Part shown: positions 1 through 26,114 of the stretch, piece by piece
Numbering within the stretch: position 1 is the stretch's first letter
Layout of the letters: each line of letters opens with the position of its first letter
DNA from: a virus
Length of the DNA: 26,114 nucleotides
IMG/VR virus record: IMGVR_UViG_3300006749_000101
Coordinates: 1 to 26,114 of that record
Direction: 5' to 3' (one strand)
Notes under the pieces: generated by a model
Seen by the model: the letters and a program-made list of their open reading frames with translations, nothing else
Databases searched by the model: none
What the model was told of the DNA's origin: nothing
Program-made: the position numbers and the translations under genes

Positions 1-2
1 AG

Positions 3-275
3 ATAGCCGACCGATTGAAAGAAGCGTTGGAAGGCGGAAGCGTTCAAGTATATGCCGAGCAACGTCAATCTTACCTTGATAGCTTGCCTCTTGAAACTTG
101 CAACTTGTGTAATGGCACTGGTGTTCGTGATGACGAATATGTGCAAGGCAAGTGCAACGGCTGTGATGGCACAGGCAAGGTCAAAAATTGGGATACACAT
201 TATCCTTTTGATGCTGACAACGTGAAAGAGTTCGAACAATTCTGCCGCCTGTCTGGTGGTTTCGAAATTTGCTAA
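3..275 (+). CDS. DnaJ-type zinc-finger phage protein, 5' end missing
   Basis: The reading frame is open to the left edge, so the gene begins outside the window. An internal TTG at 15 is not needed as a start. Two CxxCxGTG motifs (CNLCNGTG and CNGCDGTG), about 19 residues apart, match the repeat unit of the DnaJ cysteine-rich zinc centre, so one zinc ion is probably bound. The tail contains a YPFDADNVKEFEQFCRLSGGFEIC segment whose style I recognise from small hypothetical proteins of marine phages. No J-domain is visible in this part. The gene is followed 19 bp later by a strong terminator, so it is the last gene of a plus-strand unit. Its function is unknown. A role in protein-protein or nucleic-acid contact is only inferred from the zinc motif. 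Confidence 0.75.
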   Translation: MADRLKEALEGGSVQVYAEQRQSYLDSLPLETCNLCNGTGVRDDEYVQGKCNGCDGTGKVKNWDTHYPFDADNVKEFEQFCRLSGGFEIC

Positions 276-294
276 TCCTGTTGGTAGCAGGTTG

Positions 295-328
295 GAGGGC
301 GGTGCTTCGGCACTGCCCTCTTTTTTTT
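295..328 (+). terminator. Rho-independent terminator with TTCG loop
   Basis: An 11-bp stem (GAGGGCGGTGC and GCACTGCCCTC, one G.T wobble) closes a TTCG tetraloop and is followed directly by eight T residues. It lies 19 bp after the stop codon at 275 and ends the upstream plus-strand unit. Confidence 0.92.
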
Positions 329-420
329 CCAGGATCAAGCTGCAGAAATCGTTTCCGGGGCGGCGGCCCCGGGCGGCCCGGATCCCGGAGACGCAAGGCG
401 CAAGAGGCGCAAGGCGCAAG
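329..420. repeat. GC-rich hairpin plus four CGCAAG hexamers (module A)
   Basis: This non-coding stretch is far more GC-rich than its surroundings. It has a 7-bp perfect hairpin at 355-372 (CCGGGGC, loop GGCG, GCCCCGG), with overlapping alternative stems to about 390. Four CGCAAG hexamers follow, starting at 392, 399, 408 and 415. The last one abuts the -35 box of the promoter at 421. Bases 384-404 are identical to 789-809 in module B. Both modules begin with a terminator T-tract followed by TTCCAG and end in the CGCAAG cluster, so they are copies of one element. The function is unknown. A protein-binding array, a recombination site or a mobile non-coding element are all possible. Confidence 0.75.
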
Positions 421-448
421 TTGACTTTTCCCCAGGGATAGTTATAAT
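421..448 (+). promoter_or_regulatory. Sigma70-type promoter of the 474-695 gene
   Basis: TTGACT at 421-426 and TATAAT at 443-448 are separated by 16 bp, with the start codon 25 bp beyond the -10 box. The sequence following the -35 box (TTTTCCCCA) resembles that at the 1970 promoter. The CGCAAG cluster ends on the base before the -35 box, where it could recruit or block a regulator. Confidence 0.82.
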
Positions 449-473
449 GAAGTATTAACAGAAAGGTATACAC

Positions 474-695
474 ATGACAGCATATAATGGACATCGATCC
501 TGGAACGCTTGGAACGTAAGCTTATGGATTAATAACGACGAAGGTCTTTATTTCCGAGCGCGAGACCTGGTCAAAGAACACGGCATAACAAAAGCCGTCC
601 GTCTTCTGCTCGAAGAACTACCCACCACCACACCTGACGGCGGACGCTACAATAAGACTTGCGTCCGCGAAGCAATCAGAGATATACTAAACTAA
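474..695 (+). CDS. Small phage protein with YNGHRSWNAWNVSLW motif
   Basis: This 73-residue soluble protein starts with a YNGHRSWNAWNVSLWINNDEG motif, rich in tryptophan and asparagine. I recognise the pattern as a short conserved phage family (probably the one labelled DUF7249) with no known function. The rest is predicted helical (RARDLVKEHGITKAVRLLLEEL) and the tail contains TPDGGRYN. The ATG at 474 has GAAAGG eight bases upstream and a consensus promoter at 421-448. A strong terminator follows 16 bp after the stop. The gene is therefore a self-contained one-gene transcription unit, set between two copies of the same GC-rich CGCAAG module. That is the layout expected of a moron-type cassette. 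Family assignment is from memory, not a search. Confidence 0.85.
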   Translation: MTAYNGHRSWNAWNVSLWINNDEGLYFRARDLVKEHGITKAVRLLLEELPTTTPDGGRYNKTCVREAIRDILN

Positions 696-711
696 TCCCT
701 CCCTGGATACT

Positions 712-754
712 GAGTCCGCGACTTCGCACAATGGTCGCGGGCTCTTCTTTTTCC
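712..754 (+). terminator. Rho-independent terminator after 474-695
   Basis: Stem GAGTCCGCGAC (712-722) pairs with GTCGCGGGCTC (734-744), 11 bp with one T.G wobble and an 11-nt loop. TTCTTTTTCC follows. It ends the single-gene unit that begins at 421. Confidence 0.92.
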
Positions 755-888
755 AGACTCGGCTGCCCCGAACCCGGGTCCGCGGACACCCGGAGACGCA
801 AGGCGCAAGGAGCCGCAAGACGCAAGTGAAAACAATGACTTACAAAAGAACGATAATGCTGCCCAGGGCACCCGGTGCTGCACCCGGA
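755..888. repeat. GC-rich hairpins plus four CGCAAG hexamers (module B)
   Basis: This is the second copy of the element seen at 329-420. An imperfect hairpin is centred on the 10-bp palindrome GTCCGCGGAC (about 777-786). CGCAAG hexamers start at 797, 804, 814 and 821. Further on, GCACCCGG occurs twice, at 868-875 and 880-887, with GCACCCGGTGC forming a short hairpin. I see no convincing coding frame. It separates the 474-695 cassette from the 3' end of the minus-strand nuclease gene. Confidence 0.7.
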
Positions 889-1275
889 CTATTCAGACGC
901 AAGGCGCAAGACGCAAGAAACACAATCCGCAAGACTCGAACCGTGATACAAGGGACTCGTATCCAGCCCTTTTTCGTGCAGTTCGAGGCTTTGACCGCCG
1001 CCAAATAAAAATACATCGCCCTTCGAGGGGCGTGAAACTAAGAAAAAATTCTTACCCCCAGCTAGAGAATACTCATAATTCCATGCAATTTGAGCAGGAC
1101 GAAGGTCAATTCGATTAGCTTTTGCTATCTTTAATTCCAACCAGAAGGCTGACCCGTTATGTGCAATGTGACTATCTGGAATACCTACGCCGACAGTATT
1201 CTCAATCCTTGTCGTGTGTGATTTGGGCGGGAGTTCTTTCTTTACTTGTTTCCACAATCTCTGTTCCGGTGACAT
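889..1275 (-). CDS. VRR-NUC-like PD-(D/E)XK nuclease
   Basis: This 128-residue protein begins MSPEQRLWKQV, a typical opening of phage VRR-NUC-like nucleases. The active-site pattern is visible as E25, then GIPD with D34, then ELK with E47 and K49, the E-D-ExK signature of the PD-(D/E)XK fold. Such enzymes cleave branched or damaged DNA. In a phage this suits Holliday-junction or replication-fork resolution before packaging. The start codon lies inside the upstream terminase gene, giving a 74-nt same-strand overlap in a different frame. The N-terminal match argues that this start is real. The last residues (about CVLRLASE) are encoded by a third CGCAAG cluster, so the repeat appears to have provided or replaced the original C-terminus. 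The family call is good; the exact substrate is inferred. Confidence 0.8.
   Translation of the reverse strand: MSPEQRLWKQVKKELPPKSHTTRIENTVGVGIPDSHIAHNGSAFWLELKIAKANRIDLRPAQIAWNYEYSLAGGKNFFLVSRPSKGDVFLFGGGQSLELHEKGLDTSPLYHGSSLADCVSCVLRLASE
896..933. repeat. Third CGCAAG cluster, inside the nuclease 3' end
   Basis: CGCAAG starts at 898, 905, 912 and 928 on the plus strand. The first three have an exact 7-bp period, as in the other two clusters. This copy lies in the coding region of the minus-strand nuclease and supplies its final codons. Confidence 0.7.
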
Positions 1276-1771
1276 CCCTGACGTTCCCTTCGATAAAAGC
1301 AGATGGATATTCGTTGCGTAATTTTGAAAGACGTTCGGCTATTTCTTCTCGTGACATGTTATCAATAGAATGTATGTGCTGGTTTTCGCGTCGGTCTACA
1401 GTAAGACCACCAAGTGATGACCTAATCTTTTCAGCATTGATGGCGGCAGAGAATTGTCCTTCTTCTTCCGCTGATCTAGAAAGTTCTGATAATCTTTTCA
1501 ACTGACCTATCAGCGTGACACCATATTTCTTTTCTCGTTCTTCTCGTAACTCGGTGATGTGCTGTGTGACCAAAGGATAATCTTTGCCATTCAACAAACG
1601 GGAAGCATGAACATTCGCACTTTCTTTTGCATACCCAGCCCGCCTAGCACATTCTGCATTGGAATAAATACCTTCAATATAAAGTTTAGCAAACTCTCGT
1701 TGTCTATTTGTAAGATAACGACCTTCGTTTTCTATATCTTCTTTAGATTTATTTTCTTTTATTTCCGACAT
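1202..1771 (-). CDS. terS: Small terminase subunit (TerS)
   Basis: This 189-residue protein carries the Terminase_2-type N-terminal domain. LTNRQREFAKLYIEGIYSNAECARRAGYAKESAN at about residues 20-53 is the helix-turn-helix region, followed by ASRLLNGKDYPLVTQHITELREE. TerS binds the packaging site and recruits the large terminase to start genome packaging. The middle is charged and helical (EEREKKYGVTLIGQLKRLSELSRSAEEEG), suggesting the oligomerisation core. The tail is probably disordered. The start is supported by AAAAGGATTGAA just before the ATG. It is the first gene of a leftward unit and overlaps the downstream nuclease by 74 nt. No large terminase gene follows here, so TerL must lie elsewhere in the genome. 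Confidence 0.85.
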   Translation of the reverse strand: MSEIKENKSKEDIENEGRYLTNRQREFAKLYIEGIYSNAECARRAGYAKESANVHASRLLNGKDYPLVTQHITELREEREKKYGVTLIGQLKRLSELSRSAEEEGQFSAAINAEKIRSSLGGLTVDRRENQHIHSIDNMSREEIAERLSKLRNEYPSAFIEGNVRDVTGTEIVETSKERTPAQITHDKD

Positions 1772-1814
1772 TTCAATCCTTTTGACCCATTAGAAGTGTA
1801 TACTATGTATCCTA

Positions 1815-1843
1815 TTTGTATTCTCTAGATGTAATAAAAACAA
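1815..1843 (-). promoter_or_regulatory. Possible promoter for terS
   Basis: Read on the minus strand, TTGTTT (1843-1838) and TACAAA (1820-1815) are separated by 17 bp, about 45 bp ahead of the terS start. The match is moderate. It lies between the GTATAC elements at 1798 and 1851. Confidence 0.35.
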
Positions 1844-1850
1844 TGCTTTA

Positions 1851-1884
1851 GTATACAAGTATACAGATATACATTAGATACACT
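1851..1884. repeat. Tandem RTATACAN octamers, candidate operator
   Basis: GTATACAA, GTATACAG and ATATACAT follow one another with an exact 8-bp period (1851, 1859, 1867). A degenerate TAGATACA comes after them. GTATAC is self-complementary, so each octamer centres on a palindrome. Another GTATAC lies at 1798. Tandem 8-bp palindromic boxes are the kind of site used by RHH repressors such as MetJ, and this window encodes two RHH proteins. The link is an inference. Confidence 0.5.
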
Positions 1885-1951
1885 GTAAATGAAAAAAATT
1901 TACTAAACATTTTTAAATCTACAGAGAGTATATGCTGTATTATTTTGCAAT

Positions 1952-1983
1952 ACTTTCCCCAATGATTTATTGACTTTCCCCAA
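1952..1983. repeat. Direct repeat ACTTTCCCCAA, 21 bp apart
   Basis: ACTTTCCCCAA occurs at 1952-1962 and again at 1973-1983. The start-to-start distance is 21 bp, two helical turns. The second copy overlaps the -35 box of the early promoter. The promoter at 421 has a similar ACTTTTCCCCA at the same place, so an activator or repressor site is plausible. Confidence 0.55.
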
Positions 1984-1998
1984 ATAAAAATAGATAAT
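1970..1998 (+). promoter_or_regulatory. Strong sigma70-type early promoter
   Basis: TTGACT at 1970-1975 and GATAAT at 1993-1998 are separated by 17 bp. The context is AT-rich and the first gene of the early operon starts 51 bp further on. This is the best promoter for the 2050-6080 operon. Confidence 0.82.
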
Positions 1999-2049
1999 AA
2001 GCATGCCTGATTATACGGGCGTTTTTATTAACTTTCAACGAGGTATAAC

Positions 2050-2271
2050 ATGACTATAGAAAGCACCGAGGTTCACGAACCGAGTGACGCTGACATTGAC
2101 GACATGAGAATACACATGACGTTACATGATTTGCGTGGTTTGGCTGAGATGAACTTATCCATACAAGATGTGAACATAATCATATCGGCACTTGAGCCGA
2201 TACACATGGCTTTGACCAGCAAGATTACTGTGTCTGGTGATGTCCAGGATCGTGAGGAAAACCATGATTAA
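2050..2271 (+). CDS. Small acidic early protein
   Basis: This 73-residue protein is the first gene behind the strong promoter at 1970-1998. Its ATG is preceded by AACGAGG. It is acidic (about 16 Asp/Glu against 4 Lys/Arg) with no Cys and no membrane segment. The first 20 residues are mostly charged and probably flexible (ESTEVHEPSDADIDD). The rest is predicted helical (TLHDLRGLAEMNLSIQDVNIIISALEPIHMAL). I recognise no family. Its stop overlaps the next start by 8 nt, so the two are probably translationally coupled. Its position suggests an early host-interaction role, but this is not shown by the sequence. Confidence 0.75.
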   Translation: MTIESTEVHEPSDADIDDMRIHMTLHDLRGLAEMNLSIQDVNIIISALEPIHMALTSKITVSGDVQDREENHD

Positions 2272-2554
2272 GGGCGTATTCAAAGTAAAGGAATTGATTG
2301 AGAAGTTGGAGCAGTTTCAATCTGATGAGAGCGTTGCGCTGTATTTGGTTGATGAGGCTGATGTCCATAAATGGAATACAGAGGCGAGTGACATCATGTC
2401 GATGGACTTGGGTTCGTTTGTCGATGCGCTTGATGAGGGCATGGTCAAATGGATAGACGAGGACGACGAGTTTGATTTGACCCCTACCTGTGTCAACAAG
2501 ATATTGGATTGGTATCCGCCAAACTGGATTGGAGAAAAATATGACAGAAGCTAG
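2264..2554 (+). CDS. Acidic early protein of unknown function
   Basis: The 96-residue product starts at the ATG at 2264, chosen because GTGAGGAAAACC precedes it. The in-frame ATG at 2237 lies deep inside the preceding gene and lacks a good ribosome site. The protein is strongly acidic (about 23 Asp/Glu against 9 Lys/Arg), with an IDEDDEFD patch near residues 64-71 and several Trp residues. The N-terminus (FKVKELIEKLEQFQSDESVAL) resembles a helix followed by a strand. No known family is recognised. The next gene starts inside its 3' end. Confidence 0.78.
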   Translation: MIKGVFKVKELIEKLEQFQSDESVALYLVDEADVHKWNTEASDIMSMDLGSFVDALDEGMVKWIDEDDEFDLTPTCVNKILDWYPPNWIGEKYDRS

Positions 2555-2786
2555 AAACACTAAATACGTTGAAGAACATTTATGGGCGCATGATTTATAT
2601 GGTCAACTGATTGGCTTTGAGATTGTGGATTTTTACATGGATGAATGTGAGATTACTCAAGATGCCTTTCCGACTTTTGTTATCGAGAACAAAGCGGACA
2701 AGGAACGTGTAAAGCTAGTCTTGTCTCGTGACCCAGAGGGTAACGGGGCGGGCTTTGCTTTCGTGGAAGGAGTGAAAAATGACTGA
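2541..2786 (+). CDS. Small acidic early protein
   Basis: The chosen start at 2541 (81 residues) is preceded by TTGGAGAAAAAT and overlaps the previous stop by 14 nt, matching the style of the operon. A longer frame from 2490 would run far into the previous gene. The product is acidic (about 17 Asp/Glu against 8 Lys/Arg). It looks like a compact alpha/beta protein, with YGQLIGFEIVDFYMDE followed by FPTFVIENKADKERVKLVLSRD. No family is recognised. Confidence 0.78.
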   Translation: MTEARNTKYVEEHLWAHDLYGQLIGFEIVDFYMDECEITQDAFPTFVIENKADKERVKLVLSRDPEGNGAGFAFVEGVKND

Positions 2787-3063
2787 GTATGTGAGAGTAA
2801 TTGAGCGAGTTGAATTATTGAACTCGTATGTTTTGAAAGTCCCAAGTGCCATGAGTCGTGATGAGTTCGTGGACTGGCTTGCGTCGAATGGCATGGCGGA
2901 AGTTGCGGATGAGTCTGTTGAACGCACTGTTTACGAGAATGATGTGGCGGAGAGTTACATCATTGAGATTAATGAGCATCTGCCGGAGAAAATGAAAGAG
3001 GAAGGCAAGTGGCAATTATATGAGACTGATGGAGAAGGGTTGTATGAACATGACAACCGCTGA
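2779..3063 (+). CDS. Acidic early protein of unknown function
   Basis: This 94-residue protein overlaps the previous gene by 8 nt and has GGAAGGAG upstream of its ATG. It is strongly acidic (about 23 Asp/Glu against 9 Lys/Arg). It shows a beta-rich start (EYVRVIERVELLNSYVLKVP), then a helix (SRDEFVDWLASNGM), then an acidic C-terminal half. No catalytic motif or membrane segment is visible. It is one of a run of five small acidic products in this operon. Confidence 0.78.
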   Translation: MTEYVRVIERVELLNSYVLKVPSAMSRDEFVDWLASNGMAEVADESVERTVYENDVAESYIIEINEHLPEKMKEEGKWQLYETDGEGLYEHDNR

Positions 3064-3241
3064 AGAAGGAAAGACATTGGTCTATATCCGTGAAAGTGGA
3101 TTAGGCGAAGCAGAAATGTGTGTGAAGACGGACGGCAGTTTTATTGCCGTCCCGATGACACAGAACCAACTGATCAACATCATCACAGGCGCAAGCGAAA
3201 TTCTTGCTCGTGACATACAAAGACGCAAGGAGGTGCATTGA
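3044..3241 (+). CDS. Small early protein of unknown function
   Basis: The start is taken as ATG 3044, with GGAGAAGGG at 3031-3039 just upstream. ATG 3050, two codons later, is equally possible. The frame could open at 3020, but that codon has no ribosome site. The product of about 65 residues has an N-terminal beta-like part (KTLVYIRESGLGEAEMCVKTDGSFIAVP) and a C-terminal helix (NQLINIITGASEILARDIQRRK). It is not notably acidic, unlike its neighbours. No family is recognised. Confidence 0.72.
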   Translation: MNMTTAEEGKTLVYIRESGLGEAEMCVKTDGSFIAVPMTQNQLINIITGASEILARDIQRRKEVH

Positions 3242-3242
3242 C

Positions 3243-3425
3243 ATGAAAGATACAAACCAACTGACAAAAGATTTAAGTGCCGTTTGGCATGCGCTTGAAT
3301 GTTATCGTGAGGATTCAATTCCAGAGGGGATTGAAGAGTCGTGGGACGAGGAGTGGGATGAAATCTGCACGGCTATGGCTCACATTCATGAGGCACTAGA
3401 CATAACACATGAGGAAATTGGATGA
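3243..3425 (+). CDS. Very acidic 60-residue early protein
   Basis: The start at ATG 3243 is set by the strong AAGGAGGTGCATTGAC upstream. The in-frame start at 3204 lies within the previous gene. The protein has about 17 Asp/Glu against 3 Lys/Arg in 60 residues, concentrated in the ESWDEEWDE segment. It is predicted mainly helical. Size, charge and early position recall DNA-mimic antirestriction proteins such as Ocr, but no sequence match is claimed. Its stop overlaps the methyltransferase start by 4 nt (ATGA), which couples the two genes. Confidence 0.78.
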   Translation: MKDTNQLTKDLSAVWHALECYREDSIPEGIEESWDEEWDEICTAMAHIHEALDITHEEIG

Positions 3426-4525
3426 GACACGTTGATTTGTGTTCGGGCATTGGAGGTTTCGCACTTGGTTTCGAGTGGGCGGGATTATCCAAGCCCGTTT
3501 TGTTTTGCGACATAGAACCTTGGAGTCGCAAGATTATTAGAAAACATTGGCACGATGTGCCGATAGCAGAAGACGTAAAGGAATTAGCTAATGACCCAGA
3601 AAGAACTGTTCCCGATTGTGAAATCCTCACAGCCGGATACCCCTGTCAACCATTCTCGCAAGCAGGAAAACGCAAAGGCGAAGAAGACCCTCGCCACATC
3701 TTCCCGTACATTATGCAAATTGTTGCATCCAAAAGACCCTCTTGGTGCGTTTTCGAAAACGTTTACGGGCATGTCAGCATGGGACTCGACACTGCGCTCA
3801 CTGCAATGGAGGCAGAAGGTTACGCCACGAGGTCGTTTATTATTCCAGCTGTATCCGTCGGAGCACCCCATAGAAGAGACAGAATCTTCATCGTCGGACG
3901 ATTTATGGGCGACACCGAACACGATGGATCACCTGCCGCAACGCTCGGACGAAGCACTCATGAGGCAAGCAACGACGAGCCGCAAGGGAAGGAAACGCCC
4001 AGGAAATCTAAGGGAACAGGTGGACGAGAGGACGGCAGCAATGTGGCCCACCCCGACGGCGATGACGGGGGGCACGGGAGTAGCACCGAGTCACAAGGAA
4101 GGAAAGCACGGGTGGAACATAGGGGCGGCGGTGAACGACAGCCTGTCAGACAACCCGACCAGAATGTGGCCCACTCCAACGACGAGGGATTACAAGGGAA
4201 TGTCGGGCAAAGGGCGGCAGGAACGCAAGGGCAATCCAGCGGACACGTTACCCAACGCGGTAGCAATGTGGCCCACCCCGACAGCGAACGAAGATGCGGC
4301 GGGGACACCCAACGGCAAGATGCAGAAGATGTTGGGCAACCACCCAGAGATTCGTGGAGCGTCACCGGAGGAGTGGAAACGTGGGGCGTTGAACCCGACG
4401 TGGGTAGAGTGGCTAATGGGATACCCAAAAGGGTGGACAGAATTAGAGGACTAGGCAATGCCATTGTCCCACAGATAGCAAAACAAATTGGATTAGCAAT
4501 AAAGGAAAGCATAGGACATGAGTAA
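3422..4525 (+). CDS. C5-cytosine DNA methyltransferase
   Basis: This 367-residue enzyme transfers a methyl group from S-adenosylmethionine to carbon 5 of cytosine. The conserved motifs are in order: motif I (DLCSGIGGF, residues 5-13), motif IV with catalytic Cys75 in GYPCQPFS, motif VI (ENV, 112-114), motif VIII (GAPHRRDRIF, from residue 147), and motif X (RIRGLGNAIVPQIA, about 342-355). The region between VIII and X, where target recognition normally sits, is low-complexity, rich in Gly, Asp, Arg and Gln, with NVAHPD or NVAHSN repeats. It looks unlike a folded recognition domain. The same DNA carries a second long frame (3591-4454). Modification probably protects phage DNA from host restriction. 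The target sequence cannot be read here. It is coupled to the preceding acidic gene by ATGA. Confidence 0.92.
   Translation: MRHVDLCSGIGGFALGFEWAGLSKPVLFCDIEPWSRKIIRKHWHDVPIAEDVKELANDPERTVPDCEILTAGYPCQPFSQAGKRKGEEDPRHIFPYIMQIVASKRPSWCVFENVYGHVSMGLDTALTAMEAEGYATRSFIIPAVSVGAPHRRDRIFIVGRFMGDTEHDGSPAATLGRSTHEASNDEPQGKETPRKSKGTGGREDGSNVAHPDGDDGGHGSSTESQGRKARVEHRGGGERQPVRQPDQNVAHSNDEGLQGNVGQRAAGTQGQSSGHVTQRGSNVAHPDSERRCGGDTQRQDAEDVGQPPRDSWSVTGGVETWGVEPDVGRVANGIPKRVDRIRGLGNAIVPQIAKQIGLAIKESIGHE
3577..3582 (+). promoter_or_regulatory. Ribosome binding site for the nested frame
   Basis: AAAGGA lies eight bases before the ATG at 3591, within the methyltransferase coding sequence. It is as good as the ribosome sites of neighbouring genes, so internal initiation is plausible. 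Confidence 0.55.
3591..4454 (+). CDS. Nested +1-frame MWPTPT-repeat protein inside the methyltransferase gene
   Basis: This 287-codon frame lies entirely within the methyltransferase gene, shifted by +1. It starts at an ATG with AAAGGA eight bases upstream. Visible parts are a basic N-terminus, a VTPRGRLLFQLYPSEHP segment near residue 80, a WATPNTMDHLP segment, three MWPTPT repeats (Met at 151, 192 and 226), and a C-terminal NPTWVEWLMGYPKGWTELE. I recognise this style as a recurrent phage protein family of unknown function. The MWPTPT repeats are the shifted reading of NVAHPD, and WVEWLMGYPKGWT is the shifted reading of the GRVANGIPKRVDR stretch before motif X. Repeat-to-repeat differences are mostly silent in this frame. 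No enzymatic motif is seen. It could still be a shadow frame whose relatives in databases are also artefacts. Confidence 0.6.
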   Translation: MTQKELFPIVKSSQPDTPVNHSRKQENAKAKKTLATSSRTLCKLLHPKDPLGAFSKTFTGMSAWDSTLRSLQWRQKVTPRGRLLFQLYPSEHPIEETESSSSDDLWATPNTMDHLPQRSDEALMRQATTSRKGRKRPGNLREQVDERTAAMWPTPTAMTGGTGVAPSHKEGKHGWNIGAAVNDSLSDNPTRMWPTPTTRDYKGMSGKGRQERKGNPADTLPNAVAMWPTPTANEDAAGTPNGKMQKMLGNHPEIRGASPEEWKRGALNPTWVEWLMGYPKGWTELED

Positions 4526-4820
4526 ATATGAAATTATTAAAGATAAACCAGTGCATAGGCACACATCCCACAAGCGGCAAGCATTATCTGAGACCCTTGA
4601 AAAAATGAAAGATGGTGACTGCATACTTCTTAGCCGAGATAAAAAAGAACTAAGAGCAGAGTCACAACACATATGTCGATTTTTTAAGGACAATGAATCC
4701 CTTGGATACGTTATTAGAAAAGTAAACGAAACAGACTCATATTGCTGGGTAATAAGCAAAGAGGACGGCAGGTTTTATAAAAACAAAAAAAGAATTTCAT
4801 GTGCTAGGAGAAAAACATGA
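4518..4820 (+). CDS. Basic protein of unknown function
   Basis: This 100-residue product overlaps the methyltransferase stop by 8 nt. AGGA at 4513-4516 precedes the ATG. It is basic, with a Lys/Arg-rich C-terminus (FYKNKKRISCARRKT). The central part (MKDGDCILLSRDKKELRAESQHICRFFKD) looks like a small alpha/beta fold. No family is recognised. Coupling to the methyltransferase and to the next gene (ATGA overlap) makes it part of the same operon. Confidence 0.75.
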   Translation: MSKYEIIKDKPVHRHTSHKRQALSETLEKMKDGDCILLSRDKKELRAESQHICRFFKDNESLGYVIRKVNETDSYCWVISKEDGRFYKNKKRISCARRKT

Positions 4821-5293
4821 CATCAAAACAGAAACCCGTAAAAAGTTATATGGAACTAGCTTTAGAGTGGGAGGCGCGAGCACAGGTTCTTTTTGGTGCG
4901 GAACTGTTCGAGATGCAAAGGAGACAGAGCGAGATAGAAAGGAGACAGAGAATGTTAAATATTAAACACGACTACAAGGGGTATGTGTATATACCCGAAG
5001 AAGACAAAGACGAGGACAACGTAAAGATTAAGCATGTCATTTGGTTTGGTAACAGAATCAAGTTTCACGATACGAGTCACTCGCCTTACTCAGTCATGTC
5101 ACGCGATGATTTCGAAGAGTTCATTGACTCACACATCGAAAGGCGCATGAAGAAGCTGATGGAAGTAAAGTCACTGCTACTTGAACAATCGGTTGAGTTG
5201 TCCATGACGGGCGGTTCCGATGAAATGGCAGAGAAAGTTGAGAAGTGTGTAGCGATCCTGGATGAATTGTACGAAGAAGAGAGGAGCAGATAA
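4817..5293 (+). CDS. Coiled-coil-rich hypothetical protein
   Basis: This 158-residue protein is preceded by CTAGGAGAAAAAC and overlaps the previous stop by ATGA. Residues about 8-47 (MELALEWEARAQVLFGAELFEMQRRQSEIERRQRM) look like a long amphipathic helix, followed by a central beta part (VKIKHVIWFGNRIKFHDTSH). The C-terminal third is again charged and helical (SHIERRMKKLMEVKSLLLEQ). The helices suggest a dimer or a scaffold. No family, zinc site or membrane segment is seen. Confidence 0.75.
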   Translation: MTSKQKPVKSYMELALEWEARAQVLFGAELFEMQRRQSEIERRQRMLNIKHDYKGYVYIPEEDKDEDNVKIKHVIWFGNRIKFHDTSHSPYSVMSRDDFEEFIDSHIERRMKKLMEVKSLLLEQSVELSMTGGSDEMAEKVEKCVAILDELYEEERSR

Positions 5294-5634
5294 TGGGTGA
5301 GGTAATAGACTTCAGAACACAAAAGCCGACTGCCACATACACGGCAGATCAGATTCGAATTGTCCCGCTTTCAGAAAAAATGAAGCCGACCAAAGACCCA
5401 GACAACACAGTCTGGTGGGGCATAACATTGTTCACGGAGTATGACCACGGACGACGGGAGTCGAATAATTTGGCGTTGTATCAGGCAAGGCTAGTTGCGG
5501 CGTATGAGAGTATGTCATACGCGGTTCGAGGTGCGTTAGTAATGGCGCACGACTTGAACGTACCAATCGACTCTGACCAAGATTTTCTTATCGAGTCAGA
5601 TATTTTAGAAAAAATGATAAAGGAGACAGAATAA
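5293..5634 (+). CDS. Hypothetical early protein
   Basis: This 113-residue protein starts in a TAATG junction with the previous gene and has GAGAGGAG upstream. The first half is basic to neutral with YTADQIRIVPLSEKMKPTKDPDNTVWWGITLF. The second half is helical (NLALYQARLVAAYESMSYAVRGALVMAHDLNVP). No known domain is recognised. Its TAATG junction with the following RHH gene suggests the pair are translated together. Confidence 0.75.
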   Translation: MGEVIDFRTQKPTATYTADQIRIVPLSEKMKPTKDPDNTVWWGITLFTEYDHGRRESNNLALYQARLVAAYESMSYAVRGALVMAHDLNVPIDSDQDFLIESDILEKMIKETE

Positions 5635-5846
5635 TGGCAGTGATGGGCAGACCAAGAAAATTTGGCAAAACAACTACTTTTGGGTTTGACCTAGATGTGT
5701 CTATGAAAAAGGACATCGAGGCAATCACAAAGAAACTTAACAAGGAAGAGGAGCGCAAGTATAGCAAAGGAGACTGCATCCGACTAGCCTTGCAATATTG
5801 GAAGGATAGCGGTTATCCTACAGACTGGAGTAAAGAAAAGAGGTAG
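5634..5846 (+). CDS. Ribbon-helix-helix-like DNA-binding protein
   Basis: This 70-residue basic protein begins MAVMGRPRKFG, followed by a strand (TTTFGFDLDVSM) and two helices (KKDIEAITKKLNKEEERKYSKGDCIRLALQYW). That is the RHH plan of Arc/CopG repressors, in which the strand from each subunit of a dimer reads the major groove. AGGAG at 5621-5625 supports ATG 5634; ATG 5643 is an alternative. It is probably a regulator of phage early genes. The fold assignment rests on pattern, not on a search. Confidence 0.7.
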   Translation: MAVMGRPRKFGKTTTFGFDLDVSMKKDIEAITKKLNKEEERKYSKGDCIRLALQYWKDSGYPTDWSKEKR

Positions 5847-5849
5847 CAA

Positions 5850-6080
5850 ATGGCAAAGCGGTTTTCACCTTGGTCAGTAGCCAAAGAACGCCTTTGGTCA
5901 CGAAACACTAAAACGGAAAACACACGGGAGCCGTGTGACCCCGTGACTTGCTCAGAGTGTCCCGGCGGTCCGCTGTGTTGTACTTACACGCAAGAAGACG
6001 CAAGATCTACCGACTACGACTACTCGCATAATCAGATGTATCGGGCTCGGGGACACCAACGCCGATACTTCCTTCCATAG
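5850..6080 (+). CDS. Small cysteine-containing protein, end of early operon
   Basis: This 76-residue product begins three bases after the RHH gene, with AAAAGAGGTAGCAA upstream. It has MAKRFSPWSVAKERLW at the start and four clustered cysteines (CDPVTCSECPGGPLCC contains five), suggesting a small metal-binding knot. The C-terminal half is rich in Tyr, Arg and His. Two CGCAAG hexamers (5989 and 5999) lie in its coding sequence. Its 3' end overlaps the oppositely oriented RHH gene by 74 bp, so one of the two C-termini may be poorly constrained. No family is recognised. Confidence 0.65.
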   Translation: MAKRFSPWSVAKERLWSRNTKTENTREPCDPVTCSECPGGPLCCTYTQEDARSTDYDYSHNQMYRARGHQRRYFLP

Positions 6081-6207
6081 TTTCTTGTTTCACGAGCCAT
6101 GTTAATTGTCTCGCAACACTACGTTCATTCTTCTCAGCCATGTCTTTAAGAACATGATATGTGCTGAGAGGAATGGAAACAGTTATAAAATTTTTATTCT
6201 TCGACAT
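6007..6207 (-). CDS. Arc/CopG-type ribbon-helix-helix regulator
   Basis: The start at 6207 (66 residues, MSKNKNFITVSIPL) is set by GAAAGGAAAAACT just before the ATG. A longer frame from 6249 lacks such a site. The strand FITVSIPL is followed by helix TYHVLKDMAEKNE and helix ERSVARQLTWLVKQE, a clear RHH plan. The tail (about residues 45-66) is low-complexity. Such proteins are dimeric repressors. Its own upstream region contains a GGTATACC palindrome at 6364-6371, the same core as the tandem octamers at 1851-1874, so it could control both. Its 3' end overlaps the plus-strand gene by 74 bp. Confidence 0.75.
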   Translation of the reverse strand: MSKNKNFITVSIPLSTYHVLKDMAEKNERSVARQLTWLVKQETMEGSIGVGVPEPDTSDYASSRSR

Positions 6208-6339
6208 AGTTTTTCCTTTCAAAGTGAGTTGCGAAAATTTACCATCCATTAAGATTAAGCCGACAATAGCTTGACCTACTTTTGCAGCCTGTTAAATACT
6301 AGTGGGGAAGCCACGCAGTAGGCATCTTCGCATTGTCTC

Positions 6340-6391
6340 CGGTGGACTCTTCACCACCGCCAAGGTATACCAGTCAGCCCCCTTATACCTT
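6340..6391. repeat. Hairpin and GGTATACC inverted repeat
   Basis: Between the RHH start and the helicase stop lie a 6-bp hairpin (CGGTGG 6340-6345, CCACCG 6354-6359) and an 8-bp inverted repeat (AAGGTATA 6362-6369, TATACCTT 6384-6391). The inverted repeat reaches into the helicase stop codon. No T-run follows on either strand, so this is more like a binding site or mRNA 3'-end structure than a standard terminator. Otherwise 6208-6382 shows no coding frame. Confidence 0.4.
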
Positions 6392-7822
6392 CAACCATTC
6401 CCGCATTTGTTCGCCTAGCGAACGACCTGCAAGATTGATTTTGTTTCGTAATGCTTTGACGATGTGCTCGTCAACGCTATCTGGAACCACCAAATCAATA
6501 TATGTGACAGGATTTTTCTGCCCGATCCGGTGGCATCTGTCCTCTGATTGGACACGATGTTCAAGATTAAAGTTATTCGAATAGTAGATGACATTACTAG
6601 CTGCCGTCAGCGTCAGTCCAAACCCAGCAGTCTGTGCATTGCCTACAAAGAAACGTAGTTCGGATTCTGGATTTTGAAAGTCCTCGACAATGCGTTCACG
6701 TTCTTCGTCTGATGTGCCGCCATAGTACGAGCCCGTGCTACTGTTGCCATACTTCTTTTTGAGTGCAGACTCGATGCGCCTGATGTCTTCAACAAAACGT
6801 GCCCAGATGATTACCTTGCCGTCAATCTCCTCGATAGCTTCCATCATTGCATCAACACGATTATTTGCGATGTCGGTCAGAACATCATTGACAGGTAGAT
6901 ACCCGCACAGAACTTGCTGTAATCGTAGTAGTTGTGACATAGCTTCAGTCGCAGATACAACCTCGTCGTCAACAATCGTCATGGCAATCTCTTTGAACGA
7001 CGTGTAGTGCTTGCGTTGTTCATCTGTCATGGACACATAACGCACAGTGTATGTTTTCTCTGGTAAATCAAGACAGTCTTGTTTGAGCACCCGTGTAGAA
7101 AATTCTCTGAGTTTCTGCGCTAGTTCTTCGATATGCCTGTATCCTACAATCATATCAAACGAATGGTTACCCATCTTCTGCCGCCGGGTTATGGCGTACC
7201 GGGCTTGGAAACTCCAGTAATTCTCGTGACCCAAGAGCCCAGGATCGAGGAACGCACACTGTGAATACAAGTCCATAGGTGATTGCGTGACAGGGGAGCC
7301 CGTCAAAATTCGACGAAAAAAGAAGTCCTCACCAAGTGATATGATTGACTTGGTGCGTTTGGCTTTGTGGTTTTTAATAGTTGTAGACTCGTCCACAGCA
7401 ATCATATTCACTTCAGGTCCTCTACGAAACTTTTTGTAAAAATCTTTGAACTTCTTTGTGATGACGGCTTCGGTGTTTACAACCAATATCCGCAGTCCAT
7501 CCTCATACTCACATGCTTCTTTGAGTTCTTCGACTTCGTGTTTGCGAGGTGAAGACCGCCAAGTAAATACTTTGTGTGGTATTCTATCTGGCATGTGTAT
7601 GGGTATTTCTTTAAGAACCCAGTTACGATACACACCTTTGGGTGCAATAATCACCAAAGTTTTAAGCCAACGGTTCTCGTAAAGCCATGCGGCATTGTCG
7701 ATAAGAACCTTCGACTTACCGCAACCCATCTCCATAAAGTACGCCCACTCACGTTTTTTATGTGATGCGTTTAAAGCTTGACGTTGATGTTCGTATGGTT
7801 CTGTTTTATAAATATATGTCAT
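6383..7822 (-). CDS. SNF2-family DEAD/H helicase (SF2 ATPase)
   Basis: This 479-residue protein has both RecA-like halves of an SF2 translocase. The N-terminal half has a Q-motif-like PYEHQRQAL, Walker A GCGKS (Lys36) and Walker B DEST (Asp144-Glu145). The RRILTGSPV motif III follows. The C-terminal half has VIIWARF, the NAQTAGFGLTLTAASNVIYYS stretch, and motif VI RCHRIGQ (Arg about 432). HRIGQ is diagnostic for the SNF2 group. Such phage proteins are DNA-dependent ATPases thought to remodel forks or protein-DNA complexes. It is transcribed leftward, opposite to the replication module beginning at 7920. No strong Shine-Dalgarno is seen ahead of its ATG. Confidence 0.92.
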   Translation of the reverse strand: MTYIYKTEPYEHQRQALNASHKKREWAYFMEMGCGKSKVLIDNAAWLYENRWLKTLVIIAPKGVYRNWVLKEIPIHMPDRIPHKVFTWRSSPRKHEVEELKEACEYEDGLRILVVNTEAVITKKFKDFYKKFRRGPEVNMIAVDESTTIKNHKAKRTKSIISLGEDFFFRRILTGSPVTQSPMDLYSQCAFLDPGLLGHENYWSFQARYAITRRQKMGNHSFDMIVGYRHIEELAQKLREFSTRVLKQDCLDLPEKTYTVRYVSMTDEQRKHYTSFKEIAMTIVDDEVVSATEAMSQLLRLQQVLCGYLPVNDVLTDIANNRVDAMMEAIEEIDGKVIIWARFVEDIRRIESALKKKYGNSSTGSYYGGTSDEERERIVEDFQNPESELRFFVGNAQTAGFGLTLTAASNVIYYSNNFNLEHRVQSEDRCHRIGQKNPVTYIDLVVPDSVDEHIVKALRNKINLAGRSLGEQMREWLKV

Positions 7823-7840
7823 AATACCGTAAAATAATGC

Positions 7841-7868
7841 TTGTAACGCTAATATAGATATGTATTAT
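7841..7868 (+). promoter_or_regulatory. Possible promoter of the replication operon
   Basis: TTGTAA (7841-7846) and TATTAT (7863-7868) are 16 bp apart, about 50 bp ahead of the first gene of the plus-strand replication block. The match is fair. This is the only gap available for a promoter here. Confidence 0.45.
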
Positions 7869-7919
7869 GTGAATTGCAAGTGGGCACACTATAAATGCGT
7901 AACAGAGAAAGGAGACACA

Positions 7920-8483
7920 ATGTCTGAATTATTTGAGAAGATGGAAGCAGATGCAAAAGCTTTTTCCGAAGTGTCAGAAGACCAGGGGAGTGCTTTAGCT
8001 AACCTAGTTAAAGCAGCACAAGATGCGGATGCGAATATCAAATACCATAAAGAGCAACAGAACATTGCTCAAAAAGATTATGATCAAATCATAAGAGAAC
8101 TTATCCCGGCGGCTATGGATTCAATGGGCTTGGAGAGTGTTAGTGTTGATGGCAACTCTATTACTCTGCAACCATTTGTCTATGCTCGTATTACAGAGGA
8201 GAACAAAGACGCATGTTTCGCGTATCTCCGTAATCGGGGTTTGGACGACATTATCAAGAACGAAGTCAAAGTCACATTCGGTAAGGGTGAAGACAACGAG
8301 GCTGGTGCGTTTCTTGATGATGCAGTCGGTAAAGGTCTTTCAGTTGATAACAAGAAGACCGTTCACCCCAGCACACTCAAGGCGGTGATAAAAGATGAAA
8401 TGTCTCAAGGTAAAATGTCTGACAAAGACCTCGAGACTTTTAATGTGTTTAGTGGAACAGAAGCGAAGATTAGGAGAAAGTAA
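7920..8483 (+). CDS. Coiled-coil phage protein of the replication module
   Basis: The start at 7920 is set by GAGAAAGGAGACACA. The in-frame ATG at 7860 lies in the presumed promoter. The 187-residue product has a long helical N-terminus (about 1-65, with a heptad-like KYHKEQQNIAQKDYDQIIRELIPAAMDSMG). A beta segment follows (SVSVDGNSITLQPFVYARITEENKDACFAYLRNRGLDDIIKNEVKVTFGKGED). The C-terminus is Lys-rich. I recognise this layout as a common gene of marine podoviruses next to the SSB-like gene, with no fixed function. TAATG links it to the next gene. Confidence 0.82.
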   Translation: MSELFEKMEADAKAFSEVSEDQGSALANLVKAAQDADANIKYHKEQQNIAQKDYDQIIRELIPAAMDSMGLESVSVDGNSITLQPFVYARITEENKDACFAYLRNRGLDDIIKNEVKVTFGKGEDNEAGAFLDDAVGKGLSVDNKKTVHPSTLKAVIKDEMSQGKMSDKDLETFNVFSGTEAKIRRK

Positions 8484-9340
8484 TGTCGAAAGCTACAGAA
8501 ACTACAGAACAGAAACCAACGAAAGTTGTAAAGAAAGAATCAAGCGGATTGATTGTGCCTGATAATTTGGCAAACATGTTTGTCGAGGACGCAGGTGCAG
8601 GACAGGCGGGCGTAAGCATGGAGCATCTTGCTTTACCTTTTATCCGCATGATTCAAAACGGTTCACCCGAGCGCAAGAAAACAAACGCAAAGTATATTGA
8701 AGGTTCAGAAGAAGGTGACATCTTTAATACAGTCACACGGGAACTTTACAAGCAGGACAAAGGCATCTTTGTAGTGCCTTGTGCGTTTGAGTTTGCTTAT
8801 CTTGAGTTCATCCCTATAGACGATGGCGGCGGTTTTGTCGGTAAGTTAGATCCAAACAACCCCATAATTCGTCAGGCTGTTCGTGATGACAACAACAAAG
8901 ACATGTTGCCGAACGGTCATGAACTTGTGAAATCTGCACAGCATTACGTCTATGTAGTTGATCAAGAGACAGGTGCATATCAGCAAGCTATTCTTGGTAT
9001 GCAGTCAACAAGCTTGAAAGTGTCTCGTGGTTGGAATACGCAGATTAAGATGCAGACAGCCAGAATAGATGACAGGCTAATAAAGCTTCCCTCTTTTGGC
9101 ACGATATGGCATCTTAGTACAGTTGAGAAAACAAGAGACAGTTACACTTGGTGTGAGTGGTCTGTTCTTGGGAGGACGAGCTATGTTCAAGACGAACAAT
9201 TGTATGAAGAAGCAAAGACCTTCAGTGAACTTATTGAGTCAGGAGAGGTTGAGACTGCGGCTGATACAGAGCTTCAGAGCGCAGGAAACTCGCAAAGTAG
9301 TACACAGAGTAATGATGAAGAACTCTTTACAATGGAATAA
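8483..9340 (+). CDS. SSB-like phage protein with acidic tail
   Basis: This 285-residue protein starts in a TAATG junction. A charged, flexible N-terminus (1-20) precedes a beta-rich core with ALPFIRMIQNGSPERKK, DIFNTVTRELYKQDKGIFVVPCAFEFAYLEF and WCEWSVLGRT. The C-terminus (about 255-285) is disordered, acidic and ends NDEELFTME. An acidic tail with an aromatic residue near the end is typical of single-stranded-DNA-binding proteins such as T7 gp2.5 and E. coli SSB, where it recruits polymerase and helicase. The place between the coiled-coil gene and the primase fits a replication role. I see no direct OB-fold proof, so SSB is a likely but unproven function. Confidence 0.65.
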   Translation: MSKATETTEQKPTKVVKKESSGLIVPDNLANMFVEDAGAGQAGVSMEHLALPFIRMIQNGSPERKKTNAKYIEGSEEGDIFNTVTRELYKQDKGIFVVPCAFEFAYLEFIPIDDGGGFVGKLDPNNPIIRQAVRDDNNKDMLPNGHELVKSAQHYVYVVDQETGAYQQAILGMQSTSLKVSRGWNTQIKMQTARIDDRLIKLPSFGTIWHLSTVEKTRDSYTWCEWSVLGRTSYVQDEQLYEEAKTFSELIESGEVETAADTELQSAGNSQSSTQSNDEELFTME

Positions 9341-9382
9341 GAACCAAGGGGGGCGTAATGCCCCCCGCAAACAGGTATTGCT

Positions 9383-10912
9383 ATGGACAATGTTCAAAAG
9401 TTCATGGCGGCATTTCGTGGATTTGATGGCGCACATGGACAGACAGTTATTACGGGAGGGCGTGTAAATGGTAAATCAGAAGCCAAAACGCGAATCATCC
9501 GGGAGCCGATCACGGCAGAAAAAATCCAAGAACACTTCGATGGTGGAAAAGGTATCGGTAGTATTCCTATCAATGCTAACAATCAGTGCTCTTTCGGTTG
9601 TATTGATATTGACACCTATCCTTTGGATCATGCTGATCTTGTTGGCAAGTGTAGGCAACTGGATATTCCAGGCATTGTCTGTAGATCCAAAAGCGGTGGG
9701 GCGCACATTTACTTCTTTATCGATGGTGAAATTCCTGCGGCGGATATGCGGGACAAGCTATCGGAAATTGCAGCAGTTCTGGGACAAGGTAACGCAGAAA
9801 TATTTCCCAAGCAGGAAAAACTCCTTGTCGAAAGAGGCGATGTCGGAAACGCTATCAACCTTCCCTATCATGATGTCGAACGCACTCTCCGTCCCGCGTT
9901 CACAAACAAGGGAAAGGAGGCGACTCTACAGCAGTTTCTGGCAATGGTGGAGAAGTCGCGTAAAACACCTAGCGAATTTATGTCTATCCAAGTTTCGGGC
10001 GGCAGTGAAATACTTGTCGAAGCTCCGCCGTGCTTAGAGTGTCACGTTCGCAATGGAGTGGGACAAGGCGGTAGGAACTGTGTGGCGTTTAACCTCGCTA
10101 CATATTTCAAGAAGCAGAATCCGAAGCAGTGGAAGCAGGACATAGAGTCTGCCAACCATTCGTATTTCAAGCCACCGCTTCCTGCATCTGAGCTCGTCAC
10201 TATCCAGGATCAGATAGAAAAGAAAGATTATTTCTATCAGTGCACCGAGCCGCAACTCGCTATGCACTGTAATAAAAACCTGTGTCGTCAACGCAAGTAC
10301 GGCATCGGCAACAGTGCTCGAAGCGTCGAGATTACTGGTCTGACAGTCGTGAAGTCAGAGCCTCGTATATGGTTTGTCGATGTGGCGGGTGCACGTCTTG
10401 AACTCACAACAGAGCAACTACAAATGCCCACGCAGTTTCAACGTGCTTGCATGGAGCAACTCAATTTCATGCCACCAAAACTCAAAGAGGACACATGGCA
10501 GACAGTTGTAAACGTAGCACTTACCGAAGTCGTCGAGATTGAAGTTCCGGTTGAACTGACAAACAAAGGGCAGTTCATGGAGTTACTCGAGAACTTCTGT
10601 ACAGGACGAGTCCAAGCGCAGTCATGGGAAGAGTTAGATCTTAACAAACCATACACAGAAGAGGGGCGTACTTATTTTAAAATGGCGGCATTGATAAATT
10701 TTCTGAAGGCACAAAACTTTCTTACTTACACCAAGGGGCAAGTGCAGGAACGTATCAAAGAATTGAACGATGGTGAGGCATCACACCAAGTTAAAAACTA
10801 CAACAACTCTAAGGCTGAGAAAAAGACGGTGAGAGTTTGGTCTGTTCCCGAGTTCAAAGAACCCATTGATATTCCTGGCATCAATGTCGGTGGAGAGGAG
10901 ATCCCGTTTTGA
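9383..10912 (+). CDS. Archaeo-eukaryotic-type (AEP) primase
   Basis: This 509-residue protein makes primers, and possibly extends them, for phage DNA synthesis. AEP motifs are visible: the metal-binding DID at residues 75-77, SKSGGAH with His108 shortly after, and then EIFPKQ and GNAINLPYH, similar to primases of the TOTE type. After the catalytic domain comes a segment with four spaced cysteines: Cys217 (PPC), Cys287 (YQC), Cys296 (HC) and Cys301 (LC). A GxGQGGRN stretch and PPLP also occur there. That layout recalls the PriL-like iron-sulphur C-terminal domain of primases. The last 130 residues are unassigned. It overlaps the following helicase by a TTGA junction. No DnaG/DnaB-type gp4 is present in the window. 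Confidence 0.85.
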   Translation: MDNVQKFMAAFRGFDGAHGQTVITGGRVNGKSEAKTRIIREPITAEKIQEHFDGGKGIGSIPINANNQCSFGCIDIDTYPLDHADLVGKCRQLDIPGIVCRSKSGGAHIYFFIDGEIPAADMRDKLSEIAAVLGQGNAEIFPKQEKLLVERGDVGNAINLPYHDVERTLRPAFTNKGKEATLQQFLAMVEKSRKTPSEFMSIQVSGGSEILVEAPPCLECHVRNGVGQGGRNCVAFNLATYFKKQNPKQWKQDIESANHSYFKPPLPASELVTIQDQIEKKDYFYQCTEPQLAMHCNKNLCRQRKYGIGNSARSVEITGLTVVKSEPRIWFVDVAGARLELTTEQLQMPTQFQRACMEQLNFMPPKLKEDTWQTVVNVALTEVVEIEVPVELTNKGQFMELLENFCTGRVQAQSWEELDLNKPYTEEGRTYFKMAALINFLKAQNFLTYTKGQVQERIKELNDGEASHQVKNYNNSKAEKKTVRVWSVPEFKEPIDIPGINVGGEEIPF

Positions 10913-12429
10913 CAAGCAATCGTGCACCAACCGCCATAGTCGGACCGCCGGGAACAGGCAAAACACATAGCTTAATCGAGATTGTGCGTCAACATTTGCG
11001 TGATGGCGCACCACCGGAATCTGTGGGTTTCTTTTCGTTCAGTCGTAAGGCGGCAGAAGAGGCAAGAGACAGGGCTATTGCTGAACTAAGCCTAGACCCA
11101 AAACGTTTGCTACACTTCAGAACGTTACACTCTCTAGCGTTTCGTCAGCTTGGCTTGAAGCGCAGTGATGTTATCGGATCACCAGATTACACAAAGCTTG
11201 AAAAGATGCTGGGCGTTGAGTTCCAAAGTTCACGGAGCATGAGTGTGAATGACGGTGAGTTCTTTCGTTTGGGGCGTGACGGAGACATGTATCTGTCCGT
11301 GATTAACATGGCTAGAACTAAAGGCGTTGGTCTGAGAGAACAGTTTAACGAGTTCAACAATCCATATCTTGACTTCCGTCAGCTTAAAATCATAGACGAA
11401 GCATACACGGACTACAAAAAGTCGACCAACAAGATTGATTTTGTAGACATGATTGAAAACTTTATTGACTCACCTGATTGTCCAAAACTTGATTTGCTTA
11501 TTGTCGATGAAGCGCAAGACCTTGTGCCGTTGCAGTGGGAAATGGTGGACAAGCTTATCAAAAACTCAAAGCAGACTTACTATGCAGGGGATGACGACCA
11601 AGCCATTTACGAATGGATGGGCGTTGATCCAGATAACTTTATCTCTCGTTGTGCAAGCAAACGAGTCTTAGACCAAAGCTTCCGTGTGCCAAAAGCGGTG
11701 CATGACTTGTCACTGGACTTGATAAAAGGTGTAGAGAAACGTGTTGAGAAGGATTGGAATCCTGTCAGTCACGAAGGATCTGTGTCGTTTCATTTCGCGC
11801 TGGACGAGATAGACATGCGAGAAGGCGAGTGGTTGATACTCTGTCGTACCAATCACATACTCAACAAAGTAGCCAAGGATATGAAAGATTGGGGCTTACT
11901 GTACTGGCGTGAGGGTGCGGGGTACAGTGCCTCGACCAGAGTGCTTACAGCGGCTCAAGCATGGACACGACTTTGTCGTGGTGACTCTGTATCGAAAGAA
12001 GAGGCAAAAGTTTTTATGTCATTTGTTCGTGTAGATAAGACAACTCGCAAGGCTGTAGACCACTGGTTTAAGTATGAGCCGACGGAAACATTCACTATGG
12101 ACAACTTCCGTGAACTAACTAGTTTAAATCATGACGGCAAGAAATGGTTCGAAGTTCTTGATATTCCTGACACAGAACGAGTGTACATACAGTCTGTGTT
12201 ACGAGCAGGAGAGAAGTTTGGAAAAGACCCCAGGATCAGACTGTCGACGATACACAAGGCAAAAGGCGGTGAAGCAGACAATGTTGTTCTGTTCCTAGAC
12301 TCGAGTAAAGCGTGTCAAACACTGTCAGATCAAGACTGCGAGAAACGTGTTTTCTATGTTGGTATGACAAGAGCACGGCAAAACCTACACCTGATAGAAG
12401 GTTCTAGTAGATGGAGTTTTAAGATATGA
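10909..12429 (+). CDS. UvrD/Rep-like SF1 DNA helicase
   Basis: This 506-residue protein unwinds DNA from single-stranded regions using ATP. Walker A is GPPGTGKT (Lys18), Walker B is VDEAQD (Asp200-Glu201), motif III is AGDDDQAIYEW, motif V is LSTIHKAKGGEADNVVLF, and motif VI is FYVGMTRARQNLHL. It is shorter than UvrD (about 720 residues), as phage versions often are. The start is a TTG at 10909, chosen because GGAGAGGAG ends 8 nt upstream and because TTGA overlaps the primase stop. No ATG occurs near the conserved N-terminus. It overlaps the polymerase gene by ATGA, so primase, helicase and polymerase form one coupled unit. Confidence 0.9.
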   Translation: MTSNRAPTAIVGPPGTGKTHSLIEIVRQHLRDGAPPESVGFFSFSRKAAEEARDRAIAELSLDPKRLLHFRTLHSLAFRQLGLKRSDVIGSPDYTKLEKMLGVEFQSSRSMSVNDGEFFRLGRDGDMYLSVINMARTKGVGLREQFNEFNNPYLDFRQLKIIDEAYTDYKKSTNKIDFVDMIENFIDSPDCPKLDLLIVDEAQDLVPLQWEMVDKLIKNSKQTYYAGDDDQAIYEWMGVDPDNFISRCASKRVLDQSFRVPKAVHDLSLDLIKGVEKRVEKDWNPVSHEGSVSFHFALDEIDMREGEWLILCRTNHILNKVAKDMKDWGLLYWREGAGYSASTRVLTAAQAWTRLCRGDSVSKEEAKVFMSFVRVDKTTRKAVDHWFKYEPTETFTMDNFRELTSLNHDGKKWFEVLDIPDTERVYIQSVLRAGEKFGKDPRIRLSTIHKAKGGEADNVVLFLDSSKACQTLSDQDCEKRVFYVGMTRARQNLHLIEGSSRWSFKI

Positions 12430-14381
12430 GCCAGATAAGTTTCATAAACAGAATGGATGGCACAAAAGAAGAGATCGAAAGCGATATTAAAGAGGTAGCC
12501 ACAGGTGCGTTAGACTCCGATTGGTCGCCTCCTGCGTCGTTCCCGGATCACTACAAAGAAGCCAAAGTAATATCTATTGACTTAGAAACCCGTGACCCAA
12601 ACCTAATGACATTGGGACCAGGTTGGGCGAGAGACGACGGCTACATTATTGGATACGCTGTCGCTTTCAACAACTTCTGTGGGTACTACCCTATCCGACA
12701 TGAGGGTGGTGGTAATCTGCCAGAGGCGGCAGTGACAGGTTACATCAAAGAAATGATGGCGACTAACATACCCAAGGTCATGCACAACGCTCAGTACGAT
12801 GTCGGTTGGATGCGTTGGGCGGGCATCGAAGTCAACGGTGTCATCAACGATACAATGACTGCTGCGGCTATGCTTAACGAGAACAGGCGGTGGTACAACT
12901 TGAACTCTCTTGCCATTGATTATCTTAACGAAAGCAAGAATGAGAAAGCCATGAAACGTGCGGCGGCAGACTACGGTGTTGATCCGAAGGCTGATATGTG
13001 GCGACTGCCAAGCCGATTTGTAGGCGAGTATGCAGAGCAAGATGCAAGTGTCACGCTTCGCCTATGGGAGTTATTGAGCCGTGAGATGGATAAAGAAGAG
13101 GTGCGTAGCATCTTTGATCTTGAGACAGAACTCACACGTTTACTTATCGACATGCGTTGGCGTGGTGTGCGTGTTGATTTGGAAGCCACAGAGAACACAC
13201 GGACTGAGTTAGAAAAGCGTGAGAAGAAACTCCTAGCAAGTATAAAGAAGGAAACCGGGTTAGACATAGAACCTTGGAACCCAACGTCTATTAGCAAACT
13301 GTTTGATTGGCATGAGTTAAAGTATCCCAAAACGGATAAGAGCCAAGCACCAAGTTTCACGAAACAATTTTTGGCGGCACACCCTCATCCAGTAGCACAG
13401 CAGATACTCAGGCTTCGAGAATTTAATAAAGCAAACACAACATTCATCGAGAACATACTCAAATTTGAACATAAGGGGCGCATACATGCAGAGTTTCATC
13501 CACTTCGTTCTGATGACGGCGGCACTGTCACTGGGCGGTTCTCTTCATCAAACCCAAATCTCCAGCAAATTCCAGCACGAGATCCTGAGATTAAGTCTCT
13601 TATCAGAGGATTGTTCTTGCCAGAAGAGGACGAGAAGTGGGCAAGCTTTGACTACGCATCACAAGAGCCTCGTTGGTTAGCGCATTACTGTGCGTCTTTA
13701 AAAGGCGCAAACAGGCACGAGCAGATAGACAGTGTGATAACCGCATACCATGAAGGGGATGCAGATTTTCACCAAATGGTTGCGGATATGGCTGGTATCA
13801 CTCGTAAGAACGCAAAGACAGTCAATTTAGGCATCATGTATGGTATGGGTGTAAACAAACTGGCAGGAGTCTTGGATGTTGACGTAGACTCTGCAAAGGA
13901 ACTACTCGAAGAATACCATGAGAAAGTTCCGTTTGTTAAAGGACTAGCCAATGCTGTCCAAGGTAAAGCGGAACGTGATGGTGTTATTCGCACGATCCTG
14001 GGACGTAAGTGTCGTTTCGATATGTGGGAGCCCCGCAGATATGGGTTACACAGAGCACTGCCACTGGAAGAAGCCTTGCGAGAGCATGGTCCCAAAGGCA
14101 ATATCAAACGTGCGTTTACATACAAAGCATTGAACCGATTGATTCAAGGCTCGAGCGCAGACCAGACCAAGAAAGCTATGGTAGACTTGTACAAAGAAAA
14201 CATCGTGCCTCTGCTCACAGTGCATGATGAACTGTGTTTCAGTATTGAATGTGACGAAGAAGGCAATCTCAACGAGGATCAGATGAGAGAGATTGCGATA
14301 ATTATGGAGAACTGTATTGACGCAACCGTGCCGTTTAAAGTTGACATTGCAGTTGGTGATAATTGGGGGCAGATAGATTGA
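12426..14381 (+). CDS. Family A DNA polymerase (PolA-like)
   Basis: The 651-residue phage replicative polymerase has a 3'-5' proofreading exonuclease followed by a polymerase domain. The exonuclease is of the DEDDy type: DLE (Asp52, Glu54), HNAQYD (Asp125) and YAEQD (Tyr202, Asp206). The polymerase has motif A SFDYASQEP (Asp409), motif B RKNAKTVNLGIMYG (Arg460, Lys464, Tyr472) and motif C HDE (600-602). The residue that corresponds to E. coli Phe762 is leucine (Leu468). Published work on viral PolA links Leu here with slower, possibly temperate, lifestyles, whereas Tyr is typical of lytic T7-type phages. There is no 5'-3' nuclease domain. It overlaps the helicase gene by ATGA. Confidence 0.95.
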   Translation: MSQISFINRMDGTKEEIESDIKEVATGALDSDWSPPASFPDHYKEAKVISIDLETRDPNLMTLGPGWARDDGYIIGYAVAFNNFCGYYPIRHEGGGNLPEAAVTGYIKEMMATNIPKVMHNAQYDVGWMRWAGIEVNGVINDTMTAAAMLNENRRWYNLNSLAIDYLNESKNEKAMKRAAADYGVDPKADMWRLPSRFVGEYAEQDASVTLRLWELLSREMDKEEVRSIFDLETELTRLLIDMRWRGVRVDLEATENTRTELEKREKKLLASIKKETGLDIEPWNPTSISKLFDWHELKYPKTDKSQAPSFTKQFLAAHPHPVAQQILRLREFNKANTTFIENILKFEHKGRIHAEFHPLRSDDGGTVTGRFSSSNPNLQQIPARDPEIKSLIRGLFLPEEDEKWASFDYASQEPRWLAHYCASLKGANRHEQIDSVITAYHEGDADFHQMVADMAGITRKNAKTVNLGIMYGMGVNKLAGVLDVDVDSAKELLEEYHEKVPFVKGLANAVQGKAERDGVIRTILGRKCRFDMWEPRRYGLHRALPLEEALREHGPKGNIKRAFTYKALNRLIQGSSADQTKKAMVDLYKENIVPLLTVHDELCFSIECDEEGNLNEDQMREIAIIMENCIDATVPFKVDIAVGDNWGQID

Positions 14382-14557
14382 TTGAGTATGTATTAGTTTT
14401 GTTGGTTGAGTTACACGAGTTCGATGTCTACAGCATGACAGAGGCGCGGATAAATCTTACTCGAGAAGAGTGCTATGTATTGGCTGAAAAGATAAATACA
14501 GACTCAAACAGCAGGAAGATAGCGACGTGTATCCCGTTTGAGAAGAAATCATACTAG
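14378..14557 (+). CDS. Small hypothetical protein after polymerase
   Basis: This 59-residue product would begin at TTG 14378, overlapping the polymerase stop as TTGA, with GGGGGC at 14365-14370 as ribosome site. This mirrors the primase-helicase junction. A start at 14363 is possible but has no site. The protein has a hydrophobic start (IEYVLVLLVELHEF), then charged helices. No family is recognised. It is the last gene of the plus-strand replication block and its stop overlaps by 4 nt a small gene on the other strand. Confidence 0.6.
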   Translation: MIEYVLVLLVELHEFDVYSMTEARINLTREECYVLAEKINTDSNSRKIATCIPFEKKSY

Positions 14558-14676
14558 AACTGCGTTCTCATGTGATGGCGCGGTCCGTGTTTTTTACGAA
14601 TGTGTAGCCCACGTTTTTTGTTCTTACGTTGTTTACGCTTCGGTGGAGCGTAGACGTTCATAACCTTTTTAGCCAT
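14554..14676 (-). CDS. 40-residue very basic protein
   Basis: This small gene encodes about 40 residues, MAKKVMNVYAPPKRKQRK followed by NKKRGLHIRKKHGPRHHMRTQF. Nearly half are Lys, Arg or His, and there is a single Tyr. The start has AAAGGG six bases upstream, within the end of the preceding minus-strand gene. It is the last gene of the virion and lysis block and meets the plus-strand block tail to tail with a 4-nt overlap. No family is recognised. A DNA- or RNA-binding or packaged basic peptide is possible. A 9-bp hairpin lies within it (14631-14655). Confidence 0.6.
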   Translation of the reverse strand: MAKKVMNVYAPPKRKQRKNKKRGLHIRKKHGPRHHMRTQF

Positions 14677-14677
14677 T

Positions 14678-14869
14678 TCAACCCTTTATCTTTTTTGTTA
14701 TCCATAAGACGGTTGCATAGACAAGTAAGCCGTAGATGGTAGCGATGCCGATGTCTAACAAATGTTCTCTCATATTGTAAATAAATTCGATGCCAGCTTC
14801 AACATCACTGGAACCGCCACCTATTGTAATATTTTTTGTGCCGGAGAACTCTTCTATCGTTTGTTCCAT
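14678..14869 (-). CDS. Single-TM membrane protein, possible holin
   Basis: This 63-residue protein has a soluble acidic N-terminus and one hydrophobic segment at residues 40-58 (IGIATIYGLLVYATVLWIT), ending in KKIKG. That gives an N-out, C-in or reverse topology with a basic tail. It follows the M15 peptidase gene with a TAATG junction, the normal place for a holin or a lysis accessory protein. Spanin-like features (lipobox, coiled coil) are absent. The holin call rests on context and topology, so it is tentative. Confidence 0.6.
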   Translation of the reverse strand: MEQTIEEFSGTKNITIGGGSSDVEAGIEFIYNMREHLLDIGIATIYGLLVYATVLWITKKIKG

Positions 14870-15255
14870 TAATACGACCAGATTGTTGGGCGACGTTCGT
14901 TATCAAGATCGTCCAGGTGTATAAAGCGTGAGCCGAAGTCTCCCTTCTGAGCTATGCCAACACCTGTGAAGTCTCCGCTGTCCAAGGCAAGTTGCAGAAC
15001 GCTGAGTGCATCTGCCCCGGAGACAGCAATGTCCACTGCTCTCCCGCTTGCGTGTGCACCCGGTTTGGTTTTACGAGCTTCGATAGGATGGTTAGGACAA
15101 CGATAGCCTGAACTAATTGTCATGCCTCTGCCGTAGGTTGACCGAAGGTTTTGTATCTTATGCACGAAGTCCAACTCAATTCCCTCTGAGCCACAGTGCT
15201 GGCAAGTAAACTCACCCGCAGAAAAGTTTTCAAACTGCGTCCAATCCTTTTCCAT
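14869..15255 (-). CDS. M15-family peptidase, endolysin
   Basis: This 128-residue enzyme matches the Peptidase_M15_3 pattern: SSGYRCPNHP (48-57), HASGRAVDI with zinc ligands His68 and Asp75, and FIHLDD with ligand His113. A CxxC pair (Cys18, Cys21) sits in the N-terminus. The family is D-alanyl-D-alanine carboxypeptidase-like or L,D-endopeptidase, which cleaves peptidoglycan cross-bridges. No signal peptide is present, so release would depend on a holin, consistent with the TM gene directly downstream. It follows the giant virion protein gene with a 1-nt junction. Confidence 0.9.
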   Translation of the reverse strand: MEKDWTQFENFSAGEFTCQHCGSEGIELDFVHKIQNLRSTYGRGMTISSGYRCPNHPIEARKTKPGAHASGRAVDIAVSGADALSVLQLALDSGDFTGVGIAQKGDFGSRFIHLDDLDNERRPTIWSY

Positions 15256-18200
15256 TATGCTCTTCCTAATCTTTTAGCGAGTTCCATGTTTCGCGCTTGT
15301 TCAATCGGGTTATCACCTAAAACGTCTAAATCTAACGGTGTCTGTAGTCCGGTAGCGGTGGGTAATGGGGCGACGGCTGGTGCGCTAGGCGACGAGAGAG
15401 CCTGTGACAAAACAGGAACATTTGATGTTTGACTCACTGTTGGTCTAAGCGGTGTTACTGGTTCCGGTTCTTCAAAAAGTGGGAACGGTTCATCCAAACG
15501 AACTTGTTTAAGTTGTCTGTCTGAGATTCTATTTAAATCTGATCTAAGAACAGCTAGATCTCTAGCGGGAAGAACTCGACCCTGACCTTCTCTTTGTTCT
15601 CTCTGAGCTTCTTCTACTAAACTATACCCTATCCTTAACGGTTGAAACTTACCTTTAAGAATTTGATTTACGTCTTTCGCACCAATGCCACGCCCTTTTG
15701 CTTTTCTTCTAATATCGCGGTCACTAAGACCAAGACTCTTTGCCGCTTCAAAATCAAGAAATAGATCTTGTTGTAGTCTAAATAAATCTTGGTTGGCATC
15801 CACCCAACCGTTTATAATATCTTCTTCAGAAGCATCATTAGCTCTGAATATTCTACTTAACTCTGGCGCAGGTCCATCGTTTCTAAACTTGGCATAAGCC
15901 GAAGATGAAAACTGAACCTGGTTGTTAGCATCAAGAGTCAAGCTACGAGCGCCAAGTGTATTAGCCATTATTTCTTCGTATAGATCAAACTCTCTGCCGT
16001 AAGCTGTTGGAGTTTCTGTCGCTGCTCTTGTGATTTTACCGGGGACAACACCTCGGTCTGCTCTGATTGTTACAAAGTTATCAACGATAGACGGGTTCAT
16101 CGCACCTAAAATATGGCGCATACTTTTAACCATTTTCTCATATCCATCGTCAGCTTGGTCATATACTTCCGCACCTGTTCTGCGCCGACCACCACGTCCG
16201 AAACCTGCTACACTAACCACGTCAGCAACACGTTCCGACAATAACGCTTCTTCTGTAAATGGTTGTGCTAGTTTCCCAATAAAAGTAAAAGCACCATCAG
16301 CTATTTTCTGAATCTCACCTTTACCCAATGCCTCACCTTTTGAGTAAGCCTCAAGAGCCGCTTTCGCTGGAGCCACCGCAGAATCATACGGGGCATAGTA
16401 ACTGATAGGCATGTACTGCATTTTACCGTCTTTAGGTTTGGTTAAAGGAACCATAACCTGACCCTCATAGAAATAAGGCTTGAGTTTATCCAACCCTTTT
16501 CTTTCTCCCTCGGTAAGACCGAGCGCGGCAGACGCACCAGCGGCAATTGCAGGACTAACGCCAGCGGCTGTTGTGACATAACCTGTTAATCTCTTTGCAC
16601 CGATAGCATTGATTTCACGTTGTAGACGCTGTGCTGCTTTCTTTCCTATTTTTTCAACTATGTCGTCGGTAGCACGGAAAGAAATTTCTGCCGCACCTTG
16701 GCGGACAATGTTGTAACTGTTACGAATGACCTCTGCACTAAAGCCTACAAAGTTACCAGCAACAGGTAATCGAGCCGCCATCTTTGCAATACGAGGTATG
16801 CGACTATAAACAGGCATGACATCCTTAACAATGTCCGCAGTCCATGTGTCAAAGAAATTGTCACCGTGAATATTACTTTTACGTTTTGCTATTCCTTGAG
16901 CGATTAAATCATCCGCAACCAGATCCCAATCAGATGCTTTAATTACTGCTTGTCCTGTTTCATCAAGGACAGAGTTACGAAGTGCGGCAGCATAACGAGC
17001 TCTTTCAGAAATAAAAGCGTTCATCTTCCAGAGGTTGTCCGCAAAAGCGTAACTGGTTTGAAGTCCTTTAATGGGTGCACCTGCTGTTTTAGCGGCGGCT
17101 TCTGCACCCGGAATGTTTTTAGCGGCATCTGTAAGCTTTTCCGTAAAGCTGACCACACGCCTTCCGCCTCTTTCTGCTTCTCGTAACGTGCCTCGTAATG
17201 TGTCTTGCATCTCTTTAACGAGAACACTGTCCTCAAGTAAACCGTTACGCATAGCTAGTTGATAAAAGTTCACAAAGTCTTCTTCGCGCATATTAGCCAT
17301 CTTTGCGGCGGATATATCAAAAGCATCAAAGATGTCTCCTGCTCGTGGCATGTGACCGTTAGCTGTGCCAAAGAAAACTCCAGAGGCATAGTTACGAGCT
17401 TGAGCCATTGTACTGAACACAGTCTTTGAAATTTGTGACGCACCTTTAGCTTGAATACCTAATGCCCACATATTACCAAGAGCAGTTCTGGCGATAGGAC
17501 GAGTGGTTAAAGCATCGTATAATTCTTTTTTAACAAAGTTGCCGCCTAAGACACCGAACTGACCACCAAAAATAGATCGTTGTGCAAGCGGGACTTGAAC
17601 ATACAGTGTGTTTGTTAAACGTTTTGCTAATTCAGGAGACTTCTGAGTAAGCTCTACCATGTCCTCTGCTTTTATAATCAGTGGTGTAGCAGCCCCCTCG
17701 TCCAAACCTTTAATAATATCATCTGCTGTGCCTGTGATACTAGAGTTATTCAAAAGTTCGTTGTAGAGTCTTGAGGAACCAGCCAAACCAGCCATGTCCG
17801 TAATTGTTTGTAGGTATCGAGTAACGGCTGCATTACGTCCTGTTTTCACTTCTCCCATCAATTCACGAAGCATAGGAGAAGCTTCTAGAATTGGGCTTCG
17901 ACTTTTTAAAAGATCTTCGGAAACCTTATACAAAGGCACTGCTTCACCTAAAAACCGTGCACCTGCTGCGTGTACTCTTGATGATTTTTCAACTTGTTTT
18001 TCTAGGTTTTCTGTCCCTGCCTTTGTTAAACCTTCAATCGAAAGACGGTCTGTTATACCAACTCGATCTTTAACAATGTTATCGAGAACATATTGTTCTG
18101 CGGTTTGTCTTAAAAGTCCCTGAGACTCAAGATCTCTTATTTCTTGACCACCATTTTTAGTGAGGTATGTTTCGACCTCATCAACAGCAGTCTTAAACTT

Positions 18201-19640
18201 ATCTGTTTGTATGATGTTTCTAAGGTTTTTACGATCTATACCGCCTGTGTACATTCGGCGTAAATATGCGTTTTCGCGTTTTTCAAACGCTTTACGCATC
18301 CCCTCATAAACCTGCTGGGCTGTTCTTATTACTTTTCCATCTGGTCCGAGTTCATCTCTAATATCGCCGTTTTTGTACGCTGTAGTAAGTTGATCGTAGA
18401 TTTGTTCAGAAAGATTATTACGAGCCGCAGCAAGCTGTCTCGCAGAGTTTCGCACATTGTCAGTGTACGCATTTAAGGCTGTCTCATCACCATCCAGATA
18501 CTTAATCAAATCATCATACGCCGCTTGATACTGTGCCTTACCTTTTCCAAATAAGGGCATCGAGCCAACTGTTGCGCGAACTTCTTTGTCGTAGCTTGAT
18601 AAAAGTTTAGCCGCAACTTTTGTCTGTCCTTGAACTCCGCTTCCCGTATCAAGAATACTTTCAGAAAGTTCTTTTTCCAACAGCCCTGCGGTGGTAAAAA
18701 ACTTTTTGAAATTTGTTGTGTTGAACACTGGAATTTTATCTGCTTGTTCCGCTAAAACATCAAAGCCCCTACCTATTGCTGCTGTAGCAGGAGCAATTAC
18801 AGGGTTAGCTACAACACCCGCACCGCCAATAGCGGCTCCTGCGACAGGTAAGGCAAAGTCAACCGCAGCACCTATAGCAAGACTTTCACCAGCAATACGA
18901 AGTTTGTTACGAAGCCTTCGAGCTACTTCGTCTCTCCCGGTAAACCCCATGTCTTCCTCTGTTTCGAGAAAATCCGGCAAAGCATCGAAGTGATCAGACA
19001 TCGTAGACACACCGTCTGGTGCAACCATAAAGTCCGCTGTGGCAGTGGCTCCGGTTGTAACAAGTCCTCGTTTAAGATCATATAAACGACGTGTAGCAGG
19101 ACCCGCACCTTCTCCCGCAAGAAGAGCCTTACCTGCGGCACTATCACCAAAAGTTTCCGCTGCTTTACCAAAACGAGTTTTCGATGTACCAACGGCTCGT
19201 GTACCACGAGCAACTTTACCAGCAGTGTTCATCCAGCCGACTACGGGGATAGATGTAGTGGCGAACAAACCAAGAAGTTCTGCCATTTCTCCTGCTTGCG
19301 TTTCAGGATTCACACCAAGTCGATCTCTCAACTGACCTGTAAAAGCATCAAGGTCGCGTAAGGTATCATCGTCTGCGAGTGCATCATACAAACCAAAACC
19401 AAGCGAAGCTAGTCCTTCCGGCACACCAATTAAAGTTCCTGATACAACCCCCTTAAACACATCACCTAACACACTAACGTCTTGAGTTGTTCCTTTGATC
19501 GGATTAGGATTGCGAATAGAAGGAGTTGCAATCAGACCTCTTTCAGAAATACTTTTCTTTAATTCAGAAGCGGCTGATGTCTCTTTGTTTTCAACAAAGC
19601 CTCTTTGTCTTATTAATTCTTGAAGTTCTTCAGGGGTCAT
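15255..19640 (-). CDS. Giant 1461-residue virion protein, presumed ejected
   Basis: This is the largest product of the window. It is rich in Ala, Gly, Lys and Arg. A predominantly helical N-terminus is followed by hydrophobic Gly/Ala-rich stretches (for example around residues 60-160 and 245-290, GESLAIGAAVDFALPVAGAAIGGAG). Long charged helical segments follow in the middle (LRKAFEKRENAYLRRM-type), and a Gly/Ala hydrophobic stretch near residues 1015-1045 (YVTTAAGVSPAIAAGASAALG). Such large proteins next to tail hub genes in marine podoviruses are internal virion proteins that are ejected to form a DNA translocation channel. No lysozyme or transglycosylase active site is recognised. The role is from gene position and composition. 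It is preceded by the 19656-20936 gene with a 15-nt gap. Confidence 0.75.
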   Translation of the reverse strand: MTPEELQELIRQRGFVENKETSAASELKKSISERGLIATPSIRNPNPIKGTTQDVSVLGDVFKGVVSGTLIGVPEGLASLGFGLYDALADDDTLRDLDAFTGQLRDRLGVNPETQAGEMAELLGLFATTSIPVVGWMNTAGKVARGTRAVGTSKTRFGKAAETFGDSAAGKALLAGEGAGPATRRLYDLKRGLVTTGATATADFMVAPDGVSTMSDHFDALPDFLETEEDMGFTGRDEVARRLRNKLRIAGESLAIGAAVDFALPVAGAAIGGAGVVANPVIAPATAAIGRGFDVLAEQADKIPVFNTTNFKKFFTTAGLLEKELSESILDTGSGVQGQTKVAAKLLSSYDKEVRATVGSMPLFGKGKAQYQAAYDDLIKYLDGDETALNAYTDNVRNSARQLAAARNNLSEQIYDQLTTAYKNGDIRDELGPDGKVIRTAQQVYEGMRKAFEKRENAYLRRMYTGGIDRKNLRNIIQTDKFKTAVDEVETYLTKNGGQEIRDLESQGLLRQTAEQYVLDNIVKDRVGITDRLSIEGLTKAGTENLEKQVEKSSRVHAAGARFLGEAVPLYKVSEDLLKSRSPILEASPMLRELMGEVKTGRNAAVTRYLQTITDMAGLAGSSRLYNELLNNSSITGTADDIIKGLDEGAATPLIIKAEDMVELTQKSPELAKRLTNTLYVQVPLAQRSIFGGQFGVLGGNFVKKELYDALTTRPIARTALGNMWALGIQAKGASQISKTVFSTMAQARNYASGVFFGTANGHMPRAGDIFDAFDISAAKMANMREEDFVNFYQLAMRNGLLEDSVLVKEMQDTLRGTLREAERGGRRVVSFTEKLTDAAKNIPGAEAAAKTAGAPIKGLQTSYAFADNLWKMNAFISERARYAAALRNSVLDETGQAVIKASDWDLVADDLIAQGIAKRKSNIHGDNFFDTWTADIVKDVMPVYSRIPRIAKMAARLPVAGNFVGFSAEVIRNSYNIVRQGAAEISFRATDDIVEKIGKKAAQRLQREINAIGAKRLTGYVTTAAGVSPAIAAGASAALGLTEGERKGLDKLKPYFYEGQVMVPLTKPKDGKMQYMPISYYAPYDSAVAPAKAALEAYSKGEALGKGEIQKIADGAFTFIGKLAQPFTEEALLSERVADVVSVAGFGRGGRRRTGAEVYDQADDGYEKMVKSMRHILGAMNPSIVDNFVTIRADRGVVPGKITRAATETPTAYGREFDLYEEIMANTLGARSLTLDANNQVQFSSSAYAKFRNDGPAPELSRIFRANDASEEDIINGWVDANQDLFRLQQDLFLDFEAAKSLGLSDRDIRRKAKGRGIGAKDVNQILKGKFQPLRIGYSLVEEAQREQREGQGRVLPARDLAVLRSDLNRISDRQLKQVRLDEPFPLFEEPEPVTPLRPTVSQTSNVPVLSQALSSPSAPAVAPLPTATGLQTPLDLDVLGDNPIEQARNMELAKRLGRA

Positions 19641-19655
19641 ATCAGAACCTATCGG

Positions 19656-20936
19656 TTAAGTTATTGTTTGCTGTTTGTTTCTGCGCTCACGGCGAGAAGT
19701 TGCTGACCCAATTACATTAGTTCTGTTTCTCTTTTCACGAGCATCAAAAAGTCTTTCCGCTATTGTTTTTTCAAGATCGTCTATTCTACTGTCGATTGTT
19801 GTTATGTCTTTGTTTTTCTCAAGGAACTCTACTCTGTTACCTTTTAGTCTTTCAAGACTGCTCAAAGATTTTCTTAAAAAAGCATCCCTTTTTGTAAACT
19901 CTTCTGGAATTTTTGAAGGATCTTCAAGCATTGATTGAAGATCTTCTACACTCTCGGTAGTTGTAGTGGTTTCAGAAGGAGGAGGAGTTTTAGGAGCAGC
20001 ACCTATAATAGCTGAAGTTAAAACTTGAGCAGTATTTGGATCAACAGCAAAAACCTCTCTATCGCCATTTTTATTTATTTCTTCCATAATAAAGACAGGT
20101 TGATTAGCAGAAATACCCGCGTCTATCCCATATTTGTCGAGTGCTTCTTGTGCAGTAATCCTTGCGACTACTTTGTCACTTGCTGATAAAGTGTTTGCAA
20201 TGGCTGTTGGGCGATCCTCCCCTTTAGCCGTTGTTGATTGTGTAACGGTAGCAAGAAGGCCCCGAACACTATCTGGGCTTACTCCTATGTCGTCAAGGAA
20301 GCGTTCGGTAGCACTACCTGCTCCAAGACCGTCTCTTAAAATAGCTTCATTAAAAACGGCTTGTTCATTTTCTGTTAATGTAGACTTCCAAGCTTCCAAA
20401 GATTGAGCAACACCGTCTTCTCCGATAACTTTGTTATCAGAAGTTAAACGTCCACCGAGTGCAAAAATAGCGTTTTGCACTCTTGTTGGTGGTTTTTCAG
20501 ACGCTTGTTTTTGAAGCTCAAATTGTTCTTCTCGGAGCTCTGCGGCACGACGTTGACGCTCTATGCCCTCAATGTCCGCGAGTCCTTTCGCAACGCGAAG
20601 CTGTCGTGCTTCTTCTTCTTTTCTTCGGCTACCAGCTTGATCAAAAGCTCCTGTAAGACCCGCAATTGCAGCATCTGTTGTGCCAAGTTGAGGGTTGACC
20701 AAGGCAGACTTAGCCATATTAATACCCAAATCGGTTAAGAAGTTTCCTGGTCTTTGCCGTGTTGCTTGTTCCATCAACATTCTTTGATACTCAGCTAAAG
20801 CGTCTACGGATCCACCAACGTTCATACGAAGAGGCTCAACCTGATTCATCAACTCTTGTGATGATGCAAGAATACCAGCGGCTTTACGAGCAGAGCCGGG
20901 GCGACGAAACATTCTACGATTTGAACCTTTAACCAT
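19656..20936 (-). CDS. Helical structural protein
   Basis: This 426-residue protein has a basic start (MVKGSNRRMFRRPGSARKAAG), a strongly helical, charged first half with a coiled-coil-like stretch (about 105-145, RRKEEEARQLRVAKGLADIEGIERQRRAAELREE), and a second coiled-coil region near the C-terminus (RDAFLRKSLSSLERLKGN). The pattern resembles inner-core or ejection proteins of podoviruses. It is co-transcribed with the giant protein gene. A single base separates it from the upstream Gly/Ala-rich gene, and AGAGGATAGA precedes its ATG. The virion role is inferred from context. Confidence 0.7.
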   Translation of the reverse strand: MVKGSNRRMFRRPGSARKAAGILASSQELMNQVEPLRMNVGGSVDALAEYQRMLMEQATRQRPGNFLTDLGINMAKSALVNPQLGTTDAAIAGLTGAFDQAGSRRKEEEARQLRVAKGLADIEGIERQRRAAELREEQFELQKQASEKPPTRVQNAIFALGGRLTSDNKVIGEDGVAQSLEAWKSTLTENEQAVFNEAILRDGLGAGSATERFLDDIGVSPDSVRGLLATVTQSTTAKGEDRPTAIANTLSASDKVVARITAQEALDKYGIDAGISANQPVFIMEEINKNGDREVFAVDPNTAQVLTSAIIGAAPKTPPPSETTTTTESVEDLQSMLEDPSKIPEEFTKRDAFLRKSLSSLERLKGNRVEFLEKNKDITTIDSRIDDLEKTIAERLFDAREKRNRTNVIGSATSRRERRNKQQTIT

Positions 20937-20937
20937 T

Positions 20938-22215
20938 CTATCCTCTGCCTAAATTCTCTAAGCCATAACCAAGAGCCGCGATTCCCGCACCAGTTAACGC
21001 TGCCCCCGTGTTTGGTTGCGGAGTAGCTGGACGTGAACCAACGCTCAGTGCTGTTTGTGTATACGGCACACCTTTCAAAATATCAGAACGAATTTGAATT
21101 GCTTTAAATGGATCCATAACGGCAGCTAACTGATCACCATACAAAGCTTCCTTTAGACGTTGTTCTGCACTTGCTTCTAAACCACCCAACGCTGTCAATG
21201 TTTCAATATCTAAAGCTCCAAGACCCGAGACTCGTGCGGCGAGATCAGATTGTGCTCCGCCTAAACCACTAAACATTCCGCCAGCATCGCCAAGAATACC
21301 CGCACCAAGTTCAGTTCCTGCAAGACCTGTTGTGATGCCTTTCAGACCCAGTTCTCCTGCACCTAATCCAAGACGACCAGCTTCTGCTAATGAACCAAGA
21401 CCTAATTGATTAGCAGACAAGAACCGTGCCTGTTGATCCTCAAACGCTTTTTGCGCCCTTGATGCAGCAGACTCAAAGCCAGCACGTCTAAGTTCAGCAG
21501 CAGTTTGTGCTTTTTGTTCAAGAGTTGCTCTATCAAGTTCAGCGTCCATAACAGCCGCACGACTACCACCAAAACCTCCTGCTCGGGTTGCCTCTGCACG
21601 TTGTCTGTTACGAGCAATATCTGATTCACGCTGAATGTCTGCAAGACTCTGATCAATTACGTCCTGTGTAAACGGACTCATAAAATCACTAACACCCGTA
21701 GGATCAAACGCTTTCGCTCCACCTGCTTCAAGCCCGCCCGCAATACCTGCAATATCCGAAGCTAGACCCATACCAAGTCCAACAGAAGGTTGTGCAGCAC
21801 CTGTTGCCGCCGCGCCCAAACCAGAAGCAGTATCCGCTAATCCGCTAAGTTGATCGGCAGTTGCACCAGCACTACCATAATAAGACGAAGCAAGATCAAG
21901 ATAAGGCTGATACGAACCAATACCTCCAACACCAGCAAGCAATGCCATTTCTTGTGTAGGCGATAACCCTGTTACGAATGGAGACCTTTTTGGAGTAAAG
22001 AAAGGTGTTGCCGTTGAAGCTTCTGCCAGATCAGCCAACAATTTGTTTTGTTCTGCTTCTGCTGCTGGGTTGACAACAGGAATATTTAGACCAATTTGAG
22101 CGTCGTCACCAAGTCCAGCAATCAAACCTTTTAATGACTCGTATGTTGTAGGTGGAGCGGACTCTCCTGTATTTTGTTGTGTGTATTGAAAAGGATCAAA
22201 ATTAAGCTCGGACAT
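20938..22215 (-). CDS. Gly/Ala-rich structural protein
   Basis: This 425-residue protein is dominated by Ala, Gly and Leu (AGGLEAGGAKAF, GAGELGLKGITTGLAGTELGAGILGDAGGMF), with a charged coiled-coil segment near residues 190-265 (IQRESDIARNRQRAEATRAGG and QKAQTAAELRRAGFESAASRAQKAFEDQ). The tail is Gly-rich. This composition is frequent in inner virion or tail proteins of marine podoviruses. The start is supported by AAAGGAG before the TAATG junction with the upstream gene. No known catalytic motif is seen. Confidence 0.7.
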   Translation of the reverse strand: MSELNFDPFQYTQQNTGESAPPTTYESLKGLIAGLGDDAQIGLNIPVVNPAAEAEQNKLLADLAEASTATPFFTPKRSPFVTGLSPTQEMALLAGVGGIGSYQPYLDLASSYYGSAGATADQLSGLADTASGLGAAATGAAQPSVGLGMGLASDIAGIAGGLEAGGAKAFDPTGVSDFMSPFTQDVIDQSLADIQRESDIARNRQRAEATRAGGFGGSRAAVMDAELDRATLEQKAQTAAELRRAGFESAASRAQKAFEDQQARFLSANQLGLGSLAEAGRLGLGAGELGLKGITTGLAGTELGAGILGDAGGMFSGLGGAQSDLAARVSGLGALDIETLTALGGLEASAEQRLKEALYGDQLAAVMDPFKAIQIRSDILKGVPYTQTALSVGSRPATPQPNTGAALTGAGIAALGYGLENLGRG

Positions 22216-23642
22216 TATGCGGCTCCTTTTTCAAGTTTATTCATCAACGCGTACATTTTTGCGGCTCCTTTTTCACGGTTTCCGCCACCTGCATTACGAA
22301 CAGCCTTCGCTGTCATTACAAATTCACCGTCCGATAACAATGCTGGCACACTGTCTGATGTGCCTGTTCCGGGTCCGACTATCTCGCCGCCGTCATTCAA
22401 GCCCACTGTTTCACGACGTTGTTTATAAAACTCGCCAAATTTCTGAGCTTGTTCAGCATAACGTGGGTCGCCACTTGTGCCCATTAATTGTTGTACAATT
22501 AGTTCTTGTTGTTCTGGTGACAGCTTTCTTACCTCTTCCATTTCTTCTGAGCTAAGTATACCACTCAACAGTGCTAGTCCGCCTACAGGTATAGAAGCGG
22601 CTCCTACAAAATCGCCAAAGCTGTTTTTAAGAGTAATGTTGTCGATAAACTCGTCGGTTCCTTCTCCAAGTTTCTTGGTAAATCGTTGCATGAAACCAAG
22701 TTCTGAGTCAGGTGTGGCTGCTGGCGTGACTGCCTCTTCAAGGTTTAAACCACTAGTGACATTTATAGGGTCTGAACTACTTCCTCCCAAGTTTAAACCA
22801 CCAGTGACATTTATAAGGTCTGGAGTACTTCCTCCCAAGTTTAAACCACCAGTGACATTTATAAGGTCTGGAGTACTTCCTCCCAAGTTTGTACTTAAAG
22901 CATCGACAGTTATATCTTTAGCGTCAATATTAAGATCAGGTAAAAGATCTTTCACTTGTTGATCCATAATAGAAATTTCTTCTGCGCCGATGTCTGGTAG
23001 CTCGTTTATTTCTACAGGCACGGCAGCAGGAATAGTGTCCACCTTTGCACCGAACAAGTTCTGTGCGCCTTTTGTTAAGCTACCAACGCCCCTTTCTATT
23101 GATTCTGAAACCGTTTTACCAGGACCCGTTTGTAACAATCCTGAAACTGCTGCTTGTTTCAAAGCTCCTCTTAGAGCGTCATCTGTCTCTATACCACGAG
23201 CTTTGTCTACGGCGAAGTTACCAGCGGCTTGTGCCATTATTCTTTGTGTGGTTGACAGTGAATCTATGCCACCTATCTGAGCACCTAGATATGCTTTACC
23301 ACCTGCGAACAGAGCATCTTCAGTTGATGCCCCCTCTAATTTTGCTAAACCAGCAGCAGTTGCCGCACCCAACGCAGGATTAACACTTCCCACGACCAAA
23401 GGTAAAACAACCGCAGCAACCTTACGAAGTTCTTTTGGTACAACTTTACGGAAAAGACTTCCCAATCCATACTGAGGCACACCCATTGCACGAAGACGTT
23501 CGGCTAGTTCCTCTTGTCCTCCTGCAAGACTTTCAATACCCATTGGAGAATTTGGATTAGTGACAGCAAACTGCCCTACAGCCGCCTGTGCGTCCATAGG
23601 TAAGGTTGCCATAATTCCAGTGGGTTGTGCGCCATAAATCAT
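22215..23642 (-). CDS. Structural protein with 16-residue tandem repeats
   Basis: This 475-residue protein has a hydrophobic Ala-rich part near residues 75-100, then a linker with three tandem copies of NLGGSTPDLINVTGGL (or close variants). The C-terminal segment contains GTSDSVPALLSDGEFVMTAKAVRNAGGG, a signature I recognise from many phage tail or structural proteins, together with MYALMNKLEKGAA. The start overlaps the next upstream gene by ATGA. A 16-bp direct repeat (22218-22233 and 22260-22275) encodes the KGAA-type ends. It is probably part of the tail or internal virion. No enzymatic motif is visible. Confidence 0.75.
   Translation of the reverse strand: MIYGAQPTGIMATLPMDAQAAVGQFAVTNPNSPMGIESLAGGQEELAERLRAMGVPQYGLGSLFRKVVPKELRKVAAVVLPLVVGSVNPALGAATAAGLAKLEGASTEDALFAGGKAYLGAQIGGIDSLSTTQRIMAQAAGNFAVDKARGIETDDALRGALKQAAVSGLLQTGPGKTVSESIERGVGSLTKGAQNLFGAKVDTIPAAVPVEINELPDIGAEEISIMDQQVKDLLPDLNIDAKDITVDALSTNLGGSTPDLINVTGGLNLGGSTPDLINVTGGLNLGGSSSDPINVTSGLNLEEAVTPAATPDSELGFMQRFTKKLGEGTDEFIDNITLKNSFGDFVGAASIPVGGLALLSGILSSEEMEEVRKLSPEQQELIVQQLMGTSGDPRYAEQAQKFGEFYKQRRETVGLNDGGEIVGPGTGTSDSVPALLSDGEFVMTAKAVRNAGGGNREKGAAKMYALMNKLEKGAA
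22743..22886. repeat. Three 48-bp tandem repeats in a coding sequence
   Basis: The unit is 48 bp (16 codons). Copies start at 22743, 22791 and 22839, with four bases of a fourth copy at 22887. The copies at 22791 and 22839 are identical, so the array is recent. The copy at 22743 differs at several sites. All copies remain in frame, so the array varies protein length. Confidence 0.9.
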
Positions 23643-23869
23643 GTTTTCACCTTAACAGTTCCTGAATCGTTATACAATGCTCCTACTTCTAAACCAGTAG
23701 CAGAAGTTGGCAAATCTGTTAATGTTATCTTTGTGCCTCGTAACTCACCTGCGGTACGTTCTTGATTGATAAAAAGCTCCAATGCACGAACCAAATCTGA
23801 GACATACTCTCTTGTGATTTCTTCCGGAGGAGAAGGAAGTCGCGGTGGTGTAACGCCTACCAAAGCCAT
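23639..23869 (-). CDS. Small structural-module protein (LRGT-LPTSATGL type)
   Basis: This 76-residue protein has a proline-rich start (VTPPRLPSPPEE), a helix (EYVSDLVRALELFINQE) and a C-terminal part with LRGTKITLTDLPTSATGLEVGALYNDSGTVKVKT. I recognise the LPTSATGLxxGxLYNDSGTVKV pattern from small marine phage proteins encoded beside the tail hub. Function is unknown. It could be a virion component or a fibre-linked adaptor. It joins the tail hub gene by TAATG and the next gene by ATGA. Confidence 0.78.
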   Translation of the reverse strand: MALVGVTPPRLPSPPEEITREYVSDLVRALELFINQERTAGELRGTKITLTDLPTSATGLEVGALYNDSGTVKVKT

Positions 23870-26028
23870 TATCGTCTCCCATCCGGTCTAATATCTAAAC
23901 GTGGAGAACCTAGCTTCCACTGAACACCGATAGTATTAGACTCAATTCTCATCGAGTACGAGCGTCCTCTAAGACGTAAATGAAGTTGATTAGTATACTT
24001 GTCTACAGGTGAGGTTGCTGTTCTTGTCACCTCTCCCGTATCCGTAAAATCATACGATGCACCCGGAAAGTTTCTCGCTTTGAGAGTAAAATCAACAGTA
24101 GCACCGCTTGTTTCTGATCCGGTAAACTTAATATCTGGAACAAGCCGTTTTACAAACAAAAACTGTTCTCCATCACCGATGTCCGTCGCACCAGACTCAA
24201 TAAAAGATGTCATAGCAGAGCCATCATCATCTACACCATTTTCATGTAAAAACAAATATGAACTACCTGCTGCGATTGGGTTGTTTCTTAGTCCACGATC
24301 AAGCCACGCAGTGCGTACTAACGACCCATGATACCAAAGTTTTTCAGCATAATTATAAACAACATACTTATCGTTCTCACCGTTACCTGTTTCAGAAGGG
24401 TAGAACCACCACACTTCACTGAACTCAGAGTTTATACCCACGACAACTTTTGATCTTTGGTCGAAGTCAAAATCTCCAAAAACGTGTGCTTTGATAGGGC
24501 ATTGCATTTGTTGTGTTTGACCAGTGTAAACATAAAAATTATCTACGCCCATCCATATAACAAAATCTTCCGCAGCTATTGCTGCTTTTGGTCCCATAAT
24601 TGTTGTATTAGCTGTCAAGAGTTGAATACCAAATTGAAGAGGAGGACCGATAAACTGCATAGAATGTAAAGATTTGTCTGTAAAAACCAGAATCTCGCGT
24701 TTCGTTTCTATTGCTTGCATAAAGGTAGAGCCAGTGCCGAGTCTCAAGTCTCCTGCTGTATTGGTCGCAGTTGGAAACCAATCAATAGCGTTTTCTTGAG
24801 AAGAGAACCTTATTAACAGTGGATCCTGGACACCGTCACCTTGCGTTGCAGAAGAGTTTGCGCCAAGACCGTCGGACCCAAAAGCAATCACATGACGATC
24901 AGTGTCAGACACTAAAATTTGTTTCACCACTTGCGGTACACTTGTTTTCGTTCCGCTTGCAGCTCCTGTTGTTGCGGCACTAAGTTCCACTGCTCTGGTT
25001 GTTAAACCTTCTGTTTTATCCCAATAAAAGATCCCAGAGTCACGAGGATTGATAAGTAAGTCTTCGCCAAAGTTATCATGCGACCAAGTTCTTAACTCAA
25101 GGTTCGTGCCTGTTGGTGCAGCCTCGCCCCAACCAAAGAAGTCTGTTGCGTTGACGACTGCGGCTCCGTCAGAATGGGCAGATCTGTTACCGTCAGGGCT
25201 TGCGTCTTCACGAGTAATGCCTGTCAGATCGTTCGACGATTTGCCTGTGTAACTTATTAACTCGCCGTCTGTGCCTCCTACACGAATCTTACCAGATGTA
25301 GGGAAGTCAGACGCACTAGTTAGTGTGATACTTGTGCCTGAACCACCCGTACCGTTTGCATCGTTGTTTAATGCACCATTAAGAGTTGTGACCACGGCTC
25401 CTGATACATTACCACCCCAAAGACCACCGCCCCAACCTGTGCCACCAACAGCACTATCAAGACCAACATTTAACTGATATGTGCCCACAACAGAGCTCCC
25501 GCCATTGCCGCTGTCGCTAGAATTAGCAGTCACACTAACTGTTATTGTATAGCTGTTTGAATCAACAATAGATACAATCTGATGCTCTGCGTTTAAGATA
25601 GCCGCAGTTACAAGACCACCAAGAGACGCCGCACCAGAAAATGTAACAAAATCGTTTTCTAAAGCACCGTGAGCCGTGTCTGTAACAGTAATTGTCGATG
25701 ATCCATTAGTGGCTGAAAAAGTTACATCACCTGCGCTTGTTGTCGAACGAACAGGAGTTATATCAGTGAACGCACCACCCTCTTCAATGTAGTATTTCAA
25801 CTGAGTACCAAGACCGAGAAAATCAGAACCATCAAGAGCCACCCAATTGTGCAAGTCTCTTGCGTTTCCTAAATATGTGTTAGCAGACTGTTTTGTCCAC
25901 CCTCCGATCTTTTCGGGAAAGCCTAACCGAAACCGTATCTTGTCGCCGTTGAACCAACCTCCTTCATTTGTGTAAGAGGTTACGTCGCTTATGATGCCCG
26001 GTTTAAACTGAACCTTGGTTAGAGGCAT
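23869..26028 (-). CDS. Tail hub or gp10-like DNA-stabilisation protein
   Basis: This 719-residue virion protein begins MPLTKVQFKPGIISDVTSYTNEGGWFNGDKIRFRLGFPEKIGGW, an opening I recognise from phage stabilisation or tail hub proteins of the P22 gp10-like group. These close the portal and connect to the tail. A beta-rich Thr/Gly insertion (about residues 95-190) and a small beta module (SGKIRVGGTDGELISYTG, about 245-262) interrupt it. The C-terminal half has propeller-like WFPTATN and WWFYPSETG strands and finishes with RSYSMRIESNTIGVQWKLGSPRLDIRPDGRR. A GGAGG site lies five bases before the ATG, and the upstream stop abuts it (TAGATG). Confidence 0.85.
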   Translation of the reverse strand: MPLTKVQFKPGIISDVTSYTNEGGWFNGDKIRFRLGFPEKIGGWTKQSANTYLGNARDLHNWVALDGSDFLGLGTQLKYYIEEGGAFTDITPVRSTTSAGDVTFSATNGSSTITVTDTAHGALENDFVTFSGAASLGGLVTAAILNAEHQIVSIVDSNSYTITVSVTANSSDSGNGGSSVVGTYQLNVGLDSAVGGTGWGGGLWGGNVSGAVVTTLNGALNNDANGTGGSGTSITLTSASDFPTSGKIRVGGTDGELISYTGKSSNDLTGITREDASPDGNRSAHSDGAAVVNATDFFGWGEAAPTGTNLELRTWSHDNFGEDLLINPRDSGIFYWDKTEGLTTRAVELSAATTGAASGTKTSVPQVVKQILVSDTDRHVIAFGSDGLGANSSATQGDGVQDPLLIRFSSQENAIDWFPTATNTAGDLRLGTGSTFMQAIETKREILVFTDKSLHSMQFIGPPLQFGIQLLTANTTIMGPKAAIAAEDFVIWMGVDNFYVYTGQTQQMQCPIKAHVFGDFDFDQRSKVVVGINSEFSEVWWFYPSETGNGENDKYVVYNYAEKLWYHGSLVRTAWLDRGLRNNPIAAGSSYLFLHENGVDDDGSAMTSFIESGATDIGDGEQFLFVKRLVPDIKFTGSETSGATVDFTLKARNFPGASYDFTDTGEVTRTATSPVDKYTNQLHLRLRGRSYSMRIESNTIGVQWKLGSPRLDIRPDGRR

Positions 26029-26114
26029 CTATTCCTCCATTCGTGTCTCTAGTTCTTCAACTCTTTTCGTCAGTTCGTGAATGGAATTAACCAGCAGGGC
26101 GACAATCCTGTCAT
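26029..26114 (-). CDS. 3' end of a fibre-like gene (coiled-coil C-terminus)
   Basis: The minus-strand frame is open from the right edge to a TAG at 26031-26029. It encodes DRIVALLVNSIHELTKRVEE followed by LETRMEE. This short alpha-helical, heptad-patterned ending is like the last helix of peptidase S74 intramolecular chaperone domains of tail fibres and spikes. The rest of the gene is outside the window, so family and function are tentative. It lies directly upstream of the tail hub gene. Confidence 0.5.
   Translation of the reverse strand, partial: DRIVALLVNSIHELTKRVEELETRMEE

Follow-up and report, generated by a model that had tools for sequence, protein, structure and literature searches.

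Two overlapping reading frames in a virus record of 26,114 bases (IMG/VR IMGVR_UViG_3300006749_000101, the whole stretch analysed and hereafter the window) very probably encode the two subunits of a single split C5-cytosine DNA methyltransferase (MTase), with the smaller protein as the target-recognition subunit. The larger gene (alpha, 3422-4525) contains wholly within it, at an offset of +1, a second ORF of 287 codons that starts with ATG (beta, 3591-4454, plus strand). This nested gene is best read as that of a target-recognition subunit, in the manner of M.EcoHK31I, because beta holds the motif IX that is missing from alpha and because relatives carry the same parts in other layouts. An earlier note, made from the sequence of the window, had considered the nested frame to encode a real second protein, and the analysis carried out here has confirmed that it is a real, selected protein. 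The AAAGGA placed by that note eight bases ahead of the nested ATG was found as described, and the three MWPTPT copies and the C-terminal ending (WVEWLMGYPKGWTELED) are present together with one LWATP. The TAG stop codon of beta (4452-4454) lies inside the alpha motif X stretch.

Features of the nested MTase gene pair in the window (positions in the window; TRD, target-recognition domain).
Feature	Position	Strand	Basis
Alpha subunit gene, C5-cytosine MTase, 367 aa, motifs I-VIII and X, own frame without motif IX	3422..4525	+	PF00145, AF2, Foldseek, motif-IX profile
Shine-Dalgarno-like site AAAGGA of the nested gene	3577..3582	+	Sequence; Shine-Dalgarno-like motif in relatives; Lys53 codon
Putative beta subunit gene, nested (MTase frame +1): N-domain, four TRD-like cassettes, motif IX	3591..4454	+	
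Beta N-domain, residues 1-105, overprinted on alpha motifs IV-VIII	3591..3905	+	phrog_1008, lowered four-fold rate, AF2
Cassette 1, WATPNTMDHLPQRS...NLREQV	3906..4043	+	Cassette cluster, 89 loci
Cassette 2, WPTPTAMTGGTGVAPSHK...	4044..4166	+	Relatives as the first of two cassettes in L148 and the third of four in L004; similar one in freshwater phage ctgrD200
Cassette 3, WPTPTTRDYKGMSGKG...	4167..4268	+	Cassette comparison
Cassette 4, WPTPTANEDAAGTPNG...	4269..4388	+	Cluster at positions 1-5, 20 loci
Motif IX, nested frame, LNPTWVEWLMGYPKGWTELED (beta residues 267-287)	4389..4451	+	Profile matches; in frame with motif X in L203, L218 and NiebruSaylor gp5
Alpha-frame filler linking motifs VIII and X, about residues 166-316, with little evident constraint on the protein	3917..4370	+	AF2 pLDDT ~38; substitutions track the nested frame
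Three 30-nt direct repeats at cassette boundaries (4033, 4156, 4258); alpha reads NVAHPD/NVAHSN, beta MWPTPT	4033..4287	+	
Alpha motif X, LGNAIVPQIA	4451..4480	+	Sequence; LGNA invariant among relatives

Elsewhere in the window, a minus-strand ORF (22215-23642) is predicted to encode a 475-residue protein with three near-identical NLGGSTPDLINVTGGL-type repeats.

The nested frame is open far beyond chance. No +1-frame stop was observed in 125 non-redundant loci, when 515 were expected from synonymous shuffling of the MTase codons and 1477 if codons were drawn at the usage seen in the MTase outside the overlap (these counts, like those of starts and Shine-Dalgarno sites below, were taken over related loci and are not independent events). 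For the window MTase alone, which again has no stop in this frame, synonymous shuffling of its own codons gave a mean of 3.9 expected stops, a figure that rose to 12.5 when codon usage was taken from outside the overlap. A long open stretch, typically of 200-360 codons, was found in the MTase +1 frame of 163 related loci, about half of which had been retrieved with the MTase sequence as query and not with the nested one, and the +2 frame was typically open for about 30-115 codons; shorter +1 stretches were confined to incomplete contigs and a few short alpha genes. The nested start is also conserved: of 126 non-redundant loci, 100 have it at MTase codon 56, and a Shine-Dalgarno-like motif precedes it in 91% of relatives. 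The MTase Lys53 codon, at the core of this motif, was AAG in 99 of 99 loci (63% for other Lys codons), and the nested stop of the relatives mostly lies 20-28 codons ahead of the MTase stop.

Counting tests on related sequences have shown that both frames are under selection. Change at four-fold MTase sites, determined in 50 pairs, was 0.252 before the overlap (codons 1-55), 0.136/0.078/0.051/0.011 within it and 0.287 past the nested stop, the beta N-domain stretch corresponding to the values of 0.136/0.078 and the region between motifs VIII and X to 0.051, as against 0.25-0.29 outside the overlap. When pairs were picked solely on MTase codons 1-55, the profile kept its shape (0.228; 0.178/0.095/0.073/0.033; 0.305). 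After motif VIII and up to motifs IX/X, substitutions at MTase positions 1/2/3 numbered 1404/917/990, with an excess at position 1, which is the third position of the nested codons, and close pairs of loci changed overwhelmingly at this third position (nested positions 3/2/22 for L016-L024 and 5/5/35 for L060-L069). Between motifs VIII and IX the constrained protein is that of the nested frame and the MTase frame is filler, so the suggestion that the low-complexity middle of the MTase is set by the other frame was borne out.

Alpha has the features of a catalytic chain. It matches PF00145 (E=2e-38) over residues 1-160 only and displays the C5-cytosine MTase catalytic features of motifs I-VIII (PCQ, ENV, HRRDR), PCQPFS and ENV being invariant among alpha relatives together with H150, R152 and R154 of motif VIII. 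In the AF2 model, obtained like that of beta from input alignments free of rows from phage records, residues 1-165 were mostly confident and 337-367 confident, with residues 166-335 predicted to be disordered (pLDDT ~38), and the core model aligned by Foldseek to M.HhaI (E=4e-12). A profile of the nested-frame motif IX gave no match in the window alpha, and this chain does not combine motif IX and a TRD.

Beta is composed of an N-domain (residues 1-105), four segments that open with WATP or WPTP (residues 106-266) and the terminal motif (residues 267-287). Residues 5-166 match phrog_1008 (E=4e-28), and searches with beta matched no family in Pfam or NCBIfam and, with phmmer, no PDB sequence. 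When beta was modelled alone, the mean pLDDT was 61, with values of about 80-87 over much of residues 31-90 in the N-domain, and Foldseek found no fold match for this weak model. The N-domain, without a recognised fold, is retained in an unlinked relative (locus L174), and no counterpart is known from single-chain MTases. A typical C5 MTase carries its TRD and motif IX on one chain, between motifs VIII and X. Three lines of comparison identify the C-end of beta, which carries LNPTWVEWLMGYP, as C5-MTase motif IX. Its profile matches single-chain mycobacteriophage MTases just ahead of motif X (WillSterrel, E=2e-6; Starcevich, E=4e-5; best shuffled control, 0.33); it is followed by motif X in the same frame in L203, L218 and NiebruSaylor gp5; and it aligns with RMLSPRECFRLQGFPDSF of the canonical phage MTase KP27, a link that, as for CHPC1148, is made by position and by alignment via the mycobacteriophage enzymes, since the profile alone reaches neither of these two canonical enzymes. 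Cassettes of the LPTP type are found in frame between motifs VIII and IX, the place of the TRD, in the single-chain MTases of mycobacteriophages WillSterrel and Deb65. In the Deb65 gene (gp64, L380 207-2231) two frames hold such cassettes: the +1 frame has three, and the gene's own frame has four, ahead of motifs IX and X.

Hundreds of phages and bacteria share the layout of the window, which was found in nearly all viral-contig loci, in 35 of 41 loci from bacterial genomes of many phyla, and in cultured phages of Paenibacillus, Lacticaseibacillus, Bacteroides, Escherichia, Klebsiella and Salmonella. The nested family is recurrent in phages, as had been expected, but it rarely stands alone, since almost all relatives lie inside an MTase gene. 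A stand-alone protein of unrelated function was considered and rejected for the same reason, and because the cassettes and the LNPxWVEWLMGYP stretch resemble an MTase TRD and motif IX. The proposed frame-shift relation between the two families is supported. Among relatives, these parts also occur in other layouts. In L017, L218 and NiebruSaylor (genes 6/5) the two genes form an overlapping split of the M.AquI type, in which alpha stops after motif VIII and beta has cassettes, motif IX and motif X in one frame. L203 and its relatives have motifs IX and X in alpha and the cassettes in +1, and the constrained frame changes exactly there (middle 35/8/6, IX-X 9/2/22). A reading of L203 as a plain ancestral single-chain MTase was rejected, only IX-X being in frame. 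The Neville gene resembles the L203 layout, and that of Starcevich has cassettes in both frames. L174 has an unlinked downstream beta gene with N-domain, cassettes and motif IX and with its other two frames full of stops, and is the only clearly unlinked gene found; as in L017, L218 and NiebruSaylor, beta is present there with the alpha frame closed. The canonical single chains of KP27 and CHPC1148 have no comparable +1 ORF.

Some further arrangements were noted in these loci. A pair of overlapping genes annotated as 'DNA methylase' in Corndog-type mycobacteriophages (L382 778-1729, NiebruSaylor genes 6 and 5) looks like a natural M.AquI-type split, with motifs I-VIII and then TRD, IX and X one frame over. 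An MTase gene from a Clostridia MAG (L196 2182-3230) has motif IX in the alpha frame and motif X in the third frame, and is either damaged or an intermediate in a change of frame. In L043 (1186-2350), an intact MTase gene has a further motif IX/X fragment behind it, which looks like the remnant of a duplicated or exchanged 3' end; L044, L046, L122, L130 and L132 are similar. A plasmid of Paenibacillus bovis (L207 2429-2893) has a second motif-IX-like ORF, annotated as hypothetical protein, right after the nested pair.

Nested proteins mostly carry 1-5 tandem cassettes ahead of motif IX, shuffled and non-redundant; most of the 296 distinct proteins compared had 1-4 and 17 had five, with a median cassette length of 42 aa. 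Across loci, 2437 cassette pairs had at least 80% identity, 1026 of them at differing positions, and the neighbour was unrelated in 1304 of 2367 testable pairs, counts that span related loci and are not independent recombination events. Within loci no pair was more than 70% identical, and no cassette was duplicated inside a locus. By these comparisons, cassettes can be seen to be swapped between loci. They are likely to be TRDs, because of their in-frame place between motifs VIII and IX in single-chain MTases and because of the tandem TRDs of Bacillus phage MTases. A non-repeating, shuffled set of cassettes suggests a multispecific array, so the enzyme probably methylates several sequences, and it may in this way shield phage DNA from several host restriction enzymes.

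Programmed ribosomal frameshifting, which would produce one hybrid chain (motifs I-VIII, cassettes and motif IX, perhaps back to motif X) with no separate start, would restore the single-chain MTase order, and some mycobacteriophage genes do alternate cassettes between two frames. It is nevertheless very unlikely, as the ATG is at a fixed codon with a Shine-Dalgarno site in most relatives, the constrained beta N-domain upstream of motif VIII would be left unused by a shift after VIII, two shifts would be required, alpha is open through motif X and the L174 beta gene is unlinked. The location of motif IX in beta, exactly where alpha is without it, and the in-frame cassettes of single-chain MTases make it very unlikely that the nested protein is real but has a separate job, such as MTase regulation or host-defence blocking, and is not a specificity subunit, even though its N-domain has no recognised fold, beta can be unlinked and neither phrog_1008 nor the 'Mte8-like' protein of phage K1ind2 carries a tested function. 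That the nested frame is a shadow ORF, kept open and similar by MTase composition and conserved motifs, is scarcely credible: parts of its N-domain do mirror conserved MTase motifs, the shifted reading of GAPHRRDRIF giving HPIEETESSS as had been pointed out (NVAHPD and MWPTPT being the alpha and beta readings of the repeats), and the MTase middle is of low complexity, but synonymous shuffles give 515 stops against none, frozen four-fold sites are limited to the overlap, substitutions in the middle fall at nested third positions, and a mere shadow, with all homologues of that kind, stops appearing freely and no selection, is contradicted and ruled out by the overlapping-split and unlinked layouts, where beta is present with the alpha frame closed.

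In the split MTase that is favoured here, alpha would be the catalytic part, with the cofactor and catalytic motifs I-VIII, a filler merely kept open and motif X. Beta would be made by internal initiation at its own Shine-Dalgarno site and ATG, and would contribute the N-terminal domain, four tandem TRD cassettes and motif IX, the TRD/IX stretch of ordinary C5 MTases thus being read one frame over. Both chains would then assemble into a heterodimer with methylation activity. On a broader scale, there are reasonable, if not strong, grounds to propose a widespread class of phage C5 MTases with an interchangeable array of TRD cassettes in the +1 frame, in which each cassette is open in two frames, recombination occurs at the MWPTPT/NVAHPD repeats, the enzyme is combinatorial, multispecific and anti-restriction, and the specificity subunit has a domain overprinted on the catalytic motifs.

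Nested genes of the same kind had been annotated before in Paenibacillus phage Shelly (gp56, 'g55 internal gene') and in E. coli phage K1ind2 (ORF28, 'Mte8-like'), in records that state neither function nor selection evidence and give no explanation; a search of the literature available found no paper that ties nested phage MTase genes together and none for 'Mte8'. If the proposed reading is true, M.EcoHK31I, seemingly a one-off, would represent a gene architecture common in phages and in many bacterial phyla. The gene pairs also provide a long and well-sampled overlap on one strand in prokaryotes, in which selection acts demonstrably on both frames. Because one of the two proteins is often dropped in annotation, many 'DNA methyltransferase' entries probably are without their specificity subunit, and experiments with alpha by itself may fail. 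Should the cassettes be TRDs, the target specificity of phages could be tested one cassette at a time.

The closest precedent is M.EcoHK31I. Its small subunit has 176 aa and, as Lee, Kam and Shaw are said to have described in 1995, is encoded in an alternative frame within the larger gene. M.EcoHK31I (YGGCCR) is a two-polypeptide C5 MTase whose larger polypeptide holds motifs I-VIII and X and whose smaller one supplies motif IX (PMC3404938). The window pair is alike in that alpha is a large polypeptide with motifs I-VIII and X and without IX, and beta a smaller one that carries motif IX and is encoded within the large gene in another frame. However, the predicted TRD of M.EcoHK31I was placed in the larger subunit (PMC3404938), and the split therefore differs from that of the window, where the constraint between motifs VIII and X is in the nested frame and the small subunit, of 287 aa and widespread in phages, appears to carry TRD cassettes and an N-domain. 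In M.AquI, also a two-polypeptide C5 MTase, the catalytic half and the TRD/IX/X half are separate (PMC3404938). This is the layout of L017, L218 and NiebruSaylor genes 6/5, whereas the window pair has motif X in alpha, not in the small subunit, and a beta that is wholly nested. Multispecific MTases of Bacillus phages are single chains. Those of SPR, SPbeta, phi3T, rho11 and H2 have tandem target-recognition domains for several targets (PMC8936443), and the putative array of the window differs in belonging to a second polypeptide, read from the other frame.

Follow-up and report, generated by a model that had tools for sequence, protein, structure and literature searches.

Cytosine-5 DNA methyltransferases are not always single chains with a single target. 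In the SPbeta group, M.SPRI and M.Phi3TI are multispecific phage methyltransferases with tandem recognition modules of about 40 residues between motifs VIII and IX. M.EcoHK31I and M.EaeI are two-polypeptide cytosine-5 methyltransferases, and the smaller open reading frame (ORF) of M.EcoHK31I overlaps the larger one in another frame. According to a secondary source, the larger subunit of M.EcoHK31I has motifs I–VIII and X as well as the target recognition domain (TRD), and motif IX is on the smaller polypeptide (PMC3404938). The beta subunit of M.AquI carries motifs IX and X, and the small domain of cytosine-5 methyltransferases holds the variable recognition region together with motif IX (PMC3404938). 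ShiLan-type actinophage methylases contain an out-of-frame HNH insertion (PMC11855218).

The locus described here lies in a window of 26,114 nucleotides of viral DNA, this being the whole stretch that was analysed, and is formed by an outer ORF, alpha, and a nested ORF, beta (Table 1). In architecture its closest known relative is M.EcoHK31I, without a direct sequence comparison: the large subunit of the window likewise has motifs I–VIII and X and no motif IX, and its small subunit carries motif IX. The two differ in that the TRD of M.EcoHK31I is placed in the large subunit, whereas that of the window is in beta, judging from constraint and module homology, and takes the form of an array of shuffled modules; the family of the window is, in addition, phage-borne and very widespread. 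With M.AquI the locus shares the natural split and a small subunit that has the recognition sequence and motif IX, but motif X is in alpha, so that the combination of IX and X in the small subunit is not met; the AquI-like order, with motif X in the second subunit, occurs in relatives, i.e. locus L017 and phages Samy and Jumbo. The SPbeta enzymes are single chains, unlike the window, whose array belongs to a subunit encoded in the other frame (module sequences were not compared). ShiLan-type genes are similar in that a phage DNA methylase gene harbours a functional ORF in another frame, but there the ORF is a mobile homing endonuclease present in some genes, whereas the nested ORF of the window is taken to be part of the enzyme and is nearly universal in the family. 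No description of an overlapping or nested phage methyltransferase pair of this kind was found in the literature searched, which was open-access only. M.EcoHK31I already provides a precedent for motif IX being split off onto a second polypeptide; the recognition array in an overlapping frame, the sequence-free middle of the catalytic subunit and the wide occurrence in phages are new as far as these tools show.

It is highly likely that alpha and beta together make up a single cytosine-5 DNA methyltransferase split into two subunits, the heterodimer and its activity being inferred without biochemical data. The nested gene very probably encodes the missing DNA-recognition half of the enzyme, built of interchangeable modules, and for this too there are no biochemical data.

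Layout of the locus

As the nested ORF is in the +1 frame, its third codon positions are first positions of the outer frame, and outer third positions are nested second positions. Searches of viral contigs with the nested and the outer protein supplied 80 loci each, and beta was present in all 80 of those obtained with alpha. The frame offset is the same in 164/164 analysed loci, and the nested stop precedes the outer stop in 157 of the 159 loci having both stops in the contig. The four modules of the window's beta are 46, 41, 34 and 40 residues long. An antisense ORF of 184 codons (3958–4512, minus strand), with no Pfam match, is open across the same segment and is probably a by-product of double coding.

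Table 1. Features of the alpha/beta locus, in window coordinates.
Feature	Position	Strand	Remarks
Alpha, outer ORF, 367 aa	3422..4525	+	C5 cytosine methyltransferase, motifs I–VIII and X, without motif IX
Alpha catalytic part, motifs I–VIII	3422..3904	+	pLDDT mostly >90
Alpha motif PCQ	3641-3649	+	In alpha catalytic part
Alpha motif ENV	3755-3763	+	In alpha catalytic part
Alpha motif RxR	3875-3883	+	In alpha catalytic part
Alpha spacer	3905..4426	+	Open, sequence unconstrained, predicted disordered; same DNA as beta modules and motif IX
Alpha motif X (RIRGLGNAIVPQIA... helix)	4430..4519	+	Invariant residues; pLDDT >90 in last 17 residues
Shine-Dalgarno AAGGA	3578..3582	+	8 nt before nested ATG
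Beta, nested ORF, 287 aa	3591..4454	+	+1 frame relative to alpha
Beta N-terminal segment	3591..3905	+	Overlaps alpha motifs IV–VIII; constrained in both frames
Beta module 1, type B, WATPNTMDHLP...NLREQV	3906..4043	+	Same module in Rothia phage Spartoi gp40
Beta module 2, type D	4044..4166	+	Headed by WPTPT repeat 1
Beta module 3, type A	4167..4268	+	Headed by WPTPT repeat 2; common to L082 though modules 1–2 differ
Beta module 4, type C	4269..4388	+	Headed by WPTPT repeat 3
Beta motif IX (LNPTWVEWLMGYPKGWTELED)	4389..4451	+	Tail-profile match to motif IX of single-chain methyltransferases

Alpha as the probable catalytic subunit

Of the features that define a C5 methyltransferase (PF00145), alpha has motifs I, IV (PCQ), VI (ENV), VIII (RxR) and X. 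Its PF00145 match (E 2e-38) is restricted to residues 1–160 and covers positions 1–161 of the 324 of the family; the residues of motifs IV, VI, VIII and X are invariant in 52 alpha homologues, those of motif X being L344, G345, N346, A347 and P350. A TRD and motif IX in the same chain were not found in alpha, and an unconstrained, disordered stretch of about 175 residues separates the two sets of motifs instead. The structure model is confident for most of residues 1–165 and for the final helix and is disordered between them, with pLDDT <50 over most of 166–340 and neither helix nor strand in 166–336. It matches the catalytic domain and motif X of M.HhaI (about 190 residues aligned, Z about 23, rmsd 2.2–2.9). 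The partial PF00145 match, the alignment with M.HhaI and the disordered middle indicate that alpha has no small domain and, since it lacks motif IX and any conserved TRD, that it needs a partner. In the mechanism proposed, alpha would contribute cofactor binding and catalysis (motifs I–VIII) and the motif X helix, and its segment between VIII and X would be only an open, disordered spacer with a sequence dictated by beta.

Constraint switches between the frames

The initial annotation of the window had described three WPTPT repeats starting at 4041, 4164 and 4266, with four variable sites over their first 21 bases, three of them silent third positions of the nested frame and all of them altering residues of the methyltransferase frame, and had taken this as a hint of protein-level constraint on the nested frame. 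The description is accurate: the repeats are all in phase 0 of the nested ORF, the sites are at offsets 11, 14, 17 and 18, three of these are nested third (methyltransferase first) positions, and the outer peptides are the ones it gave. The fourth site is a nested first position (Ala/Thr), and there is an additional fourth module start at 3906, more diverged (WATPNT). Three sites out of four are not significant alone (binomial P = 0.11), and for this reason homologues were compared by codon position, as the annotation itself had proposed, with an excess at methyltransferase third positions or an even spread as the outcome that would refute it.

Substitutions were counted in 38 disjoint pairs of homologous loci of 85–99.5% identity. 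At outer positions 1/2/3 they amounted to 61/27/264 upstream of the nested start, 163/74/323 in the motif IV–VIII overlap, 440/135/74 in the module region (where these are nested third/first/second positions), 71/19/21 over the last 30 nested codons and 22/14/129 after the nested stop. In the same five regions, the pairs leaning to nested third versus outer third positions numbered 0:27, 1:28, 32:0, 15:0 and 1:18; all 32 informative pairs of the module region thus lean to the nested frame (sign test P = 5e-10), and the control flanks show the reversed pattern. The result was the same in three identity bands, and WPTP repeats compared within each of 106 genes gave 1001 third, 352 first and 311 second nested-position differences. 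Since the changes concentrate at nested third positions, the nested frame is under protein-level constraint in the module segment; the inference drawn from the three repeats is supported and the outcome that would have refuted it did not arise. What the initial annotation lacked was an identity for the nested protein and the need for the outer frame as an open spacer leading to motif X.

Changes that are silent in the nested frame are nearly free in the module region, whether or not they alter alpha, and in the motif IV–VIII overlap both frames are constrained. Position-wise counts for the window against L082 and L106 over the module region were left out of account, since they are invalid where the modules differ. 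Positive selection on alpha, to which NN/SN rate ratios of 1.9–3.1 in the segment might point, was rejected: SN changes fall on nested second positions, and the ratio therefore reflects constraint on beta.

Maintenance of both frames and the start signal of beta

Synonymous recoding of the outer frame produced a mean of 6.9 nested stops and recoding of the nested frame 20.8 outer-frame stops, with 0/5000 recodings of either kind leaving the other frame open. In the module region, T occupies the nested third position in 0.6% of the cases where an alpha stop would result and in 24.4% elsewhere; NTA codons account for 0/1259 in the core overlap where they would introduce a beta stop, and for 9.9% in the other context. 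Both frames are needed. These observations bear on the supposition that only the methyltransferase frame is coding and that codon or GC bias produces the whole pattern as a side effect. The nested similarity over motifs IV–VIII is indeed partly forced by alpha, and long chance ORFs exist, e.g. one of 160 codons inside the methyltransferase of Virus Rctr41k, but chance would not account for recodings that never stay open, for stop avoidance in both frames, for a codon-position pattern that flips exactly at the module region and then back, or for L017, in which the outer frame is the one that dies. This supposition deserves practically no credence and can be considered already refuted.

The nested start codon, among 148 loci, is ATG in 132, GTG in 13 and CTG in 2, and a Shine-Dalgarno (SD) sequence of the AAGGA type is present 5–9 nt upstream of it in 106 of 110 distinct loci. 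The Lys codon at the SD is AAG in all listed VK(E/V/D) loci, and elsewhere in alpha N-termini the count is 176 AAG to 94 AAA. The loci behind these counts are related, and the counts do not represent independent events. Beta would be translated from this internal ribosome-binding site of its own. It could be argued that the nested frame is instead reached by programmed frameshifting from alpha, giving a fused chain of motifs I–VIII, modules and IX, since the frames are +1 related and single-chain forms of the same order exist in actinophages. The conserved SD and start codon, however, are 300 nt upstream of the useful shift point, and the N-terminal segment of beta is constrained (for alpha-silent changes, the beta nonsynonymous/synonymous rate ratio is 0.29–0.40 in the IV–VIII overlap versus 1.2–2.8 in the non-overlapping flanks) and survives in the separate beta gene of locus L174; no dedicated slippery site was seen, in the absence of a systematic search. 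Frameshifting is considered quite unlikely, and translation from an internal start is the preferred reading.

Probable recognition modules and motif IX in beta

Beta homologues are present in at least 597 viral stretches. The window's beta matches phrog_1008 (E 4e-28) and has no Pfam or NCBIfam name. A conserved FxxTSxWxSTKCxLTWKxKATPQGRLLFQL is found in its N-terminal segment, the probable interface with alpha by inference; next come modules, mostly of 30–46 residues and opening with W(P/A)TP, N-terminal of motif IX, and the C-terminus is LNPTWVEWLMGYPKGWTEL. The best matches of a beta-tail profile were RLTPTECERLQGFPDGWTD of the single-chain Virus Rctr41k enzyme and its equivalent in Caulobacter phage CcrPW, both of which are motif IX and outscore every one of the 2000 shuffles made of each; taken by themselves, the matches of motif IX to fully canonical enzymes are weak (9–11 bits). 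Module 1 of the window recurs in gp40 of Rothia phage Spartoi, a single chain, with 50% identity over 40 aa (36 bits versus 22.7 for the best of 3000 shuffles); there it is in frame, preceded by motif VIII and followed by IX and then X. Several modules of this kind are also present in the single chains gp68 of Mycobacterium phage Ritam007 and gp4 of Gordonia phage Jabberwocky. On this homology, the four target-recognition-type modules of beta and its motif IX would constitute the DNA-recognition small domain. The structure model of beta is poor (mean pLDDT 59, pTM 0.27) and does not establish its fold, and a profile search against solved structures in the PDB gave nothing convincing (best E 1.2).

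Such a model, and the lack of a Pfam or NCBIfam name, would also suit an overprinted protein with an unrelated role, e.g. an anti-restriction protein or a regulator, that resembles motif IX by chance. This is highly improbable in view of module B and motif IX being in frame and in the right place in single-chain methyltransferases, of an alpha that is left without motif IX and a conserved TRD, and of natural variants in which IX and X move between frames.

Modules as exchangeable cassettes

Tandem modules between motifs VIII and IX, the criterion for a multi-TRD enzyme, number 2–6 in all but one of 114 arrays, and arrays differ by the gain, loss or swap of single modules. Between near-identical loci there are clean insertions of 102, 123 or 132 nt, each equal to one module, and L082 keeps the alpha N-terminus and modules 3–4 of the window with one different module in place of modules 1–2. 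A module is ≥88% identical in 100 locus pairs despite alpha N-termini of <70% identity, and in 81 pairs the alpha N-termini are ≥90% identical and the modules differ. Module types were defined by single-linkage clustering, which merges many modules into type A, so that the counts of module types are approximate.

This pattern of exchange, as read from the sequences, would be expected of swappable recognition domains. A separate DNA target for each module is inferred by analogy with what is generally known of multispecific SPbeta-type enzymes, with no methylation data. By cassette exchange, a phage could alter its methylation specificities or acquire further ones and evade restriction by the host, although this anti-restriction role is likewise inferred; phage cytosine-methylation specificity may be readable from, and changed by, short nested-frame modules. 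With a sequence-free spacer as the middle of the catalytic subunit, the modules can be swapped at will provided that the second frame stays stop-free. It is reasonably probable that this represents a common phage strategy, in which a modular multi-target specificity subunit is housed wholly inside, and out of frame with, the gene of a catalytic subunit whose middle is such a spacer.

Two loci have additional copies. At L044, after the ends of alpha and of the nested ORF, positions 3718–3960 hold one more nested-frame module, complete with a motif IX (WPTPTTRDYKGG...LNPDWVEWLMGYPIGWTDL); a cassette duplication seems to have left it behind or to have used it as donor. In plasmid pAP1 of Paenibacillus polymyxa (L210, 1293–2783), the long alpha (496 aa) has a repeated stretch (SYLGRVSDGLSVGLDK / SSLGRVLDGLSARLDQ), which suggests that the motif IX region was duplicated in the other frame.

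Natural architectures and distribution

The natural REARRANGEMENTS include (a) the single chains of Spartoi, Ritam007 and Jabberwocky; (b) two genes with motif X in the second, in Samy gp49/gp50, Jumbo and Clarenza gp78/gp77, Samy gp49 having motifs I–VIII and gp50 the modules, IX and X (phrog_1008, E 3e-49); (c) the fully nested form with X in alpha, represented by the window and by almost all of the viral loci retrieved; (d) nested modules with IX and X in the outer frame, in Arthrobacter phage MidnightRain and L200; (e) L017, closely related to the fully nested form, with X in beta and an alpha that ends after VIII, the former alpha frame having about 20 stops across the modules; and (f) L174 (2700–4223), where alpha is intact, stops have broken up the beta nested in it and a second intact beta, N-terminal segment included, occupies its own gene directly downstream. 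L174 is a natural replacement of the nested beta copy. In L017 and L174, going by their reading frames, one frame each has been knocked out in nature, with the outcome that the split-enzyme model predicts. In L219 (668–1600) and L200 (3441–3977), only recognition modules are in the nested frame, about seven of them in MidnightRain.

The family was found in at least 597 viral stretches, 75 phage records, 3 plasmids and 39 contigs assigned to bacterial MAGs. In the record of Paenibacillus phage Shelly the nested ORF is annotated as an internal gene of unknown function, and the record of phage Xenia omits it. The DNA methyltransferase label probably covers only half of an enzyme in hundreds of viral genes, the other half being absent from most annotations or filed under phrog_1008, which bears the name methyltransferase as well. 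Among natural examples of two overlapping genes the locus is a clean one: the frame under constraint changes along the sequence, and natural variants reveal the use of each frame.

Elsewhere in the window, a replication block (9383–14381) contains a primase related to the TOTE-system AEP (PF22548), a UvrD-like helicase and a family A DNA polymerase. On the minus strand (15255–23642), among virion and tail genes, there are a 1461-aa ORF that weakly matches a virion protein and two ORFs of about 425 aa for which neither PHROG nor Pfam gave a match.
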